A stretch of DNA of 64,000 bases from Rhodothermus marinus DSM 4252 (GTDB lineage Bacteria; Bacteroidota; Rhodothermia; Rhodothermales; Rhodothermaceae). Each line of letters opens with the position of its first letter. Positions within the stretch are counted from its first letter, which is position 1. Below are positions 1 through 64,000 of this stretch, piece by piece. The translations under genes were made by a program, and so were the position numbers. The notes beneath the pieces were generated by a model. It saw only the letters and a list, made by a program, of their open reading frames with translations, was not told the DNA's origin and did not search any database. Location of the stretch: positions 1,554,001 through 1,618,000 of the forward strand of contig NC_013501.1 of the NCBI RefSeq assembly GCF_000024845.1. The letters are read 5' to 3'.

Positions 1-177
1 GCAGCGGTAGTTTTTCGGGCAGCATAGGCCGGTCTCGTCTGGTTTGTGGGTCAACTTAACAAAAAAGCAGCCCGCATGCCAGTTTTGGGCCATCGGTGCG
101 CTTCGAAGAAAGCCGTTGAGCATTCAGGTTTTCGTTTTTTAGGTTGAAGCCAACCAAATGTTCTGACAGGACTATCC

Positions 178-666
178 ATGAAGTGGCTCCGAAACTGGTG
201 GCGGCGGGTGCGACACGACCCTGAATGGCTGCGTCGCCTGTTGAACCTGTACCCGCCATACCTCGGGGCGGGCGTGCGCGTGCGCTCCATCTCGCCGGAT
301 TTTCGGCGCGTCGAAGTGGAAATGCCGCTGCGCTGGTTCAATCGAAACTACGTGGGCACGCACTTCGGCGGCAACCTCTACAGCATGGTCGATCCGTTCT
401 ATATGCTGATGCTCATCAACATTCTGGGTCCGGCGTATGTCGTATGGGATCAGGCGGCCGAGATCGTCTTCCGGAGGCCGGGGCGCGGTACGGTGCGGGC
501 CGTGTTCACACTGACCGACGCGCAGATCGAAGCGATTCGCCGAGAGACCGCTTCCGGCCGGCCCTATCGTCCACGCTTCACCGTGCAGATCACCGACCCG
601 GCGGGCAACGTGGTGGCCGAAGTTATCAAAGTGCTTTACGTGCGCCGAAAAGAAGCAGTCGGGTAG
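178..666 (+). CDS. DUF4442 hotdog-fold (thioesterase-like) protein
   Basis: A 162-residue protein of the DUF4442 type, related to hotdog-fold acyl-thioesterases. The recognisable core is around residues 50-70, where a His-Phe-Gly-Gly stretch (THFGGNLYSM) occupies the place of the hotdog active-site loop, and the C-terminal half is a beta-rich segment ending VIKVLYVRR. No signal peptide or membrane span is seen, so it is probably cytoplasmic. The substrate is unknown; an acyl-CoA thioester is the family-based guess. The ATG at 178 opens the family-like region. It is convergent with the DNA glycosylase gene, whose stop lies 9 bp downstream. Confidence 0.8.
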   Translation: MKWLRNWWRRVRHDPEWLRRLLNLYPPYLGAGVRVRSISPDFRRVEVEMPLRWFNRNYVGTHFGGNLYSMVDPFYMLMLINILGPAYVVWDQAAEIVFRRPGRGTVRAVFTLTDAQIEAIRRETASGRPYRPRFTVQITDPAGNVVAEVIKVLYVRRKEAVG

Positions 667-674
667 ATTGTTTC

Positions 675-1622
675 TCAAAGGGCGTCCTGCTGTCGCGTGG
701 CGTCCACCAGTCGTTTTCCTACCTGATCAAGATTGAATCGCTGGAAATAGGCAATCAGATCATTGTCCGCAAGGTTACCGATTTGCCATACCAGAGAGTC
801 CAGATGGATCATCGTTACAGGCAGCGTGCGCTGCAACTCCTGGAGCACCTGATTCCAGAAGAACCGGATCGCTTCGTCGTCAAGGTTGCGTCTGGTAAGA
901 CGGCGCGTGAGCATGCGCACCCGAAAGTCCACCGGAATGGGAATCTTTTCGAAGGAAAAATTTCTTTCTCCTGCGATCAGGAAAGCAATGCCCAGACATT
1001 TCATGGCGAAGACGATCGTTTTCTGCTCGGGGGATTGCTCCATGATTCGGGCAAGCTTCAGCCAGATCGTCTGAAAATGCGGCGCCATCGTCGAGGCATC
1101 CGCCAGCCACATCCGCTGAGCCAGATGACTCTGTAAGAACCTCCGCAGGCGTCGCAGCTTTAGTTCGGGCAGTCGCTCTCCGGCGTAAAAGGGCGCGAGC
1201 GCTGGAATAAGGTCTTCTGGGCGGTCAGGGATGGGAGACTGCACCAGATATTTTTTTAGAACAGGCCAGTACGCTTTCTCTGCTTTGCCCTTGAGTTGAA
1301 AGTCGTTCAGTCCGGCGGTTACCATGAGAACGGCGAAAGGTCCCTCGCCATAGGAGGGAAGCAAATCGCTCATGTAGTGCCATTCAGGCTCACAGGCAAC
1401 AATATGCTCCCAGGCCTCCAGTGGAATCTGTTGAAGAATATCGACGATGCGCCGGATAGTCGTAATAGAACTTATCCGGAAAACAAGGGGGAGATTCTGG
1501 TAAACCATCGCTTTGTACTGCGTGTCAGCAGCACGTGTTTGTAAATAAGCCATGAAGGCGTCCGCCAAAGTGGCGCTTCCCAAGACGGCACGCCGCTTTG
1601 CTCCGCGTCGGACTACAGGCAT
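675..1622 (-). CDS. AGOG-type (archaeal) 8-oxoguanine DNA glycosylase/lyase
   Basis: A 315-residue protein whose residues ~57-315 match the AGOG family of N-glycosylase/DNA lyases, which excise 8-oxoguanine and nick the backbone. The key block is near residue 205: KTIVFAMKCLG contains the expected catalytic lysine, and IPIPVDFRV shortly after contains the catalytic aspartate. AGOG proteins are typically ~250 residues and mostly archaeal. The extra ~50 N-terminal residues are encoded inside a dispersed 151-bp repeat (1466-1616), and the family-like sequence begins right at the repeat edge (IRRIVDILQQ). The ATG at 1622 is used here; ATG 1496, also inside the repeat, is an alternative. Probably a transferred gene that acquired its present start from the repeat. 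Confidence 0.8.
   Translation of the reverse strand: MPVVRRGAKRRAVLGSATLADAFMAYLQTRAADTQYKAMVYQNLPLVFRISSITTIRRIVDILQQIPLEAWEHIVACEPEWHYMSDLLPSYGEGPFAVLMVTAGLNDFQLKGKAEKAYWPVLKKYLVQSPIPDRPEDLIPALAPFYAGERLPELKLRRLRRFLQSHLAQRMWLADASTMAPHFQTIWLKLARIMEQSPEQKTIVFAMKCLGIAFLIAGERNFSFEKIPIPVDFRVRMLTRRLTRRNLDDEAIRFFWNQVLQELQRTLPVTMIHLDSLVWQIGNLADNDLIAYFQRFNLDQVGKRLVDATRQQDAL
1466..1616 (-). repeat. Dispersed ~150-bp repeat, copy A
   Basis: One of three copies seen in this window (others at 44941-45088 and 57546-57687). The + strand here starts TAGAACTTATCCGGA and ends GTCGGACTAC, as does the copy at 57546. All three contain GC-rich inverted segments around a GGCAC...GTGCC core. This copy provides the start codon region and first ~50 codons of the AGOG glycosylase frame. 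Relative to the other two copies its middle is frame-shifted (+1 then +2), and the frame is restored before the end. Confidence 0.75.
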
Positions 1623-1681
1623 GTTGGTCTTGCTGCAAACGGCGGGCTATAAACCTCATATAATTGTAAACTTCTTTAAGA

Positions 1682-1885
1682 TTATCTTCGGGTAACTTCA
1701 TAGACAGCTTGAGGAAGCTTAGCCTGGTTTCTAGACCTTTCAAAAGCTTGTGTAAGTATGGGTAGCTGACTGTCGAACATTTCGAGATTGATCCCGGGAA
1801 GGCACAGGTTGTCAGAGATCAACTCATGACAGGAGGTCAGCAAGGCTGTGCCAAGGCAGATAAGTACAAGCGATAACCGTCTCAT
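1682..1885 (-). CDS. Possible small lipoprotein (67 aa), uncertain
   Basis: A short frame that begins with a convincing lipoprotein signal: MRRL, a hydrophobic stretch, then the lipobox LTSC, placing the lipidated cysteine at residue 19. The rest has no recognisable family. A second frame overlaps it (TTG at 1743) and encodes KLPEDNLKEVYNYMRFIA, which resembles short antitoxin-like helices. The two may be pieces of one gene separated by a frameshift near 1745. It lies in a low-GC patch beside the dispersed repeat, which may have truncated it. The signal peptide is the only strong evidence. Confidence 0.35.
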   Translation of the reverse strand: MRRLSLVLICLGTALLTSCHELISDNLCLPGINLEMFDSQLPILTQAFERSRNQAKLPQAVYEVTRR

Positions 1886-2146
1886 TGTTCTACGCTTTGT
1901 GGTTTAGAAACATGTTCAGGAGAACTGCTCACCGAAGCGATCTGATCTGTCTTTTGCTGCTTTCAAGCAGGTAATACTGGAGACGTGATCAGGTCAGAAA
2001 GATTCGGGGAGCGTAATTTCTGTTTGTTATGATGCACAAGAGTTCTATGATTACTTTATAAAGCGCTTTGAGACAAAAAGTCAATACTAGCTCAATATAG
2101 ATCTGGATCAAATTGCCTGTCGTTTTCGATCAGGTATTACGTCTGC
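1886..2146. other. Low-GC intergenic stretch
   Basis: Noticeably AT-richer than the surrounding genome, with runs such as TACTTTATAAAG and CAATACTAGCTCAATATAG. No gene is apparent. It separates two leftward genes and may hold the promoter of the small lipoprotein frame, but no box pair with good spacing stands out. Confidence 0.4.
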
Positions 2147-2656
2147 TCAGGAGATACGTAGGGTCCATTTGCGTTCGCCCAGCACGGCGATGTCTTCGCC
2201 GATACGACCTTCCTCAAGTGCCTGGCGAATGGCCCGAAGATTGGGCTTTCGCTCAATGCGCACCAGCTCGTCGGGCAACGCTTCCACCGGGACGCGCAGC
2301 TCCACCGGCGGCTGGCCGCTCTGGTAGACGGAGACGCGATAACGCCGGGTCTCCAGCTTCATGCGTTCGAGTCGGCGAAGCGCCGCGATAAGCCGCTCGC
2401 GCAGAAACGCCAGCCGCTCCTCGTCGCGCCGGGCACGGGCCAGCAGCCGTTCAGCCTCTTCGCGGCGGGCCTTTGCGCGCAGCTCCAGCTCGCGCATGAG
2501 CGCCACGTAGCGGTCGATCTTGTCTTCGAGCGCCTGCTCCACGTCGAGCAGGTAGGCGTCCACCAGGCGGGCCGTCTCCTCGTCGAGCGTTTCGGCCGCT
2601 TCGAGCTGGTCGAGCAGATGCAGCAGTTCGTCGGTGATTTCAAGCAGCGTGGGCAT
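2147..2656 (-). CDS. Siphovirus Gp157-family coiled-coil protein
   Basis: A 169-residue protein of the Siphovirus Gp157 type. The first ~100 residues are a charged coiled coil rich in Glu, Arg and Leu (for example RREEAERLLARARR). A compact beta region follows (YRVSVYQSGQPPVEL, then VPVEALPDELVRIERKPN), which is the characteristic part of the family. In phages the family is linked to superinfection phenotypes; its role in bacterial chromosomes is unclear. No other phage genes are adjacent, so this may be a domesticated remnant. The start at 2656 gives the expected helical N terminus. Confidence 0.75.
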   Translation of the reverse strand: MPTLLEITDELLHLLDQLEAAETLDEETARLVDAYLLDVEQALEDKIDRYVALMRELELRAKARREEAERLLARARRDEERLAFLRERLIAALRRLERMKLETRRYRVSVYQSGQPPVELRVPVEALPDELVRIERKPNLRAIRQALEEGRIGEDIAVLGERKWTLRIS

Positions 2657-2712
2657 GGGTCCGGCTTCTGATGGTTCGCGTAATTCCTGGTTGTCTGGGG
2701 GTAGCTTCGGGT

Positions 2713-2740
2713 TTTATATTACAACTTACAACATTCCCAA
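2713..2740 (-). promoter_or_regulatory. Candidate promoter for the Gp157-like gene
   Basis: On the minus strand TTGGGA (2740-2735) and TATAAA (2718-2713) are separated by 16 bp, in an AT-rich patch about 57 bp upstream of the start codon. This rests on sequence only. Confidence 0.35.
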
Positions 2741-2928
2741 CGCTTTCGACCAGGCGGCCCCGAACCCGACGCCACTCGCTGCGGATGGCCCCACGGATTG
2801 CCGATCCTCCGGGTTTTCACCTCGGTCGTTGACGACGCCTTCCCCTGACCTTCGCCCGTCTGCCTCTGGAGCCCGCTTCGAGGTCCTTGTCTCAGTAGCG
2901 CGCTCGCGCCGCCCCGAAGCAGCGCTTG

Positions 2929-2960
2929 TTTGTTAATGTCGAAACGATTCTGTATATTCG
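2929..2960 (+). promoter_or_regulatory. Bacteroidota-type promoter for the SUMF1-like gene
   Basis: TTTG (2929-2932), 20 bp, then TATATTCG (2953-2960) matches the Bacteroidota pattern TTTG-N19/20-TAnnTTTG with one mismatch. The same region also reads as TTGTTA-N17-TATATT, a conventional -35/-10 pair. The start codon is at 3127. Confidence 0.5.
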
Positions 2961-3126
2961 ATACCGGGCAGAGGAGCAGATCAGCTACAGACAACCCTCT
3001 CCGGAGCGTGACCGCTGACGACCTCCTGTACGCCCCGTGCCGCTTCCGGGGGAAACGTTGTATCAGGCGCCGCCGCGAAACGGCGATTCGCGACCATGCT
3101 TCAATTCAACTGAACGGGACTTGAAC

Positions 3127-4554
3127 ATGTCACAGCATGCGTATACCCGCCGTTTCAAGCGATGTGGCGCGACGTTTCTCCTGCTACTCGGGCTGGCATT
3201 GCTGCCCCGCGTTGCCTCGGCGCAGACCTACGAGGTTGAGTTTACTGTCGTGCACGACGGTGCGGCCGTCGAGGGCGCGAAGGTCGTCGCCCTCCATGCC
3301 GAGACGATCGAGCGGGTGGACTCCGCCTACACAGATGCTTCCGGAAAGGCGGTGCTGGTGCTCGGCATCACCAATGTGGTGCGGGAAGATGAGCCGGGCG
3401 TTCCGGAGGCCGGCGAGATGTCAGTGTATCCAAACCCGGCGGCGCCGGGGCAGGCCCGGGCGCGGATCGAAGCGTCTACGTCCCGAGAGGCCGATCTTGT
3501 CGTCTATGACGTGCTCGGGCGGGAGGTCGCGCGCACCCGGGCATTTCTGCATGTCGGCATCAACGATGTGGCGGTGCCGGGTGCCGGCGGGCTGGCGGCC
3601 GGCATGTACTTCGTGCAGTTTCGCTTCGGCGGCACCCTTCGCACGCATCCGCTGGTGGTCGTCGGAGACGGGGGCGGAGCGGTGGGAGTCGTCTCATCCG
3701 TCGTCGCCCAGCCGAGCGCCTCACCCGCCACGTTGGCCGTGGCCGCCCAGGCGGAGTACCGCTTCGAGGTCAGTGCCGAGGGGTTCGACCCCTATCTCTC
3801 CCTGCCGGTCGACGTGGCCCTACCTGACCGGCGGCAACTGACCATCGAGGTGTTCGAGCCCTTCGTCAACAGCATCGGCATGGCGTTCGCTCGCATCCCC
3901 GCCGGTACTTTTCTTATGGGGGATATCCAGGGTGTCGGCTATGGCGATGAACTCCCGGTGCATGAGGTAACGCTGACAAAGGACTTCTATATCGGCAAGT
4001 ACGAGGTGACGCAGGCGCAGTGGGAGGCGGTGATGGGAAACAACCCGAGCTGGTTTTCATCGTGCGGCGGAGATTGCCCGGTGGAATGGGTATCCTGGGA
4101 AGAAGCGCAGGCGTTTGTCGAGGCGCTGAACGCGTTGGAGGGGACGACGGCCTACCGCCTGCCCACGGAGGCGGAGTGGGAGTATGCAGCGCGGGCGGGG
4201 ACGACGACAAGCTATGCCTTCGGCGACGAGAGCCGGGTCGATGACTACGCGTGGACCCGTGACAACTCCGGCCGACGCACACAGCCGGTGGGGCAGAAGA
4301 AGCCAAACCTGTGGGGGCTGTACGATATACACGGAAATGTGTTCGAGTGGGTGCAGGACTGGTACAAAAGCGATTACTATCTTTTCAGCCCCCCGGTGGA
4401 CCCGCCGGGGCCGGACGTCGGCGCGGAACGGGTCATGCGGGGAGGCAGCTGGTTTTACAATGCCTACGACCTGCGTGTGGCGAACCGAGGCCGCGCCGCA
4501 CCGGATTATCGAACCAACCACATCGGGTTTCGCCTGGTGCGGAGCGTGGATTGA
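3127..4554 (+). CDS. Secreted SUMF1/FGE-like protein with internal T9SS-like domain
   Basis: 475 residues from the ATG at 3127. The signal peptide comprises residues 1-32, ending VASA before QTYEV. A carboxypeptidase-regulatory-like beta domain follows (to ~90). Then comes a segment that looks like a type IX sorting domain (SVYPNPAAPGQ ... VYDVLGREVAR ... LAAGMYFVQF, residues ~98-180). The C-terminal half (~247-475) is a formylglycine-generating-enzyme-like (SUMF1) domain: IPAGTFLMG, KYEVTQAQWEAVMG, RLPTEAEWEYAAR, RGGSW and HIGFRLVR. The cysteine pair needed for true FGE catalysis is not visible (the region reads ANRGRAAPDYR), so it is probably a binding or structural member. The sorting-like domain is internal rather than terminal, which is odd. 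Confidence 0.8.
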   Translation: MSQHAYTRRFKRCGATFLLLLGLALLPRVASAQTYEVEFTVVHDGAAVEGAKVVALHAETIERVDSAYTDASGKAVLVLGITNVVREDEPGVPEAGEMSVYPNPAAPGQARARIEASTSREADLVVYDVLGREVARTRAFLHVGINDVAVPGAGGLAAGMYFVQFRFGGTLRTHPLVVVGDGGGAVGVVSSVVAQPSASPATLAVAAQAEYRFEVSAEGFDPYLSLPVDVALPDRRQLTIEVFEPFVNSIGMAFARIPAGTFLMGDIQGVGYGDELPVHEVTLTKDFYIGKYEVTQAQWEAVMGNNPSWFSSCGGDCPVEWVSWEEAQAFVEALNALEGTTAYRLPTEAEWEYAARAGTTTSYAFGDESRVDDYAWTRDNSGRRTQPVGQKKPNLWGLYDIHGNVFEWVQDWYKSDYYLFSPPVDPPGPDVGAERVMRGGSWFYNAYDLRVANRGRAAPDYRTNHIGFRLVRSVD

Positions 4555-5309
4555 CACGCCGGGCGCTTGAAAGCGAGAGTCTCGCGCTGGCGCGTTGGCC
4601 CGCCTTGAAACACGAGTTGGTGCGTGGCTGTCGCTTCAACACACGTGCCCTGTCTCAACATTCGATCTTTCGTGGGCTCTAGCTTACCATGGAGGCCGGT
4701 TGTCGAGATCGGCGGTCTATACAGTCAGCAAGACCAATGCGAAGCCCCTGAACGCGGTTCTATCATAAGTTGCGATAACTCCCATTATCATAAGTTAGAG
4801 TAAATTTCAAGAGCAAATCCAGGCGCCCGGCTTGTGCACGTAAACACCGCCTGATAAACTGGGCTACGCCGCAAAGTTTTTGTGTGCTTCACCGCAAAAA
4901 CTGAACAGGCGCGCGTTGTCAGATCCTTCGTGGCGCTCTTTGTGTGCCGGATCAACCGTGGCCGAGACGCTCGATAGTCAGCCAGGCGGCCGCAGGATGT
5001 ATCTTGCGTACGCTGTCGATGATACTTTAAACCTTTTAGAAGTCATCCGAAAAAGGTTCTCAAGAAGATCATGAGGTACCCGAGCAAAACAAAACCCAGG
5101 TAGTTTTCCGCTCCACTGCAGTATCTGTGCAACCGCAAAGTGATAGGCTTTCCGCTTATCTTTGATTTTTTCTGTCAGAGCATTTCATTTGTAGAAAGTG
5201 TAGTTCTGTCGCAAGAAAATCTGTTATTACTGACAGGTCTGGGTTGCTTTTATGAGCAAATTGTTAAGCCGGAGGCAAATCCTGTATGACAGGTTTCTCG
5301 CTTCCGGAA
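4555..5309. other. ~755-bp gene-free region
   Basis: No convincing gene. The right half is AT-richer than the surrounding genome. An 11-bp sequence, TATCATAAGTT, occurs twice 35 bp apart (4761 and 4796), followed each time by a similar GATAA/GAGTAA tail. A 64-codon frame at 4880-5074 has no family features and is not called. It ends at the IS1595 target site. Confidence 0.5.
4761..4813 (+). repeat. Direct repeat pair TATCATAAGTT
   Basis: Two copies of an 11-bp word at 4761-4771 and 4796-4806, with imperfect extension on the right side (GCGATAA versus AGAGTAA). Closely spaced end repeats of this kind occur in some insertion-sequence termini, for example the IS21 family. No transposase of that type is adjacent, so an IS remnant is only a guess. 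Confidence 0.35.
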
Positions 5310-5318
5310 ATAAAATTA
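5310..5318. repeat. Target-site duplication of the IS1595 element (left)
   Basis: ATAAAATTA, repeated exactly at 7412-7420, flanks the inverted repeats. IS1595-family elements usually duplicate 8 bp; 9 bp match here. Confidence 0.85.
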
Positions 5319-5348
5319 GGTGATTGCTTAATAGGTTCCACCTTGTTA

Positions 5349-6530
5349 AGTATTCGGCCAGAGTAATTTTGACAAATTCTCGGAGAGCGCTATCTTGTAA
5401 GCAACCGTGCGCTTACAGGAGGACCGCAGACATGGGCAGACGATCGGAAGTGACCCTGACCGAGAAGGAATGCCAGGCCTTAAAAGGGCTGCTGAAGAAG
5501 GAGCGCAACGCCCGTATTGTGAAACGGGCACAAGCCCTGCTGTGGTTGAGGGCAGGCGAGCAGGTCGGAGAGGTGGTCCAGCGTCTGGGGGTGACCCGTC
5601 AGACCATACGGAATTGGGTAAAGCGGTACCAGGAAAGGGAAGGCATGTCGGTAAAGGAACGGTTGGCGGACAGGCCGCATCCAGGGCGTCCCGGCCAAAA
5701 AGCGGGCGGCGGTGCGGGCCTTGCTGGCGCAGACCCTGGCGCAAGACCCGCGCGCGTTGGGATACGCATCGCCGGTATGGACGACGCGGCTTTTGCAGCA
5801 CTACTGGGAGCGGCATCATCACCTGCAGCTTTCGCGGCGCACCATTCGGCGGGCCCTGCGGCAGGAAGGGTATCGGTACAAGCGGCCGCGCTATGTGCTG
5901 GCGCGGCGCTCGTCCACGTGGCGCCAGGCAAAAGGGGGCTCCAGCGGGGATTAAAGGGTCGGAAGCGGACGGTAATTCTCTTTTTGGATGAGACCATTGT
6001 GAGGGAGACGCCGCCTTTGCGCGCCGTGTGGGCCCGAAAAGGGGCGCAGGCGGCCGTGCCGATCCTGGGCTTTCGGGGCAAGCGGGTGCTCTACGGGGTG
6101 TTGAACGTGCAGACGGGCACGGCGCTGGTGCGGCAGGCCCGGCATTGGAATCAGGGGACGTTTCAGGAGGTGTTGCGAGCCATTCGTCGCACCTGGCGGG
6201 GCTGGCGTATCGTGCTTTTTCTGGACCGCGGTTCTCCCCACAGGGCCCGTGCAAGCCAGGCCCTGGCCCGGGCATTGGGCATTGCATTGCGCTGGCTGCC
6301 GGTGGCGTGCCCGGAGTTGAATCCCGTGGATCACTTGTGGCGCCACGTGAAGCAGGATGTGTTGGCCAATGAGCCTGTGCCGGCGCTCGACACCTCGGTA
6401 GCACGCGCCTGTGCGTATATCATGGCGCTATCCCCCCGAGAGCGTCTGCGCAAGGCGGGCGTGCTCAGCAAGCGGTTCTGGCTCCGAAAGGTGTTACAGG
6501 AAAATGGAAAATAATATATGTCCGAGTACT
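5349..6530 (+). mobile_element. IS630-family element inserted within the IS1595 leader
   Basis: Imperfect terminal inverted repeats: TTAAGTATTCGG at 5346-5357 against CCGAGTACTTAA at 6522-6533 (11 of 12 match). The core 5349-6530 is flanked by TA on both sides (5347-5348 and 6531-6532), as expected for IS630/Tc1-mariner elements that target and duplicate TA. Confidence 0.8.
5432..6514 (+). pseudogene. IS630-family transposase, twice frame-disrupted
   Basis: The start ATG at 5432 is preceded by AGGAGG (5417-5422). The N-terminal helix-turn-helix is intact (VVQRLGVTRQTIRNWVKRYQ, residues ~45-65). From about 5690 to 5940 the family-like sequence lies in the +1 frame (RALLAQTLAQDPRALGY ... WTTRLLQHYWERH ... 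LRQEGYRYKRPRYVLARRS), while the original frame reads as Ala/Gly-rich nonsense. It returns to the first frame for the DDE part (ILFLDETIVRE; FLDRGSPH; ACPELNPVDHLW). The shifts fall near homopolymers (CCAAAAAG at ~5695 and GCAAAAGGGGG at ~5930). The open long frame therefore carries a garbled middle. It is either decayed, a sequencing artefact, or less likely a double recoding signal. Confidence 0.75.
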
Positions 6531-6562
6531 TAAATTCCCCAAGCCATCCATAAGGTGGGATC

Positions 6563-7402
6563 ATGAAGCTGAGTGAACTGGCCGCGCTGGCCGCCGACGA
6601 GCAAAAAGCCGAAGCCTTCCTGCAAAGCCGCGGCCTGCTGCCGCGCTTCACCCACTGCCCCTACTGCAAAAGCGAACACCTCGGCCGCGTGCGGCGGCGC
6701 TTTTACAAATGCTATCGGTGCCGCCGCGAATGGAGCCCCCGCAAGGGTTCGCTCCTGGAGGGTTTGCGCCTGCCGCTGGGCAAGTTTCTGCTGGCCTTGA
6801 AGCTATTTGAACTGGAAGTGTCGGCCCGGCGTGCGGCTCGTGAGCTTGGCCTGGCCTACAACACGGTGCATCGGTTGTTTCTGTTGTTTCGGGAGCGGAT
6901 CTATCAGTCCAGCAGCCAGGAAGCCCAGCTTTCGGGCGAAATCGAGATGGACGAGAGCTACTTTGGGGGTCGTCGTCGGGGCAGGCGGGGACGTGGGGCT
7001 GTGGGCAAGCTGCCGGTGTTTGGGATTCTGGAGCGGGGTGGCAAAGTAAAGGTAGAAGTGGTGCCGGACGTGCGGGCCGAGACGTTGCTGCGGGAGGCGA
7101 TTCGGAAGGTCCGACGGGGCAGTTTGATCTACACGGATCGGTTTCGGAGCTACGATGGGCTGGTGTGCTATGGGTTTCGGCATGAGCGGATTGATCACGG
7201 GCAGCGTTTTGCCAACGGGAAGGTGTACATCAACGGGATTGAGGGTTTTTGGAGCTATGCGAAGGAGCGTTTGCTGAAGTATCATGGGTTGTCGGCCCTG
7301 TGGTTTCCGTTGTACTTGAAGGAATTGGAGTTTCGATACAATCATCGGAAGGAGGATTTGTTTGAGAAACTGCTGGAAGTGCTAAAAGGTGGAATGAATT
7401 GA
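6563..7402 (+). CDS. IS1595-family (IS1016-like) transposase
   Basis: 279 residues, full length for this group. An N-terminal zinc ribbon (CPYC at ~33 and CYRC at ~51) precedes a DDE domain of the ISXO2 type. The catalytic blocks visible are IEMDESYFGGRRRGRRGRG (~128-147), YTDRFRSYDGL (~192) and NGIEGFWSYAKERL (~225). The frame is intact and the stop lies at the right terminal repeat. The IS630 insertion sits ~30 bp upstream of its ATG, so native expression may be altered although the gene itself is unbroken. Confidence 0.9.
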   Translation: MKLSELAALAADEQKAEAFLQSRGLLPRFTHCPYCKSEHLGRVRRRFYKCYRCRREWSPRKGSLLEGLRLPLGKFLLALKLFELEVSARRAARELGLAYNTVHRLFLLFRERIYQSSSQEAQLSGEIEMDESYFGGRRRGRRGRGAVGKLPVFGILERGGKVKVEVVPDVRAETLLREAIRKVRRGSLIYTDRFRSYDGLVCYGFRHERIDHGQRFANGKVYINGIEGFWSYAKERLLKYHGLSALWFPLYLKELEFRYNHRKEDLFEKLLEVLKGGMN

Positions 7403-7411
7403 GCAATCACC

Positions 7412-7420
7412 ATAAAATTA
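7412..7420. repeat. Target-site duplication of the IS1595 element (right)
   Basis: ATAAAATTA, identical to 5310-5318. Joining the two flanks reconstructs the pre-insertion sequence GGAAATAAAATTATATTACAG upstream of the LacI gene, which includes a TATATT that could be a -10 box. Confidence 0.8.
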
Positions 7421-7461
7421 TATTACAGGGGAACATTGTGGCCTTGTGTGCGGAATCAACT

Positions 7462-7475
7462 GCAACCGTTTACGC
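7462..7475. promoter_or_regulatory. Weak candidate LacI-type operator
   Basis: GCAACCGTTTACGC has the central CG and TTTACG arm typical of LacI-family operators, with a partly matching left arm. It lies 20 bp upstream of the LacI-type gene, so autoregulation is possible. Only about half the palindrome positions match. Confidence 0.25.
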
Positions 7476-7495
7476 TTAACCAGGGGGCCCTGCAT

Positions 7496-8539
7496 ATGGC
7501 ACAGCGCATTCGTCCCAAAAAGAAAGATAAGGTCACCATCTACGACGTCGCCCGGGAAGCCGGTGTTGCCATCTCGACGGTCTCCCGCGTGTTGAACAAC
7601 TCCAGCGACGTCTCGGAAGAAACGCGGCAACGCGTTCTTCGGGCCATCGAGAAGCTTCAGTTTCGCCCGGATCGAACCGCCCGCACGCTGGCTCAGAAGA
7701 AAACGCGCGTGCTGGCCGTGGCCGTCACGTCGTTCACGACGCCTTTCCACAACGAAATCCTCAAAGGCGTCCGCACGGCCATGGAAAACGTGGACGCCGA
7801 CCTGCTGTTGAGCGACCTGGGTTCGAAGTATCCCCAGCAGAAGCTGCTCAACTTCCTGCGGCGTGGCGCGGTCGACGGTCTTCTCGTGATCGGGTTGCCC
7901 GCTGACGAAAAGCTTACGCTGGAACTCCGAGCCCTTCATGCACCCGTGGTCATGGTGGGCTACCATCACACCGACTTCGACTGCTTCTACTGGGACGACC
8001 GCGTAGGCGCCCGAAAGGCCGTCGAACACCTGATCGCCTGCGGTCATCGTCGCATTGGCATGATCCGTTCGCATACGGAGGGTAGCCTGCAGCTCGATCG
8101 CATTGCCGGCTACCGGGAGGCGCTGGAGGCGGCCGGGATTCCGTTCGATCCCGAGCTGGTACGTGCCGGCAAAACCGAAAAGCATGCGGGCTTCAGCGAG
8201 GAGGCCGGCTACGAGGCCATGCAGGATCTCTTGAAAATTGAGCCCCGGGTGACGGCCGTCTTTGCCAGCAGCGACGTGCAGGCGATCGGGGCCTGGAAGG
8301 CGCTGCGCGAGGCCGGCCTGCGCGTGCCCGAGGACGTGGCACTTGTGGGCTACGACGATATTAAAATCAGCGAGTACATCGGCCTCTCCAGCGTCTCCCA
8401 GAACATGCATGCGGTGGGCCGCGAGGCGACGCGCCTGCTGGTGGAACGCGTCGAAGGGAAGCGGCAGGATCCGCCGCTGGAAGTGCTGGTAGTGCCACAG
8501 CTCAAGATCCGTTACTCGAGCGACTGCGGACGTGCCTGA
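7496..8539 (+). CDS. LacI-family transcriptional regulator
   Basis: 347 residues from the ATG at 7496; a longer frame exists upstream but lacks family similarity. The N-terminal helix-turn-helix is canonical (TIYDVAREAGVAISTVSRVLNN, residues ~13-34), followed by the hinge helix (RTARTLAQKKTR). The rest is a periplasmic-binding-protein-like sensor core, with AVFASSDVQAIGAWKALRE and VPEDVALVGYDDI as typical blocks. The ligand is probably a sugar or nucleotide; the overlap with purC suggests purines could be considered, but nothing in the sequence decides this. The IS1595 insertion 75 bp upstream probably separates it from its original promoter region. Confidence 0.9.
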   Translation: MAQRIRPKKKDKVTIYDVAREAGVAISTVSRVLNNSSDVSEETRQRVLRAIEKLQFRPDRTARTLAQKKTRVLAVAVTSFTTPFHNEILKGVRTAMENVDADLLLSDLGSKYPQQKLLNFLRRGAVDGLLVIGLPADEKLTLELRALHAPVVMVGYHHTDFDCFYWDDRVGARKAVEHLIACGHRRIGMIRSHTEGSLQLDRIAGYREALEAAGIPFDPELVRAGKTEKHAGFSEEAGYEAMQDLLKIEPRVTAVFASSDVQAIGAWKALREAGLRVPEDVALVGYDDIKISEYIGLSSVSQNMHAVGREATRLLVERVEGKRQDPPLEVLVVPQLKIRYSSDCGRA

Positions 8540-8543
8540 GAAA

Positions 8544-9530
8544 ATGGTTTCGGAATCCCTGATTCGCGCACAACTGGACTGGACGATCCGGGAGACGAAT
8601 CTCCGGGAGCTGGGCACGCCCTATCGGGGCAAGGTGCGCGACGTCTACACGGTGGACGGTCACCTGGTGATTGTCACAACCGACCGCATCTCGGCCTTTG
8701 ATCATATTCTGCGCCAGACCATCCCGTTCAAAGGGCAGGTGCTGAACCAGCTGGCCGCATACTTTTTCCGCCACACGGCCGATCTGGTCCCCAACCATGT
8801 GGAGGCGGTGCCAGACCCGAACGTGACGGTAGCCCGACGGTGCCGCCCGATTCCCATCGAATTCGTGGTGCGGGGCTATCTGGCCGGACATGCCTGGCGC
8901 GTCTATCGGAGCGGCCGCCGGGAACTCTGCGGCAAAAAACTCCCGGAAGGGCTTGTGCAGAATGCCCGCCTTCCCGAGCCGATCCTGACGCCGGCCACCA
9001 AGGCGAAAGAGGGACACGACGAAGACATCAGCCGCGAGGAGATCATCGCGCGGGGCCTGCTGGACGCAGAGACGTTCGATCGCATCGAGGTCATGACACT
9101 GGCGCTCTACCGACGCGGTGCCGAAATGGCCGCACGACGGGGACTGATTCTCGTCGATACGAAGTACGAGTTCGGGATTGACGACGAAGGCATGATCCGC
9201 CTGATCGACGAGGTCCACACGCCGGATTCGTCCCGGTATTTCTATGCGGACGAGTACGAAGAGCGGTTGCGCAAAGGACTCCCGCAGCGGCAGCTCTCCA
9301 AGGAGTTCGTGCGTGAGTGGCTGATGGAGCACGGTTTCATGGGCCAGCCGGGCCAGCAGTTGCCCGATCTCCCGGACGATGTGCGCGTGGAGATTGCCCG
9401 CCGCTATATCGAGGTCTACGAGCAGCTGACCGGCGAACCGTTTCAGCCCGACACGCACCCCGATCCGGAGCAGCGCATCCGGGAGAACCTGGCCGCCCTC
9501 CCCCTGCTCCAGGCTCAGCTCAGCCGGTAG
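8544..9530 (+). CDS. purC: Phosphoribosylaminoimidazole-succinocarboxamide synthase
   Basis: SAICAR synthetase of de novo purine synthesis, joining CAIR and aspartate with ATP. About 328 residues from the ATG at 8544; GTG 8532 is an alternative overlapping the LacI stop. Family blocks include YRGKVRDVY (~16), TTDRISAFDHIL (~34), PIEFVVRGYLAG (~93), EGHDEDIS (~139) and DTKYEFGID (~190). It is the longer, yeast-like form. It follows the LacI-type gene by 4 bp and so is very probably co-transcribed. Its 3' end overlaps the convergent nitrilase gene by 16 bp. Confidence 0.95.
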   Translation: MVSESLIRAQLDWTIRETNLRELGTPYRGKVRDVYTVDGHLVIVTTDRISAFDHILRQTIPFKGQVLNQLAAYFFRHTADLVPNHVEAVPDPNVTVARRCRPIPIEFVVRGYLAGHAWRVYRSGRRELCGKKLPEGLVQNARLPEPILTPATKAKEGHDEDISREEIIARGLLDAETFDRIEVMTLALYRRGAEMAARRGLILVDTKYEFGIDDEGMIRLIDEVHTPDSSRYFYADEYEERLRKGLPQRQLSKEFVREWLMEHGFMGQPGQQLPDLPDDVRVEIARRYIEVYEQLTGEPFQPDTHPDPEQRIRENLAALPLLQAQLSR

Positions 9531-10321
9531 CAGTCCGGCCGTCGATCTTCGAACAGGTCGTTATGGGGCGTAATGCGCCGGTTGCGCGCCTCCCGAGGTG
9601 TGATTTCGGCGATGCCTACCTGATCCCCTTCAGGCGGGGCCTCCTGAAGCACTCGACCGGCCGGATCACAGATCAGGCTGCGCCCGATGAAGCGAAGCGT
9701 CTCCCGACCGTTGGACTCAACGCCGTAGCGGTTGGCCGTGATCGTAAACACATGGTTTTCCAGCGCCCGGATGGGCATGGCGCGAGGGCAGTCCGGACGT
9801 ACCAGATTGGACGGATGCGCGATCACGTCGGCGCCCTGAAGCGCCAGCGTGCGGGCCGCCTCCGGAAAATACCAGTCGAAACAGATCATGACACCCAGCC
9901 GGTAGAGCTGGCCATTCCGATCGGCCACCTCGAACACCTGAAACCCCAGGTTGCCCGGGCTGAAATGCAGCTTTTCTTCGTAGAAGAGATGCACTTTGCG
10001 ATAGCGGCCGATCAGGCCTTCGGGCCCCACCGCGACCGCGCTGTTGTAAAATCGATCGCCGTCGCGCTCGGGCAGGCCGCCGACCATGACGGTGCCCGTC
10101 TTCCGGCACCACTCGATCATCCACTGCGTGGTAGGTCCCTCCGGGATAGGCTCGGCAACGGCTACCAGATCTTCGTGTGATCTGAAGAAATAACCGCTGG
10201 CGAACAGTTCCGGCAGCACGATCAGGTCGGCCTCTATGCCTTCAAGCAGTGCTTCAACCTGCTTCAGGTTCTGCGTGATTTGAAGATAGGCCGGATTGTA
10301 CTGCACGTAAGCAACCTGCAT
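9515..10321 (-). CDS. Carbon-nitrogen hydrolase (nitrilase superfamily)
   Basis: 268 residues covering a single nitrilase fold. The catalytic triad is visible: Glu in LPELFASGY (~38), Lys in RKVHLFYEEK (~109) and Cys in MICFDWYFPE (~147). Such enzymes hydrolyse amides such as N-carbamoylputrescine or omega-amides. The RKVHLF/CFDWYFPEAAR pattern is common among uncharacterised 'predicted amidohydrolases', so no substrate is claimed. It is the last gene of a leftward run with lolC/E, moaD and moaE, 4 bp after moaE. Confidence 0.85.
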   Translation of the reverse strand: MQVAYVQYNPAYLQITQNLKQVEALLEGIEADLIVLPELFASGYFFRSHEDLVAVAEPIPEGPTTQWMIEWCRKTGTVMVGGLPERDGDRFYNSAVAVGPEGLIGRYRKVHLFYEEKLHFSPGNLGFQVFEVADRNGQLYRLGVMICFDWYFPEAARTLALQGADVIAHPSNLVRPDCPRAMPIRALENHVFTITANRYGVESNGRETLRFIGRSLICDPAGRVLQEAPPEGDQVGIAEITPREARNRRITPHNDLFEDRRPDCYRLS

Positions 10322-10325
10322 GATT

Positions 10326-10781
10326 TCAGCGCGACTTCGATTCAGGGATGCCTTCCTCGACCCACACGTTCTGACCGTCCGAGAGCGTTTCGCGCTTCCA
10401 GATAGGCACCTGGCGCTTGAGCGTGTCGATCAGAAAACGGCAGGCCTCGAATGCTTCGGCCCGGTGCGGGGTGGCCACGCCCACCAGTACACTGATCTCG
10501 CCGGCCGGTACGTCGTCCAGTCGGTGCCACAGGCAGAGCCGACGGACGGGCCAGCGGCGGAGCGCTTCGTCCGAGAGTCGTCCCATCTCGGCCAGCGCCA
10601 TGGGCTCATAGGCTTCGTAGAACAGCGAGAGCGTCTCCCGGTCGTCGGTCCAGCGGCGCGTGGTGCCCAGAAACAGCGCCAGACCGCCCGCCTCAGGCGT
10701 CTGAAGAAACGAGACCGCTTCTGCGACCGGCAACGGCTCGTGCATCAGTCGTAGCCAGACCGTAGGTGAGCGAAATTCCAT
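10326..10781 (-). CDS. moaE: Molybdopterin synthase catalytic subunit MoaE
   Basis: 151 residues from the ATG at 10781; an upstream GTG at 10823 would overlap moaD and lacks family similarity. MoaE inserts the dithiolene sulfurs, carried on MoaD, into cyclic pyranopterin monophosphate. Family signatures are GGLALFLGTTRRW (~33), YEAYEPMALAEM (~54), a HRLDDVPAGEISVLVGVATPHR block (~86) and a C-terminal LKRQVPIWKRE with the active-site lysines. It lies directly downstream of moaD. Confidence 0.92.
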   Translation of the reverse strand: MEFRSPTVWLRLMHEPLPVAEAVSFLQTPEAGGLALFLGTTRRWTDDRETLSLFYEAYEPMALAEMGRLSDEALRRWPVRRLCLWHRLDDVPAGEISVLVGVATPHRAEAFEACRFLIDTLKRQVPIWKRETLSDGQNVWVEEGIPESKSR

Positions 10782-10812
10782 AGCGATCCTGCTTTTCTGA
10801 AGGTTGCACAAC

Positions 10813-11076
10813 TCAGCCTCCACTGACCGGTGTGATCAGGGCAATTTCGTCGTTTTCATGGAGTTCAACGGATTCCGGGACGTACTCCTGGTTGACGGCC
10901 AGGCGAACCACCGGCCGATAAGCGGCGATGGCCGGATACTGTGCGGCCAGTTGGTCCAGTAGCCGACTCCCGGTAGCCGGGGCCGGAACGAACACTTCCA
11001 GTTCACTGCTTCCCAGGCGCTCCCGTAGCGTGCTGAAAAGCAGGACCCGAAGGCGAACCTGTGGCGCGTCGCTCAT
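10813..11076 (-). CDS. moaD: Molybdopterin synthase sulfur-carrier subunit MoaD
   Basis: 87 residues with a ubiquitin-like ThiS/MoaD fold, ending in the required Gly-Gly (TPVSGG) that is adenylated and thiocarboxylated. The block HENDEIALITPVSGG is typical. It precedes moaE and follows the lolC/E-type gene by 7 bp, so the three are probably one transcript. Confidence 0.9.
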   Translation of the reverse strand: MSDAPQVRLRVLLFSTLRERLGSSELEVFVPAPATGSRLLDQLAAQYPAIAAYRPVVRLAVNQEYVPESVELHENDEIALITPVSGG

Positions 11077-11083
11077 GGCCTGT

Positions 11084-12328
11084 TCAGTGAAAACGAATCA
11101 CCTGAATCGGGTTCATGCGGGCGGCAATGCGGGCCGGTATCAGCGAGGCCAGTCCACAGAGCCCCACCGTCACGACGGCAACCAGGATAAAATCTACGGT
11201 CTGCAGGGCGATCGGTGCCGTTCGCATGTAGTAGGCCTCGGCAGGCAGTGGAATGATTCCGAACTTTTGCTGCAGGAGCGCCAGACTGAGCGCCAGGAGT
11301 TCGCCCAGGGCGGTTCCGACCAGTCCGGTCAGCAGACCCAGGATCAGGTACATTCGCTGAAGCCTTCGCCGAGATGCCCCCATGCTGGCCAGAATGCCGA
11401 TTTCGCGGGCTTTCTCCAGAATGACCATGAGCAGGGTAGCCAGCATGTTGAAGGCGGCGACGATGATAATGATACTGATAACCAGCGGAATGATGCTTTC
11501 CTGCAGGCGAACCCAGGCGAAAAGATTGCGAAATACTTCATAGATGGTGCGGGCGATGACGGGCAGGCCAAAGTGGTCCTCGATCTGTCGGGCAATGTGC
11601 AGCGCGTCCTGCACGTTCTGTAGCGTGAGGTCAAAGCGGGTCACTTCGTCGGGACCGTATTCCAGCAGGGCACGGGCGGCGTCCAGAGAAGTAAAGACGT
11701 AGAGCTGGTCAAAGTCGGCCAGGAGCGTCTCGTACAGGCCGGCCACGTAGAACTGGCGTACGCGCACGCGGGGACGGACCGAGGACGGTAGCCGACGCAT
11801 AGAAAAAAGCGTGACGAGATCGCCAACCTTGAGGCCGAGCTGTTCGGCGAGCTGGCGTCCGATAATCAGTCCGGGACGTCCGAGACTGTCAGGTGTAAAT
11901 CGTGCCGTGCCGGCCACCAGGTGCTGTTGCAGGTATTCCGGGAGCGTCGGACTACCCCACAGAGCGACACCGTCCACTTCGCGGCGCCCCCGTCGGATCA
12001 GGACGAACTCTTGGATGACCGGGCGGACGGAGACCACGCCGGGCATGTGCTGCAGGGCGGTTTCCATCCAGGCGGCGTCCGAAAGCGGCGCATCACGAAG
12101 ATTTTCTACCTGGATGTGCGCGCCGAAACCGGTGATCTTGGCTTCGATCTCCCGACTGAAGCCGTGCACGATGGACAGCGCCAGCAGCAGCGCGGCGACG
12201 CCAACGGTCACTCCACCGATGGCAATGTAAGTGATAAAGCGAAGAAACCGGCGACCCTCCTCGCGTCCCTGCGCCCCGCGCAGGTAGCGCAGCGCGACAA
12301 AAAGCTCGAAATACAGGCGTCGGAGCAC
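11084..12328 (-). CDS. LolC/LolE-type lipoprotein-release ABC transporter permease
   Basis: 414 residues. One N-terminal transmembrane helix (~33-55, TYIAIGGVTVGVAALLLALS), a large periplasmic MacB/LolE-like domain (~60-270), then three C-terminal helices (~280-400) with the FtsX signature EKAREIGILASMGASRRR and the terminal IPARIAARMNPIQVIR. It should release lipoproteins from the inner membrane together with an ATPase that is not in this window. It is the first gene of the leftward run that continues into moaDE. Confidence 0.88.
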   Translation of the reverse strand: MLRRLYFELFVALRYLRGAQGREEGRRFLRFITYIAIGGVTVGVAALLLALSIVHGFSREIEAKITGFGAHIQVENLRDAPLSDAAWMETALQHMPGVVSVRPVIQEFVLIRRGRREVDGVALWGSPTLPEYLQQHLVAGTARFTPDSLGRPGLIIGRQLAEQLGLKVGDLVTLFSMRRLPSSVRPRVRVRQFYVAGLYETLLADFDQLYVFTSLDAARALLEYGPDEVTRFDLTLQNVQDALHIARQIEDHFGLPVIARTIYEVFRNLFAWVRLQESIIPLVISIIIIVAAFNMLATLLMVILEKAREIGILASMGASRRRLQRMYLILGLLTGLVGTALGELLALSLALLQQKFGIIPLPAEAYYMRTAPIALQTVDFILVAVVTVGLCGLASLIPARIAARMNPIQVIRFH

Positions 12329-12401
12329 GGCTTTTTCCGTTGGCGACCAGAGATCCGGCGAAACTTATGCAATCGCCCCGGATATGTCTTTTGCTTCATA
12401 A

Positions 12402-13190
12402 ATGATCCACGATCCTGCTGTGACGGACGTACGCGAGCAACTTCGGAAGCTGGTGCGAGAGGTGCGCCATCGGGCCTATGTGCCGTATTCGAAACGTCCG
12501 GAAGCCGTGGTGCTGTTGCTTTCGGACGGCTCCTGGATTCCGGGGGTGCGCGTCGAAAGCGCGTCGTTTTCGCTGACGATTCCACCGCTGCAAAATGCCT
12601 GGACGACCGCCGTGGCGCTGGGTCGTCGCGATGTGGTGGCTGTGGTCTTCTCAGAGCCACCAGATGCGGGAACGCGGGCTTTTTTGGAGGGGCTGGAATT
12701 ATCGCTAATGGGCGTATCGGCGGATCTTTTTGTGCTTCGATCTGCTGAGCTGGCGGTACCTTGCGAGCCGCTTGCCCCTTTTCTTGATCAGATGCCCGAT
12801 GAACCGCCCGAGGGTATTCAACTGGCCCGTGAGGTTGCTACTCGTGCGCTGGCGCCGTACTCACGGTTTCCGGTGGGTTGTCTGCTCCAGCTTGAGGATG
12901 GTCGTTGTATTCCGGGCGTCAACGTCGAGCATCCGGACTGGACACGAACGCTCTGTGCCGAACGCAATGCGCTGGGTACGGCCGTTAGCTACGGAATAGC
13001 GCCGTCAACCTGGCGAGCGTTGTTTCTGTCGTGTGTGAACGACGTCCGGGGTACGCCCTGTGGTGCCTGTCGACAACTGCTGGCCGAACACCGTTCGGAT
13101 CTGTCGGTGTGGATGGATCGAGGATCGAAGAATCCTCCTGAGCATATGAGGGTTGATCTTTTACTTCCTGGTTTTTTTGTATTGCAATAA
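12402..13190 (+). CDS. cdd: Two-domain cytidine deaminase
   Basis: 262 residues made of two CDA-like halves. The C-terminal half (~140-262) is the catalytic one: LAPYSRFPVG, then CAERNAL with the Cys-Ala-Glu centre (~189), and PCGACRQLL with the two remaining zinc cysteines (~222). The N-terminal half (~10-120) keeps the fold signature YVPYSKRPEAVVLLLSDG but has no Cys-Ala-Glu or PCxxC and must be inactive. In the E. coli dimeric type the active domain comes first, so the order here is reversed. The enzyme salvages cytidine/deoxycytidine to uridine/deoxyuridine. It is divergent from lolC/E, and its stop is 12 bp before the vWA gene. Confidence 0.85.
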   Translation: MIHDPAVTDVREQLRKLVREVRHRAYVPYSKRPEAVVLLLSDGSWIPGVRVESASFSLTIPPLQNAWTTAVALGRRDVVAVVFSEPPDAGTRAFLEGLELSLMGVSADLFVLRSAELAVPCEPLAPFLDQMPDEPPEGIQLAREVATRALAPYSRFPVGCLLQLEDGRCIPGVNVEHPDWTRTLCAERNALGTAVSYGIAPSTWRALFLSCVNDVRGTPCGACRQLLAEHRSDLSVWMDRGSKNPPEHMRVDLLLPGFFVLQ

Positions 13191-13194
13191 CAGC
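13182..13194 (+). repeat. TTGCAATAAC-type motif (degenerate copy)
   Basis: TTGCAATAACAGC, two mismatches to the recurring 13-mer TTGCAATAACGGA. It overlaps the cytidine deaminase stop codon. Confidence 0.4.
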
Positions 13195-13202
13195 AATTGC
13201 GC

Positions 13203-15341
13203 ATGCTGCAGCTCGCCTGGCCGCCCTTCCTGTACGTTCTTCTGCTGAGCCTGACGGTCGCATTCGCCGTCTGGACCTACCGCCGCACGCATGCCCTGAC
13301 CCGACGCCAGCGTCTGCTGCTGACACTGCTCCGGAGCACCACCCTGGGCCTCGTGCTTACGCTGCTGGCCGATCCCCTGCTGGTACGTACCGAGCGACGG
13401 CAGACTCCGCCCGAACTGGCCCTTCTGATCGACGATAGTGCCAGTATGCCGCTGGCCGCCCGCGACAGCAGCCAGCAACTGGCCCAACGCCTGCAACAAA
13501 CCCTCCCGTGGGATGCGTTGCAAAAGACCCACCTGCACTCCTACGGCTTTGGCGCAACGCTCTTTCCACTTCCCGAAAAGCCCCGCCTGCTGGCGGATTC
13601 GCTTTGGTTTCGACGTACCCGCACCGACCTGAATCAGGCCATTCTCGAAGTCCAGCAACGCCATCCCCATCTTCGAGCCATCGTATTGATCTCCGACGGT
13701 CAGTTCAACACCGGTCCGTCACCCCTGTACAGCGCCGAACGCCTGGGCATCCCGATTTTCACCGTGGCCGTGGGCGATACTGCACGCCCGCGCGACATCT
13801 GGATCGACCGTATCGAAACCAACACGCTGGCCTACACGCGGACGCGCCTCCCCGTCACAGCACACCTGCAGGCCCGGGGCTTCGCCGGCGCGGAAGTAAC
13901 GATCAGGCTGGAAGTGGACGGCCGCGAAATCGAACGCCAGCGACACACCTTCAGCGCTCAGGAAGAGCGGGCGACCGTCACCTTCACCTACGAACCACAG
14001 CAGCCGGGTCTGCATCGGCTGCGCGTGTATGTGGATCCGGCTGCTGGGGAGTTTCTGGATAGCAATAACGGAGAAAGCGCCGTCGTTCGCGTGCTCGAAC
14101 GCCGCCGCCGCATCCTGCTGCTCGGCGCCGCCCCCGAACCCGATCTGGCCAACCTCCAGCGGCTCCTCGCTCAGAACGCCGACCTGGAGGTAACCACACG
14201 CGTGCAGCGCGACGACCGACGCTTCTACGGCGGTCCGCTTCCAGACTCACTCGAAGCCTTCGATCTAATCATCCTGGCCGGCTATCCTGGACGCGAAGCC
14301 AGCACGACCGACCTGGAGCGTATCGCGGCCGCCGCCGAGCGCGTCCCGCTCCTCTTTCTGCTCAGCCCCCAGACGGATCTCCGTCGCCTGAGCGCCCTGG
14401 CCGAGGTACTTCCGGCCCGCCCCGATCAGATTCTTCCCGGCTACGTTGACGTGGCCTTCCAGCTTCGCCCGGAAGCTCGCACGCATGCCGTCTTTGATCT
14501 TCCCGGTGGCATCCCCGACGCACTGGAACAGCTTCCTCCGCTTCGCACCACACTTTCCACCTGGACGGTGGCCCCGGACGCGCGTCTGCTGGCCGTCGCC
14601 CGGTCGACCGACGGCGCCTCCCCTACCCCGTTGCTCGTCGTTCAGGAACGGGGCGGGCATCGCCGCGCCGCGCTCCTGGGCAGCGGCACCTGGCGCTGGA
14701 GCAGCCTGCCCGATGCGTTCGACGAGCTGCGAACCTTCTGGGAGACGCTGCTGAACAATCTGATGCAATGGCTGACCGCGCCGAGCGAAAACCAGCAGGT
14801 GCGCATCCGCCCGGAACGCGACACGTTTGGCGAAGACGAACCGGTTCGACTCCTGGGCGAAGTGTACGACGAACGCCTGGCCCCCGTCGACGACGCGACG
14901 GTTACCGTCGACGTGTGGGACGCCGACAGCACCCGCTATCCGTTCCGTATGGAATCGACCGGCAACGGCCGCTATCGCCTGGAAATCGATAACCTGCCCC
15001 AGGGCCTCTACCGCTACCGGGGCGAAGCACGGCGCGGAACGGAACTACTCGGCCGCGACAGCGGCTACTTTGCCGTCGGTGCCACCACGCTTGAGTACAA
15101 AACCCCCTGGGCCGACTGGAACCTGCTTCGACAGCTTGCCGGCCGCACCGGTGGACGCTTCCTGACCCTTTCGGAAGCCTCGACGCTGGCAACGACGCTC
15201 CAGCAGGCCGGCTTGCTTACGCCATCGGAGACGCTCGTACAGGCAGAGTGGCGCCCGCGGATGACGTGGCCGCCGCTTGCGCTGATTATTTTGCTCCTTA
15301 CGATCGAGTGGGTTCTTCGCAAACGTTTCGGGGTTGTTTAG
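13203..15341 (+). CDS. Membrane-anchored von Willebrand A-domain protein
   Basis: About 712 residues from the ATG at 13203 (TTG 13197 is also possible). Two N-terminal transmembrane helices (~8-27 and ~40-58), a vWA-like domain opening with the MIDAS motif DDSASM (~77), then beta-sandwich modules (PVTAHLQARGF ... GLHRLRVYVD), a glutaminase-like/DUF4159-type middle (~300-500), another Ig-like module, and a final transmembrane helix (LALIILLLTIEWVLRKRF). The architecture is that of BatA/BatB-neighbour proteins of Bacteroidota. The precise function is unknown. The 13-mer family motif occurs just before it, inside it (14060) and just after it. Confidence 0.75.
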   Translation: MLQLAWPPFLYVLLLSLTVAFAVWTYRRTHALTRRQRLLLTLLRSTTLGLVLTLLADPLLVRTERRQTPPELALLIDDSASMPLAARDSSQQLAQRLQQTLPWDALQKTHLHSYGFGATLFPLPEKPRLLADSLWFRRTRTDLNQAILEVQQRHPHLRAIVLISDGQFNTGPSPLYSAERLGIPIFTVAVGDTARPRDIWIDRIETNTLAYTRTRLPVTAHLQARGFAGAEVTIRLEVDGREIERQRHTFSAQEERATVTFTYEPQQPGLHRLRVYVDPAAGEFLDSNNGESAVVRVLERRRRILLLGAAPEPDLANLQRLLAQNADLEVTTRVQRDDRRFYGGPLPDSLEAFDLIILAGYPGREASTTDLERIAAAAERVPLLFLLSPQTDLRRLSALAEVLPARPDQILPGYVDVAFQLRPEARTHAVFDLPGGIPDALEQLPPLRTTLSTWTVAPDARLLAVARSTDGASPTPLLVVQERGGHRRAALLGSGTWRWSSLPDAFDELRTFWETLLNNLMQWLTAPSENQQVRIRPERDTFGEDEPVRLLGEVYDERLAPVDDATVTVDVWDADSTRYPFRMESTGNGRYRLEIDNLPQGLYRYRGEARRGTELLGRDSGYFAVGATTLEYKTPWADWNLLRQLAGRTGGRFLTLSEASTLATTLQQAGLLTPSETLVQAEWRPRMTWPPLALIILLLTIEWVLRKRFGVV
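14060..14072 (+). repeat. TTGCAATAACGGA motif (one mismatch)
   Basis: TAGCAATAACGGA within the vWA gene, encoding part of DSNNGES. Confidence 0.45.
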
Positions 15342-15343
15342 CG

Positions 15344-15356
15344 TTGCAATAACGGA
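15344..15356 (+). repeat. TTGCAATAACGGA motif (exact)
   Basis: Exact 13-mer in the 26-bp gap between the vWA gene and the lamin-tail gene. Other exact copies are at 22486 and 47998, all on the + strand. Confidence 0.6.
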
Positions 15357-15367
15357 TCTCGGCGGCC

Positions 15368-18271
15368 ATGCACCGCTTCCTCTGGCTCCTGCTGCTTCCC
15401 CTTCCCCTGCAGGCCCAGCTTCTGGAAACCTTCAACGACGGCAACTTCACCGAAAACCCGCCCTGGCTGGGTACCACTGCCTACTGGACCATCGACACAC
15501 TCGACGGCAACCCCCGCCTGCGCACCGACGGTCCTCCTCGATCCGACACGCTCTTTCTCGCTACCCCCTCCACCGTCTCCTGGGGCCTCTGGCAGTTCAC
15601 CGTAAGCTATGAGCAGGTCAACCTGAGCAACTTCAACGGCGTCCGCATCTACTTGATGGCCGACACTGCCGATCTGAAAGGCCCCGTCCACGGCTATTTT
15701 CTGCAACTGGGCACAAACAACAGCGACGAAGTGCGCCTCTACCGACAGGACGGCGATCTGGCCACCCGGCGCATCCTGCTCGGCCGCAGCGACCCGATCC
15801 TGACCGAGCCGACGCAGACACTCACGCTGAAAGTACTGCGTACCGAAACCGGACACTGGAGCGTCTCTCTGGAAGGCCGGCTGCTCCTGGAAGCCCGTGA
15901 TGCCACCTACTGGCAAAGCCGCTACTTCGGCCTCTGGGTCAAGCATACGGCCACCACCAGCCGCAGCTATGCCTTCGACGACCTGCTCGTAGCTGGCGAG
16001 GCCGAACGCCCCGACCGCACACCCCCTGAGGTTACCGGCGCCGTCTATCGCCAGCGCCTGCGTGCCTTCCTGGTAGACTTTTCCGAGCCCATCGACACCA
16101 CCCGTACGCCATCTGACGCGTTCTACGTAGAGGCCTCGACGTTCTCAGGAATCCCTGACAACGTGCGCTGGGATGCTTCCGGCCAGACCGCTCGCCTGCA
16201 CTACGCCCGCATTCCTCCCTCTGGATCCTATCGGCTGTACGTCCGCGGCCTGCGCGATCCGGCCGGCAACCTGTTGCGCGACACGGTGCTGGCGCTTCCT
16301 GTCGTAACCGATACGCTTCCACCACGCCTGGTCGACCTCTACCCCATCGACAGTCGAAAGCTCGGCGTGCGCTTCGATGAGCCGGCGACGGGTTGCGATC
16401 CATCCGCCTACCGCCTGCTGGAGGGGTCGGCCGTCCGGCAGGTGCAGGACTGTCCGGCTCCGCCTCGAACCGACTTTACGCTGCTGCTGGCCGCCCCCAT
16501 GACGCCTCAGACCACCTACACGCTCCGTATCGAAGCTGTGGCCGATACGGTGGGCAATGTGATGCCGGCCGTAGCGCGTACGTTTACGTTTCCCGGCGAT
16601 CCCGAGCCAGCCCTACCGGGCGACCTGATCATCAATGAAGTGCTCTACGCGCCCGCACAGCCCGGGCTTGAGTTTGTTGAACTCTACAATCGCTCAGCCC
16701 ATGCGCTGGATCTCCGCGAAATCCACTGGCACGATGCCCGGTCGGAGCCACAACCGCTGACCGAGCGTGTCTTTCTGATCGGTCCCGGCGCTTATGTCGT
16801 GCTGGCCGAAGACACGGCCGCCTTGCGAAGCGCCTTCGGCGAAGTGCCCGTACTCCTGCAGCCGAGCGCCTGGTCGCCGCTCAACAACGACGGGGATGCC
16901 GTCGTACTGAAGCGCAGCGACGGCCTGCGCCTCGACTCGCTCTGGTACGACGCGTCCATGGGACAGAGTGGCCGTTCGCTGGAGCGCCGGGATCCCGACC
17001 TCCCCACGTGGCTCCGTGCCAACTGGGCCGTTTGCGTCGATTCGCTGGGCGCCACACCCGGACGCCGCAACAGCCGCTACGAACCCGACCTGGCGCCGCC
17101 CGCCGTTCGCTTCGTGGCCGTGCGCGACAGCTTTACCGTGGTGGTCTTTTTCGATGAAGTACTCGACCCGTCATCTGTTCAGCCCGAGGCCTTCGAACTG
17201 GACGATGGCACACAACCCGCGGCGGCCACCTGGGTGTCCGACGCACAGCAGGTCCTGCTGCACTTCGAACGACCGCTGACCCAGCAACGGCTTGTCATTC
17301 ACGACCTTCGCGACCTCAAAGGCAACCGGCTGGCTTTGGCGGTGCGCCCGCTGGCCTATCCGCCTGGGCCGGATGCCTTGCGTATCAACGAAATCCTCTA
17401 CGCACCACTTGCTGACCCATACGACGGCCGTCCGGACCAGCCCGAATACATCGAACTGATCAACATCTCCGAACGCCACCTCAATCTTCTGGAGGGACTT
17501 TTCTGGACCGACGTGCCCGACGAACGCGGCCGGGCCGATACCGTGTGGCTACCCGCACGCTTTCAGGCGCTGGCGCCGGAAAGTCTGGCCGTCGTCTTTA
17601 ACGTGCCGGCCGGGCAGGACCCGCTGGCTTTCATCGAAGCGGCCTTCCCGAACGTCACCCATCAGCCGGGTACCGTATGGATTCCTCTGTCCGGGGCCTC
17701 GCTGGGGCTGCGTAACGAGGGCGATCTGATTCACCTGCAGTATGGGCGGCATACGATCGACTCGGTCTACTACGACCCCTCCTGGCACCAGGCAGGCGTT
17801 CGCGACGCAACGGGTCTGTCCCTGGAACGGCTGCTCCCCGAGGGGCCTTCAAATGATCCGGCCAACTGGACCAGCAGTCCAGATCCTTCCGGCGGCACGC
17901 CGGGACGTCCGAACGCCGCCCGCCTGCAGACCACCCCGCCACTTCCGGAGCAGCCCGATCTGGAAGTCACCCCCTCCCCGTTTTCACCGGACGGCGACGG
18001 CATCGACGACGTGGCCGTCATTCGTTTCAAGTTGCCGACGGCCGGCGCCCTGGTACGCGCCCGAATCTTCGACAGTCAGGGACGGCCGGTGCGTACGCTG
18101 GGACCGGCCAACAGCGGCGCGCAGGGCCTGCTGTTCTGGGACGGCCGCGACGATACGGGTGGCGTGCTCCCCATCGGGATCTACATCGTATTGCTGGAGG
18201 CCATGGACGCCCGCGGCGGTCGTCTGCTGGCCCGCAGGGCACCGGTGGTGCTGGCACGCCCGCTGCGCTGA
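15368..18271 (+). CDS. Large secreted lamin-tail-domain surface protein
   Basis: 967 residues with a signal peptide (residues 1-17, ending LQAQ). Order: a concanavalin-like lectin domain (~20-205), two Ig-like SbsA-type domains (~215-400), a first lamin-tail domain (INEVLYAPAQPGLEFVELYNRS, ~418), another Ig-like domain, a second lamin-tail domain (INEILYAPL ... EYIELINIS, ~675), and a C-terminal FlgD-like/gliding-type Ig module (PSPFSPDGDGIDD ... VRTL ... FWDGRDDTGGVLPIGIYIVLLEA). It is probably exported and attached at the cell surface, possibly through type IX secretion. Lamin-tail domains in bacteria are often linked to surface or nuclease proteins; no catalytic domain is seen. It lies 26 bp after the vWA gene. 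Confidence 0.75.
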   Translation: MHRFLWLLLLPLPLQAQLLETFNDGNFTENPPWLGTTAYWTIDTLDGNPRLRTDGPPRSDTLFLATPSTVSWGLWQFTVSYEQVNLSNFNGVRIYLMADTADLKGPVHGYFLQLGTNNSDEVRLYRQDGDLATRRILLGRSDPILTEPTQTLTLKVLRTETGHWSVSLEGRLLLEARDATYWQSRYFGLWVKHTATTSRSYAFDDLLVAGEAERPDRTPPEVTGAVYRQRLRAFLVDFSEPIDTTRTPSDAFYVEASTFSGIPDNVRWDASGQTARLHYARIPPSGSYRLYVRGLRDPAGNLLRDTVLALPVVTDTLPPRLVDLYPIDSRKLGVRFDEPATGCDPSAYRLLEGSAVRQVQDCPAPPRTDFTLLLAAPMTPQTTYTLRIEAVADTVGNVMPAVARTFTFPGDPEPALPGDLIINEVLYAPAQPGLEFVELYNRSAHALDLREIHWHDARSEPQPLTERVFLIGPGAYVVLAEDTAALRSAFGEVPVLLQPSAWSPLNNDGDAVVLKRSDGLRLDSLWYDASMGQSGRSLERRDPDLPTWLRANWAVCVDSLGATPGRRNSRYEPDLAPPAVRFVAVRDSFTVVVFFDEVLDPSSVQPEAFELDDGTQPAAATWVSDAQQVLLHFERPLTQQRLVIHDLRDLKGNRLALAVRPLAYPPGPDALRINEILYAPLADPYDGRPDQPEYIELINISERHLNLLEGLFWTDVPDERGRADTVWLPARFQALAPESLAVVFNVPAGQDPLAFIEAAFPNVTHQPGTVWIPLSGASLGLRNEGDLIHLQYGRHTIDSVYYDPSWHQAGVRDATGLSLERLLPEGPSNDPANWTSSPDPSGGTPGRPNAARLQTTPPLPEQPDLEVTPSPFSPDGDGIDDVAVIRFKLPTAGALVRARIFDSQGRPVRTLGPANSGAQGLLFWDGRDDTGGVLPIGIYIVLLEAMDARGGRLLARRAPVVLARPLR

Positions 18272-18343
18272 GTGCGGAACAGCCACGTCCGCGCTACGTT
18301 CTCAGAATCGTTCTGGAAATCATCCGAAAGTTTTCGACGACCC

Positions 18344-18691
18344 ATGAGCACCACGACCCTGCAGGCTCCGATCCAGTTGACGCCCCGGGCCGCTCAGGAA
18401 ATCCGGAAGATCATGCAGACCAAGCAGATTCCGGAAGGCTATGCGCTGCGCGTGGGCGTCCGGGGCGGCGGATGTTCGGGCATGAGCTATCTGCTGGGCT
18501 TCGACCGCAAGCGCGAGTACGATCTGGAGTTCGAAGTCGAAGGCATTACCATTTACATGGACCGCCGTCACGGCCTATATTTGATGGGAACAACGATCGA
18601 TTACCATGACGGGCTCAATGCCCGAGGGTTCGTTTTCAACAATCCCAATGCCACCCAGACCTGCGGCTGCGGCTCGAGTTTTGCGGTTTAA
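18344..18691 (+). CDS. HesB/IscA/SufA-type iron-sulfur carrier
   Basis: 115 residues from the ATG at 18344, the start that fits the family length; a longer frame upstream has no similarity. The three metal-binding cysteines are present: GGGCSGMSY (~45) and the C-terminal CGCGSSF. A-type carriers hand Fe-S clusters to apo-proteins. It stands alone between the lamin-tail gene and a terminator, with no suf or isc genes adjacent. Confidence 0.9.
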   Translation: MSTTTLQAPIQLTPRAAQEIRKIMQTKQIPEGYALRVGVRGGGCSGMSYLLGFDRKREYDLEFEVEGITIYMDRRHGLYLMGTTIDYHDGLNARGFVFNNPNATQTCGCGSSFAV

Positions 18692-18714
18692 GACGAGACG
18701 TGAGCTGGCTGCAG

Positions 18715-18748
18715 ACGCGGGGTAAGCGTTGCCGCCCCGCGTTTTTTG
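18715..18748 (+). terminator. Rho-independent terminator after the IscA-like gene
   Basis: Stem ACGCGGGG (18715-18722) pairs with CCCCGCGT (18735-18742), followed directly by a T run. Confidence 0.85.
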
Positions 18749-18885
18749 TTCAGGAACTGCATTCCGAAGGTTCGGTTAACAACACAGGGTCAGCGTCGGC
18801 CGCACATTGCGGCACGCTGATCGCATCAGGGCAGCCTTGAACAGGCCACCGGCATTCAGGGCTGTTTAAATCAAAACCGGTAGTT

Positions 18886-21438
<2,553 letters not shown>

Positions 21439-21459
21439 TCCAACCCATGGCGTAACACA

Positions 21460-21500
21460 AAGCGCCGGTCCCGCCCTGGGACCGGCGCTTTTGTTTTTTT
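21460..21500 (+). terminator. Strong terminator after clpC
   Basis: A 13-bp stem, AAGCGCCGGTCCC (21460-21472) with GGGACCGGCGCTT (21478-21490), followed by TTGTTTTTTT. The asparaginase gene ends at 21500 from the other side. Confidence 0.9.
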
Positions 21501-22486
21501 CAGCGCAGGAGACTCGGCGCCTGAAGCAATTGCACCCCCTGCGCTGCGTCCATCACGGCATAGGTAAAGCCCGGTTGTAGGCTGTAGGCACCAATAGCCC
21601 CATCACGCCGGAGTGCCAGAAAGCCCACCTGCAGCGTGTCGTCACCCGTTCTGGCGCGATAGCGCATGACGGCCTTCCGGCAGGCGATTTCCGGATCATC
21701 GCCCTGGCGCATCAGCTCTACGACCAGATGCGAGCCGGCAATCCGAATGACCCCCTCGCCCCAGCCGGTCGCACAGGCCGCCCCCACCTCGTCGTCCACG
21801 AACAGCCCGGCGCCGATGATCGGCGAGTCGCCCACCCGTCCCCGCATTTTGAAAGCGGCCCCACTGGTGGAGCAGGCACCGGCCAGCCGCCCCGTCGCAT
21901 CGGCCACCAGCAGCCCGACCGTATCGTGGTTGTCGGCATCGATGCGGTTTGTGTTTTCGAGATTGGGCGGCGGCGGAGCCGGTGTTCCCTGCTGCTCCTT
22001 CCAGCGAAGCCAGTCCTGCTCGGACTCCGGCGTCAGCAGTTTCGCCTCCTCGAATCCTTCGGCCAGCGCAAAGGCCCGGGCACCCTCACCTACCAGAAAG
22101 ACATGCGGGGTCTTTTCCATCACGCGGCGAGCCACCGAAATCGGATGCGCGAAGCCCTCCAGAAAAGCCACGGCCCCACAACGCCCCGTGCCCTGCATGA
22201 TCGACGCGTCCAGCGTGACCCGACCGGTGACGTCCGGATAGCCGCCTACTCCGACCGTCCGCACCGTCGGATCGGCCTCGACCACCCGTATCCCTTCCTC
22301 CACGGCATCCAGCAGGCTACCGCCCTGTTGCAACACACGCCATGCGGTTTCAACGGCCATCTGTCCGTGATCCCAGGTTGCGACGGCTACTGGCAGTCGA
22401 TGCCTTGCGGCAGGCAAACACTGAATGCCCAGCAACCCCAGCAGACCGGAGGCTATTCCTAATTGAATCAGCTCTCTTCTCTGCAT
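21500..22486 (-). CDS. N4-(beta-N-acetylglucosaminyl)-L-asparaginase (glycosylasparaginase)
   Basis: 328 residues from the ATG at 22486. An N-terminal export signal is visible (MQRRELIQLGIASGLLGLLG). It is an Ntn-hydrolase made as a precursor that self-cleaves before the threonine of HDTVGLLVAD (~178). The downstream blocks GRVGDSPIIGAGLFVDD, GAACATGWGEG and the upstream ASIMQGTGRCGAV match glycosylasparaginases rather than plain isoaspartyl peptidases. The enzyme splits the GlcNAc-Asn bond left after endoglycosidase action. Its start overlaps the end of the GH18 gene by 19 bp, so the two form one unit. Confidence 0.85.
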   Translation of the reverse strand: MQRRELIQLGIASGLLGLLGIQCLPAARHRLPVAVATWDHGQMAVETAWRVLQQGGSLLDAVEEGIRVVEADPTVRTVGVGGYPDVTGRVTLDASIMQGTGRCGAVAFLEGFAHPISVARRVMEKTPHVFLVGEGARAFALAEGFEEAKLLTPESEQDWLRWKEQQGTPAPPPPNLENTNRIDADNHDTVGLLVADATGRLAGACSTSGAAFKMRGRVGDSPIIGAGLFVDDEVGAACATGWGEGVIRIAGSHLVVELMRQGDDPEIACRKAVMRYRARTGDDTLQVGFLALRRDGAIGAYSLQPGFTYAVMDAAQGVQLLQAPSLLR

Positions 22487-23601
22487 TGCAATAACGGATT
22501 TATCGAGGCTGCAAGGCACCGCAGCACCCCGCCCGCATCCCCGCTGTATTCCCAGAACATCAGACCCCCCAGCCGATGCGCCCGCACGTAGGCCACCTTC
22601 TCGGCCAGCGACTGCGTATCCTCGTAGGAGATAAAGATCCGCTCCGCGGCATGCCACAGATATGGCGCCCGCGCTTCTTCATCCCAGTAGCGCACAAAAC
22701 CGGCCCGTCCGATGTAGTCACGCTGCAATGTGGCAAACGACAGCTCCTCCGTAAGCGACGCCTCGTAGGGCTGATACCGCCCGTTATGCTCCGGCCGCAC
22801 CCCGCGCCATCCACGGCCGTAAAACGGCACGCCGACCACCAGCTTCTCCCCCGGCACTCCAGCCGCCAGGTAGCGCCGAACAGCCCCATCTACCGAAATC
22901 CCTTCCGGGTCCAGCGACGACGGATACAGGTTCGCATGGTGCCCCGTGTGCGGCGTCCAGCTTCCATGGAAATCATACGTCATCAGGTTGATAAAATCCA
23001 CCAGAGCCTGCACCTGCGCGATTTCCACATGCTTCAGGTATTCCGGTCCGGCCGCCGCCGCAATGGTCAGCAGGTAGGTTCGACCGTGCGCCTGCTCCAG
23101 CGAATCCAGCACCGCCCGCACCGATGCCAGCAGCCACGTGAAATGCTCCCGATCCTCCTCTCGATACACGTTACCCTCGCCCGGCTGTCCCGGATACTCC
23201 CAGTCGATATCCAGCCCGTCCAGATCGAAGGCCACCAGCAAAGAGCCCGCACTCTCTGCAAAGCGCTGGCGGGACGCCTCGGTCAGCGCCGCATCCGAGA
23301 AATAATCCGACCAGGTCCACCCTCCCACCGAGAGCAAGATCCGAGGGCCTTCCATGCCCCGCATTCCCACCAGTCGGCGCAACCGCACGCTGTCGTCCGA
23401 CGTCTCCAGCACAACCCGACCGTCAGGGCGCACGTTTGCAAAGGCATAGTTCAGGTGGGTCAGGCCGGACAGCTCCAGCACCGGCAGGCTGTCCATCCGC
23501 GGCCCGTACAGATAGCCCACCACACGAAAATCCAGCGCCGGCTGCTCCCGGGCACATCCCCAGAGCAAGCACACGACCAGGCATATCCATCCGATACGCA
23601 T
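22468..23601 (-). CDS. Glycoside hydrolase family 18 lipoprotein (chitinase/ENGase-like)
   Basis: 377 residues with a lipoprotein signal (lipobox LWGC, lipidated Cys at ~16). The GH18 TIM barrel shows LLSVGGWTWSDYF (~90) and the catalytic DGLDIDWEYPG (~128) with the DxxDxDxE glutamate. Further typical blocks are NLMTYDFHGSW (~205), VGVPFYGRGW (~257) and the C-terminal GGLMFWEYSGD. Substrate-assisted hydrolysis of beta-1,4-GlcNAc linkages is expected. It sits directly upstream of, and overlaps, a glycosylasparaginase gene, which favours N-glycan core cleavage over chitin turnover; this is an inference from context. Confidence 0.88.
   Translation of the reverse strand: MRIGWICLVVCLLWGCAREQPALDFRVVGYLYGPRMDSLPVLELSGLTHLNYAFANVRPDGRVVLETSDDSVRLRRLVGMRGMEGPRILLSVGGWTWSDYFSDAALTEASRQRFAESAGSLLVAFDLDGLDIDWEYPGQPGEGNVYREEDREHFTWLLASVRAVLDSLEQAHGRTYLLTIAAAAGPEYLKHVEIAQVQALVDFINLMTYDFHGSWTPHTGHHANLYPSSLDPEGISVDGAVRRYLAAGVPGEKLVVGVPFYGRGWRGVRPEHNGRYQPYEASLTEELSFATLQRDYIGRAGFVRYWDEEARAPYLWHAAERIFISYEDTQSLAEKVAYVRAHRLGGLMFWEYSGDAGGVLRCLAASINPLLQCREES
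22486..22498 (+). repeat. TTGCAATAACGGA motif (exact)
   Basis: Exact 13-mer at the overlap of the GH18 and asparaginase genes. Both genes run on the minus strand, yet the motif is still in + orientation. Confidence 0.6.
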
Positions 23602-23725
23602 CGGCTGCGATCATTAAAAGGCAACAGGCCGATTTGTTGTAAAGTAGGTCCGAAACTACTTCTGTTGCAAAACATGCCGGTATTTTGGAACCGCTCCCCA
23701 CTGGATATTTTCTCTCATCGAGCTA

Positions 23726-23754
23726 TTGAATGTTACAAGTTTTATACATAAATT
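23726..23754 (+). promoter_or_regulatory. Candidate promoter for the AP2-like gene
   Basis: TTGAAT (23726-23731), 17 bp, TAAATT (23749-23754), in a 232-bp divergent intergenic region, 80 bp upstream of the ATG. Confidence 0.45.
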
Positions 23755-23833
23755 CAGGTGCTGTCCCACCACGAAGCACGGAGCCTTCCCTTAGCGATGA
23801 CTCGGTTTATGTTCACAAGCGGCCAGGGGGATC

Positions 23834-24379
23834 ATGTCTTCGAAAAAAAAGGCCTTTACCAAAAAAGAACGCAACATTTTTCGTATTGACGTGCACGCCA
23901 CCCACGGCTGGCAGGTCCGCATTCAGCGACAGAATCAGTCCTATACACAATTCTTCTCCGACAAGAAATACGGCTCTTCCGAGAAAGCATTCGAAGCCGC
24001 GCGGGCCTATCGCGATCAGCTGTTGCAGGAGCTTCCACCCCCGATCGATCCTACGGCCCGGTTGCGCACGCCGGAGGTTCGGCAAAAAGCGGCCGCATCG
24101 ATCAACCGTTCCGGCGTGCTCGGGATCGGCTTCAGCGTCAAGGTGACGCGGCAGGGCATTCGTCGTCCCTATGTGCAGGGCTACTGGATCGATGCCAACG
24201 GCCGTCGTCGCGCCACCAGTCGGAGTATCGAGGCCCATGGCCTGAAAGGAGCGCTCGAACTGGTCTGCCGCAAATTGCACGAAGTACAGGCCAATCGGGG
24301 ACTGAGTGTGGAGGAGATGGTGCAGCGTGCTCTGCCCACGCTGGAAAAGCTCTACCGAGAGGCGCAACGTGACCGATAA
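23834..24379 (+). CDS. Protein with two tandem AP2/ERF-like DNA-binding domains
   Basis: 181 residues with a Lys-rich N terminus (MSSKKKAFTKKER). The first domain (~14-67) shows the AP2 pattern: NIFRIDVH, GWQVRIQR, a FFSDKKYGSSEKAFEAARAY turn and a helix ending in YRDQLL. The second (~90-150) is more diverged: GVLGIGFSVKVTRQG, YVQGYWIDANGRRRATSRSI, then helix GALELVCRKLHE. No HNH or other nuclease domain is present, unlike many bacterial AP2 proteins. It could be a transcription factor or nucleoid protein; its targets are unknown. It is monocistronic, with its own promoter candidate and terminator. Confidence 0.65.
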   Translation: MSSKKKAFTKKERNIFRIDVHATHGWQVRIQRQNQSYTQFFSDKKYGSSEKAFEAARAYRDQLLQELPPPIDPTARLRTPEVRQKAAASINRSGVLGIGFSVKVTRQGIRRPYVQGYWIDANGRRRATSRSIEAHGLKGALELVCRKLHEVQANRGLSVEEMVQRALPTLEKLYREAQRDR

Positions 24380-24466
24380 TTTTCTCCGGCTCGACGCTTA
24401 AGTTGCTCCGGCTTCCGGCCGATACTTTCCTCAGAACACGCAAGGCCCGTGTTCTCGTGGATGGGG

Positions 24467-24511
24467 ACGCAGCAGGTCCGCTCTCGCAAGGGGGCGGGCC
24501 TGCTGCGTTTA
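24467..24511. terminator. Bidirectional-looking terminator hairpin
   Basis: Stem ACGCAGCAGG (24467-24476) pairs with CCTGCTGCGT (24499-24508), followed by TTT. It lies between the convergent AP2-like and M16 genes. A smaller hairpin GAACACG/CGTGTTC (24434-24454) precedes it. Confidence 0.6.
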
Positions 24512-25789
24512 TGACCCGGATGGCACGGTCTCCACGCTGCCGGCCACCACGGTATGCAGGGCCTCGGGATTCAGGTAGCGCTGCACGACCTCGTTGACCT
24601 GCGGGCGCGTGACGGCGCGGATTTCTTCGGGATAGCGATCCAGATAGCCGGGCCCGAAGCCACGCTCGATGTTGATCAGCAGTGCCGTGGCCAGTCCGGC
24701 CGTCGTGCTTAATCCCGTCTGGAACAGTCCGGTCAGCGTGTCCTTCTTTTCAGCCAGTTCTTCCTCGGTCACGCCCTCCTCCACGAAGCGCCGCACCTGG
24801 GCCAGCGTGGCGGCAATGCCTTCCTCCAGTCGATCCTGGCTGAGCGTCACCTCGATCTCGAAGTGGCCGTCATGCTCCGTCGAGATGCCCTCCAGCGCGG
24901 CGTGGATGCCGTAGGTCAGTCCCTGTTCGTCGCGCACGGTCGCCATCAGGCGGGCCGAGAAGTTGCCACCCAGGATGTAGGTGCCCACGTAAAGCGGGAT
25001 GTAGTCGGGGTGCTGGCGCCGAAGCGGCACGGCGTGGCCCATGAGCACGTCCAGATTCTGTCGGTCCGGCACGTGGATCTGCACGCGATCCGGCGACTGT
25101 GGGGTGGCTTCGGCCGCAAGGCGCGGCGTCGCGGCATGCGGCGGCCAGTCGGCAAACGCTTCCCGCACCAGCGGCTCGGCCGCTTCCGGCTGCACGTTGC
25201 CCACCAGCACCAGGATCAGTTCGTTCGCCCCGAAGTGGGCGGCGTGGTAAGCCTTCACGTCTTCGAGCGTCAGTGTGGCCAGGCGCTCCAGCTCGGCTTC
25301 CGGGTCGCGCCGGTAGTTCGGATGCGCGGGCGGATAGAGCCGCTGGCTCAATGCAATATGGGCGCGCGCGCTCGTCTGCTCCAGTTGCTGCTGAAGCTGC
25401 GCCTGCACGTGCAGGCGGGCCTTTTCGAATTCCTCGGGATCGAAGCGCGGCTCGCGGAGCTGTTCGGCCAGCAGCGGCAGTACGTCCGCCATGTGGCGCC
25501 GGAGCATGCGTCCGGCAAACTCAATGCGCGATCCCTTACTGGTGAAGCTCAGGTGCGCGCCCCGATCTTCCAGCAGCCGCGCCAGCTCGAAGCGGTCGCG
25601 GCGGCGCGTGCCCCGGTCCAGCATGGCCACCGTGAGCCGCTGCAGAAGCGTCTCGCCCGCCGCGAAGTCCGGCCACGTACGGAATGAGCCGCGGAGTGTC
25701 ACCACCTGCTCCACGGGCATCGGCAGCACATAGAGCCGGCAGGGGCCGGCCTCGACTTCCACCACACGTTCGGCGAACGTCCGGGTCAT
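24509..25789 (-). CDS. M16-family peptidase, non-catalytic subunit type
   Basis: 426 residues of the M16B (pitrilysin-like) fold. The N-terminal half lacks the HxxEH zinc motif: the equivalent region reads LLQRLTVAMLDRGT. The C-terminal half keeps the substrate-binding block (YILGGNFSARLMATVRDEQGLTYG, with the Arg-Tyr type signature). This pattern is typical of the inactive partner in two-gene M16B peptidases. It follows the active subunit by 5 bp. Likely a cytoplasmic or periplasmic heterodimeric peptide-degrading enzyme; no signal peptide is evident. Confidence 0.85.
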   Translation of the reverse strand: MTRTFAERVVEVEAGPCRLYVLPMPVEQVVTLRGSFRTWPDFAAGETLLQRLTVAMLDRGTRRRDRFELARLLEDRGAHLSFTSKGSRIEFAGRMLRRHMADVLPLLAEQLREPRFDPEEFEKARLHVQAQLQQQLEQTSARAHIALSQRLYPPAHPNYRRDPEAELERLATLTLEDVKAYHAAHFGANELILVLVGNVQPEAAEPLVREAFADWPPHAATPRLAAEATPQSPDRVQIHVPDRQNLDVLMGHAVPLRRQHPDYIPLYVGTYILGGNFSARLMATVRDEQGLTYGIHAALEGISTEHDGHFEIEVTLSQDRLEEGIAATLAQVRRFVEEGVTEEELAEKKDTLTGLFQTGLSTTAGLATALLINIERGFGPGYLDRYPEEIRAVTRPQVNEVVQRYLNPEALHTVVAGSVETVPSGS

Positions 25790-25794
25790 GGCTT

Positions 25795-27114
25795 TCAGGG
25801 GTTTTGTGGGATGTACCAGCCTACCGTGCGTGCCGTCTCAACCAGGTACGTCTGCGCCACGCGCTGCACGTCGTCGGGCGTGACGCGGCCGATTCGATCC
25901 AGATAGGTGGCGTAGAGTTTCCAGTCGCCGAGTGCAATCGCTTCGTTGAGCTGCGCGGCGATCGCAAAGGGACCGTCCCGGCCGTAGGCCTCCAGCGCGG
26001 TGAGTTGCTCGCGGGCGCGGGCGACTTCCTCCTCGGTCACCCCCTCACGGGCCACGCGGTCCAACTCCTCCAGCAGCACGGCTTCCACCTCGGCGTGCGT
26101 CTTGCCCGGTGCCAGGCGGGCGACCACGTAGAACAGACCGGGGTCGCGGTGCCGCTCGTTGGCTGCCACCACCATCGTGGTCAGTCCCGTGTCCGTCAGG
26201 CGCCGATAGAGGCGGCTATTTCGGCCATGAGAAAGCAGCGTGGCCAGCACATCGAGCGCGTCGGCGTCCGGCTCCAGCCCGGCCGGTGCCTTGAAGGCCA
26301 CCATGACCAGCCCGAGCTGGCCGGCCTGCCGTACCGTCACGCGGCGCTCGCCCCGCTGCACGGGCTCGCGCGTCCACACCGGCGGGATCGGATGCGGAGC
26401 CCGCGGAATGCGCCCGAAGTGCTCGCGCACCAGCGCCAGCGCCGCTTCGGGCTCGAAGTCGCCGATGATCGAGACCGTGGCATTGTCGGGCCAGTAATAG
26501 GTGTCGTAGAAATGGCGGAGCGCCTCGGCCGTCATGTTTTCCACGTCGCTGCGCCAGCCGATCGTCGGGTGGCGGTAGGGATGCGCCACGAAGGCCACGC
26601 TCCAGACCGCGTGATACAGGTTGCGGAGCGGGTCGTTTTCGCCCCGATCCATCTCGTTCAGGATCACGGTGCGCTCGGCCTCCACGTCTTCGGGACGGAT
26701 CAGGGCGCCGCGCATGCGATCCGCTTCGATCTCGACGGCCAGCGCCAGATGCTCGCGGGGCAGCAACGCATAGTAGTTCGTGCGATCCAGCCAGGTGGTC
26801 GCGTTCACCTGGGCACCCACGCGCTGGAGCACCTGAAAAACCGAGGTCCCCCGCGCCTTGTTGAAGCGCTCGGTGCCTTTAAACATCAGATGCTCCAGCA
26901 TATGCGTGGCGCCGGTCAGGCCCGTCGGCTCGTTCCGACTTCCCACGTGGTAGGTGATCATGAAGGTTACCACCGGCACCACGTTCTGGGGCATCAGCAG
27001 CACCCGGAGGTCGTTGGCGTCCAGGCGATAGGCTTCAATGCCGCCGACGGCTTCCTCAAAGGTAAAGCCCTCCACCCGGCGGCCGGTCTTCTGAGCTACT
27101 TCCGATACAGCCAT
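25795..27114 (-). CDS. M16-family zinc peptidase, catalytic subunit
   Basis: 439 residues. The inverted zinc motif is intact: THMLEHLMFKGT (HxxEH, ~74), with a downstream glutamate in ADRMRGALIRPEDVEAERTVILNEMDR (the second E of the site, ~150). The C-terminal half has a typical M16 repeat (LATLLSHGRNSRLYRRLTDTGL). It pairs with the adjacent inactive subunit to form an M16B peptidase. It lies 24 bp after polA, on the same strand, and may share its transcript. Confidence 0.9.
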   Translation of the reverse strand: MAVSEVAQKTGRRVEGFTFEEAVGGIEAYRLDANDLRVLLMPQNVVPVVTFMITYHVGSRNEPTGLTGATHMLEHLMFKGTERFNKARGTSVFQVLQRVGAQVNATTWLDRTNYYALLPREHLALAVEIEADRMRGALIRPEDVEAERTVILNEMDRGENDPLRNLYHAVWSVAFVAHPYRHPTIGWRSDVENMTAEALRHFYDTYYWPDNATVSIIGDFEPEAALALVREHFGRIPRAPHPIPPVWTREPVQRGERRVTVRQAGQLGLVMVAFKAPAGLEPDADALDVLATLLSHGRNSRLYRRLTDTGLTTMVVAANERHRDPGLFYVVARLAPGKTHAEVEAVLLEELDRVAREGVTEEEVARAREQLTALEAYGRDGPFAIAAQLNEAIALGDWKLYATYLDRIGRVTPDDVQRVAQTYLVETARTVGWYIPQNP

Positions 27115-27138
27115 ACGTGTCCCTTCGTTTACTGCGCT

Positions 27139-29997
27139 TCAGTGGGCATCCAGCCAGTTGTCGCCGACGCCGATGTCCACCTCGATGGGCACACCTTCCA
27201 GCGGCAGGGCCTGCTTCATCTCTTGCTCGACCAGTTGGCGCACGGGCTCCACCTCTTCGGGAGGCATCTCGAAGACCAGCTCGTCGTGCACCTGGAGCAG
27301 CATCTTGGCCCGATAGCCCTCCCGCTGCAGTCGGTGATAGATGTGCACCATGGCCAGCTTGATCATGTCGGCCTGCGTGCCCTGGATGGGCATGTTCACG
27401 GCGATGCGTTCGGCCATCGAGCGCTCGGCCCGGTTGCGGGAGTTGATGTTCGGTACGTAGCGGCGGCGGCCCAGCAGCGTCTCGACGTAGCCCTTCTGGC
27501 GGGCCTCTTCGACGACGCGGTGCAGGTAGCGCGTCACGCCCGGAAAGGCCCGCTGATATTCTTCGATAAGCTCCTGCGCCTCGCGCGTGGAGCAGCGAAG
27601 CCGCTGCGCCAGCCCCCAGGCCGAAATCCCGTAGGGAATGCCGTAGTTGACCATCTTGGCACGGCGGCGCTGCTCGGGCGTCACCTGCTCGGGCGGCACC
27701 TTGAAGACGCGGGCTGCCGTGGCCGTATGGATGTCCTGTCCCTCCAGAAAGGCCCGGCGAAGCGCCTCGTCGCCGCTCAACGCGGCCAGAATGCGAAGTT
27801 CGATCTGGACGTAGTCGGCCGAGAGCAGCTTCCAGCCCGGTCGCGGCACAAACGCCCTGCGGATCTCCCGCCCCATCTCGGTGCGAACCGGGATGTTCTG
27901 CAGGTTCGGGTTGCTCGAGGAAAGCCGCCCGGTAGCCGTCACCGTCTGGTTGAACGTGGTGTGGATGCGGCCGGTCTCCGGATGGATGAGCGGCTCGAGG
28001 CCGTCCACGTAGGTGCTTTTGAGCTTGGCCAGGTGTCGCCAGTCCAGAATCAGGCCGGGGAGCGGGTGCTGCGTGGCCAGCTCCTGCAGCACGCTCTCTT
28101 TGGTGGAAGGCCGGCCGGTACTGGTACGCGCCCGCGGCTTCAACCCGAGCTTCTTGAATAAGACGTCCGCCAGTTGCTGCGGCGAGCCGATGTTGAATTC
28201 GACGCCGGCCACCTCATAGATCTTCGCCTCCAGTTCGTGAAGCTCCGCTTCGAGTTGCTTACCGATTTCCCGGAGCACCGTGCGATCGATGCAGATGCCC
28301 GTCCGCTCCATATCGGCCAGCACCTCGATGAGCGGAAACTCCATCTCCTCGGCGATATGCCGGAGTCCGTGTCGGTCCAGCTCGGCGGCCAGCACATCGG
28401 CCAGTTGCAGTGCAATGTCCGTGTCTTCACAGGCATAGGGCCCCACCTCGTCGATCGACACGTCGCGCATGGACTTCTGGTCGCGACCCGAGCCGATCAG
28501 TTCCGTGATGGCAACCATCTGGTAGCGAAGGTACTGGCGGGCCAGCACGTCCAGGTTATGCGGTTCCTCGGGCGCAATCAGGTAGTGCGCCACCATCGTG
28601 TCGAAGTACGGGGGCGGGACTTCGACGCCGTGCTGCGCCAGCACCACCAGATCGTACTTCAGGTTCTGACCGACTTTGCGCTGCGCCCGTCGGAGGATCG
28701 GCGCCAGTCGCTCGAGCACCGTCTCGGTCGGCGTGCCGTCCGGCAGCGGCGTGGGCACGTAGTAGCCCTGGCCTTTCTCCCAGGAAAAGGCAATGCCCAC
28801 CAGCGAGGCCCACATGGCCTCGGTCGAAGTCGTCTCCGTGTCGATGGCCAGCCGTTCGAGTCCGTCCAGCCGCGCCACGAGTTCGTCGAGCTGCTGGCGG
28901 TTGCGGACGATCCGGTAGTCCGCCTTTTCCGGATCGTACACCTGCAGCGGCTCGTAGGGCCCGAAGTCGAACTCCGGCTCGCCCTCCGCTTCAAGCGCCT
29001 CATCCAAGGCGGCTTCGCCGTTCACAATGCCGGCCAGTCCGCCTTCCCGGATGCGCCGCACCAGCGAGTCGAATTCCAGCTCCTGAAAGATCTGCAGCAG
29101 GCGCGGCAGATCGGGCCGGGCGCGATGGAACGCCTCCCAGCGAATGCGCAACGGCACATCGGTCCGGATCGTCACCAGTCGCTTCGAGAGGAGCGCTTCC
29201 TCGCGGTGGTTCAGCAGCCCCTCGCGGGCCCGCTTCCCTTTCACCTCTTCGGCATGCGCCAGCAGGTTTTCCACCGAGCCGTACTGCTGAATGAGCTGCA
29301 CGGCGGTCTTTTCGCCGATGCCCGGCACGCCCGGCACATTGTCGCTCGGATCGCCCATGAGAGCCAGCACGTCGATGAACTGGTGCGGCTCCAGGCCGTA
29401 GGTCTCCCGGAAGGTCTCGATGGTGATCAGGTCGAAGGTTTCGCCGCGCCGCGCCGGTTTGTAGATGGAAATGCGTGGGCTCAGCAGTTGCAGAAAGTCT
29501 TTGTCAGGCGAGACGATCACTACGTCGATGCCGTGCGCCTCGGCCCGACGGGCCAGCGTGCCGATCACGTCGTCGGCCTCGACGCCCGGCTCCTCGATGA
29601 CGGGAATGTCCAGCGCCCGGACGATCTCCTTGATCCAGGGCAGGTTGGCCAGCAGATCTTCCGGCGGCGGCTCCCGATGCGCCTTGTATTCCTCATAGAT
29701 CGCTTCGCGAAACGTGCCCTCCTCCCCGCCGGCGTCGAAGACCACGGCCATGTAGTCCATGCCGTGTTCTTCGATCAGCTTCAGAAGGGAGGTCGTAAAA
29801 CCGTAGGCGGCCGAGGTGTTCTGTCCCTTCGAGTTGACAAGCGGCCGGCTGATGAACACGTAGTGCGCCCGATAGGCCAGCGCCATGGCATCGATCAGGT
29901 ACAGGCGCTGCATGTCGGGCGGCGGCCGATCGACTTCCTGTTCCGGGAATAGACTGAGCTGGTCTTCTTTTTGCACGGGCGTTCCAGATCGATCCAA
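27139..29997 (-). CDS. polA: DNA polymerase I
   Basis: 952 residues from TTG 29997. The family core starts at ATG 29913 (MQRLYLIDAMALAYR) and is 924 residues, the length I recall for the R. marinus enzyme. Domains: 5'-3' exonuclease (~30-320); 3'-5' proofreading exonuclease with intact residues (DTETTST ~384; QNLKYDL; YACEDTD); polymerase with motif A (DYVQIELRILA ~727), the O helix (RRRAKMVNYGIPYG ~790) and motif C (QVHDELVFE ~905). The stretch before the core ATG encodes QLSLF (residues 13-17 from TTG), the textbook beta-clamp-binding pentapeptide. GTG 29976, with GGA 8 nt upstream, is a likely real start that keeps it. Confidence 0.95.
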   Translation of the reverse strand: MDRSGTPVQKEDQLSLFPEQEVDRPPPDMQRLYLIDAMALAYRAHYVFISRPLVNSKGQNTSAAYGFTTSLLKLIEEHGMDYMAVVFDAGGEEGTFREAIYEEYKAHREPPPEDLLANLPWIKEIVRALDIPVIEEPGVEADDVIGTLARRAEAHGIDVVIVSPDKDFLQLLSPRISIYKPARRGETFDLITIETFRETYGLEPHQFIDVLALMGDPSDNVPGVPGIGEKTAVQLIQQYGSVENLLAHAEEVKGKRAREGLLNHREEALLSKRLVTIRTDVPLRIRWEAFHRARPDLPRLLQIFQELEFDSLVRRIREGGLAGIVNGEAALDEALEAEGEPEFDFGPYEPLQVYDPEKADYRIVRNRQQLDELVARLDGLERLAIDTETTSTEAMWASLVGIAFSWEKGQGYYVPTPLPDGTPTETVLERLAPILRRAQRKVGQNLKYDLVVLAQHGVEVPPPYFDTMVAHYLIAPEEPHNLDVLARQYLRYQMVAITELIGSGRDQKSMRDVSIDEVGPYACEDTDIALQLADVLAAELDRHGLRHIAEEMEFPLIEVLADMERTGICIDRTVLREIGKQLEAELHELEAKIYEVAGVEFNIGSPQQLADVLFKKLGLKPRARTSTGRPSTKESVLQELATQHPLPGLILDWRHLAKLKSTYVDGLEPLIHPETGRIHTTFNQTVTATGRLSSSNPNLQNIPVRTEMGREIRRAFVPRPGWKLLSADYVQIELRILAALSGDEALRRAFLEGQDIHTATAARVFKVPPEQVTPEQRRRAKMVNYGIPYGISAWGLAQRLRCSTREAQELIEEYQRAFPGVTRYLHRVVEEARQKGYVETLLGRRRYVPNINSRNRAERSMAERIAVNMPIQGTQADMIKLAMVHIYHRLQREGYRAKMLLQVHDELVFEMPPEEVEPVRQLVEQEMKQALPLEGVPIEVDIGVGDNWLDAH

Positions 29998-30101
29998 CAG
30001 AAACGTATCGCCAAAAGTTAAAAAGGTCGGGGAAAGTTAGTTCCTCGGTAAGCGTTATATTGGGGCTGATTTTTCGGAGCACACATTCGAGGCAGCACAG
30101 C

Positions 30102-31193
30102 ATGTCGAAGCAAACACCGCCCGTGATCCATCGGCCGGAGGTCGTGCTGGTGACCGGAGGAGCCGGCTTTATCGGGTCGAATTTTCTGCTCTACATGGTG
30201 CCCCGCTATCCCGAAGTGCAGTTCATCAACCTGGACAGTCTGACCTACGCGGGCAATCTGCTCAACCTGCGGGATATCGAAGACGCCCCGAACTACCGAT
30301 TCGTACGGGGCGACGTGGCCGATGCGCCGCTGGTGGAGCGGCTGTTCCGGGAGCACGGCATTACCACGGTGGTGCACTTTGCCGCCGAAAGCCACGTGGA
30401 TCGCTCCATCATGACGCCGCTGTCGTTCGTGTTGACGAACACGGTAGGCACCGTTACGCTGCTCGAAGCGGCGCGCAAGGCGTGGGGTGACCATGCCGAC
30501 CCCGAGCGCTTTCGGTTCTACCACATCTCCACCGATGAGGTGTTCGGCAGTCTGGGACCGGAGGGCTACTTCACCGAATCGACGCCCTACAACCCGCGCT
30601 CGCCGTATGCGGCTTCCAAGGCGGCCAGCGACCACTTCGTGCGGGCCTACTGGCACACCTACGGCCTGCCTGTGGTGATTTCGAACTGCTCGAATAACTA
30701 CGGTCCCTACCAGTTTCCCGAGAAGCTCATTCCGCTGGTCATCCTGAACGCGCTGGAGAACCGCCCCATCCCCATCTACGGCAAGGGCGAAAACGTGCGC
30801 GACTGGCTCTACGTGCGGGACCACTGCACGGCCATCGAGCGCATTCTGCTTTCCGGGCAGACCGGGCAGACCTACCTGGTCAGCGCGGGCTGCGAGCGCA
30901 AGAACCTGGAGCTGGTGCAGCAACTGCTGGACCTGATCGACGAGGAACTGGGACGGCCCGTGGGCCAGTCGCGGCGGCTCATCACGTTCGTCAAGGACCG
31001 GCCGGGCCATGACTTTCGCTATGCGCTCGATGCCTCCCGGCTACGAGAAGAGCTGGGCTGGGCGCCGGCCTACACGCTGGAAGAAGGGCTGCGCGAAACG
31101 GTCCGCTGGTACCTGACGCACCGCGACTGGCTGGAGGCCGTGGCCGACGCGTCGTACCGTGCCTACTACGAAAAACAATACGCCTTGCGCTGA
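30102..31193 (+). CDS. rfbB: dTDP-glucose 4,6-dehydratase
   Basis: 363 residues from the ATG at 30102. It is an extended short-chain dehydrogenase: NAD-binding GGAGFIGSNF (~26), STDEVFGSLG (~143), catalytic Tyr-Lys in YAASKAASDH (~169), and NCSNNYGPYQFPEKLIP (~198). It converts dTDP-glucose to dTDP-4-keto-6-deoxyglucose for deoxysugar (for example rhamnose) synthesis. It opens an operon with a nucleotidyltransferase, an epimerase-like cupin and a HAD gene; the next ATG follows the stop directly. It is divergent from polA. Confidence 0.95.
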   Translation: MSKQTPPVIHRPEVVLVTGGAGFIGSNFLLYMVPRYPEVQFINLDSLTYAGNLLNLRDIEDAPNYRFVRGDVADAPLVERLFREHGITTVVHFAAESHVDRSIMTPLSFVLTNTVGTVTLLEAARKAWGDHADPERFRFYHISTDEVFGSLGPEGYFTESTPYNPRSPYAASKAASDHFVRAYWHTYGLPVVISNCSNNYGPYQFPEKLIPLVILNALENRPIPIYGKGENVRDWLYVRDHCTAIERILLSGQTGQTYLVSAGCERKNLELVQQLLDLIDEELGRPVGQSRRLITFVKDRPGHDFRYALDASRLREELGWAPAYTLEEGLRETVRWYLTHRDWLEAVADASYRAYYEKQYALR

Positions 31194-31967
31194 ATGGAAC
31201 GTCCACTCAAAGGAATCGTGCTGGCCGGTGGTACGGGCAGCCGCCTCTATCCGCTGACGAAAGTCACGAACAAACACCTGCTGCCCGTCGGCCGCTATCC
31301 GATGATCTACCATCCGCTGATCCGGATGCGTCGTGTGGGCATCCGGGAAGTGGCCGTCGTGACCAGTCCCGAACACATGGGCGACGTGGTCAACCTGCTG
31401 GGCAGCGGCCGCGACTTCGGGCTGGACCTGACCTACCGCGTGCAGGACGAGCCCGGCGGCATCGCCCAGGCCATCGGGCTGTGCGAGCGCTTCGTCGACG
31501 GCGACCCGTTCCTGGTCATCCTCGGCGACAACATCCTCTCGGAAGACCTGCACGACGAAGTGGCTGCCTACCAGGAGCAACTGCGGCGCGACGGCGGCGG
31601 CGCCCGCGTGCTGCTGAAAGAGGTGCCCGATCCGGAGCGTTACGGCGTGCCCCGCATCGAAGGCGATCGGATCGTGGAAATCATCGAAAAGCCGGCCCGG
31701 CCGCCCAGCCGTTATGCCGTCACCGGCATCTACTTCTACGATGCCTATGCCTTCGAGGTCATCCGCCACCTGAAGCCCAGTGCCCGGGGTGAACTGGAGG
31801 TGAGCGACGTCAGCAACGCCTACATTGCCCGCGGCCAACTCTCCTACGGCATTCTGAAGGGCTGGTGGGGCGATGCCGGCACGATCGAGGGCTGGCACGA
31901 GGCCAATCGCCTGGCCCGGGATCTGGTCTATGAGGAACTGGAAAACCTGCGCCCGAACCGGCGATGA
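31194..31967 (+). CDS. rfbA: Glucose-1-phosphate thymidylyltransferase-like enzyme
   Basis: 257 residues, short for RfbA (usually ~290). The nucleotide-binding loop is clear (LAGGTGSRLYPLTKVTNKH, ~10-28), as are ILGDNIL (~105), VPRIEGDRIVEIIEKP (~150) and WWGDAGTIEGW (~226). It would make dTDP-glucose from glucose-1-phosphate and dTTP for the preceding dehydratase. The C-terminal extension of classical RfbA is missing, so it belongs to the shorter sugar-nucleotidyltransferase subgroup. Its stop overlaps the next start (ATGA at 31964). Confidence 0.88.
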   Translation: MERPLKGIVLAGGTGSRLYPLTKVTNKHLLPVGRYPMIYHPLIRMRRVGIREVAVVTSPEHMGDVVNLLGSGRDFGLDLTYRVQDEPGGIAQAIGLCERFVDGDPFLVILGDNILSEDLHDEVAAYQEQLRRDGGGARVLLKEVPDPERYGVPRIEGDRIVEIIEKPARPPSRYAVTGIYFYDAYAFEVIRHLKPSARGELEVSDVSNAYIARGQLSYGILKGWWGDAGTIEGWHEANRLARDLVYEELENLRPNRR

Positions 31968-32437
31968 ACTGGAAAGAAGGTCCGATCGAAGGCGTCGTCA
32001 TCCGGCCGCTCAAGCGCTACGAAGACGCCCGCGGGTGGCTGGCCGAGTTTTTTCGGCAGGACGAACTGGACCCGTCGGTCTATCCCGTCATGGGATACGT
32101 TTCGCTGACCCATCCCGGCATCACGCGCGGTCCGCACGAGCATCGGGAGCAGACGGACCTGTTCGTGTTTTTCCATGGTCACCTGCGGCTGTATCTGTGG
32201 GATGCCCGGCCCGACTCGCCCACCTACAGTCACCGACAGGTGCTCGACGTCGGCGAGGCCCATCCGGTCACCGCGCTGGTGCCGCCCGGGGTGGTCCACG
32301 CCTATCGCAACGTCGGCCACACGCCCGCCCTGCTGATCAACTGTCCGAATCGGCTCTACGCCGGATGGGGCCGTCGGGAGCCTGTCGATGAGATCCGCCA
32401 CGAAAACCGACCGGATCATCCCTTTCACATGGACTGA
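31964..32437 (+). CDS. dTDP-4-dehydrorhamnose 3,5-epimerase-like cupin
   Basis: 157 residues of the RmlC-like cupin fold. Recognisable parts are DARGWLAEFFRQDEL (~22), the H-containing GITRGPHEHREQTDLF (~52), and PPGVVHAYRNVG (~107). Some RmlC residues are rearranged, and the protein is shorter than RmlC (~180), so it may act on another dTDP-keto sugar or be an isomerase of the FdtA type. It is translationally coupled to the nucleotidyltransferase. Confidence 0.78.
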   Translation: MNWKEGPIEGVVIRPLKRYEDARGWLAEFFRQDELDPSVYPVMGYVSLTHPGITRGPHEHREQTDLFVFFHGHLRLYLWDARPDSPTYSHRQVLDVGEAHPVTALVPPGVVHAYRNVGHTPALLINCPNRLYAGWGRREPVDEIRHENRPDHPFHMD

Positions 32438-32478
32438 CACGCATTCGGCACATTTTTTTCTGGTTAAATCCGCCGCCG

Positions 32479-33249
32479 TTGTCGAACCCGGCCGAAAGGT
32501 CGGCGTTCGTGCCTCGGAGATCATCCAACCCGATCAGGCCCGTGCATTTGCTGCTGTTCGACATCGACGGAACGCTGATCCGCACGCGCGGCTTCGGGCG
32601 CCAGACCATGGAAGCTGCGCTTTCGGAATGGCTGGGACGCCCGGTCACCACCGAAGGCGTCGATTTCGCCGGCCGCACGGATCCGGCCATCCTGCTGGAT
32701 ATCCTGAAGGCCAGCGGGTTGCCCGAACACACCGCCCGTCACCTGCTCCCCGAAGCGCTGGAAGTGTACAGCCGGGCCATGATCCGGCGGCTCCGGCCCG
32801 AACATCTCGAAGTGCTGCCCGGTGTGGTCATGCTGCTGGAAGAGCTGAGCGAGTGGCCCGACGTTTACCTGGGGCTGGTGACGGGCAACCTGCGCCCGGT
32901 TGCCTTCCACAAGCTGGCCATGGCGGGCCTGGCCGGGTATTTCGGGGAGGGCGCCTTCGGCTGCGACCATGCCAACCGCAACGAACTGCCCCCACTGGCC
33001 ATCGAGCGCATCCGCGAAGCCACGGGCTACCCGTTCACCGGCGCCGATGCCGTGATCATCGGCGACACGCCGCACGACGTCGCCTGTGCCCGGCATGCCG
33101 GCGCCTCGGTGGCCGTCGTCTGCACGGGTGGCTATTCGCGCGACGCCCTGGAGGCCTGCCGCCCCGATCTGCTGCTGGAAGATCTGAGCGATCCGGAGCC
33201 CCTCTTTAAGCTGTTGACGCAGCAGGCCCTTTCACGCAAAGCGTCGTAG
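32479..33249 (+). CDS. HAD-family hydrolase (phosphoglycolate phosphatase-like)
   Basis: 256 residues from the TTG at 32479; GTG 32542, just before the first motif, is an alternative that trims a non-conserved N terminus. HAD motifs: DIDGTLI (~28), VTGN (~136), and IIGDTPHDVACARHAG (~196). The helical cap between motifs I and II (~45-110) is of the PGPase/beta-phosphoglucomutase type. The substrate is not deducible; its place after the dTDP-sugar genes leaves a sugar phosphate possible. Its end overlaps the convergent kinase gene by 18 bp. Confidence 0.85.
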   Translation: MSNPAERSAFVPRRSSNPIRPVHLLLFDIDGTLIRTRGFGRQTMEAALSEWLGRPVTTEGVDFAGRTDPAILLDILKASGLPEHTARHLLPEALEVYSRAMIRRLRPEHLEVLPGVVMLLEELSEWPDVYLGLVTGNLRPVAFHKLAMAGLAGYFGEGAFGCDHANRNELPPLAIERIREATGYPFTGADAVIIGDTPHDVACARHAGASVAVVCTGGYSRDALEACRPDLLLEDLSDPEPLFKLLTQQALSRKAS

Positions 33250-34107
33250 CGTGCGCGCCACGCCTGCGGCATAGCCGCCGCCGAAAAGGTTCAGGTGGTT
33301 GATCAGGTGGTAGAGGTTGTACAGCTCCCGCCGCTCCTCGTAGCCCGGCTCCAGCGGCCAGGCCGCCCGATAGGCCGCGTAGAAGCGCGCATCGAACCCA
33401 CCGAAGAGCTCGGTCATCGCCAGATCGGTCTCCCGATCGCCATAGTAGACGGCCGGATCGATCAGTGCAGCGCGGCCGTCGGCGGTCACCATGAAGTTGC
33501 CGCTCCAGAGGTCGCCGTGCAGGATCGAGGCCGGCGGACGTGCCGGCAGTAGCTCCGGCAACCTGGCTTCGAGGCGCTCCAGCCAGCGATCCCAGCTCCG
33601 CTCCCAGCGCGATCGCTCGCGTGCCCAGCGCACCTGCGGTTCGATGCGGTGCCGCCAGAAGAACGTCGGCCAGTCGTCCTCCCAGGTGTTCTCCTGCGGC
33701 ATGCGACCGATGAAATTTTCCTGATCGAAGCCGTAGCGGGGCCCCAGATACCGGTGCAACCGGGCCAGCCCTTCGCCGAAATGCTCCCAGAAGCGGGGAC
33801 CGGGCCGGCCGGGTTCGATCCATTCCAGCAGGAGGAATCCGGGACAATCCGGACGCGCCTCGGACCGCGCCACGACCTCGGGGATCACCAGCGGGCTTTC
33901 GGCGGCGCGGAGTGCCTGCAGGCCGGCCGCCTCGGCCGCGAAGGTGCGGGCCACCTCGGGCGGGCCCCATTTCAGAAAGTACGGCCCCCGGTCCGTTTCG
34001 ATCCGGCAGGCCTGCGCAATGCACCCGCCCCCGACGGGCACGGCGCGACGGATCGGGCAGCCCAGCGCCTTCGCCAGTGCTTCCTGCAACGCGGCAGGCA
34101 GCGTCAT
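33232..34107 (-). CDS. Fructosamine kinase family protein
   Basis: 291 residues from the ATG at 34107, which overlaps the tyrosine-phosphatase stop (ATGA). An APH-type kinase fold: GGCIAQACRIETDRGPYFLKW (~26), EWIEPGRPGPRFWEHFGEGLARLHR (~100), catalytic ILHGDLWSGNFM (~195) and the metal-binding LIDPAVYYGDRETDLAM (~214). These match fructosamine-3-kinases, which phosphorylate Amadori adducts so they fall off proteins. Protein deglycation is plausible in a thermophile, where glycation is fast; that role is an inference. Confidence 0.88.
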   Translation of the reverse strand: MTLPAALQEALAKALGCPIRRAVPVGGGCIAQACRIETDRGPYFLKWGPPEVARTFAAEAAGLQALRAAESPLVIPEVVARSEARPDCPGFLLLEWIEPGRPGPRFWEHFGEGLARLHRYLGPRYGFDQENFIGRMPQENTWEDDWPTFFWRHRIEPQVRWARERSRWERSWDRWLERLEARLPELLPARPPASILHGDLWSGNFMVTADGRAALIDPAVYYGDRETDLAMTELFGGFDARFYAAYRAAWPLEPGYEERRELYNLYHLINHLNLFGGGYAAGVARTLRRFA

Positions 34108-34628
34108 CGCGACAGATCGGCCGTTTCCTTCAGTTTGTAGAGGGAAACAAGGTGCTCCAGCAGACGGCGCGCCGTGCGCTCCACGATCTGATAGACCTCC
34201 TCGAAGCCGCGCTCGCCGCCGTAGTAGGGATCGGGCACTTCGCCGTCGCCGGGTTCCGGATCGAACGTGCGGAAGAGCTCCACCTTGTGCCGAAAGCGCC
34301 CGTCCCGATCCAGTCGGAGCACGTCTTCCAGGTTTTCCCGGTCCATGACGTAGATGTGATCGTAGCGGGCCAGATCTTCCCGGCCGAGCTGGCGGGCCAC
34401 ATGGCCGCTCAGATCTACACCGTGGCGCCGGGCCGTGCGCTGCATGCGCCGGTCGGCCGGCTCCCCGACGTGCCAGGGGCCGGTCCCGGCCGAGTCGATC
34501 TCGAAGTGCGCCGTCAGTCCGGCCTCGTCCACCAGCTTGCGAAAGACGCCCTCGGCCAGCGGACTCCGGCAGATGTTGCCCAGACACACAAAAAGTACCC
34601 GGATTGGCTGATGATTGGTCTGCGACAT
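34104..34628 (-). CDS. Low-molecular-weight protein-tyrosine phosphatase
   Basis: 174 residues. The P-loop CLGNICRSP (Cys ~15, Arg ~21) and the general-acid loop VPDPYYGG (~131, Asp) are intact. This LMW-PTP type also includes arsenate reductase-like and protein-phosphoarginine/ribulosamine phosphatases. It is often paired with fructosamine kinase genes, as here with a 4-bp overlap, where it may act as a ribulosamine/erythrulosamine 5-phosphatase feeding the kinase. Confidence 0.88.
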   Translation of the reverse strand: MSQTNHQPIRVLFVCLGNICRSPLAEGVFRKLVDEAGLTAHFEIDSAGTGPWHVGEPADRRMQRTARRHGVDLSGHVARQLGREDLARYDHIYVMDRENLEDVLRLDRDGRFRHKVELFRTFDPEPGDGEVPDPYYGGERGFEEVYQIVERTARRLLEHLVSLYKLKETADLSR

Positions 34629-34779
34629 AGGCCCCCTGCGGTTACCTGACGACCATCAATGCGAAGGTGCGTGAACGTCTGACCTCTGGCAAAAGTGCCA
34701 TTTGCTTTTAAAAATTGTAAGTTTCTTGATGGACAGCTTCTTCTGTTTTTTCTTTTAGCAAATCGCACACCGGAAGATC

Positions 34780-36000
34780 ATGCAGCCTTTGTTTGATTCT
34801 ATCTTCGAGCCACGCGTCTGGCGGGTCGGCGAACTGGCCAAGGCGCTCTGCGAGACGGTTGAATCGCTCTACGACGAGCTGATCGTCGAAGGCGAGCTCT
34901 CGAATTTTCGGCGGCACCGGCAGAGTGGCCACTGCTACTTTACGCTGCAGGATGGCGAGGCCCAGCTTCGCTGCGTCATGTGGGCCAGCCGGGTGCAGCG
35001 ACTGTACTTCCGGCCGGAAGACGGCCACCAGGTACAGGTCCATGGCCGTCTGACGTTCTACAAGCCCCGAGGCGAGTTGCAGTTGATTGCCACGTCAATG
35101 ACGCTGGCCGGCGCCGGTGCCCGCCAGCAGGCCTTCGAGGCGCTCAAGCGCAGGCTGGAAGCCGAGGGACTCTTCGACCCGGACCGGAAGCGTCCCCTTC
35201 CCCGCTTTCCCCGACGAATCGGCGTCGTCACCTCCGACAGCGGTGCCGCGTTGCAGGATATTCTCAGCATTCTGCGTCGCCGCTTTCCCGTCGTCGAGGT
35301 GCTGCACTGCCCGGTGCACGTGCAGGGATTGCAGGCGGCGCCGTCGATTGCCCGGGCCATCCGACTGATGAACCGGCTACCGGAGGATCGCCGTCCGGAC
35401 GTGCTCATTGTGGGACGCGGCGGCGGATCGGTGGAAGACCTGTGGGCCTTCAACGAGGAAGTGGTCGCCCGGGCGATTTTCGCCTCCCACATCCCTGTCA
35501 TCAGCGCCGTCGGACACGAAACGGACGTGTCGATTGCGGATCTGGTGGCCGACCGACGGGCGGCCACGCCGTCGATGGCGGCCGAGATCGCCGTACCGGA
35601 TCGAGACGAACTGGAAACCATGCTGATCCGCACCGTGCAGGTCATGCGTCAGTACCTCCGGCAGGGTCTCGATCGGCGGCGCCAGCGTGTGCACATGCTG
35701 TTGCACCACTACGGCCTGCGTCGCGTCCCGGACCGGCTGGACCTCCTGAAGACCGAACTGCAACGGCTGGAAGCGGCTCTGCAGCAACAGGTCCGGCAAT
35801 TGCTGGAACGGCGTCGGCAGACGTTGACCCTGCTGCAGAGCCGCCTGAATGCCTTCGATCCGCAGCTTCCCCTGCAACGGGGCTACGTGCGCGTGCGGTG
35901 CAATGGTAGCCTCGCCACCCGTGCGCATCAGCTCCAACCCGGCGACGCGGTCACGCTCGAATTCTACGATGGCCGGCGCGACGCCCGGATCACCTCTTAA
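34780..36000 (+). CDS. xseA: Exodeoxyribonuclease VII large subunit
   Basis: 406 residues. An N-terminal OB-fold domain (WRVGELAKALCETVESLYDELIVEGELS, ~13-40, then GHCYFTLQD) is followed by the catalytic domain: RIGVVTSDSGAALQDIL (~146), IVGRGGGSVEDLW (~207), AVGHETDVSIADLVADRRAATPS (~243). The rest is the usual long coiled coil and a short beta tail. It degrades single-stranded DNA as a complex with XseB, whose small gene is not adjacent. It is convergent with the serine hydrolase gene (4-bp overlap). Confidence 0.95.
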   Translation: MQPLFDSIFEPRVWRVGELAKALCETVESLYDELIVEGELSNFRRHRQSGHCYFTLQDGEAQLRCVMWASRVQRLYFRPEDGHQVQVHGRLTFYKPRGELQLIATSMTLAGAGARQQAFEALKRRLEAEGLFDPDRKRPLPRFPRRIGVVTSDSGAALQDILSILRRRFPVVEVLHCPVHVQGLQAAPSIARAIRLMNRLPEDRRPDVLIVGRGGGSVEDLWAFNEEVVARAIFASHIPVISAVGHETDVSIADLVADRRAATPSMAAEIAVPDRDELETMLIRTVQVMRQYLRQGLDRRRQRVHMLLHHYGLRRVPDRLDLLKTELQRLEAALQQQVRQLLERRRQTLTLLQSRLNAFDPQLPLQRGYVRVRCNGSLATRAHQLQPGDAVTLEFYDGRRDARITS

Positions 36001-37133
36001 TCGGAAGGAACGGCCGCGTCCGCTTCCACCATGTGCCGGGCTACCTGATCGGCGATCCAGAACCCCAGCGGTGCCAGCCGCACCCCCTGCAGGTTGGCAA
36101 TCAGGGCGACAACCACTTTCGCTTCGGGCAGCAGCACGAGCACCGAACTGCCTCCTACGGCGCCGCCGGTGTGCCAGACGAAATGGCGTCCCAGGTGCTC
36201 GCCGACCCGCCACCCCATCCCATAGCCGGTCTCCTGCCCGTCCTCGGTGCGTTGCGAGGTGAAGAGCAATCGGACCGTCTCAGGCTTCAGCAGGCGTCCG
36301 GTCAGCAGTCCATTGCCGAAACGTACCAGATCCGGCGCCGTCGACAGAAAGCCGCCGCCGGCCCACTTGACGCTGTTGTCCACGTAGGGCGCATTCATCA
36401 GCAGACTGTCCCGGTAGATATAAAAGCGGGCGCGGTGCAGGATCAGGCTGTCCACGTGCTCGGCTACCGTGTCGTGCATATCCAGCGGATCGAACACATA
36501 GCGGCGCATGAACTGCAGGAAAGGCATGTCGGAGGCTCCCTCGATCACCGCGCTGATCAGATTCCAGCCGTAACTGGAGTACGCGTAGCGCGTACCCGGC
36601 CGGAAAAGCAACGTGTCATCTTTGAAGACTTCCAGAGCCTCCAGCACCGAATCGTAGTGTTTCATGCTGTAGAATTCCTGATCGCGGTAGTGGCGGATGC
36701 CCGCCAGGTGTCCGGCAAGCTGGCGGGTCGTGATCGGCCAGCGCTTTTCCGGAAAGGAAGGCACGTAGCGCTGCACGGGAGCGTCTAGGTCCAGTTTCCC
36801 CTGCTCTACCAGCAGTCCCAGTGCGGCCGACGTCAGTGACTTGGACACGCTGGCCACCCGCAACTTCGTCTGCGGCAGCATGGGGACCCGGTTTTCCACG
36901 TCGGCATAGCCGAATCCTTCCGCCCAGAGCAGTTCGCCGTCCACACCGATGGCTGCTGAAAGCCCAGGCACCCCGTAGCGCCGCATCAGCGCATCGATGG
37001 AGTCCCGGATCTGTATCAGCAGCGACGCATGCGGAGAAACCGGCGCTACCGCGTACCGCGGTGCCCGCTGCGCCTTCAGGGCCGGCGCTACGGCCAGCAG
37101 CAGCAACAGGCCATAAAACCGGAGCCGATACAT
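35997..37133 (-). CDS. Beta-lactamase-fold serine hydrolase
   Basis: 378 residues with a signal peptide (ending LKAQ, ~22). Class-C beta-lactamase/esterase fold: catalytic SVSKSL (Ser-x-x-Lys, ~94), the Tyr motif YSSYGWN (~183) and a late HTGGAVGGSS block (~335) replacing the KTG triad. It could be an esterase, D-peptidase or PBP-like enzyme; no resistance is implied. It is divergently placed next to a D-aminoacylase gene, which hints at D-amino-acid peptide use. Confidence 0.85.
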   Translation of the reverse strand: MYRLRFYGLLLLLAVAPALKAQRAPRYAVAPVSPHASLLIQIRDSIDALMRRYGVPGLSAAIGVDGELLWAEGFGYADVENRVPMLPQTKLRVASVSKSLTSAALGLLVEQGKLDLDAPVQRYVPSFPEKRWPITTRQLAGHLAGIRHYRDQEFYSMKHYDSVLEALEVFKDDTLLFRPGTRYAYSSYGWNLISAVIEGASDMPFLQFMRRYVFDPLDMHDTVAEHVDSLILHRARFYIYRDSLLMNAPYVDNSVKWAGGGFLSTAPDLVRFGNGLLTGRLLKPETVRLLFTSQRTEDGQETGYGMGWRVGEHLGRHFVWHTGGAVGGSSVLVLLPEAKVVVALIANLQGVRLAPLGFWIADQVARHMVEADAAVPSD

Positions 37134-37221
37134 GGCTGCAGCTTCTGTTGCTCACACAAACGCTGACGCCAAACTATTAAATTCTTACTGCAAGCGCTAC
37201 CTTCAAACTTCAGAGATTGCC

Positions 37222-38826
37222 ATGCTTGCCCTGCTACTGGCGCTGTGCATCGGGCTGATTACCGAGCCTTTACCGACACAGTCTGACACAATCTACACGG
37301 TCATTCTGGAAGGCGGCACCATTTACGATGGCACCGGCAAGGCCCCGTTTGTTGCCGACGTAGGACTGATCGGCGACCGCATTGCCGCCATCGGGGATCT
37401 GAAGGAAGCGCGTGCGGCGCTCCGGCTGAACGTCGACGGGCTGGCCGTGGCCCCCGGTTTTATCGACATCCACAGCCATGCCGTACGGGGCGGCCCGGAA
37501 ACCAGCGGCATCTTTCGCCAGCCGCTGGCCGAAAACTACATCCGCCAGGGTGTCACCACGGTGTTTGCCGGGCAGGACGGCTCCTCACCGCTGCCCATCG
37601 GGGAGTTTCTGGCACGGTTCGAGTTGACGCCGGCCGCCATCAATCTGGGGCTGTTCGTGGGACACGGAAGCGTCCGTCGCGCCGTCATGGGCAATGAAAA
37701 CCGCGATCCCACTCCAGAGGAGCTGGAGCAGATGAAAGCCCTGGTGGCGCAGGCCATGGAAGAAGGCGCCTGGGGCCTGTCGTCGGGACTGAAGTACGTC
37801 CCCGGTGCCTATGCACGCACCGAAGAGGTCATCGAACTGGCCCGCGTGGCCGCCCGCTACGGCGGCATCTACATCACACACATGCGAGATGAAGGACTGC
37901 ACGTGCTGGAGAGCGTCAAGGAGACCATTCGGATCGGCCGCGAAGGCGGCCTGCCAGCGCAGATCACCCATGCCAAAATCATCGGCCCGCGCATGTGGGG
38001 CAAAAGCCGGGAAATGCTGCGCCTGGTGGACGAAGCCCTGCAGGCCGGCGTCGATGTCTCTATGGATCAGTATCCCTACACGGCCTCCAGCACGGGCATC
38101 AGCGTGCTGTTTCCGGCCTGGGCGCTGGAAGGGAGTCGTGAGGACATCGTTGCCCGGCTGCAGGACCCTGAGGCCCGTGCCCGCATCAAAGAAGCGGTTA
38201 TTTTCAACCTGCGCGAAGATCGAGGTGGTGGTGATCCTTCGCGGGTCCAGCTGGCCTTCTGCCGCTGGGATACGACACTGAATGGGAAAAACCTGGCGCA
38301 GGTGCTCCGGGAGCAGGGTCGCCCGGTTACCGTCGAGGAAGCGGCCGAACTGGTGCTCGAAATTCAGGAGCAAGGCGGCTGCACAGGCATCTTCCACGCC
38401 ATGAGCGAAGAAGACGTCGAGCGAATCATGCAGCATCCCCGCACGATGATCTGCTCCGACGGCGGCATTCCAGATCCCGGCGTCGGTGTTCCCCACCCGC
38501 GTAACTACGGCGCCTTTGCGCGCGTGCTGGCCCGCTACGTCCGCGAGCGCAGAATTCTGACGCCCGAAATGGCCATCCACAAAATGACCGGCCTGCCCGC
38601 CTGGCGCCTCAACCTGAAGGACCGTGGCGTGCTACGCCCCGGCGCCTATGCGGATGTGGTGGTGCTGGACCTGAACCGCGTCCAGGACCGCGCCACGTTT
38701 ACCGATCCCCACCGGTACGCCGAGGGCGTTGTGCACGTGTTCGTCAACGGCCAGGCCGTGTTGCTTGACGGCAAACTCACCGGCGCACGCCCCGGCCGTG
38801 CCCTGCGCAAAGGACGTGACGGGTAA
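37222..38826 (+). CDS. Secreted N-acyl-D-amino-acid deacylase (D-aminoacylase)
   Basis: 534 residues from the ATG at 37222, which gives a signal peptide (MLALLLALCIGLITE). It is an amidohydrolase of the D-aminoacylase type: GGTIYDGTGKAPFVADVGL, metal-binding PGFIDIHSHA (HxH, ~80), GLSSGLKYVPG (~190), THMRDEG (~223), QITHAKIIG (~248) and a CSDGGIPDPG metal-aspartate loop (~415). It removes acyl groups from N-acyl-D-amino acids. Together with the neighbouring serine hydrolase it may recover D-amino acids from cell-wall or protein fragments. Confidence 0.88.
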   Translation: MLALLLALCIGLITEPLPTQSDTIYTVILEGGTIYDGTGKAPFVADVGLIGDRIAAIGDLKEARAALRLNVDGLAVAPGFIDIHSHAVRGGPETSGIFRQPLAENYIRQGVTTVFAGQDGSSPLPIGEFLARFELTPAAINLGLFVGHGSVRRAVMGNENRDPTPEELEQMKALVAQAMEEGAWGLSSGLKYVPGAYARTEEVIELARVAARYGGIYITHMRDEGLHVLESVKETIRIGREGGLPAQITHAKIIGPRMWGKSREMLRLVDEALQAGVDVSMDQYPYTASSTGISVLFPAWALEGSREDIVARLQDPEARARIKEAVIFNLREDRGGGDPSRVQLAFCRWDTTLNGKNLAQVLREQGRPVTVEEAAELVLEIQEQGGCTGIFHAMSEEDVERIMQHPRTMICSDGGIPDPGVGVPHPRNYGAFARVLARYVRERRILTPEMAIHKMTGLPAWRLNLKDRGVLRPGAYADVVVLDLNRVQDRATFTDPHRYAEGVVHVFVNGQAVLLDGKLTGARPGRALRKGRDG

Positions 38827-38852
38827 AAGCATCTGGTGGGTAATGAAATGAA

Positions 38853-38900
38853 AAAGGGCGACGGACCCACGGTACAAGCCGGTCCGTCGCCCTTTCTGTT
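38853..38900. terminator. Terminator between D-aminoacylase and the small lipoprotein
   Basis: A 15-bp stem, AAGGGCGACGGACC (from ~38854) with GGTCCGTCGCCCTT (to ~38894), preceded by AAAA and followed by TTCTGTTTT, so it can serve both convergent genes. Confidence 0.85.
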
Positions 38901-38928
38901 TTCCAGGTATCGTACCTGGACTGCGCGA

Positions 38929-39123
38929 TCACATCTGCTCGGCGGCTGCCGCCGTGTCCGGAGCCGCCATGGAGGTATCCTGCTGGAGGGTGTCCACGGC
39001 GGCCGGCGCCTCCTCCTGCTCGGTTGCCGGCTGCTCCGGCTGCTGTTCGGCCGCGCGCTGCCCACAGGCACTTACGGTCACCATAAACAGGGCGGCAAAC
39101 AGAACATAGATCAAACGACGCAT
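38929..39123 (-). CDS. Small Glu/Gln/Ala-rich lipoprotein
   Basis: 64 residues. The signal MRRLIYVLFAALFMVTVSAC has a good lipobox with the lipidated Cys at residue 20. The mature part is a low-complexity Ala/Glu/Gln/Pro-rich tail without Cys or aromatic residues. The function is unknown; small acidic lipoproteins like this are common in the group. A terminator follows. Confidence 0.65.
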   Translation of the reverse strand: MRRLIYVLFAALFMVTVSACGQRAAEQQPEQPATEQEEAPAAVDTLQQDTSMAAPDTAAAAEQM

Positions 39124-39248
39124 GGCTCCTAGGTGTTGGTTGGTGGGTGAGTTTCGTAATAAACCAAAATATACTGCATTTTCTCAGCAAAAAAAGAGTG
39201 GAATTACAATTTTTCGGTAGAACCGGGCTGAAAACAGGCCGACTTTCG

Positions 39249-39935
39249 ATGAAAACGCCCGTTCTTGTCTCCTGGAGTGGTGGCAAAGACAGCGCCCTGG
39301 CGCTTTATCGAATCCTGCACGATCCGAACTGGCACGTGGTCGGATTGCTGTGCACGATCAGTCAGCCTTACGACCGGATCACCATGCACGGCGTCCGGCG
39401 CGTGTTGCTCGAACAACAGGTAGCCGCCATGAATGTGGCGCCGATGATTCCGATTTTTCTACCGCGTGATGCCTCGAACGAAGTGTACGAAGCGGCCTGG
39501 GCGAAAGCGCTGCGTCCGTTCATTGCGCGGGGTGTCCGGCACGTGGCGTTCGGCGACATTTTTCTGGAAGACATCCGCGCCTACCGGGAGCAGCAGCTGG
39601 CAAAGCTGGACATGACGCCGGTTTTTCCGATCTGGACCGGTAGCCGTAGGCGTTCCGACAGTCTGGCACTGTTGGACGAATTCTGGAACGCGGGCTTCCG
39701 CACGCGCATCGTGTGCCTCGATGCACGACACCTCGGACCGGAATGGGCCGGCCGCGAGCTGACCCCGGAGGCGATGCAAGAGCTACCGGAAGCCGTTGAT
39801 CCCTGCGGCGAACACGGCGAATTCCACACGTTCGTCTTCGACGGGCCACTGTTCCGGCACCCTGTCCGCCATCGGCTCGGCCGACGCGTCACCCGCCGGG
39901 GCTTTCATTTTCGCGATCTGATTCCTCTTCCATGA
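39249..39935 (+). CDS. Diphthine-ammonia ligase-like ATP-pyrophosphatase
   Basis: 228 residues from the ATG at 39249. The PP-loop VSWSGGKDSALAL (~6-18) defines the N-type ATP pyrophosphatase, and GDIFLEDIRAYRE (~98) plus the C-terminal DPCGEHGEFHTFV (~182) are signatures of the Dph6/MJ0570 family. In archaea and eukaryotes the family amidates diphthine on EF-2; bacteria lack diphthamide, so the bacterial substrate is unknown. Confidence 0.85.
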   Translation: MKTPVLVSWSGGKDSALALYRILHDPNWHVVGLLCTISQPYDRITMHGVRRVLLEQQVAAMNVAPMIPIFLPRDASNEVYEAAWAKALRPFIARGVRHVAFGDIFLEDIRAYREQQLAKLDMTPVFPIWTGSRRRSDSLALLDEFWNAGFRTRIVCLDARHLGPEWAGRELTPEAMQELPEAVDPCGEHGEFHTFVFDGPLFRHPVRHRLGRRVTRRGFHFRDLIPLP

Positions 39936-39937
39936 AT

Positions 39938-39950
39938 TTGCCATAACGGA
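39938..39950 (+). repeat. TTGCAATAACGGA motif (one mismatch)
   Basis: TTGCCATAACGGA, starting immediately after the stop of the diphthine-ligase-like gene. Confidence 0.45.
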
Positions 39951-40022
39951 CATCAGCGGCTGGAGTTTTCCGACAAAAGCCCGTATCTTTTCGGCGCATT
40001 GCCCAGAAAAACGCATCGTACC

Positions 40023-40445
40023 ATGGAGGCCGTCGTACAGGATCGCACCACGGAAGCCCGCAAACTGCTGGCCGCCGCGCTGGAAGAATTACAACAGGCC
40101 CGCCGGGCGCTCGAAGCACAGCCCACCGACTACCGGAGCCTGCTCGATCATACGCTCAAAGCCCTGAAGGCGGCTTTTCGGGGATTTCTGACCTGGCACG
40201 ATGTGCCCGTTCCGGAGGATGCTACGCTGCGGCTGATGGCGCGCCCCTGCACGGACCTGGCCAGCAGCCTGCGCCTCTACTTCGATCTGCTCTTGCCGCT
40301 GGAAGCCGAAGCGCCGTCGCTGCTGCAGAAAGACGCGCTCTCGGTCAACGAACGCGAGCGCATCCGCAACGCCTACTTTACGGCCCGCAACGCCATTGCC
40401 ACCGTGCTGAGCGAACTCCCCGCCACGCTCCATCCCACCGCCTGA
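40023..40445 (+). CDS. Helical HEPN-like protein of unknown function
   Basis: 140 residues from the ATG at 40023, almost all helical. The segments LLDHTLKALKAAFRGFLTWHDVP (~33-55) and ERIRNAYFTARNAIATVL (~112-129) resemble the second and fourth helices of HEPN domains, but the RxxxxH nuclease motif is not present. HEPN proteins usually pair with a MNT nucleotidyltransferase; none is adjacent. It is convergent with hemN. Confidence 0.5.
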   Translation: MEAVVQDRTTEARKLLAAALEELQQARRALEAQPTDYRSLLDHTLKALKAAFRGFLTWHDVPVPEDATLRLMARPCTDLASSLRLYFDLLLPLEAEAPSLLQKDALSVNERERIRNAYFTARNAIATVLSELPATLHPTA

Positions 40446-40450
40446 AGCCC

Positions 40451-41827
40451 CTACACCGTCTGGGAATACATGGGCCGGTCGGTCGTGGCCTGCAGATAGG
40501 CATCGAAGGCCATGGCCACGTTGCGGATGAAGAAACGGCCGGACTCGGTGACTTCGATCACATCGGGTCGGCGCACGACCAGCCCGTCGGCTTCCATTTC
40601 TTCGAGCTGCGCCAGCGCATCGGCAAAGTGTGCGTGGAAGTCAATTCCAAAACGCCGTTCGACCTCGGGAACGTCCAGCCGGAAGTGGCACATGAGCGCC
40701 ATGATTACGTGCCGCCGGAGCCGATCCTCGTCGGTCAGCACATAGCCCTTTCCCACCGGAAGGTGTCCCCGATCCAGCGCGGCGTAATACTCGGGGAGCG
40801 TCAGTACATTCTGCACGTAGGCGTCGCGGAGCTGGCTGATCGCCGAAATGCCGAACGCGTACAGTTCGGTGCCGCCATGCGTGGAGTAGCCCTGAAAGTT
40901 GCGCTGAAGCGTGCCTTCGTCGAGCGCGCGGCTGAGCGGATCTTCCGGCCGGGCAAAGTGATCCATGCCGATGTAGCGGTAGCCGCCCTCGGTGGTTAAC
41001 AGCTCGACGGCCCGCAGGAAGAGCTGCAGCTTTTCGGCCGGACGGGGCAGCCACTCCTCGCGGATGAGCCGCTGGTGCTTTTTCTTCCAGGGCACATGCG
41101 CATAGCTGAACAGCGAAATGCGATCGGGCCCCAGATCGATCACCTGGCGGATCGTCCGCTCGAACTGCGTCAGGTGCTGGTGCGGCAGGCCGTAGATCAG
41201 ATCGTAGCTGATGCTCTCGAAGCCCAGTTCGCGCGCCCAGCGCGTAATCCGGGCCACCTGCTCGTAAGGCTGTACGCGGTTGATGGCCTGCTGGACGGTG
41301 GGGTCCAGATCCTGCACGCCGAAGCTGATCCGGTTGAATCCGGCCGTCCGGGCCGCCTCCAGATGGGCACGGGTCAGGCCGCGCGGGTCCGCTTCGATGC
41401 CGATTTCGGCGTCCGGCGCAAACCGGAAATGCCGCCGGAGCAGGTCCATCAGCGCCAGGATCTGCTCCGGCGCCAGGTAGGTCGGCGTGCCGCCACCCCA
41501 GTGCAGCTGCACGACGGGCCGGTCGGGGGCCACCCACCGGCTGACCAGCGCGATCTCTCGTTCCAGGTAGTCCAGGTAGCGGGCGATCTTCTCCGGCCGG
41601 TGCGTGACGATCATGTGGCAGCCGCAGTAGTAGCAGAGCGTGCGGCAGAACGGCAGGTGCACGTAGAGCGAGAGCGGCTCCGGATCGGGGCGCTCGTTGT
41701 CGGCCCGGATCATCGCCGCCACCGTCTCCGGCGCCATCCCCGGCCGGAAATGGGGCGCGGGCGGATAGCTCGTGTAGCGCGGTCCGGGACGATTGTACTT
41801 CTCCACCAGCGCCGGCGACACCAGCAT
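40451..41827 (-). CDS. hemN: Oxygen-independent coproporphyrinogen III oxidase
   Basis: 458 residues from the ATG at 41827; the frame stays open further upstream but that part is antisense to the next gene and not family-like. It is a radical-SAM enzyme: YNRPGPRYTSYP (~10), then the cluster ligands PFCRTLCYYCGC (CxxxCxxC, ~60), the GGG of WGGGTPTYL (~113), and the HemN C-terminal domain with FGISAISQL and HVIMALMCHF. It decarboxylates coproporphyrinogen III in haem synthesis without O2, consistent with growth at low oxygen. Confidence 0.95.
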   Translation of the reverse strand: MLVSPALVEKYNRPGPRYTSYPPAPHFRPGMAPETVAAMIRADNERPDPEPLSLYVHLPFCRTLCYYCGCHMIVTHRPEKIARYLDYLEREIALVSRWVAPDRPVVQLHWGGGTPTYLAPEQILALMDLLRRHFRFAPDAEIGIEADPRGLTRAHLEAARTAGFNRISFGVQDLDPTVQQAINRVQPYEQVARITRWARELGFESISYDLIYGLPHQHLTQFERTIRQVIDLGPDRISLFSYAHVPWKKKHQRLIREEWLPRPAEKLQLFLRAVELLTTEGGYRYIGMDHFARPEDPLSRALDEGTLQRNFQGYSTHGGTELYAFGISAISQLRDAYVQNVLTLPEYYAALDRGHLPVGKGYVLTDEDRLRRHVIMALMCHFRLDVPEVERRFGIDFHAHFADALAQLEEMEADGLVVRRPDVIEVTESGRFFIRNVAMAFDAYLQATTDRPMYSQTV

Positions 41828-41883
41828 GTTCGTTGCAGATTCTGGATTTACGACAATTAACTCCGATACCGTAACATACAACA

Positions 41884-41911
41884 GCCCGGCACCCTGGATT
41901 CGATGCCGGGC
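41884..41911 (-). terminator. Hairpin after the glycosyltransferase fusion gene
   Basis: GCCCGGCA (41884-41891) pairs with TGCCGGGC (41904-41911). The T tract on the minus side is weak. Confidence 0.45.
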
Positions 41912-41919
41912 CAAATTCG

Positions 41920-44244
41920 TCAGATTTCTGCAGACGCTCCGTTGGCCACGCTGGCCGATTCGACCACCCGCTGTTCCACGCGCTTCTGTTGCAGCGGCAG
42001 GTATGCCTCGGCCAGTTTCATCTCCAGCAGCGACAGCAGGAAGGCCAGCGTCGATTCGGCGCCCTGGTTTTCGTTGACGCCGTTGGGCTGCAGTCCGTCG
42101 CAGCAGCCGCCGGTGGATGGATCGTAAAGCGGCACGCCGAGCTGGTTGCGTCCCAGGAACCACTCGAAGGCCCGACGCGCCTCGCGATACCAGAACGCAT
42201 CGTTCGTGATCCGGTAGGCCTCCAGGCAGGCCGAGACCGTCGCGTGCGCTTCGATGGGCTGCTGATCGAAATGGGGACGTTTCTTTCCGCGCGGATAGAA
42301 CCCGTCGTTACCGATCGGGACGAAATTGCCCTGTTTGTCCTGCTGCACGCCGACCAGCCAGCGCAGCGACTCCAGCCCGGCCTCCAGCCATTCCGAGCGG
42401 CCGGTCCAGTAGCCGGCCATCATGAGCGCGTGGGGCATGCGCGCATTGGCATAGGTCAGCCGATCTTCGAACCAGCGCCAGTCGTCGCGCCGGTTCTTCT
42501 GGTAGAGCTGGAAGAGCCGATCGGCCAGCGTCTCGCGAGCCTGAAGGGCCGTCCGGTCTCCGTAGAAGCGGCGCAGATATTCCTGCACGCCCAGAATCGT
42601 GAAGGCCCAGGCGCGCGGACTGGTAAACGCCAGCGCGGCGGGCAGCGCCTCGTCGAAGAGGCGTCCGACCAGTTTCCAGAGGCCCGGACGCCGCGAGCGA
42701 CCGACCACGTAGCCCAGTCCCCAGAGGGCCCGGGCGTGGCTGTCCTCGGAGCCGACGGCTTCGAGCCAGTGACGGTTGTAGTCCAGGAAGTTCCGAAAGC
42801 GACCGGTTTCCGGATTGAAGGCGTGCCAGAGGAAGGCCAGGTAGCGCGTGGCCAGTTCGGGCGCCTCGGTGGCCGTCTTGCCCCCCAGTTCTTCGAGCAG
42901 CACGGCCACGATCAAAGCTCGCGCGTTGTCGTCGGTGGTGTACCCCTCGTCGTAGTTGGGTACCGTGTAGGTGGCGTGCTGCAGGATGCCCGTGTCGTCG
43001 GTCAGGCGCTTGAGGTGATCCAGTTTGAGCACGGGCAGTTCGTCCGGGCGCTGGTTGAGCGTCGGGATCGCCACACGCGTGCGGGTGGTGCCGGCCGCGC
43101 GCGCCCGCTCGAAGCTCTCCAGATAGCGCTGCGCCACCACCGGCCAGATCATCTGGCGGCCGTACAGGTAGGCCCGCTTCCGGATGGCATGACGCTCGGC
43201 CTCGTCCTCCAGCAGCCGGTTGACCGCCTCGGCGATGGCCTTCGCGTCCCGGAACGGCACCAGGATGCCCCGCCCATCGGCCAGCAACTCTTCGGCGTGC
43301 CAGTAAGGCGTCGAGATCACCGCCTTGCCGCAGCCGACCGTGTAGGCCAGCGTACCCGAGGTGATCTGCTCCCGGTTCAGGTAAGGCGTCAGGTAGATGT
43401 CCGCCGCGCCGATGAACTCGACCAGTTCCTCCAGACTGACGAACCGGTTGTGGAAGATCACATGCTCCTCAATACCCAGCTCCCGTGCGCGACGCTGCAG
43501 GAAGAGCCGGTAGCTCTCGCCTTCCACCTGGCGCACGTGCGGATGCGTGGCACCCAGCACGATGTAGACGACGTTCGGGTGCCGCTCCAGAATGGCCGGC
43601 AGGGCCTCGATCACGTATTCGATGCCCTTGTTACGCGAAAGCAACCCGAACGTCAGCAGCACGATCTTGCCCTCGACCCCGAAGCGGTCTTTGTAGAAGT
43701 TCGGGTCCACGAAGGGCACGTCCGGAATCCCGTGCGGGATCAGATCGATTTTGCTTTCCGGCACGCCGTAGATCGTCTGCAGAAATTCCTTACCCCGCTG
43801 CGTCATCACGACCACGCGATCCGAAAGCGCCGTCAGTTCTTCGAGCACGGCCCGCTGCTCGGCGTTCGGCTCCCGCAGGATCGTGTGCAGCGTGGTCACG
43901 ACGGGCATGCGCAGCTCGCGCACGAGCGTCAGCACGTGGCTGCCGGCCGGCCCTCCGAAAATGCCGTACTCGTGCTGCAGGCAGACCACGTCCACATCGT
44001 TGATGTTCAGGAACTCGGCGGCGCGCCGGTAGGCCGTCAGATCCTCTTCGGGGATCTCAAAGCGCACCCGGGGCGGGTAGGCATATCCTTCCGGACGATC
44101 GTTGATCGGGACGGCAAAGCAGGTGGTTTCGGGAGCGGCCGCCGCAACGGCTTCGCACAGATCCGTGGTGAACGTGGCAATGCCGCACTGGCGCGGCAGA
44201 TAGTTACCCACGAAGGCGATCCGCCGTATGCGAGCACCCTCCAT
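41920..44244 (-). CDS. GT4 glycosyltransferase fused to an alpha/alpha-barrel glycosidase-like domain
   Basis: 774 residues. The N-terminal half (~1-385) is a GT-B family 4 transferase: FVGNYLPRQCGIATFT, LQHEYGIFGGPAG (~92), THTILREP-like region, LTFGLLSRNKGIEYVIEAL (~195) and the EX7E-like block ITSGTLAYTVGCGKAVISTPY. The C-terminal half (~410-760) looks like an (alpha/alpha)6 barrel: DEGYTTDDNARALI, RALWGLGYVVG, ARMPHALMMAGYWTG, QQPIEAHATVSACLEAY. This fusion is known in bacteria as an uncharacterised type, often near mannan-phosphorylase genes, but none is adjacent. It may make and trim one glycan. Confidence 0.8.
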   Translation of the reverse strand: MEGARIRRIAFVGNYLPRQCGIATFTTDLCEAVAAAAPETTCFAVPINDRPEGYAYPPRVRFEIPEEDLTAYRRAAEFLNINDVDVVCLQHEYGIFGGPAGSHVLTLVRELRMPVVTTLHTILREPNAEQRAVLEELTALSDRVVVMTQRGKEFLQTIYGVPESKIDLIPHGIPDVPFVDPNFYKDRFGVEGKIVLLTFGLLSRNKGIEYVIEALPAILERHPNVVYIVLGATHPHVRQVEGESYRLFLQRRARELGIEEHVIFHNRFVSLEELVEFIGAADIYLTPYLNREQITSGTLAYTVGCGKAVISTPYWHAEELLADGRGILVPFRDAKAIAEAVNRLLEDEAERHAIRKRAYLYGRQMIWPVVAQRYLESFERARAAGTTRTRVAIPTLNQRPDELPVLKLDHLKRLTDDTGILQHATYTVPNYDEGYTTDDNARALIVAVLLEELGGKTATEAPELATRYLAFLWHAFNPETGRFRNFLDYNRHWLEAVGSEDSHARALWGLGYVVGRSRRPGLWKLVGRLFDEALPAALAFTSPRAWAFTILGVQEYLRRFYGDRTALQARETLADRLFQLYQKNRRDDWRWFEDRLTYANARMPHALMMAGYWTGRSEWLEAGLESLRWLVGVQQDKQGNFVPIGNDGFYPRGKKRPHFDQQPIEAHATVSACLEAYRITNDAFWYREARRAFEWFLGRNQLGVPLYDPSTGGCCDGLQPNGVNENQGAESTLAFLLSLLEMKLAEAYLPLQQKRVEQRVVESASVANGASAEI

Positions 44245-44331
44245 AGGAAGCGACCCGGATGGTTGACCGGAAAGACAGTGCGCTAAAACGTGATCGCCCG
44301 CTTTTCACAAACGTTCCTGAAGAAACGGCAA

Positions 44332-44356
44332 AACGGCCGGCACCGAGCCGGCCGTT
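44332..44356 (-). terminator. Terminator after the OsmC gene
   Basis: AACGGCCGGC (44332-44341) pairs with GCCGGCCGTT (44347-44356), with TTTTG following on the minus strand. Confidence 0.6.
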
Positions 44357-44383
44357 GCCACATGGTAACAAATCGGACTAAGC

Positions 44384-44806
44384 TCAGACCAGCCGCGCGT
44401 GCAATTCGATGACGGGTACCGCAGCCAGGGCCTTGGAGACCGGGCAGCCCGCTTTGGCCGCCTCGGCATGCTCCAGAAACGTCTGCTCGTCCAGGCCCGG
44501 GGCCTCGACTTCCGTATGCAACTCGATTTTGCTGATGCGCGGCCCATCGTTCGTCATCTCCAGATGCACGCGTGCCTCGGTCTGCACGCGCTCGGGGGTG
44601 TGCCCGGCCTGGGCCAGCCGATTGGCCAGCGCCATCGAAAAACAGCCGGCATGCGCCGCGGCGATCAACTCTTCCGGATTGGTGCCCTCCCCTTCCTCGA
44701 AGCGCGAGGCAAACGAGTAGGGCCCTTCGAAACTGCCGAAGGCCATGCGGCCGCTTCCTTCCCGAAGATTGCCGTTCCAGACGGCTTGCGCTTTGCGTAC
44801 AGGCAT
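44384..44806 (-). CDS. OsmC-family peroxiredoxin
   Basis: 140 residues from the ATG at 44806. The two catalytic cysteines are present: AAHAGCFSMAL (~58) and KAGCPVSKAL (~122). GTNPEELIAAAH is the family hallmark. It reduces organic hydroperoxides using lipoyl or thiol donors. It is monocistronic, with a good promoter and a terminator. Confidence 0.92.
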   Translation of the reverse strand: MPVRKAQAVWNGNLREGSGRMAFGSFEGPYSFASRFEEGEGTNPEELIAAAHAGCFSMALANRLAQAGHTPERVQTEARVHLEMTNDGPRISKIELHTEVEAPGLDEQTFLEHAEAAKAGCPVSKALAAVPVIELHARLV

Positions 44807-44841
44807 AGGTCTGTCGTGTTGGTTCAGGGTGATGCTCTGCG

Positions 44842-44871
44842 CAAAAATAAACCTCTCGGCCACAAAAGCAA
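44842..44871 (-). promoter_or_regulatory. Bacteroidota-type promoter for osmC
   Basis: On the minus strand TTG (44871-44869), exactly 19 bp, then TATTTTTG (44849-44842) matches TTG-N19-TAnnTTTG without mismatch, 36 bp upstream of the ATG. Confidence 0.65.
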
Positions 44872-44940
44872 GGTGTGTACGGAAATGTTACACCCTGTTC
44901 CCGTTCAGAAAAGCCGATGGAAATGGGTGCAAACGCGCTT

Positions 44941-45088
44941 GTAGTCAGGCACGGAGCGCAGCGAAGTGCCGTCCTGGATGACGCCACTACGGCTGACGCC
45001 TTCGTGGCCTACCACAGACACGTGCTTCTGACACGCAGCGCGAAGCGCCGGCTTACCAGATCGCCCCCTGTTTGCCGGATAGGTGCTG
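44941..45088 (+). repeat. Dispersed ~150-bp repeat, copy B
   Basis: Opposite in orientation to copies A and C. It begins GTAGTCAGGCACGGAG and ends CCGGATAGGTGCTG. The segment GACACGCAGCGCGAAGCGCC is shared exactly with copy C. It lies between osmC and a strong hairpin. Confidence 0.75.
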
Positions 45089-45097
45089 AAAATTGCG

Positions 45098-45131
45098 GTG
45101 GGGAAGGAGGCCGCTGTGCCTCCTTCCCCAC
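45098..45131 (-). terminator. Terminator after the zinc-ribbon gene
   Basis: A 13-bp stem, GTGGGGAAGGAGG with CCTCCTTCCCCAC, followed by CGCAATTTTC on the minus strand. Confidence 0.65.
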
Positions 45132-45144
45132 CCGAACGACAGGC

Positions 45145-45357
45145 TCAGGCGCCGGCTTGCTCGCGCCGGTCCACCGGCATGGTTACCGGGTTGCGGTGAC
45201 ACCGCATGCACTCGTAATGTCCGCGCCAGGCGTCGGCATACCAGGGCGTGGTTTCCCCGCAGACCGGGCAGAATCCCCAGTACGTGTAGGCCGGCAGGGC
45301 CATCACGTGCGCCAGCTGGAGCAGTTGCCGCTTCAGTGAATGCATCAGCCGTTTCAT
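45145..45357 (-). CDS. Small zinc-ribbon protein (possible truncated methyltransferase N terminus)
   Basis: 70 residues. Two Cys pairs form a zinc ribbon: FCPVCG (~30) and YECMRCHRNP (~50). The spacing and the sequence TYWGFCPVCGETTPWYADAWRGHYECMRC-like order resemble the N-terminal zinc ribbon of Bacteroidota SAM-dependent methyltransferases, but the frame stops soon after. It is either a free-standing ribbon protein or a remnant. A terminator follows it and the repeat copy B lies just beyond. Confidence 0.55.
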   Translation of the reverse strand: MKRLMHSLKRQLLQLAHVMALPAYTYWGFCPVCGETTPWYADAWRGHYECMRCHRNPVTMPVDRREQAGA

Positions 45358-45550
45358 GGCGTCGTTTTCCCTCCCGAAATGGTTGGTGGAACAACCGAAC
45401 GCCCCGTTCTACGAAAGGCTGAAACACCGGATTCTTCTTCCGGAAGCAGTAAGCGTTTTCGACATAGTTATTTAACAGAAGCGTTTTCGTACAGAAAATC
45501 CAGAAACTATTTCGCAAACCCGCCATTGATCGGCATAAAACGCTTTCGGG

Positions 45551-45889
45551 ATGGCGTATCCACGGCTGACGGACGACGGGCGGTGCGTGGTGCTCGACCT
45601 GCACGGCGTGCGCCTGGCAGAAGCGCGCCCGCTGGTGTTACGTGTGGTGGCCGAGGCCGCCCGCCGGGGCCGCGCGCAGGTACGCCTGATTCATGGATCG
45701 TCCACTACCGAACCACAGGGTGCGCGCCCGACCATCAAACGCATGCTGCACGAGATGCTCGAGACCGGAGCCTTTGCGCCGCACATCACGCAGGCGCTCC
45801 CTTTGCAGAATGAACTGCTGCTGGCCCTGGATCTGACGGCCACGCCCGACCCGCGCCCGATCCGTCTTGCCGAATGCTGGCCCCGTTAG
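45551..45889 (+). CDS. Smr-domain protein
   Basis: 112 residues: VLDLHGVRLAEAR (LDLHG, ~14-26) and VRLIHGSSTT (~45) define a stand-alone Smr domain, related to the MutS2 C-terminal endonuclease. The usual HGxG appears as HGSS, so nuclease activity is uncertain. It is followed after 2 bp by the amidotransferase-like gene. Confidence 0.75.
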   Translation: MAYPRLTDDGRCVVLDLHGVRLAEARPLVLRVVAEAARRGRAQVRLIHGSSTTEPQGARPTIKRMLHEMLETGAFAPHITQALPLQNELLLALDLTATPDPRPIRLAECWPR

Positions 45890-45891
45890 CC

Positions 45892-46593
45892 ATGGTGCGG
45901 ATTGGCCTGACGACCGGCTTCGACGGCGAGCGTCAGCAGGTGGACCTCGCCTACGTGGCTGCGCTGGAGGCGGCCGGCGCGCTGCCCGTGCTGCTGCCGC
46001 TCACGCAGTCGGCCGAAATTGCCCGCCATTTTGCCGGACTGCTGGACGGTCTGGTCATACCCGGAGGACCCGCCGTGACCGACGGCCTGATCGGAGAGCT
46101 ACCGGAGGATCTGGATCCGCCGCAGCCGCGCCGCACCGCAAGCGACCGCCTCTATCTGCAGGCATTCCTGGAAGCCGGCAAGCCCATTTTAGGCATCTGC
46201 TACGGCATGCAGTTGCTGAACGCCATGCTGGGCGGCACCATCTACGCCGACGTGCAGCGTCAATGCGATGGCGCGCAGGCCCACAGCCCCAGACGAGGCG
46301 CCGAGCAACACCCGATTGAAATCGCGCCGGACTCCTGGTTGGCCCGTCTACTGGAGCGTACAAGCTGGACGGTCAACACACGACACCTGCAGGCCCTGGC
46401 TACGATAGGCCGTGGTCTTCGCATCAGCGCCCGGGCCCCCGACGGGGTGATCGAGGCCATCGAATCGCCTGACGGTCGCCTGCTCGGTGTGCAATTCCAC
46501 CCGGAGCGCATGGGATCGGAGGGCTTGCCGCTCTTTCGCCATCTGGTCAGTCTGGCCGGAAAATTTGCGTCCGGTAACGCCGAGCGCTTCTGA
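45892..46593 (+). CDS. Class-I glutamine-amidotransferase-like hydrolase (peptidase C26)
   Basis: 233 residues from ATG 45892. The triad is intact: Cys in GICYGMQLL (~104) and His-Glu in GVQFHPER (~204). VIPGGPAVTDG (~53) is typical of gamma-glutamyl-gamma-aminobutyrate hydrolase (PuuD-like) enzymes. It acts on a gamma-glutamyl compound; the substrate is unknown. Confidence 0.85.
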   Translation: MVRIGLTTGFDGERQQVDLAYVAALEAAGALPVLLPLTQSAEIARHFAGLLDGLVIPGGPAVTDGLIGELPEDLDPPQPRRTASDRLYLQAFLEAGKPILGICYGMQLLNAMLGGTIYADVQRQCDGAQAHSPRRGAEQHPIEIAPDSWLARLLERTSWTVNTRHLQALATIGRGLRISARAPDGVIEAIESPDGRLLGVQFHPERMGSEGLPLFRHLVSLAGKFASGNAERF

Positions 46594-46664
46594 TCGGTAC
46601 GGCTTTCGCCGATACATAGCGCGGAGCCTTTTACAGAGACAAGTACGACAACGCGTCATTCGCC

Positions 46665-48419
46665 ATGGAGCAGCAGCGTGCCTGGTGGCGCCTGTTTCTG
46701 ATCGCGCTGACGCTGGCCGTGTCGCTCAACCTGCCCCGGCTGGCCGCCGCGCTTCGGACGTACCTGACTCCTCCGCCGGAGCCGGTCGCGGCAACCGCCC
46801 CGCCGGCACCTCCGACGGAAACGCACGCTGCCCTTACTTTCGGAAGCTTCGCCGCCGACCTGCACCCTGACGTCCGCTACGGCCCGTATTTCACCGGGGC
46901 CCTTACCCCGGCGGATCGCTCCATCCCCGTCGCCCCGCTACTGTCCGACTTTCAGGCGTTGCTGACGCAGTACACGCTGCGCCAGGCGGTGGACGACAAT
47001 TTTACGATCCGCGTCTACGATGGAGCGCGTGGCGAACTGCTGGTTCGTTACGAGCTGATCGACGAACGGCAACGCTATCAGGAAACGGGCGTCATCGACT
47101 GGGACGAAGTGGATCGTCGGCGCCGGGAAATCACCCGGACGTTGCTGGACAGCTTCGTCGCCCGGGGCTTTTCGCGCGAGGCGCTCGTGGTGCGCTGGGG
47201 CCGGGCCAATCAGGTGCAGGAGGCTTACCTGCGGGCGGCGCCCTATCTGGAATATGAAATCCGGCTGGCGCGCCTGCTCGATCTCAGCCTGCTCAGCACG
47301 GCCGTAAGCGTCGTCGAAACATTCAGCAACGACCGGTTGGTCTCGCCGGCCGGCGCCCGCAGCCGCTACCAGCTCATGCCGTACCTGCTGCGTCAGTATG
47401 ACATTCACCACTATACGCTGCGCACGGCCGCCGGCAACCGGATCCGGGTCCTCGAAGAATGGCACCCGCTGCTGACCATGGAGCCGGCCTTTCTGGTAAT
47501 GCGCAGCTACGCCAACGCCGTGGGCCACGAAGTACCGGGACTCTCGGCCTATCATACCGGCCCGGCCAATCTCTTTCGCGTCTACCGCCAGTTCCTGACC
47601 GAAGGCATCGCCTACCTGAAACCCGGTACCACGGTGCTGGACGCCTACCTGTGGGCGCTGACCGAAGGCTTTGACGAACTGGCCCGCCGGACGACCTTCC
47701 GCGGCCACTCACGGGGCTACATTCCGTCACTCTACGGCACACTTCGGGCGCTGGAGCATCTGCCGCTGGATACCAGCCGCACCGTACAGGCCGAGCTGGT
47801 CCAGGTGGTCTCACCGGAGCCCTTCTACCTGAGCGACCTGCTTGCCCTGCTGCATGCCGCCGGCGCCGACACGCTGGACTGGCGGGTTGCAACGCCTGCC
47901 ACCAGCCTCTACAACCGATTCCGCCTGCTCAACCCACATTTCGAATTGCCTGCCGTACCCGATAGCGCTGGCGTCCCTCCGTCCGGAGATGTTCACTTTG
48001 CAATAACGGACCACACGCCACCCATCCGCTTCTTCCTGCCCCCCGGCACCACCCGGCGCCTCCGGCATCTCGGCTTCGACGGCCTGCACCTGCTCCAGCG
48101 CTTCGACCACACGACCTTCACGCGCAGCGAACAGGAGTACACGCCCTGGGACCAGGCCTACGCGGACCTGCTCGAGGACGTCCGACACTTCGGCTTTACC
48201 TTTGCCAACCGGGCCCGACTGGACTCGCTCGCGGTGCGTTTCGAGCAGCTGGCCGAGGAAACGCCCACCCCGTATCGCCAGCGCCAGCTTCAGATCATCC
48301 GCACGCACGCCCGCCTCTGGCAATTCGGCGCCTGGGAAAAGCTGGCCCATGCCGCCGAAGCCGCTACCGGCCGCCTGCGCCTGCCGGCCCGGCCGCCCGA
48401 AGTCTCCGAATCCGACTGA
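46665..48419 (+). CDS. Lytic transglycosylase (SLT)-like membrane-anchored protein
   Basis: 584 residues with an N-terminal anchor (~9-31) and a Pro-rich linker. The middle has an SLT-like pattern: VVETFSNDRLVSPAGARSRYQLMP (~212-235), including the catalytic glutamate of ETFSND, and later GLSAYHTGPANLFRVYR (~295), which matches the AAYNAGPG motif of lytic transglycosylases. The C-terminal half is uncharacterised. It probably cleaves peptidoglycan. An exact 13-mer motif lies in its coding sequence. Confidence 0.65.
   Translation: MEQQRAWWRLFLIALTLAVSLNLPRLAAALRTYLTPPPEPVAATAPPAPPTETHAALTFGSFAADLHPDVRYGPYFTGALTPADRSIPVAPLLSDFQALLTQYTLRQAVDDNFTIRVYDGARGELLVRYELIDERQRYQETGVIDWDEVDRRRREITRTLLDSFVARGFSREALVVRWGRANQVQEAYLRAAPYLEYEIRLARLLDLSLLSTAVSVVETFSNDRLVSPAGARSRYQLMPYLLRQYDIHHYTLRTAAGNRIRVLEEWHPLLTMEPAFLVMRSYANAVGHEVPGLSAYHTGPANLFRVYRQFLTEGIAYLKPGTTVLDAYLWALTEGFDELARRTTFRGHSRGYIPSLYGTLRALEHLPLDTSRTVQAELVQVVSPEPFYLSDLLALLHAAGADTLDWRVATPATSLYNRFRLLNPHFELPAVPDSAGVPPSGDVHFAITDHTPPIRFFLPPGTTRRLRHLGFDGLHLLQRFDHTTFTRSEQEYTPWDQAYADLLEDVRHFGFTFANRARLDSLAVRFEQLAEETPTPYRQRQLQIIRTHARLWQFGAWEKLAHAAEAATGRLRLPARPPEVSESD
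47998..48010 (+). repeat. TTGCAATAACGGA motif (exact)
   Basis: Exact 13-mer within the SLT-like gene, read in frame as part of HFAITDH. Confidence 0.6.
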
Positions 48420-48424
48420 ATCGA

Positions 48425-48910
48425 TCAGTCACCGCCCTGCGGAATCCCCGTCTGCTCCCATAGCACGGCCGGATCCCAGGGGCCCTGCTGCCGACTGGCC
48501 GCCCGCACGGCCGCCACCTCTTCGGGCGTCACCGGATCGGCCTGGTTGCCGAAGTTCTGCCGGATGAACGTCAGCACCGCCGCAATCTGCTCGTCCGTCA
48601 GAAAATCGTGCGCCGTCATCACGTTGTTGTAGACCTCCTCGCCCACCTTCATTTCACCCTGTGCGCCGTGCAGCACCAGCCGGATGAGCCGCCCTTTGTC
48701 GCCCTGTACCCATTCGTTGGGCGTCAGCGGCGGATAGATGCCGGGCACCCCCTGGCCGTTGGGTTGATGACAGGTGGCGCAGTAGTTCTGGAAAACCCGC
48801 CGGCCGAGTTGCAACACCTGATCCTCCGACGAAGCCGAGGGTGTCTGTCCTTCCGAGCGACAGGCGGCCAGCACGGCCAGCCCGAGCAGTACGACTTGCA
48901 GCGTCCGCAT
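48425..48910 (-). CDS. Cytochrome c lipoprotein
   Basis: 161 residues from the ATG at 48910. The lipobox LAAC (Cys ~17) suggests a lipid anchor. One haem site, CATCH (~44), with axial Met candidates EMKVG or VMTAH; the order NYCATCHQPNGQGVPGIYPPL is typical of class I cytochromes linked to oxidases or alcohol dehydrogenases. It is an electron carrier at the outer face of the inner membrane. It is followed upstream by a MOSC gene on the same strand. Confidence 0.9.
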   Translation of the reverse strand: MRTLQVVLLGLAVLAACRSEGQTPSASSEDQVLQLGRRVFQNYCATCHQPNGQGVPGIYPPLTPNEWVQGDKGRLIRLVLHGAQGEMKVGEEVYNNVMTAHDFLTDEQIAAVLTFIRQNFGNQADPVTPEEVAAVRAASRQQGPWDPAVLWEQTGIPQGGD

Positions 48911-48924
48911 ACGACCTTTCTGGT

Positions 48925-49410
48925 TTACAGCTTTCGAACCGGATCGCCCACCTGCACGACGCCGCCCCTGCGCACCGTGAAAAGCGCCCCTCGCAGGCCA
49001 GTCTGCGCCACCGCCTCGAAAGCCTCCGGACTCGTACGCGCCCGAAACGTGCCGCACGGCTGATGGGGCCGATCGCTCCGCTCCAGCACCACCTCGCCCA
49101 CCAGCAGCCGATCGCCGGGTCGAAGCGCCCGCAGATCGATCCCCTCCAGGATCAGATTGTCGCCCGGCACCTCCGGACGCACCCGCAGCACGCGCAGCAC
49201 CTCCAGGCTCATGGCGCTCACCTCACGGCCCGGCGTGTGCCGCCGGGCGTGGTCGCCCGGACACCCTACCCCTTCCTCCAGCGGCAATTCCGCCCGGAGC
49301 AGGTGCACGCCCGGTTCCGGGCTCTCCACCAGATAGACCACCCGACCGATCGGATCGAAACGTAGCGCCTCCAGCGCCTGCAGGTAGGCGGCAAGCCGTG
49401 CATCGTCCAT
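48925..49410 (-). CDS. MOSC-domain protein
   Basis: 161 residues from the ATG at 49410; the frame extends further but that part is not family-like. It is a MOSC (molybdenum cofactor sulfurase C-terminal) fold with the conserved cysteine in RPHQPCGTF (~121) and the block PGDNLILEGIDL (~80). MOSC proteins bind or transfer sulfur/Moco; a link with the moaDE genes elsewhere in the window is possible but not shown. Confidence 0.8.
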   Translation of the reverse strand: MDDARLAAYLQALEALRFDPIGRVVYLVESPEPGVHLLRAELPLEEGVGCPGDHARRHTPGREVSAMSLEVLRVLRVRPEVPGDNLILEGIDLRALRPGDRLLVGEVVLERSDRPHQPCGTFRARTSPEAFEAVAQTGLRGALFTVRRGGVVQVGDPVRKL

Positions 49411-49532
49411 AAGCGTAGGCGAAGTTTTGCCGTAATGTAGGATACACGGAGAATTGACGGGCCGAGGCGGTGCCGTTTTCCCGAATTGTTTAACTTGAAG
49501 CGGATTCACCGTCAGCAAGCCACAGAGGGATC

Positions 49533-50759
49533 GTGGCCGAACCGACCTTACCGCTTCCTCCCGCCTTTCCGGCCCCCGACCCCTGGATTCCCGAGCCGCT
49601 TGCCAATCCGCCGGTGGTCTCCTGTGCGGCCGGCTTCGAGCCGGTCGTGGCCGAAGAACTTCGTGAGCTGGGCCATACGGCCTGCTACCTGAAACCGGCC
49701 AAGCTGGTGCTGCCCGAGGCGGGTCCGGATGCCTCCCTGCCGCTGAACTTCTTCGGGCGCACGCTGCACCGCGTCTATCTGCTGCTGGGGCTGGGGCGTG
49801 CGCCGACGCTGCAGGACGTGCGGGCGCTGGCGCAGACCGTTCCCTTCCACGCCTATCTCCATCCGGAGCAGCGCTTTGCCGTGCGGGCGCAGCGCCACGG
49901 ATCTCACGACTTCACGTCGATGGACGTCGCCCGCGAGGTGGGTTCGGCCGTGGTCGAACGCGTGCAGGCGCACACCGGACGGCGCATCCGGGCCGATCTG
50001 GACACGCCCGACGTAGAAATCATGGCCGAACTGAGCGACGACCAGCTCCTGCTTCTGCTGAATACGTCCGGCCCACCCCTGCACCGCCGACACCATCGGG
50101 CCTTCCAGCATTTTGCGCCCCTGCTGCCCACGCTGGCGGCCGCGCTGCTCCGGCTGTCGTCTTTCCCGAACAACGTGGATCTGCTCATCGACCCGATGGC
50201 GGGCGGCGGTACGATCCCCATCGAAGCGGCCCTGCTGGCCCGCAACGTGGCCCCGGGCCTCCTGCTGCCGGAAGGGCAACTGGCACTGTTTCGTCTGTCT
50301 TTTCTCGACCACACCGCGTGGCGCCGGTTGCGTCACCGCGCGGAACGCCAGGTGCGTCCCCGCTCGCCCGTTCCGATCCTGGCGGCCGATCGCTACGCCC
50401 GCAACGTGCGGGGCATGAAGGCCAACCTGGAAGCCATGGGCGTGGCGGCCGACGTGACCGTCTGCGCCGGACGGGCCGAACGCATGGCCTACCTGGAACG
50501 GCAACCAACTGGACGCCGGAGCATCGTTACCAATCCCCCCTACGGCCTGCGTCTGGGCGATCCGCGGCGCATCGATCGGCTCTACCACGACTTTGCCCGC
50601 GCCTGCGCCCGGCACGGCATTGCCGAAGTCGTGGCGCTCACGCCCCGCCGCGACTCCTGGCTCGAGGCCTTCACGCAGGCCGGTTACCGGCCGGCGCTCG
50701 TGCAACCGGTGCGCTACGGCCGGCTGGAAGCCTTCGCACTGCGCGTCGAGCCGTCCTGA
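49533..50759 (+). CDS. THUMP-domain class I RNA methyltransferase (RlmL/Trm14-like)
   Basis: 408 residues from a GTG at 49533. An N-terminal ferredoxin-like/THUMP region (~30-165: AGFEPVVAEELRELGH, then FAVRAQRHGSHDFTS) is followed by a Rossmann methyltransferase: LLIDPMAGGGTIPIEAALLARN (~212) and the NPPYGLRL catalytic motif (~330). NPPY and THUMP together indicate N2-guanine methylation of rRNA or tRNA. Monocistronic, with a hairpin downstream. Confidence 0.85.
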   Translation: MAEPTLPLPPAFPAPDPWIPEPLANPPVVSCAAGFEPVVAEELRELGHTACYLKPAKLVLPEAGPDASLPLNFFGRTLHRVYLLLGLGRAPTLQDVRALAQTVPFHAYLHPEQRFAVRAQRHGSHDFTSMDVAREVGSAVVERVQAHTGRRIRADLDTPDVEIMAELSDDQLLLLLNTSGPPLHRRHHRAFQHFAPLLPTLAAALLRLSSFPNNVDLLIDPMAGGGTIPIEAALLARNVAPGLLLPEGQLALFRLSFLDHTAWRRLRHRAERQVRPRSPVPILAADRYARNVRGMKANLEAMGVAADVTVCAGRAERMAYLERQPTGRRSIVTNPPYGLRLGDPRRIDRLYHDFARACARHGIAEVVALTPRRDSWLEAFTQAGYRPALVQPVRYGRLEAFALRVEPS

Positions 50760-50761
50760 AC

Positions 50762-50791
50762 AAAAAAAGGGGTGGCATAAAGCCACCCTTT
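50762..50791 (-). terminator. Terminator between convergent methyltransferase and DUF2267 genes
   Basis: GGGTGGC pairs with GCCACCC around a TAAA loop, flanked by AAAAAAA on the left (a T run for the minus strand) and TTT on the right. Confidence 0.8.
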
Positions 50792-50801
50792 CGGCGATAC
50801 G

Positions 50802-51287
50802 TCACGCCGTCTGCGCCGACGGCTCCGGCCACAGGTGCCGGATCGCTTTGGGCAACATGGCCCGCACGTCGGCGATCTCACCGGCGCTGATGTGCCGGTT
50901 CAGCACCTCGAAGACGACCCGCGCGGCCTGCTGCGGGCTGATGGTCAATCCGATCTGGTGCAGCTCTTCCTGAATGGGCATCAGGAAATCCTCTTCATGC
51001 CGCAGGCGCAGCGGCTTGTCGGTGGGATCCCAGCCTTCGAAGAAAATACCGCGCACCAGCAGCGGAAGCTGGGCGGCAAACTGTGCCGCCTCTTCCACCG
51101 TCAGCCGATCCCGCAGCTGGTGCAACACGGCCCGCAGCACGTGATAGGCATAGCGCCGGGCCGTCTCTTCAGGGTGCGGGCTGTTGCCCACGTGGTCGTC
51201 CAGGTGCAGCGCCTCGCGAATCTCCTTCAACCAGGTGTTCGTCTTCTGGATCGTGCTGTCGAATACGTCCAATCCGGTCATCGACAT
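50802..51287 (-). CDS. DUF2267 protein
   Basis: 161 residues from ATG 51287, preceded by a perfect AGGAGGTG. It is an all-helical DUF2267 protein: HPEETARRYAYHVLRAVLHQLRDRLTVEEAAQFAAQLP (~36-72, the name-giving pattern) and a second similar half. The function is unknown. The very strong ribosome-binding site predicts high expression. It lies at the downstream edge of the two-component system, separated by 80 bp. Confidence 0.8.
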   Translation of the reverse strand: MSMTGLDVFDSTIQKTNTWLKEIREALHLDDHVGNSPHPEETARRYAYHVLRAVLHQLRDRLTVEEAAQFAAQLPLLVRGIFFEGWDPTDKPLRLRHEEDFLMPIQEELHQIGLTISPQQAARVVFEVLNRHISAGEIADVRAMLPKAIRHLWPEPSAQTA

Positions 51288-51367
51288 GGCGCACCTCCTG
51301 TTTTTTGGTTGACACGCTGTCACCCACAGGCTCCGGAGAGCTGCAGGACAAAGCACGTTCCGGTCTG

Positions 51368-52804
51368 TCAGGCCGACAGCGCCGGGACGGGACAGGCCGG
51401 CCAGTAGACCTCGAAGGTGCTGCCTTTTCCGGGGCCCGGGCTCCAGGCCTGCACCGAGCCGCCGCAGGCTTCCACGATGGCGCGTACGATGGCCAGCCCG
51501 AGCCCGGAGCCGGGCCTGCCTTCGGCCGAACGTCCCCGGTAAAAGCGGTCAAAGAGATGCGCCGCCTCCGCCGGATCGAAACCGATCCCGGTATCCGTAA
51601 CCCGCAGCCGGATCTGACCGTCGAGCCGATGTACTTCCAGGCGCACCCGGCCACCCGGCGGCGTGTACTTGCAGGCGTTGGAAAGCAGATTGTCGAGCAC
51701 TTCGTCCAGGTATTCCGGCACCACGCAGACCCAGGCGTGTGCCGGCAACACCGCCTCGAAACGCAGCCCTGCCTGTTCGAAACGGGCCTGCCAGTCTTTC
51801 AGGCGCGACTGACAGCGCTCGACCAGATCGGTCGGGCGGGCGCGCTCATGGGCGTCGGTGCGTTCGAGACGGGCCAGGTGCAGCAGGCCGCGGACGGTTT
51901 CCGTCATGCGCTCGACGTCGCGCAGGGCCTCTTCGAGCACTTCGCGATAGTAGGCGGCCTGGCGGGGTCGCCGGAGTGCCACCTCCAGCTCACTGCGCAA
52001 CGCCGAAAGCGGCGTCAACAGTTCGTGGGCCGCGTTGTCCGTAAAGCGCCGTTCCCGCTCGAGCGAGGCGGCCAGGCGCGCCAGCAGGTCGTTGAACGTC
52101 TCGGCCAGCTCGGTCAGTTCGTCCTGCACCCCGCCCGGGACGGGCAGGCGCGCCGCCAGGTTGTCGGCGCCCATCTGCCGGGCGGTCGCCGTCAGCAACG
52201 CCACCGGCTGCAGGGCCCGGCGGGCCAGCCAGTAGCCGCCCAGGGCGGCCAGCAGCACGCTCAGCACGATCCCCAGTCCCAGCACCAGGCCCAGGTGGTG
52301 CAGCTCGCGGTGGAGCGACCACTCGAAGCCTGTCACCTCCAGCCAGCCGAATAGCCGACCTGCCTCATCGAAAAGCGGCGTGTAGCGGGTGCGCGCCGGC
52401 TTGCCTTCCCACGTGTGGCTGTAGACCTGCACATCCAGGACGGGCTGCACGCGCACGGGCAGCGAATCGTGCCGGGCGAAATTGGGACTCTCGTAGACCA
52501 CGCGACCGTCGGGGCGCAGCAGCCGCACATACGTACCGTAAATGCCGTCGGTCTGATAGGCCACGGAGCGCAGCGTATCGAGCGCCACAAACACAGGCAC
52601 GCCGGCCCGCTCCTGCACGAACGGCATGAGCTGGCGCGTCTCGTGGATCAGATGCTGGTCGAAGTCCCGATGCCGGGCCATGTGGAAGCTCACGTAGCTG
52701 AAGGCCGCAAACAGCCCCAGCAGCACCAGCAACGTGGCGGCATACCAGAGCGCCAGCCGTACGGAGATCGACCAGCGGTGCGGAAGGCGACGAAGCCACG
52801 TCAT
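51368..52804 (-). CDS. Sensor histidine kinase (copper-island two-component system)
   Basis: 478 residues. Two transmembrane helices (~14-36 and ~165-188) enclose a ~130-residue periplasmic sensor, then a HAMP segment (~190-240), the H-box DNAAHELLTPLSALRSELE (~252), N-box NLLSNACKYTPPGG (~378), G1 DTGIGF and G2 GSGLGLAIV (~436). The topology matches CusS/CopS-type metal sensors. Its start overlaps the regulator's end (ATGA), so it is the second gene of the unit. Confidence 0.9.
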   Translation of the reverse strand: MTWLRRLPHRWSISVRLALWYAATLLVLLGLFAAFSYVSFHMARHRDFDQHLIHETRQLMPFVQERAGVPVFVALDTLRSVAYQTDGIYGTYVRLLRPDGRVVYESPNFARHDSLPVRVQPVLDVQVYSHTWEGKPARTRYTPLFDEAGRLFGWLEVTGFEWSLHRELHHLGLVLGLGIVLSVLLAALGGYWLARRALQPVALLTATARQMGADNLAARLPVPGGVQDELTELAETFNDLLARLAASLERERRFTDNAAHELLTPLSALRSELEVALRRPRQAAYYREVLEEALRDVERMTETVRGLLHLARLERTDAHERARPTDLVERCQSRLKDWQARFEQAGLRFEAVLPAHAWVCVVPEYLDEVLDNLLSNACKYTPPGGRVRLEVHRLDGQIRLRVTDTGIGFDPAEAAHLFDRFYRGRSAEGRPGSGLGLAIVRAIVEACGGSVQAWSPGPGKGSTFEVYWPACPVPALSA

Positions 52805-53496
52805 GGCGTTTCCGTGGCGGAAGGTTCAAGCCGCAGGGCGTAGCCGACACCCCGGACGGTTTCGATCTGCAACGCCGGAGTCGCCTCGCTGAGTTTCTGG
52901 CGCAATCCGGAAACGGTCACGTCGATCGTGTTGTCGCTCACGTAGAACGGGTCGCCCCAGACCTGCTCGGCAATCCGCGTGCGCGAGAGCACCTCGCCCG
53001 GATGACGCGCCAGAAAGCGCAGCAGATCGTACTCCTTGGGCCGCAGCGGCAAGACGTACTCGCCCACCCGGACCTGGCGGCGCCGCTCGTTGATCTCCAG
53101 CGGTCCCAGGCGGATCACGTCGGTTGCCTGCCAGACAGGCGATCGGCGCAGCAGCGCCCGCAGCCGGGCCAGCAACTCCTCGAAGGCGAAGGGTTTACCC
53201 AGATAATCGTCGGCCCCGGCGTCCAGTCCGGCCACCCGGTGTTCGAGGTCGTCCAGCGCCGTCAGCATCAGGATCGGCATCTGATAGCCGGCTTCCCGCA
53301 GGCGCCGCACCAGCGTCTGACCGTCCATCCGGGGCAACCGCCAGTCCACGATCAGCGCGTCGTAATGGCTGGCCTGCACGCGGGCTTCCGCTTCCACCCC
53401 GTCGGCCACCCGATCCACCTGGTATCCTTCCTCACGAAGCCCCCGGGCCAGCGCCCGCGCCAGCCGCTCATCGTCTTCCACCAGCAGAATCCACAT
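52801..53496 (-). CDS. OmpR/PhoB-type response regulator
   Basis: 231 residues. Receiver domain with acidic pocket (EDDE), phosphoacceptor Asp in LIVDWRLPRMDG (~51) and the Lys of YLGKPFAFEELLARL (~102). The C-terminal winged helix (ELIxLRPKEYDLLRFLARHPGEVLSRTRIAEQVWG-type, ~150-190) binds DNA. It is divergent from copA, and its likely target is the shared box in the intergenic region, so it probably activates both copper operons. This regulatory link is an inference. Confidence 0.92.
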   Translation of the reverse strand: MWILLVEDDERLARALARGLREEGYQVDRVADGVEAEARVQASHYDALIVDWRLPRMDGQTLVRRLREAGYQMPILMLTALDDLEHRVAGLDAGADDYLGKPFAFEELLARLRALLRRSPVWQATDVIRLGPLEINERRRQVRVGEYVLPLRPKEYDLLRFLARHPGEVLSRTRIAEQVWGDPFYVSDNTIDVTVSGLRQKLSEATPALQIETVRGVGYALRLEPSATETP

Positions 53497-53548
53497 GATC
53501 GCCGCGCTTTTTGCTGCATGAAAGACCCGTCCGGGCGTTCAGTTTCTT

Positions 53549-53586
53549 CCTTAAAAGGTTTTAAGCCACGGCCCAGTCAGGTTTTA
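53549..53586 (+). promoter_or_regulatory. Shared copper-operon box, copy 1
   Basis: CCTTAAAAGGTTTTAAGCC (with the perfect inverted repeat CTTAAAA-GG-TTTTAAG), then a run containing CAGTC, ending GTTTTA. The same order, 30 of 36 bases identical apart from a 2-nt gap, recurs at 57815-57850. It ends 57 bp before the copA-type ATG. It is probably the regulator-binding site plus promoter element. Confidence 0.6.
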
Positions 53587-53643
53587 GATCCCCGGAAAAA
53601 AATTGCGGGCGGTTTGCTGAAACACCGATCCACCGAAGCGGAC

Positions 53644-55509
53644 ATGAAGAGCTTCACACGTCGTGATTTTCTGCAGGCCCTGGCGTTGCTGGGCATTTCG
53701 ACGGGGATCGAGGCGCTTCTGCCGGCCTATGCGCGCTCGCGTCCGCGCGTGCCCGCTCCCCGTCGGCCACGCCGAGGCCCGGTAACCTACGACCTGACCA
53801 TTGCCGAAACGCCGATCCGCATCGGCGGCCGCAGGGCAAAGGCCACCACCATCAACGGCACGGTGCCGGGGCCGCTGCTGCGCTTCCGCGAAGGCGACGA
53901 GGTGATCATCCGCGTCACCAACCGCCTGAAAGAAGACACCTCCATCCACTGGCATGGCGTGCTGGTGCCCTTCGACATGGACGGCGTGCCGGGCGTGAGC
54001 TTTCCGGGCATCAAACCCGGTGAAACCTTCACGTACCGGTTCCGGCTGCGCCAGCACGGCACCTACTGGTACCACAGCCACAGCGGGCTGCAGGAACAGA
54101 CGGGCATCTACGGCCCGCTCATCATCGACCCGGCCGAAGAGCCCTATCCCTACGATCGCGAATACGTGATCGTGCTGAGCGACTGGACCTTTGAAAACCC
54201 ATACCGCGTGCTGGCCCGGCTGCGCAAGTACCCCGGCTACTACAACTTTCAGCGGCGCACGCTGGCCAATCTGTTCGAGGAAGCCCGTGAGATGGGCTTC
54301 TGGAAGGCGCTGAAGGATCGGCTGAGCTGGGGCCGCATGCGTATGGGTGCCACGGACATCGTGGACATCACCGGCGCCACCTACACGTACCTGATGAACG
54401 GCCACGCACCCGAAGACAACTGGACGGCCCTGTTCCGGCCGGGCGAGCGCGTGCGGCTGCGGTTCATCAACGCGGCGGCCGGCAGCATCTTCGATGTACG
54501 CATCCCCGGTCTGCCGATGACGGTGATTCAGGCCGACGGTCAGTACGTGCAGGCGGTTACGGTCGATGAGTTTCGCATCGGCATTGCAGAAACGTACGAT
54601 GTAATTGTCGAGCCGAAAGAAGAGCAGGCCTACACGATCTTTGCCGAGTCGATGGATCGCAGTGGCTATGCCCGCGGTACGCTGGCGCCGCGCGAGGGCA
54701 TGGAAGGTCCCATCCCGCCGCTCCGGAAGCGCCCGCTGCGCACGCACGCCGACATGGGCATGGTGCACGAAGGACACGAAGGCCATGCGGGCATGCCTCA
54801 CGAGGCCATGGCCGCGCCCACCGAACACCGGGGGCACCAGATGCCCGCCGACACGACCGGACATCACATGCACGGCGGACATGACCACCATGGCGGACAT
54901 GCCATGATGGCGGGCATGATGGGCGGCGTGGGGCAGCCGCCGGGTATGCCACCGGAAGCGCAGCCTCACGGCGACGACACGCACGGCCCGGGCAACGCGG
55001 CCGTACCGATGATCACGCGCAGCCGCCTGCACGAGCCGGGAGTAGGCCTGGGCGAAGACGGCTGGCGTGTGCTGGTCTATACCGACCTCAAGAGCCTGCA
55101 CCCCCGCGAGGACTTCCGTCCACCCACCCGTGAGATCGAGCTGCACCTGACCGGCAACATGGAGCGCTTCCTCTGGGGCATCGACGGCAAAACCTATTCG
55201 GAAGCGCCCGAGCCGATTCGTCTGCGCTACGGCGAGCGGGTGCGGCTCGTGCTCGTCAACGACACGATGATGGAGCACCCCATGCACCTGCACGGGATGT
55301 GGATGGAACTCGAAAACGGCCATGGCCGGCACATTCCACGCAAACACACGATCCTGGTCAAGCCGGCCGAGCGGCTTTCCGTGCTGATCACGCCGGACGA
55401 ACCCGGTCCGTGGGTGTTCCACTGCCACATCCTCTATCACATGGAGATGGGGATGTTTCGCGTCTTTGAAGTATCCGAACCGGAAACGGCAACCCGAACG
55501 TCATCATGA
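53644..55509 (+). CDS. copA: CopA-type multicopper oxidase (copper resistance)
   Basis: 621 residues from ATG 53644 with a Tat-type signal (TRRDFLQALALLG). Three cupredoxin domains with the copper motifs: SIHWHGVLV (~103), TYWYHSHSG (~141), HPMHLHGMW (~543) and HCHILYHMEMGM (~592), which give the type 1, 2 and 3 sites. An insertion at ~375-460 is unusually rich in His and Met (HEGHEGHAGMPHEAM; HHMHGGHDHHGGHAMM). It oxidises Cu(I) in the periplasm and may store copper in the insert. Its stop overlaps the copB start (ATGA). Confidence 0.93.
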   Translation: MKSFTRRDFLQALALLGISTGIEALLPAYARSRPRVPAPRRPRRGPVTYDLTIAETPIRIGGRRAKATTINGTVPGPLLRFREGDEVIIRVTNRLKEDTSIHWHGVLVPFDMDGVPGVSFPGIKPGETFTYRFRLRQHGTYWYHSHSGLQEQTGIYGPLIIDPAEEPYPYDREYVIVLSDWTFENPYRVLARLRKYPGYYNFQRRTLANLFEEAREMGFWKALKDRLSWGRMRMGATDIVDITGATYTYLMNGHAPEDNWTALFRPGERVRLRFINAAAGSIFDVRIPGLPMTVIQADGQYVQAVTVDEFRIGIAETYDVIVEPKEEQAYTIFAESMDRSGYARGTLAPREGMEGPIPPLRKRPLRTHADMGMVHEGHEGHAGMPHEAMAAPTEHRGHQMPADTTGHHMHGGHDHHGGHAMMAGMMGGVGQPPGMPPEAQPHGDDTHGPGNAAVPMITRSRLHEPGVGLGEDGWRVLVYTDLKSLHPREDFRPPTREIELHLTGNMERFLWGIDGKTYSEAPEPIRLRYGERVRLVLVNDTMMEHPMHLHGMWMELENGHGRHIPRKHTILVKPAERLSVLITPDEPGPWVFHCHILYHMEMGMFRVFEVSEPETATRTSS

Positions 55510-56249
55510 AGCGCTGGATAAAACTACTGCTGTTGATCGCCGTTGCGGTCGGGCTGCCTGCTCGGCAGGTCCGGGCCCAGGCCAAGCCGCTTATCCGCTT
55601 TATGAATGAACACACGTTGGCTTTTGTACTTTTCGACCTGCTGGAAACAACTCCCGCCTTAGATGGGCGCCCGCTGGAATGGGACATGGATGCCTGGGTC
55701 GGGAAGATGTATAACCGGCTCTGGATCCGCAGCGAAGGCGAACTGCTGACCGCGCAGCGTGGCGGCGAGGCGGAGTTCCAGGCACTCTACAGCCGGGTGG
55801 TGGCACCTTTCTGGGATCTCCAGTTCGGGGCACGACTCGACGTGGCCTATGGTGACGAAACGCGTACCCGTGCCCATCTGGCCCTGGGCCTGGAGGGCCT
55901 GGCCCCCTACTGGTTCGAACTGGAACCGACCCTGTTTGTCAGCCAGGATGGAGCCGTCTCCGCTTCACTGGTGGCCTCCTACGATCTGTTCGTCACGCAG
56001 CGGTTGATTCTACAGCCTCGACTGGAAGCACTCGCTGCCGTGCAGGAAGTGCCCGACTGGGGCGTCGGACGCGGGTTGAACCGCGTGGACTTCGGCCTGC
56101 GGCTGCGCTTCGAGCTGGTGCGCGAGTTTGCTCCGTACATCGGGTTCAACTGGAGTCGCCTCTACGGAGGCGCGGCCGACCTGGCCCGTGCCGAAGGCGA
56201 AGCGACGCGCACGTCCGGAATCGTGGCCGGTGTGCGGCTCTGGTATTGA
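55506..56249 (+). CDS. copB: CopB-type outer-membrane copper resistance protein
   Basis: 247 residues with a signal peptide ending QVRAQ (~25). The rest is a beta-barrel-like sequence with alternating hydrophobic residues, matching CopB: FVLFDLLETTP, WDMDAWVGKMYNRLWIRSEGE (~60-80), ending in an aromatic residue (VRLWY), as barrels require. It is the outer-membrane partner of CopA. The usual N-terminal Met/His repeats of CopB are missing. It is translationally coupled to copA. Confidence 0.88.
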   Translation: MKRWIKLLLLIAVAVGLPARQVRAQAKPLIRFMNEHTLAFVLFDLLETTPALDGRPLEWDMDAWVGKMYNRLWIRSEGELLTAQRGGEAEFQALYSRVVAPFWDLQFGARLDVAYGDETRTRAHLALGLEGLAPYWFELEPTLFVSQDGAVSASLVASYDLFVTQRLILQPRLEALAAVQEVPDWGVGRGLNRVDFGLRLRFELVREFAPYIGFNWSRLYGGAADLARAEGEATRTSGIVAGVRLWY

Positions 56250-56328
56250 AAAAATGCCGAGATCGGGAGCATCTGCCCGACTTTGGCCGTAATGCCTGCA
56301 ACCCTGCTTCACTTTACCCCCGAATCCC

Positions 56329-56811
56329 ATGCGCATCACCCGCAAAACCTACGTGCTGGGCTTTCTGCTGGGCGCGGCCCTGGCTGCCGTTGGTCTGGCC
56401 CTCTACAGCAGCCAGCAGCAGGCTTCGGCCCAGCCCACCCTGACCGTCTTCAAAAGCCCCACCTGCGGCTGCTGCGGCAAGTGGGTGGAGCACATGAAAG
56501 CGGCCGGCTTTAACGTGCGCGTCGAAGACGTGCAGGACCTGAGCGCGATCAAAGCCCGCTTCCACGTGCCCGGCACGCTGCATTCCTGCCACACGGCCAT
56601 CGTCGAAGGCTACGTGATCGAAGGCCATGTGCCGGCGGCCGACGTGTGGCGCCTGCTCCGGGAAAAGCCGGACGTAACCGGCCTGGCGGTACCGGGCATG
56701 CCGATCGGTTCGCCCGGCATGGAGCAGGGCTTCCGCGTGGATCCCTACGACGTGCTGGCGTTTACGACGGACGGTCAGACACGGGTCTTCGCCCGCTACG
56801 GACAGGAATAG
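56329..56811 (+). CDS. DUF411 metal-binding protein
   Basis: 160 residues with a signal anchor. The motif SPTCGCCGKWVEHM (~43-56) and GTLHSCHTAIV (~86) are DUF411 hallmarks. Members often sit in copper or silver resistance loci and may bind Cu(I) through the CxCC and His/Cys pair. It lies 79 bp after copB and 3 bp before tlpA. Confidence 0.88.
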   Translation: MRITRKTYVLGFLLGAALAAVGLALYSSQQQASAQPTLTVFKSPTCGCCGKWVEHMKAAGFNVRVEDVQDLSAIKARFHVPGTLHSCHTAIVEGYVIEGHVPAADVWRLLREKPDVTGLAVPGMPIGSPGMEQGFRVDPYDVLAFTTDGQTRVFARYGQE

Positions 56812-56814
56812 GCG

Positions 56815-57477
56815 ATGCAGGAGAGCCTGCCGCTCAGTCCATCGCTGTTGTACGCGCTGGCGGGATTGCTGGTGGTCGGTGGCCTGGCGCTGCTCTGGCT
56901 GGCGCCACGCCTCAGCCCGCGTCGCCGCCTGGAAGGCGCGGCGGCCTGGACCGGCGCGCTGTTCGGCGGCGTGGTGATGCTTTCGGGGCTGGCCCTGGGC
57001 GCGCTGGCCTACCTGCGCCAGCAGCAGCCCGAGATCGTTCAACCGCCGGGGGTGGTCGGGCGCCCCGCACCGGAGCTGGCCTTTCGTCTGGTCGACACCG
57101 ACGAGCCGCGCACGCTGGCCGACTACCGGGGGAAGGTGATCCTGCTGAACCTCTGGGCCACCTGGTGCGGCCCCTGCCTGGCCGAAATCCCCGAACTCAA
57201 TCGCTTCCAGCTGGCCTATCGGGACCGGGGCGTCGTGGTAATCATGATCTCAGACGAACCCCGCCAGACCATTCTGGAATTCACGAAAGAACGTCCCTTA
57301 GAAGCCGTCAGCGGCTATCTGCCTGAAGACGCCCACTGGCCCTGGCCCTACAACCGGGTCGAACAGGCCCGTCCCACCACGTTCGTGATCGACCGCGACG
57401 GCATCATCCGCGAGACCTGGCCTGGCGCCGCCGACTTCGCCCAGTTCGAAGCGGCGGTGTTGCCCTATCTGGAATAA
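56815..57477 (+). CDS. TlpA-like thiol-disulfide oxidoreductase
   Basis: 220 residues. Two N-terminal transmembrane helices (~12-32 and ~45-68) anchor a periplasmic thioredoxin domain with the active site WATWCGPCLAEIPE (~113). TlpA proteins keep cysteines reduced for cytochrome and copper-centre assembly. Here the position after DUF411 suggests it maintains the copper-binding cysteines. It ends the first copper operon; repeat copy C follows. Confidence 0.88.
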   Translation: MQESLPLSPSLLYALAGLLVVGGLALLWLAPRLSPRRRLEGAAAWTGALFGGVVMLSGLALGALAYLRQQQPEIVQPPGVVGRPAPELAFRLVDTDEPRTLADYRGKVILLNLWATWCGPCLAEIPELNRFQLAYRDRGVVVIMISDEPRQTILEFTKERPLEAVSGYLPEDAHWPWPYNRVEQARPTTFVIDRDGIIRETWPGAADFAQFEAAVLPYLE

Positions 57478-57545
57478 GCAGTTTTCCGCCTCTTTGCAGT
57501 ACGCTTCGGGAAACCCCACTGCATGCCTGGCACAGAGCCTGTTTG

Positions 57546-57687
57546 TAGAACTTATCCGGAGAACAAGGGGAGATCCGGTAAGCCGGCGCTTCGCGCTGCG
57601 TGTCGGAAGCACCTGTTTGTAGTAAGCCTCGAAGGCGCCAGCCGAAGTGGCGTTCCCCGTTCGGCACTTCGCTCCGTGCCGGACTAC
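57546..57687 (-). repeat. Dispersed ~150-bp repeat, copy C
   Basis: Starts TAGAACTTATCCGGAG and ends GCCGGACTAC on the + strand, the same orientation as copy A. It contains CGGCAC...GTGCCG and AGCGC...GCGCT hairpin arms. Confidence 0.75.
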
Positions 57688-57700
57688 GAACAGGGACTGG

Positions 57701-57741
57701 TTTTTAGTAAGCCGTGAAGGCGTTTTAGCGAAGTGACCTCC
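57701..57741 (-). repeat. Partial second unit of the dispersed repeat
   Basis: TTTTTAGTAAGCCGTGAAGG followed by AGCGAAGTGACCTCCC repeats the middle of copy C (TTTGTAGTAAGCCTCGAAGG ... CCGAAGTGGCGTTCCC) with a few changes. Confidence 0.5.
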
Positions 57742-57814
57742 CTTTCTGCCTGCATACGCGTTCCTTAAGCCCTCATTGCAGAGCACCCGTCAACCGTAAC
57801 CGCTTCGTTGCGTG

Positions 57815-57850
57815 CCTTAAAGGCTTTTCAGCCGCCGCTCAGTCGTTTTA
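57815..57850 (+). promoter_or_regulatory. Shared copper-operon box, copy 2
   Basis: CCTTAAAGGCTTTTCAGCC, then a run with CAGTC and GTTTTA, matching 53549-53586. It ends 64 bp before the Met-rich ATG. The inverted repeat is less perfect than in copy 1. Confidence 0.6.
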
Positions 57851-57914
57851 AATAAAGGGTTCGGTAGCTTGAGAGCGTATTCTGAACCTGCAACCAACCC
57901 GAGGAGGTAACGCC

Positions 57915-58670
57915 ATGTATACGGTGATAAAGCGACTGGTGCTGGGCCTGACCTTGCTGAGCATGCCGGCCCTGGCCCAGCAACACGGCCATCAAATGAT
58001 GCGCCCGGACACCGCCCGCGGAATGATGCAGGGCGGCATGATGGGCCAGATGGGCATGATGCCCATGATGCAGATGATGCCCCGCATGATGGGCATGATG
58101 CAACAGGGCATGATGATGCAGAACCCGTTGCACCGTGCCACCATGATGGCCTTTGTGCTTCCGGCGATGGCCGATACGCTGGGCCTTTCCGAGCAGCAGC
58201 AGCGCCAGCTTGGTGAACTCAAACAACGCATGCTGCAGGCGCATCGCGCCCGCCAGCAGGAGATCCGGCAGCACCAGCAGGCCCTGCAGGCGCTCTTTCA
58301 GAACGAGCAGCAGCCCGATCCGGCCGCCCTGCGCGAGCACCTGCAGGCAATCGCCCGGCTGGAGGTAGATGACCGGCTGGCCCCCTACGAAACCTTCCGC
58401 CAGATGCTCCAGGTGCTCAACGACGCGCAGCGCGAGCGCCTGCGCGGCATGCAGCCCCATCAGCTGATGGCCTACATGATGCGGCTGCCCATGATGGAGA
58501 TGATGCCGATGATGCACATGATGCACGGCCGCGAAGGCATGATGCGCATGATGCAGGGCGGCATGATGCCCATGATGCAGATGATGCAGGGTGGCATGCC
58601 CATGCACCGACAGATGGAAGGACAACACGGGCACGATCAGGACGGCCATCACCACCATCGTCCCCGTTGA
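57915..58670 (+). CDS. Exported Met-rich copper-binding-like protein
   Basis: 251 residues with a signal peptide ending ALAQ (~22) and a strong GGAGGT 9 nt upstream of the ATG. Two Met-rich blocks (~28-76: repeats such as GMMGQMGMMPMMQMM; ~194-235) and a His-rich C terminus (HGHDQDGHHHH) flank a central helical domain (~85-180: LGLSEQQQRQLGELKQRM, then QMLQVLNDAQRERLRGMQ) that resembles CpxP/Spy-like LTXXQ proteins. Met clusters are classical Cu(I)/Ag(I) ligands. It is probably an abundant periplasmic copper buffer or chaperone. It opens the second copper operon. Confidence 0.7.
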   Translation: MYTVIKRLVLGLTLLSMPALAQQHGHQMMRPDTARGMMQGGMMGQMGMMPMMQMMPRMMGMMQQGMMMQNPLHRATMMAFVLPAMADTLGLSEQQQRQLGELKQRMLQAHRARQQEIRQHQQALQALFQNEQQPDPAALREHLQAIARLEVDDRLAPYETFRQMLQVLNDAQRERLRGMQPHQLMAYMMRLPMMEMMPMMHMMHGREGMMRMMQGGMMPMMQMMQGGMPMHRQMEGQHGHDQDGHHHHRPR

Positions 58671-58686
58671 TTAAACGGAGAAGACC

Positions 58687-58917
58687 ATGTACGGACCACA
58701 CATGTTCTGGGGCATGCACTGGGGGTGGTGGATCTTCTGGATCGTGGTGATCATCGCGCTGGTCTGGCTGCTCAGCCAGCGCCGGACCGGCGCACCACCA
58801 TCGCCCCGGAAAGAATCGCCGCTGGAGCTGCTTCAGCGCCGCTACGCGGCGGGAGAAATCTCGACCGAAGAGTACGAGGAGCGTCGGGCCCGCCTGGAAC
58901 GCGACCGGTTGGAATGA
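58687..58917 (+). CDS. Small SHOCT-domain membrane protein
   Basis: 76 residues: an N-terminal Met/Trp/His-rich anchor (MFWGMHWGWWIFWIVVIIALVWLL, ~7-30 as a helix) and a C-terminal SHOCT domain (LLQRRYAAGEISTEEYEERRARL, ~48-70). SHOCT tails are thought to aid oligomerisation. Its stop overlaps the next start (ATGA at 58914). Confidence 0.8.
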   Translation: MYGPHMFWGMHWGWWIFWIVVIIALVWLLSQRRTGAPPSPRKESPLELLQRRYAAGEISTEEYEERRARLERDRLE

Positions 58918-59591
58918 GCTCGTTCACTCAAAACCGGGTATCCGTCGAGCCGGAGGCCACGGCGTTTGCGCGGCGGGCCTACGACCGCTTGGCCGCCTGC
59001 TACGATCTGCTGGAGCTGCCGATGGAATGGCTGGCCTTCCGGCGCTGGCGGCGTCGCCTCTGGAAGGGCGTCCGGGGGCCGCGCGTGCTGGAAATCGGGG
59101 TGGGCACCGGCAAGAACATCCCGTACTACCCGCCAGAGGTCACGGTGACGGCCATCGACCTCTCCCCCCGCATGCTCGAGCGGGCACGTCGCCGGGCCGC
59201 CCGCTTTCCGGACCGGAGCGTCGAGCTGCTGGAAATGGACGCGCAGGCGCTGACCTTCCCGGACGACACGTTCGACGACGTCGCCGCTACGTTCGTCTTC
59301 TGCTCCGTTCCCGACCCGGTGCGAGGACTCCGCGAGGCGCTGCGCGTCACCCGGCCGGGCGGCCGGCTCCACCTGCTCGAACACATGCGCTTGCGCTCCG
59401 AACGTATCAGCCGGTGGATGGATCGGCTCGATCCCCTGATCTATCGCCTGACGGGCGTGCATATCGCGCGTCGCACTACGGAAAATGTACGGGAGGCCGG
59501 CTGGGTGCTGGAACAGGAAGTGGATCTGGCACCCGGCGGCCTCGTTCGTCATCTGGTAGCCCGTAAACCAACCAACCAGCAGGAGCCATGA
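58914..59591 (+). CDS. Class I SAM-dependent methyltransferase
   Basis: 225 residues from ATG 58914. Motif I is VLEIGVGTGKNIPYYP (~60), followed by VTAIDLSPRMLERAR (~79) and motif PDDTFDDVAATFVFCSVPDP (~115); HLLEHMR (~158) and the N-terminal YDRLAACYD mark the UbiE/phosphatidylethanolamine-methyltransferase type. It could modify a lipid or quinone; why it sits in a copper operon is unknown. It overlaps both neighbours by 4 bp. Confidence 0.85.
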   Translation: MSSFTQNRVSVEPEATAFARRAYDRLAACYDLLELPMEWLAFRRWRRRLWKGVRGPRVLEIGVGTGKNIPYYPPEVTVTAIDLSPRMLERARRRAARFPDRSVELLEMDAQALTFPDDTFDDVAATFVFCSVPDPVRGLREALRVTRPGGRLHLLEHMRLRSERISRWMDRLDPLIYRLTGVHIARRTTENVREAGWVLEQEVDLAPGGLVRHLVARKPTNQQEP

Positions 59592-59991
59592 GCGAAACGA
59601 AAACGGCCTACTACTTCGCCCGCACGCTTCCGGTCAGCCTCGAAGAGGCCGAAGCCCGCGTGCGCGAACTGTTGCAGCAGGAAGGGTTCGGCGTGCTGAC
59701 CGAAATCGACGTGCAGGCCACGCTGAAAAAGAAGCTGAACGTCGACGTGCGGCCCTACAAGATCCTGGGTGCCTGCAATCCGCACTTTGCCCACCAGGCC
59801 CTGCAGGCCGAGCCGCACATCGGCACGATGCTGCCCTGCAACGTGATCGTGCGCCAGACTGAAGATGGTCAGACCGAAGTGGCTGCCATCGATCCGGTGG
59901 CCTCCATGCAGGCCGTCGACAATCCGGCGCTGCGCCCGATCGCCGAGCAGGTGCGCGAACGCCTGCAGCGCATCATTGAACGACTCTGACA
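59588..59991 (+). CDS. DUF302 protein
   Basis: 133 residues of DUF302: YYFARTLPVSLEEAEARVRELLQQEGFGVLTEIDVQATLKKKL-like N terminus and YKILGACNPHFAHQAL (~57) with ACNP, the family hallmark. DUF302 proteins often accompany metal or sulfur genes; the function is unknown. It overlaps the methyltransferase (ATGA) and is followed after 3-5 bp by the oxidase. Confidence 0.88.
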
Positions 59992-59994
59992 ACC

Positions 59995-61431
59995 ATGCCC
60001 GACCGTCGTTCATTCCTGCGCACGCTGCTCGGTACGACGGCTGCCCTGGCGGTGCCCGGTCTATGGACGGCCGGGTGCCGCCGGGAGCCGGCCGACGCCG
60101 CCACCATCGCGCCCTCGCTACGCCGAGATACGCCGACCGGTCCCACCCGCACCGTTCGACTTCGAGCGGAGGAGATCGAAGTCGAGGTCGCACCGGGGCG
60201 CGTCTACCGCACCTGGGGCTACAACGGCGCCTTCCCCGGGCCGGAGCTTCGGGTGCGCGAGGGCGAACAGCTGCAGGTCGTGGTCGAGAACCACCTGCCC
60301 GAAGGGACTACCATCCACTGGCACGGCGTGCCGGTCCCCAATGCCATGGACGGGGTGCCCGGTCTGACGCAGGACCCCATCGCGCCGGGCCAGACGTTCA
60401 CCTATACGTTCGTGGCCGCTCCCTCCGGTAGCTATCTCTATCACAGCCACGTGGGCCTGCAGCTCGACCGCGGTCTACTCGGCGCTTTGATTATCGAAGA
60501 AACGACTCCCCATGTCTCCTACGACCGGGAGTACACGCTGGTGCTGGACGACTTCCTACCGGGTGAACCCCGGCCGCTCACTGCTGCGACGCCCGGTATG
60601 CGGGGCAGGGGCATGATGGGACGCGGGATGATGGGCGGCATGATGGGTGTGCAGGTGCCCCCGTACGCCGGTTCACTCATCAACGGCCGCCTGCCCGAAG
60701 CGGCTCCGGTCTTTGAAGTGCGGCGTGGCGAGCGGGTGCGCCTCCGCCTGCTGAACCCCTCCGGGGCCAGCACCTTTCGCTTTGCCATCGACGGCCATGC
60801 GATGCTCGTCACCCATGCCGACGGCCGCCCGGTCGAACCCGTCCGCGTCGACAACCTGCTCATCGGCATGGGCGAACGCTACGACGTAATCATCGAAGCC
60901 GACAACCCCGGCCGCTGGGCCATTGTGGCCGTTCCGGTCGAGGGCACGCACCCGCCGGCCCGGGCCGTGCTCCACTACCGGGAAAGCCGGGCGCGCGGCC
61001 TGCCCTCCGGCCTGCCCGAAACACTCCACGGCCGTCCGCTCGACTACAGCGATCTGAAATGCCTCGAAATGCCACCGGCACAGCGGCCGGATCGCTCCTT
61101 TGATCTGCTGCTTTCAGGCGGCATGATGATGGACCCGCGCTGGACGATCAACGGCCAGGCCTATCCGGACGCCGAGCCGCTGGAAATCGCCCAGGGCGAG
61201 CGCGTACGCTTCCGCATGGTCAACCATAGCATGATGCTGCACCCGATGCACCTGCACGGCCACTTCTTCCGCGTGGGCGATGCCCTGAAAGATACCGTGC
61301 TGGTGCCGCCGCATATGGGACGTGTCGTGTTCGACTTTGTGGCCGACAACCCCGGACGCTGGTTCTTCCACTGCCACAACCTCTACCACCTCGAAAGCGG
61401 CATGGCCCGCGAAGTCCGCTACCGCGCCTGA
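59995..61431 (+). CDS. Second multicopper oxidase (laccase/CueO-like)
   Basis: 478 residues with a Tat-like signal (DRRSFLRTLLGTTAALAVPG). Copper motifs: TIHWHGVPVP (~104), SYLYHSHVG (~147), HPMHLHGHFF (~417) and HCHNLYHLESGM (~461). A short Met-rich loop (MRGRGMMGRGMMGGMMG, ~201-217) lies where CueO has its Met-rich substrate gate. It is shorter than CopA and lacks its long His/Met insertion, so the two oxidases are distinct types. It closes the second copper operon and ends 1 bp before a convergent dioxygenase gene. Confidence 0.93.
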   Translation: MPDRRSFLRTLLGTTAALAVPGLWTAGCRREPADAATIAPSLRRDTPTGPTRTVRLRAEEIEVEVAPGRVYRTWGYNGAFPGPELRVREGEQLQVVVENHLPEGTTIHWHGVPVPNAMDGVPGLTQDPIAPGQTFTYTFVAAPSGSYLYHSHVGLQLDRGLLGALIIEETTPHVSYDREYTLVLDDFLPGEPRPLTAATPGMRGRGMMGRGMMGGMMGVQVPPYAGSLINGRLPEAAPVFEVRRGERVRLRLLNPSGASTFRFAIDGHAMLVTHADGRPVEPVRVDNLLIGMGERYDVIIEADNPGRWAIVAVPVEGTHPPARAVLHYRESRARGLPSGLPETLHGRPLDYSDLKCLEMPPAQRPDRSFDLLLSGGMMMDPRWTINGQAYPDAEPLEIAQGERVRFRMVNHSMMLHPMHLHGHFFRVGDALKDTVLVPPHMGRVVFDFVADNPGRWFFHCHNLYHLESGMAREVRYRA

Positions 61432-62385
61432 TCAGGTCCACGCCGCCGGTTCGGGCACCCGAAGTGGCGGCAGCGCCGCTTCGATATCGGCCCGGTGCGG
61501 CTCCAGCCAGGGCGGCAGCACCAGCTTTTCGCCCAGGTGGGCCGGCTCCTCGTCGCGGGCAAAACCGGGTCCGTCGGTGGCCAGCTCGAAGAGCACACCA
61601 CCCGGCTCCCGGAAATAAACCGAGGTGAACCAGAACCGGTCGATCAGCCCGGTCGGCCGAAGACCGGCCTCGGCCAGCGCCCGCCGTAACCCGTCCTCCT
61701 CGGCTACGTCGCGCGTGCGCCAGGCCACGTGATGCACACCGCCTCGCCCATCACGCCCCGACATGGCGCCGGGCAGCACCTGCACGTCCACCAGTTGCCC
61801 CGGCGCACCTTCTTCGACGGCGTAGCGATACCAGACTCCTTCTGCTGCAAGGCGCCGGAAGCCCAGGTGCTCGATCAGCACCTGCTCGGTGGGCGCCAGC
61901 TCCCGCTCCCAGAGCTGCACCGAGTGAAAGCCCCGCAGTTGATGCGCGGGCGGCACCGGACTGTCGTCCCAGGGCACGAACGGCCGCTCCTGCTCGGTCG
62001 CCACCAGCGCCAGCCGGAGCCCGTGTGGATCCTGAAAGCGCAACACCGCCTCCCCAAAGGGCGAGGTGGTCGGCTCGAAGGCCACCCCATAGCGGGTCAG
62101 GCGCTGCTGCCAGTAATCCAGACTCTCGGGGTGCACGGCGAACGCCACCGTCATCACGCGTCCCGACCCCTCACGAGCGGGCGGCAGGTCCGGCCACGGG
62201 AAGAACGTCAGGTCGGTGCCCGGCGTCCCGGCCCCGTCCGCATAGAACAGATGATAGGTGGCGGGATCGTCCTGATTGACCGACCGCTTCACCAGTCGCA
62301 GCCCCAGCACCCCGACGTAGAAATCGAGGTTCTCCTGAGCCGGACCGCAGATTGCCGTCACGTGATGAATGCCGTGCACGCCCAT
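61432..62385 (-). CDS. Ring-cleaving dioxygenase-like VOC protein
   Basis: 317 residues with two VOC (glyoxalase) modules. The N-terminal HHVTAICGPAQENLDFY (~6-22) and GLRLVKRSVNQDDP, and the second module beginning FHSVQLWERE (~153), with metal ligands His (~7), HHVAW (~218) and Glu in GVLFELATD (~264). Annotated relatives are extradiol-type 'ring-cleaving dioxygenases' such as MhqO that respond to quinones. Hydroquinone handling is a plausible companion to copper oxidation, but not proven. Confidence 0.85.
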   Translation of the reverse strand: MGVHGIHHVTAICGPAQENLDFYVGVLGLRLVKRSVNQDDPATYHLFYADGAGTPGTDLTFFPWPDLPPAREGSGRVMTVAFAVHPESLDYWQQRLTRYGVAFEPTTSPFGEAVLRFQDPHGLRLALVATEQERPFVPWDDSPVPPAHQLRGFHSVQLWERELAPTEQVLIEHLGFRRLAAEGVWYRYAVEEGAPGQLVDVQVLPGAMSGRDGRGGVHHVAWRTRDVAEEDGLRRALAEAGLRPTGLIDRFWFTSVYFREPGGVLFELATDGPGFARDEEPAHLGEKLVLPPWLEPHRADIEAALPPLRVPEPAAWT

Positions 62386-62466
62386 GGTCGCTCCGGAAGT
62401 GGCTCTCCTTTCCGGTTAGAACCGACCGAATCGCACACTTGTTGCAACAGACAAGTAACAGCAGGC

Positions 62467-62907
62467 TCAAGTGGCGGTCGTGCCGGTCCAGGACGGCGGA
62501 TCGCTGGCCGGGAACGACTCCTCGCCGGCCTCCTGCACTTCGTCCAGCGGTTCATCGGCGGGCAGCGTTACCAGGAGGGCCCGGCAGGCCGTCGTGCCCG
62601 GAATATGCAGACGGTGTCCGCTTCCTGACGTATCCTCGAAAAGGACGGCTTCGCCCGGACCGAAGCGCCGGGGGGGCTGATCGGGTACGATCACGTCGAT
62701 CTCCCCCTCCAGCACCACCAGTAGCTGCCGGGTGCCCACCGTACGCCAGTCGTGCGCATGCCCGGCCGGCGCTTCCAGGAATTGAATATGCCCGGCCGAC
62801 CAGCGCTTGGAAAGCAATCCATCGGCACCGGCATCCCGAAGCTTCAGTTCCCATCGGCCGAAAACGGCCCGCCCATCCGGGCCGGTATAAACACGGGTGA
62901 TCTGCAT
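62467..62907 (-). CDS. Cupin-domain protein with an ESFPASDPPS tail
   Basis: 146 residues: a single cupin barrel (LLVVLEGEIDVIVPD, ~63; FGPGEAVLFEDTSGSGHRLHIPG, ~83) with His ligands in AGHAHDW (~48). The C-terminal ~20 residues, EAGEESFPASDPPSW, are a short module found at the ends of many unrelated bacterial proteins. The function is unknown. Confidence 0.7.
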   Translation of the reverse strand: MQITRVYTGPDGRAVFGRWELKLRDAGADGLLSKRWSAGHIQFLEAPAGHAHDWRTVGTRQLLVVLEGEIDVIVPDQPPRRFGPGEAVLFEDTSGSGHRLHIPGTTACRALLVTLPADEPLDEVQEAGEESFPASDPPSWTGTTAT

Positions 62908-63004
62908 GGCGGTTGCGCTTTATGTTTTTCACCACAGGCTTTCAATGATCTTACGCGCAACCCGAAGGCAAGTCAATGACGCAATTGCTACAGACAGGAT
63001 AAAA

Positions 63005-63034
63005 ATACGGGACGCCCGATCGGGCGTCCCGTAA
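63005..63034 (-). terminator. Terminator after the PL6-like gene
   Basis: A perfect 12-bp palindromic stem, CGGGACGCCCGA/TCGGGCGTCCCG (63009-63032), followed on the minus strand by TATTTTTAT. Confidence 0.85.
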
Positions 63035-63062
63035 TAAGAGATCGAATCTTTGTTTGTAGTTC

Positions 63063-64000
63063 TTACCTGATCAGGGCAAGTTTGTAAGCGGCTGTTCCTC
63101 GATCCGTGGTCAACACAACCAGATATATACCCGATGCCAGTTCGTCTTCAGGCTGCCATACCAGTCGATAGCTTCCGGCCTCCAGTTCCCCGTCATAGAG
63201 GCGCGCCACCTCACGTCCCAGCATATCATAAACAAACAGGGTTATCTGTGACCGCTCAGGCAGACTGAAAGCCAGTACGGTCGAAGTGATAAACGGGTTG
63301 GGAAAGCCTTTCAGCACCGTCTGTGCAGGCCGATGGCTTCGTACTTCAACGCTCGTGCTGATACTATCCGAAGCAAACGGCCCTACGTCTTCTGGCTGCA
63401 ACGGCCGACGTAAAACAGGCGCTGAAGACAGTTCATCTGCGCCAACATCGGGCAGAGCGTCTCTGGGCTGGCCCTGGAAATCTTCCATGATGGAAAAGTT
63501 GAGACTGCTGCCCGCATCAACCGCCGGACTCTGCGCACTGAGAACCCAGAGACCATTGTTTTCTTCCAGTAACGGATCTGCCACGAAAATTTCCGCAGGG
63601 TCGGCCGTTATGCCCAGGCCATACCCCGTCTTCGGATACATGATGTTGCCCGCCCACACAAAATCTGTCGGCTCCGTATAAATCGTGATCAGATCTCTGT
63701 TGGTCAGCTCTCCCGCCACCACCAGGTTGTTGATGATCTGCACGTTCCTCGGCTCCTTCTTCCAGGAGTTGTCGGAACGCGCGTAGCCGATTTCGATGTT
63801 GGAGTAATTGTTGACCAGCGTGTTGTGCGCGATCAGCACATTCTGGACGCGCCAGTGCGCGCTCAGGGACCCCTCGTCGGTGTCACCGTTGGTGAGCGTA
63901 ATGGCTGCATCCCAGACGCTACCGGTCAACCCCTCGAAGTAGTTGTTGTAAATCTTGTGGTCTTTCGCGTAAACGCGAACGCCGCCGGTACCTTCTCTGC
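63063..64000 (-). CDS. PL6-like parallel beta-helix polysaccharide lyase, C-terminal part, with T9SS domain
   Basis: The frame is still open at the window edge, so the N terminus lies beyond 64000. The visible ~312 residues start with beta-helix rungs (GGVRVYAKDHKIYNNYFEGL, IAHNTLVNNYSNIEIG, IINNLVVAG) of the chondroitinase-B/alginate-lyase (PL6) type. A linker follows, and a type IX sorting domain (FPNPFITSTVLAF ... FVYDMLGREVARLYDGEL ... LASGIYLVVLTTD ... YKLALIR) ends the protein. Secretion through T9SS to the cell surface and cleavage of a uronate-containing polysaccharide are expected. The catalytic Lys/Arg pair is not in the visible part. Confidence 0.8.
   Translation of the reverse strand, partial: REGTGGVRVYAKDHKIYNNYFEGLTGSVWDAAITLTNGDTDEGSLSAHWRVQNVLIAHNTLVNNYSNIEIGYARSDNSWKKEPRNVQIINNLVVAGELTNRDLITIYTEPTDFVWAGNIMYPKTGYGLGITADPAEIFVADPLLEENNGLWVLSAQSPAVDAGSSLNFSIMEDFQGQPRDALPDVGADELSSAPVLRRPLQPEDVGPFASDSISTSVEVRSHRPAQTVLKGFPNPFITSTVLAFSLPERSQITLFVYDMLGREVARLYDGELEAGSYRLVWQPEDELASGIYLVVLTTDRGTAAYKLALIR

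Follow-up and report, generated by a model that had tools for sequence, protein, structure and literature searches.

We analysed a window of 64 kb of the Rhodothermus marinus DSM 4252 genome (3,386,737 bases in two contigs) in which the genes of a two-component system lie divergent from a copper operon, op1, with a second copper operon, op2, downstream (Table 1). Judged by the families of its genes, the neighbourhood is one of copper resistance. The regulator (209.8 bits; curated cut-off of TIGR01387, 279.2) and the kinase (228.1 bits; curated cut-off of TIGR01386, 292.55) both fall short of the cut-offs of these CusRS/CopRS families, yet these are the best-scoring families for each. A sequence-only reading had described a box shared by the upstream regions of both operons, and much of that description holds. 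The two copies, at 53549-53586 and 57815-57850, were re-read in the sequence and lie 57 and 64 bp before the first start codons, the OmpR-type regulator gene is divergent from copy 1, and the perfect palindrome CTTAAAA-GG-TTTTAAG is present, in copy 1 only. Our hand alignment, which needs one 2-nt gap, gives ~31 identical columns out of 38 (~30 of 36 had been counted before). The op1 and op2 intergenic regions align with a score of 56, which none of 3000 shuffles reached, and the best other unrelated place in the window scores at most 42 against the region of copy 1.

The anatomy of these sites differs from the single 37-bp box with a palindrome that had been proposed: both are ladders of 5-bp half-sites in an 11-bp register, roughly a single turn of the helix, with the consensus CTKAA-N6-TTMAG-N6-YYMAG-N6-TTMAG, followed 10 nt past the ladder end by a -10-like A-NN-TT element. 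Half-site 1 is inverted relative to the others, and in relatives its change from CTTAA to CTGAA parallels that from TTAAG to TTCAG; the palindrome is the inverted half-site pair plus A/T-rich filler. A palindrome-only reading was ruled out, since op2 and most relatives keep the inverted and direct half-sites and not the 7-bp palindrome. Across both strands of the 64 kb, 17 of 20 half-site letters in the fixed register are reached at the two copies only, the next best place having 14. We also aligned the upstream regions of six Rhodothermus genomes, the host and five congeners, all of which have both operons in the same order. What is kept in the genus is the five-base half-sites rather than the whole box: at op1, invariant positions make up 95% of the half-sites, 28% of the spacers and 21-29% of the flanks. 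The 11-bp register, half-sites 3 and 4, the conserved downstream promoter element and the other genomic copies had been overlooked in the sequence-only reading. A strict pattern, TTMAGYCRNNGNYCAGTC, matched exactly at the two known sites only, among 64 matches with up to two mismatches, and was dropped as too bound to spacer letters; a separate palindrome upstream of op2, CGTAAC-N6-GTTRCG, showed no genome-wide enrichment.

Table 1. Genes and operator elements of the copper locus, in window coordinates
Feature	Position	Strand	Basis
Sensor histidine kinase, CusS/CopS-like	51368..52804	-	HAMP, HisKA, HATPase; best NCBIfam TIGR01386
OmpR/PhoB-family response regulator, CusR/CopR-like	52801..53496	-	Response_reg + Trans_reg_C; best NCBIfam TIGR01387 heavy-metal regulator
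op1 half-site 1 (inverted) CTTAA	53550..53554	-	Register class-wide; CTKAA..TTMAG at 11 bp in 22/64 regions, 0.12 expected
op1 half-site 2 TTAAG	53561..53565	+	16-bp dyad with half-site 1; invariant in six genomes
op1 half-site 3 CCCAG	53572..53576	+	4/5 bases invariant in six genomes; spacers vary
op1 half-site 4 TTTAG	53583..53587	+	Invariant in six genomes
op1 putative -10-like element AAAAATTG	53598..53605	+	10 nt from half-site 4; class-wide, A and TT are kept at this offset
PcoA/CopA-type multicopper oxidase	53644..55509	+	TIGR01480, 817.9 bits, above cut-off
CopB outer-membrane copper protein	55506..56249	+	PF05275, 1.6e-76
DUF411 protein	56329..56811	+	PF04214
TlpA/ResA-like thioredoxin-fold protein	56815..57477	+	PF00578
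op2 half-site 1 (inverted) CTTAA	57816..57820	-	Invariant in six genomes
op2 half-site 2 TTCAG	57827..57831	+	Invariant in six genomes
op2 half-site 3 CTCAG	57838..57842	+	CTAAG in three congeners; CTMAG in 6/6 genomes
op2 half-site 4 TAAAT, degenerate	57849..57853	+	3/5 bases fit; not conserved in G003, G005, G006
op2 putative -10-like element GTAGCTTG (TAnnTT)	57864..57871	+	Offset as in op1
Met/His-rich exported protein, op2 first gene	57915..58670	+	ORF, no Pfam family; homologues adjoin regulator in other families
SHOCT-domain small membrane protein	58687..58917	+	PF09851
Methyltransferase-like protein	58914..59591	+	ORF, by eye; syntenic in congeners
DUF302 protein	59588..59989	+	PF03625
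Second multicopper oxidase	59995..61431	+	Cu-oxidase domains

The -10-like element is degenerate in sequence. At its fixed distance in the ten best sites, the A is found in 9/10 and the two T positions in 9/10 and 10/10, a pattern consistent with a degenerate version of the -7 box of Bacteroidota, TAnnTTTG, located at -12 to -5 (PMC9723704). If A-NN-TT is the -10 element, transcripts would start near 53611 (op1) and 57877 (op2), and half-sites 1-4 would lie at about -61, -50, -39 and -28. The promoter-proximal repeats end 10 nt before this element, so that half-site 3 would sit near -35 and the regulator could contact polymerase.

Close relatives of the regulator were found in 68 of 244 genomes of the class, and 64 non-redundant regions divergent from regulator orthologues were scanned for half-site pairs. 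Pairs of TTMAG at 11 bp, which have the head-to-tail half-sites and ~10-11 bp register of OmpR/PhoB-family tandem operators, were found in 29 of these 64 regions versus 0.05 expected, and CTKAA followed by TTMAG at 11, 22 and 33 bp was found in 22, 10 and 9 of them (0.10-0.12 expected). Ladder scores of 17-20 of 20 were obtained in 18 of 63 regions, all 20 half-site letters being present in nine, and the best of 1890 shuffles scored 16. Nearly all occurrences of the complete pattern of four half-sites fall within the order; a sample of the phylum gave a single exact match beyond it. There are also ladders in other settings: one genome, G171, has several all-TTCAG ladders with copper genes not visibly downstream, and congener G002 has a second, diverged copper locus, with oxidases 74% and 61% identical to those of the window, where 11-bp TTMAG pairs stand at three promoters and no regulator gene was seen in the 18 kb covered.

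A search of the genome for more boxes, as had been suggested earlier, turned up further copies. A profile built from sequence alone, R1, derived from 13 sites of other genera and run on the host genome, returned op2, the cusCBA promoter (G000:C1:2856120, between a CopA-type ATPase gene and the cusCBA operon, with OMF, CusB and CusA following) and a site upstream of a DUF2231 gene (G000:C1:1785329), whose homologue in several other Rhodothermales, as read from their sequences, stands divergent from the regulator itself. Op1, at 11.7 bits, was not returned by the filtered genome search; with filters off, in 19 kb, op2 (17.2 bits) and op1 were the top two. On R1 score alone op1 would not stand out genome-wide, and its case comes from the footprint seen across the genus and from its position next to the regulator gene. 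Two candidates were set aside: G000:C1:182798 (L163), which fits the dyad and was taken as chance given 7.1 bits, no copper neighbour and a poor ladder, and L165 (CTTAAATTTTCTTCAG), which adjoins a terminator-like inverted repeat. In other genera, the ladder lies upstream of genes for a PcoA-type oxidase, Cu-ATPases, a Met-rich/LTXXQ protein and OEP, and sites outside the R1 training set lie upstream of a PcoA-type oxidase, Cu-translocating ATPases, a DUF4198 protein and others. Among 109 genomes of the order, the cross-tabulation of box and regulator matches gave 23/3/24/59, 24 being the genomes with a regulator match and no box match (p = 9e-8; p = 0.0014 without the training genomes; related genomes are not independent in either figure). 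The architecture of the ladder, its conservation and its ties to the regulator and to copper genes are what the analysis shows. That the box very likely belongs to the adjacent OmpR-type regulator, as first suggested, is supported by its recurrence beside regulator orthologues in many genera and before copper genes; its restriction to two copper operons does not stand.

Since the ladder recurs in front of copper genes across related bacteria, it is very probably the operator of the regulator of the adjacent copper two-component system. We hold with considerable confidence that both boxes are operator-promoters of one copper regulon, CusRS/CopRS-like, in which the phosphorylated regulator acts as a class II activator. 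The kinase would sense copper outside the cell or in the periplasm and phosphorylate the OmpR/PhoB-type regulator, whose monomers would line up along one face of the DNA on half-sites in the 11-bp register, first the inverted pair CTKAA-N6-TTMAG and then a single TTMAG-like direct repeat or two of them. The bound regulator would stand in for a -35 element by contacting RNA polymerase, switching on the PcoA/CopB operon, the Met-rich/second-oxidase operon, the cusCBA operon and the DUF2231 gene. We infer from the protein families that the regulator is phosphorylated, binds and activates, and that copper is the signal; the start sites are predicted from the position of the -10-like element.

Other explanations have to be weighed against this one. 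It is unlikely that another OmpR/PhoB-family regulator, such as the paralogue at G000:C1:577627-578292, which is 50% identical to the adjacent regulator, is the one that binds the box, or that the two share it by cross-regulation. At its own promoter, upstream of a divergent CusA/CzcA-type RND operon, the paralogue has a three-repeat ladder, CTCAG-N6-TTAAG-N6-CTAAG, so the half-site code may be common to more than one regulator, and there is precedent in Pseudomonas, where CopR, CusR and CzcR cross-regulate at one palindrome (PMC11195947). However, the full ladder with the inverted half-site tracks the orthologues of the adjacent regulator and is divergent from them, whereas paralogue-type ladders (L065, L152, L156) are without the CTKAA half-site. 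We regard it as very improbable that the operator is a repressor site, at which binding to half-sites 3-4 would block polymerase until copper releases it. Although the ladder would overlap the expected -35 region, its 10-nt distance to the -10-like element is fixed, it is placed much like the sites of class II activators (AgrR reportedly acts as type II; PMC7380067), and the characterised relatives of CusR/CopR/PcoR type are activators (PMC7380067, PMC3140484, PMC11195947). The -10-like element does belong to the conserved block, as it would if the similarity were due to chance or to a motif of unregulated promoters or leaders, but the confinement of 17/20 matches to two places in the window, the invariant half-sites amid variable spacers and the return of the ladder across the class, close to the regulator and to copper genes, make this hardly credible.

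We found no relevant papers on copper regulation in Rhodothermus, and no copper operator of the Rhodothermota in the literature searched. The ladder offers a testable, genome-wide copper regulon for Rhodothermota, and the half-site, the spacing and the predicted starts are exact enough for testing by a few footprints and spacing mutants. More tentatively, it is possible that the ladder represents a distinct operator design of the Rhodothermales, in which a cop-box-like inverted dyad is joined, in the same helical phase, to two tandem half-sites of PmrA/Pho type and to a -10 at a fixed place, four regulator monomers bind, and the dyad and the tandem part have different jobs, such as anchoring or autoregulation as against activation. 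If so, each operon's copper threshold would depend on how many half-sites it has and how good they are.

The box had been taken at first for a new operator, different from the CusR/CopR box, and in its bases it does differ from the published ones. These include the AgrR box, ATKACANNNNTGTMAT, a 16-bp inverted repeat accompanied at some sites by an extra in-phase direct repeat (PMC7380067), and the CusR box AAAATGACAANNTTGTCATTTT and P. paraeruginosa palindrome (PMC11195947); the E. coli CusR palindrome also fits ATKACANNNNTGTMAT. This cop-box consensus has no exact match in the host genome. In kind, however, the ladder is not unrelated. Its first 16 bp, the CTKAA-N6-TTMAG dyad, keep the length, the dyad geometry and the TKA...TMA positions of the cop box (the agreement at positions 2-4 and 13-15 extends to K and M), whereas positions 1, 5, 12 and 16 differ, the outer A...T being replaced by C...G and the inner C...G by A...T. 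The op1 ladder, at 53550-53587, has the regulator on one side and the PcoA-type oxidase on the other, the location of cop/CusR/AgrR-type boxes, with which it shares the divergent regulator-oxidase arrangement, the in-phase direct repeat of some AgrR sites and, as predicted, the type II activator position. Unlike these boxes, it has as a rule two more half-sites, in strict 11-bp register.

The tandem part of the ladder is like the boxes of other OmpR/PhoB-family regulators. The PmrA (BasR) box, CTTAAG-N5-NTTAAT (PMC3973317), consists of repeats that run head to tail at 11 bp and whose half-site is nearly that of the ladder (TTAAG), and BasR is among the solved structures closest to the regulator; in contrast to the ladder, with its CCAG/TCAG variants, the PmrA box itself is without an inverted half-site, and PmrA controls polymyxin resistance genes rather than copper genes. 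The CopR box of Corynebacterium glutamicum, TGAAGATTT-N2-TGAAGATTT (PMC3140484), also serves a copper response regulator through 11-bp direct repeats and sits between the regulator gene and a copper operon transcribed away from it, but its half-site letters are unrelated, it is the only site in its genome and it lies far upstream of one start. Two 11-bp direct repeats likewise make up the Pho box of PhoB (PMC2648988). It differs from the ladder in its CTGTCAT half-site, in serving phosphate and not copper, and in having no inverted half-site. The Pho box lies just upstream of the -10 region, as the ladder does of its putative one. While the ladder is by its consensus not a cop box, it appears to be built like a cop box and a Pho/PmrA box together, a new sequence variant of a kind of operator already known and a sequence bridge between two OmpR/PhoB-family operator types, cop boxes with their dyad and PmrA/Pho boxes with their tandem repeats.

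Three nucleotides upstream of the ladder of 5-bp half-sites before the Met-rich/second-oxidase operon (op2), the predicted operator of the copper regulator, we found a second palindrome, shared by the six Rhodothermus genomes without exception and reading CGTAAC-N6-GTTACG in the congeners. The upstream region of the PcoA-type oxidase operon (op1), in contrast, has no counterpart of this element, which may be a site for another regulator. At op1, the segment TTCAGTT, unchanged in 6/6 Rhodothermus genomes, precedes the ladder, which begins 12 nt further on; this segment may be one more half-site, or it may belong to the promoter from which the regulator gene itself is transcribed. The long op2 upstream region also holds repeat-like segments, similar in the congener G002 and different in the other congeners, that look like a dispersed intergenic repeat.

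Coordinates of the features (plain numbers count within the window)
Feature	Position	Sequence
Palindrome, op2	57795-57812	CGTAACCGCTTCGTTGCG
Segment before op1 ladder	53538-53544	TTCAGTT
Repeat-like segments	57500-57760	TTTGTAGTAAGCC...GAAGGCG...GAAGTG, repeated
DUF302/second oxidase gap, window	59989-59995	
Same gap, congener region	L051:9052-10029	
Second copper locus (L057)	G002:C1:556000-574000	
Half-site match (L163)	G000:C1:182798-182824	CTTAAAGCCTTTTCAGTATGCTCCAAG
All-TTCAG ladders (L212-L215)	G171 C1:2100466, 2102130, 2104647, 2240625	

Since the gap between DUF302 and the second oxidase measures 5 nt in the window versus ~1 kb in congeners, our comparison suggests that a gene was lost or gained there. 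G002 carries a second copper locus (RND efflux, two oxidases, CopB, Met-rich, SHOCT), where the 11-bp repeats occur too but no regulator gene was seen near it; a repeat array, CRISPR-like or other, adjoins this locus after about position 13,000 of L057.

Elsewhere in the R. marinus genome, three half-sites match in register among genes of unknown function, probably by chance. Several ladders in the genome G171 are built solely of TTCAG half-sites, with no copper genes visible downstream, and their architecture may be used by another regulator too.
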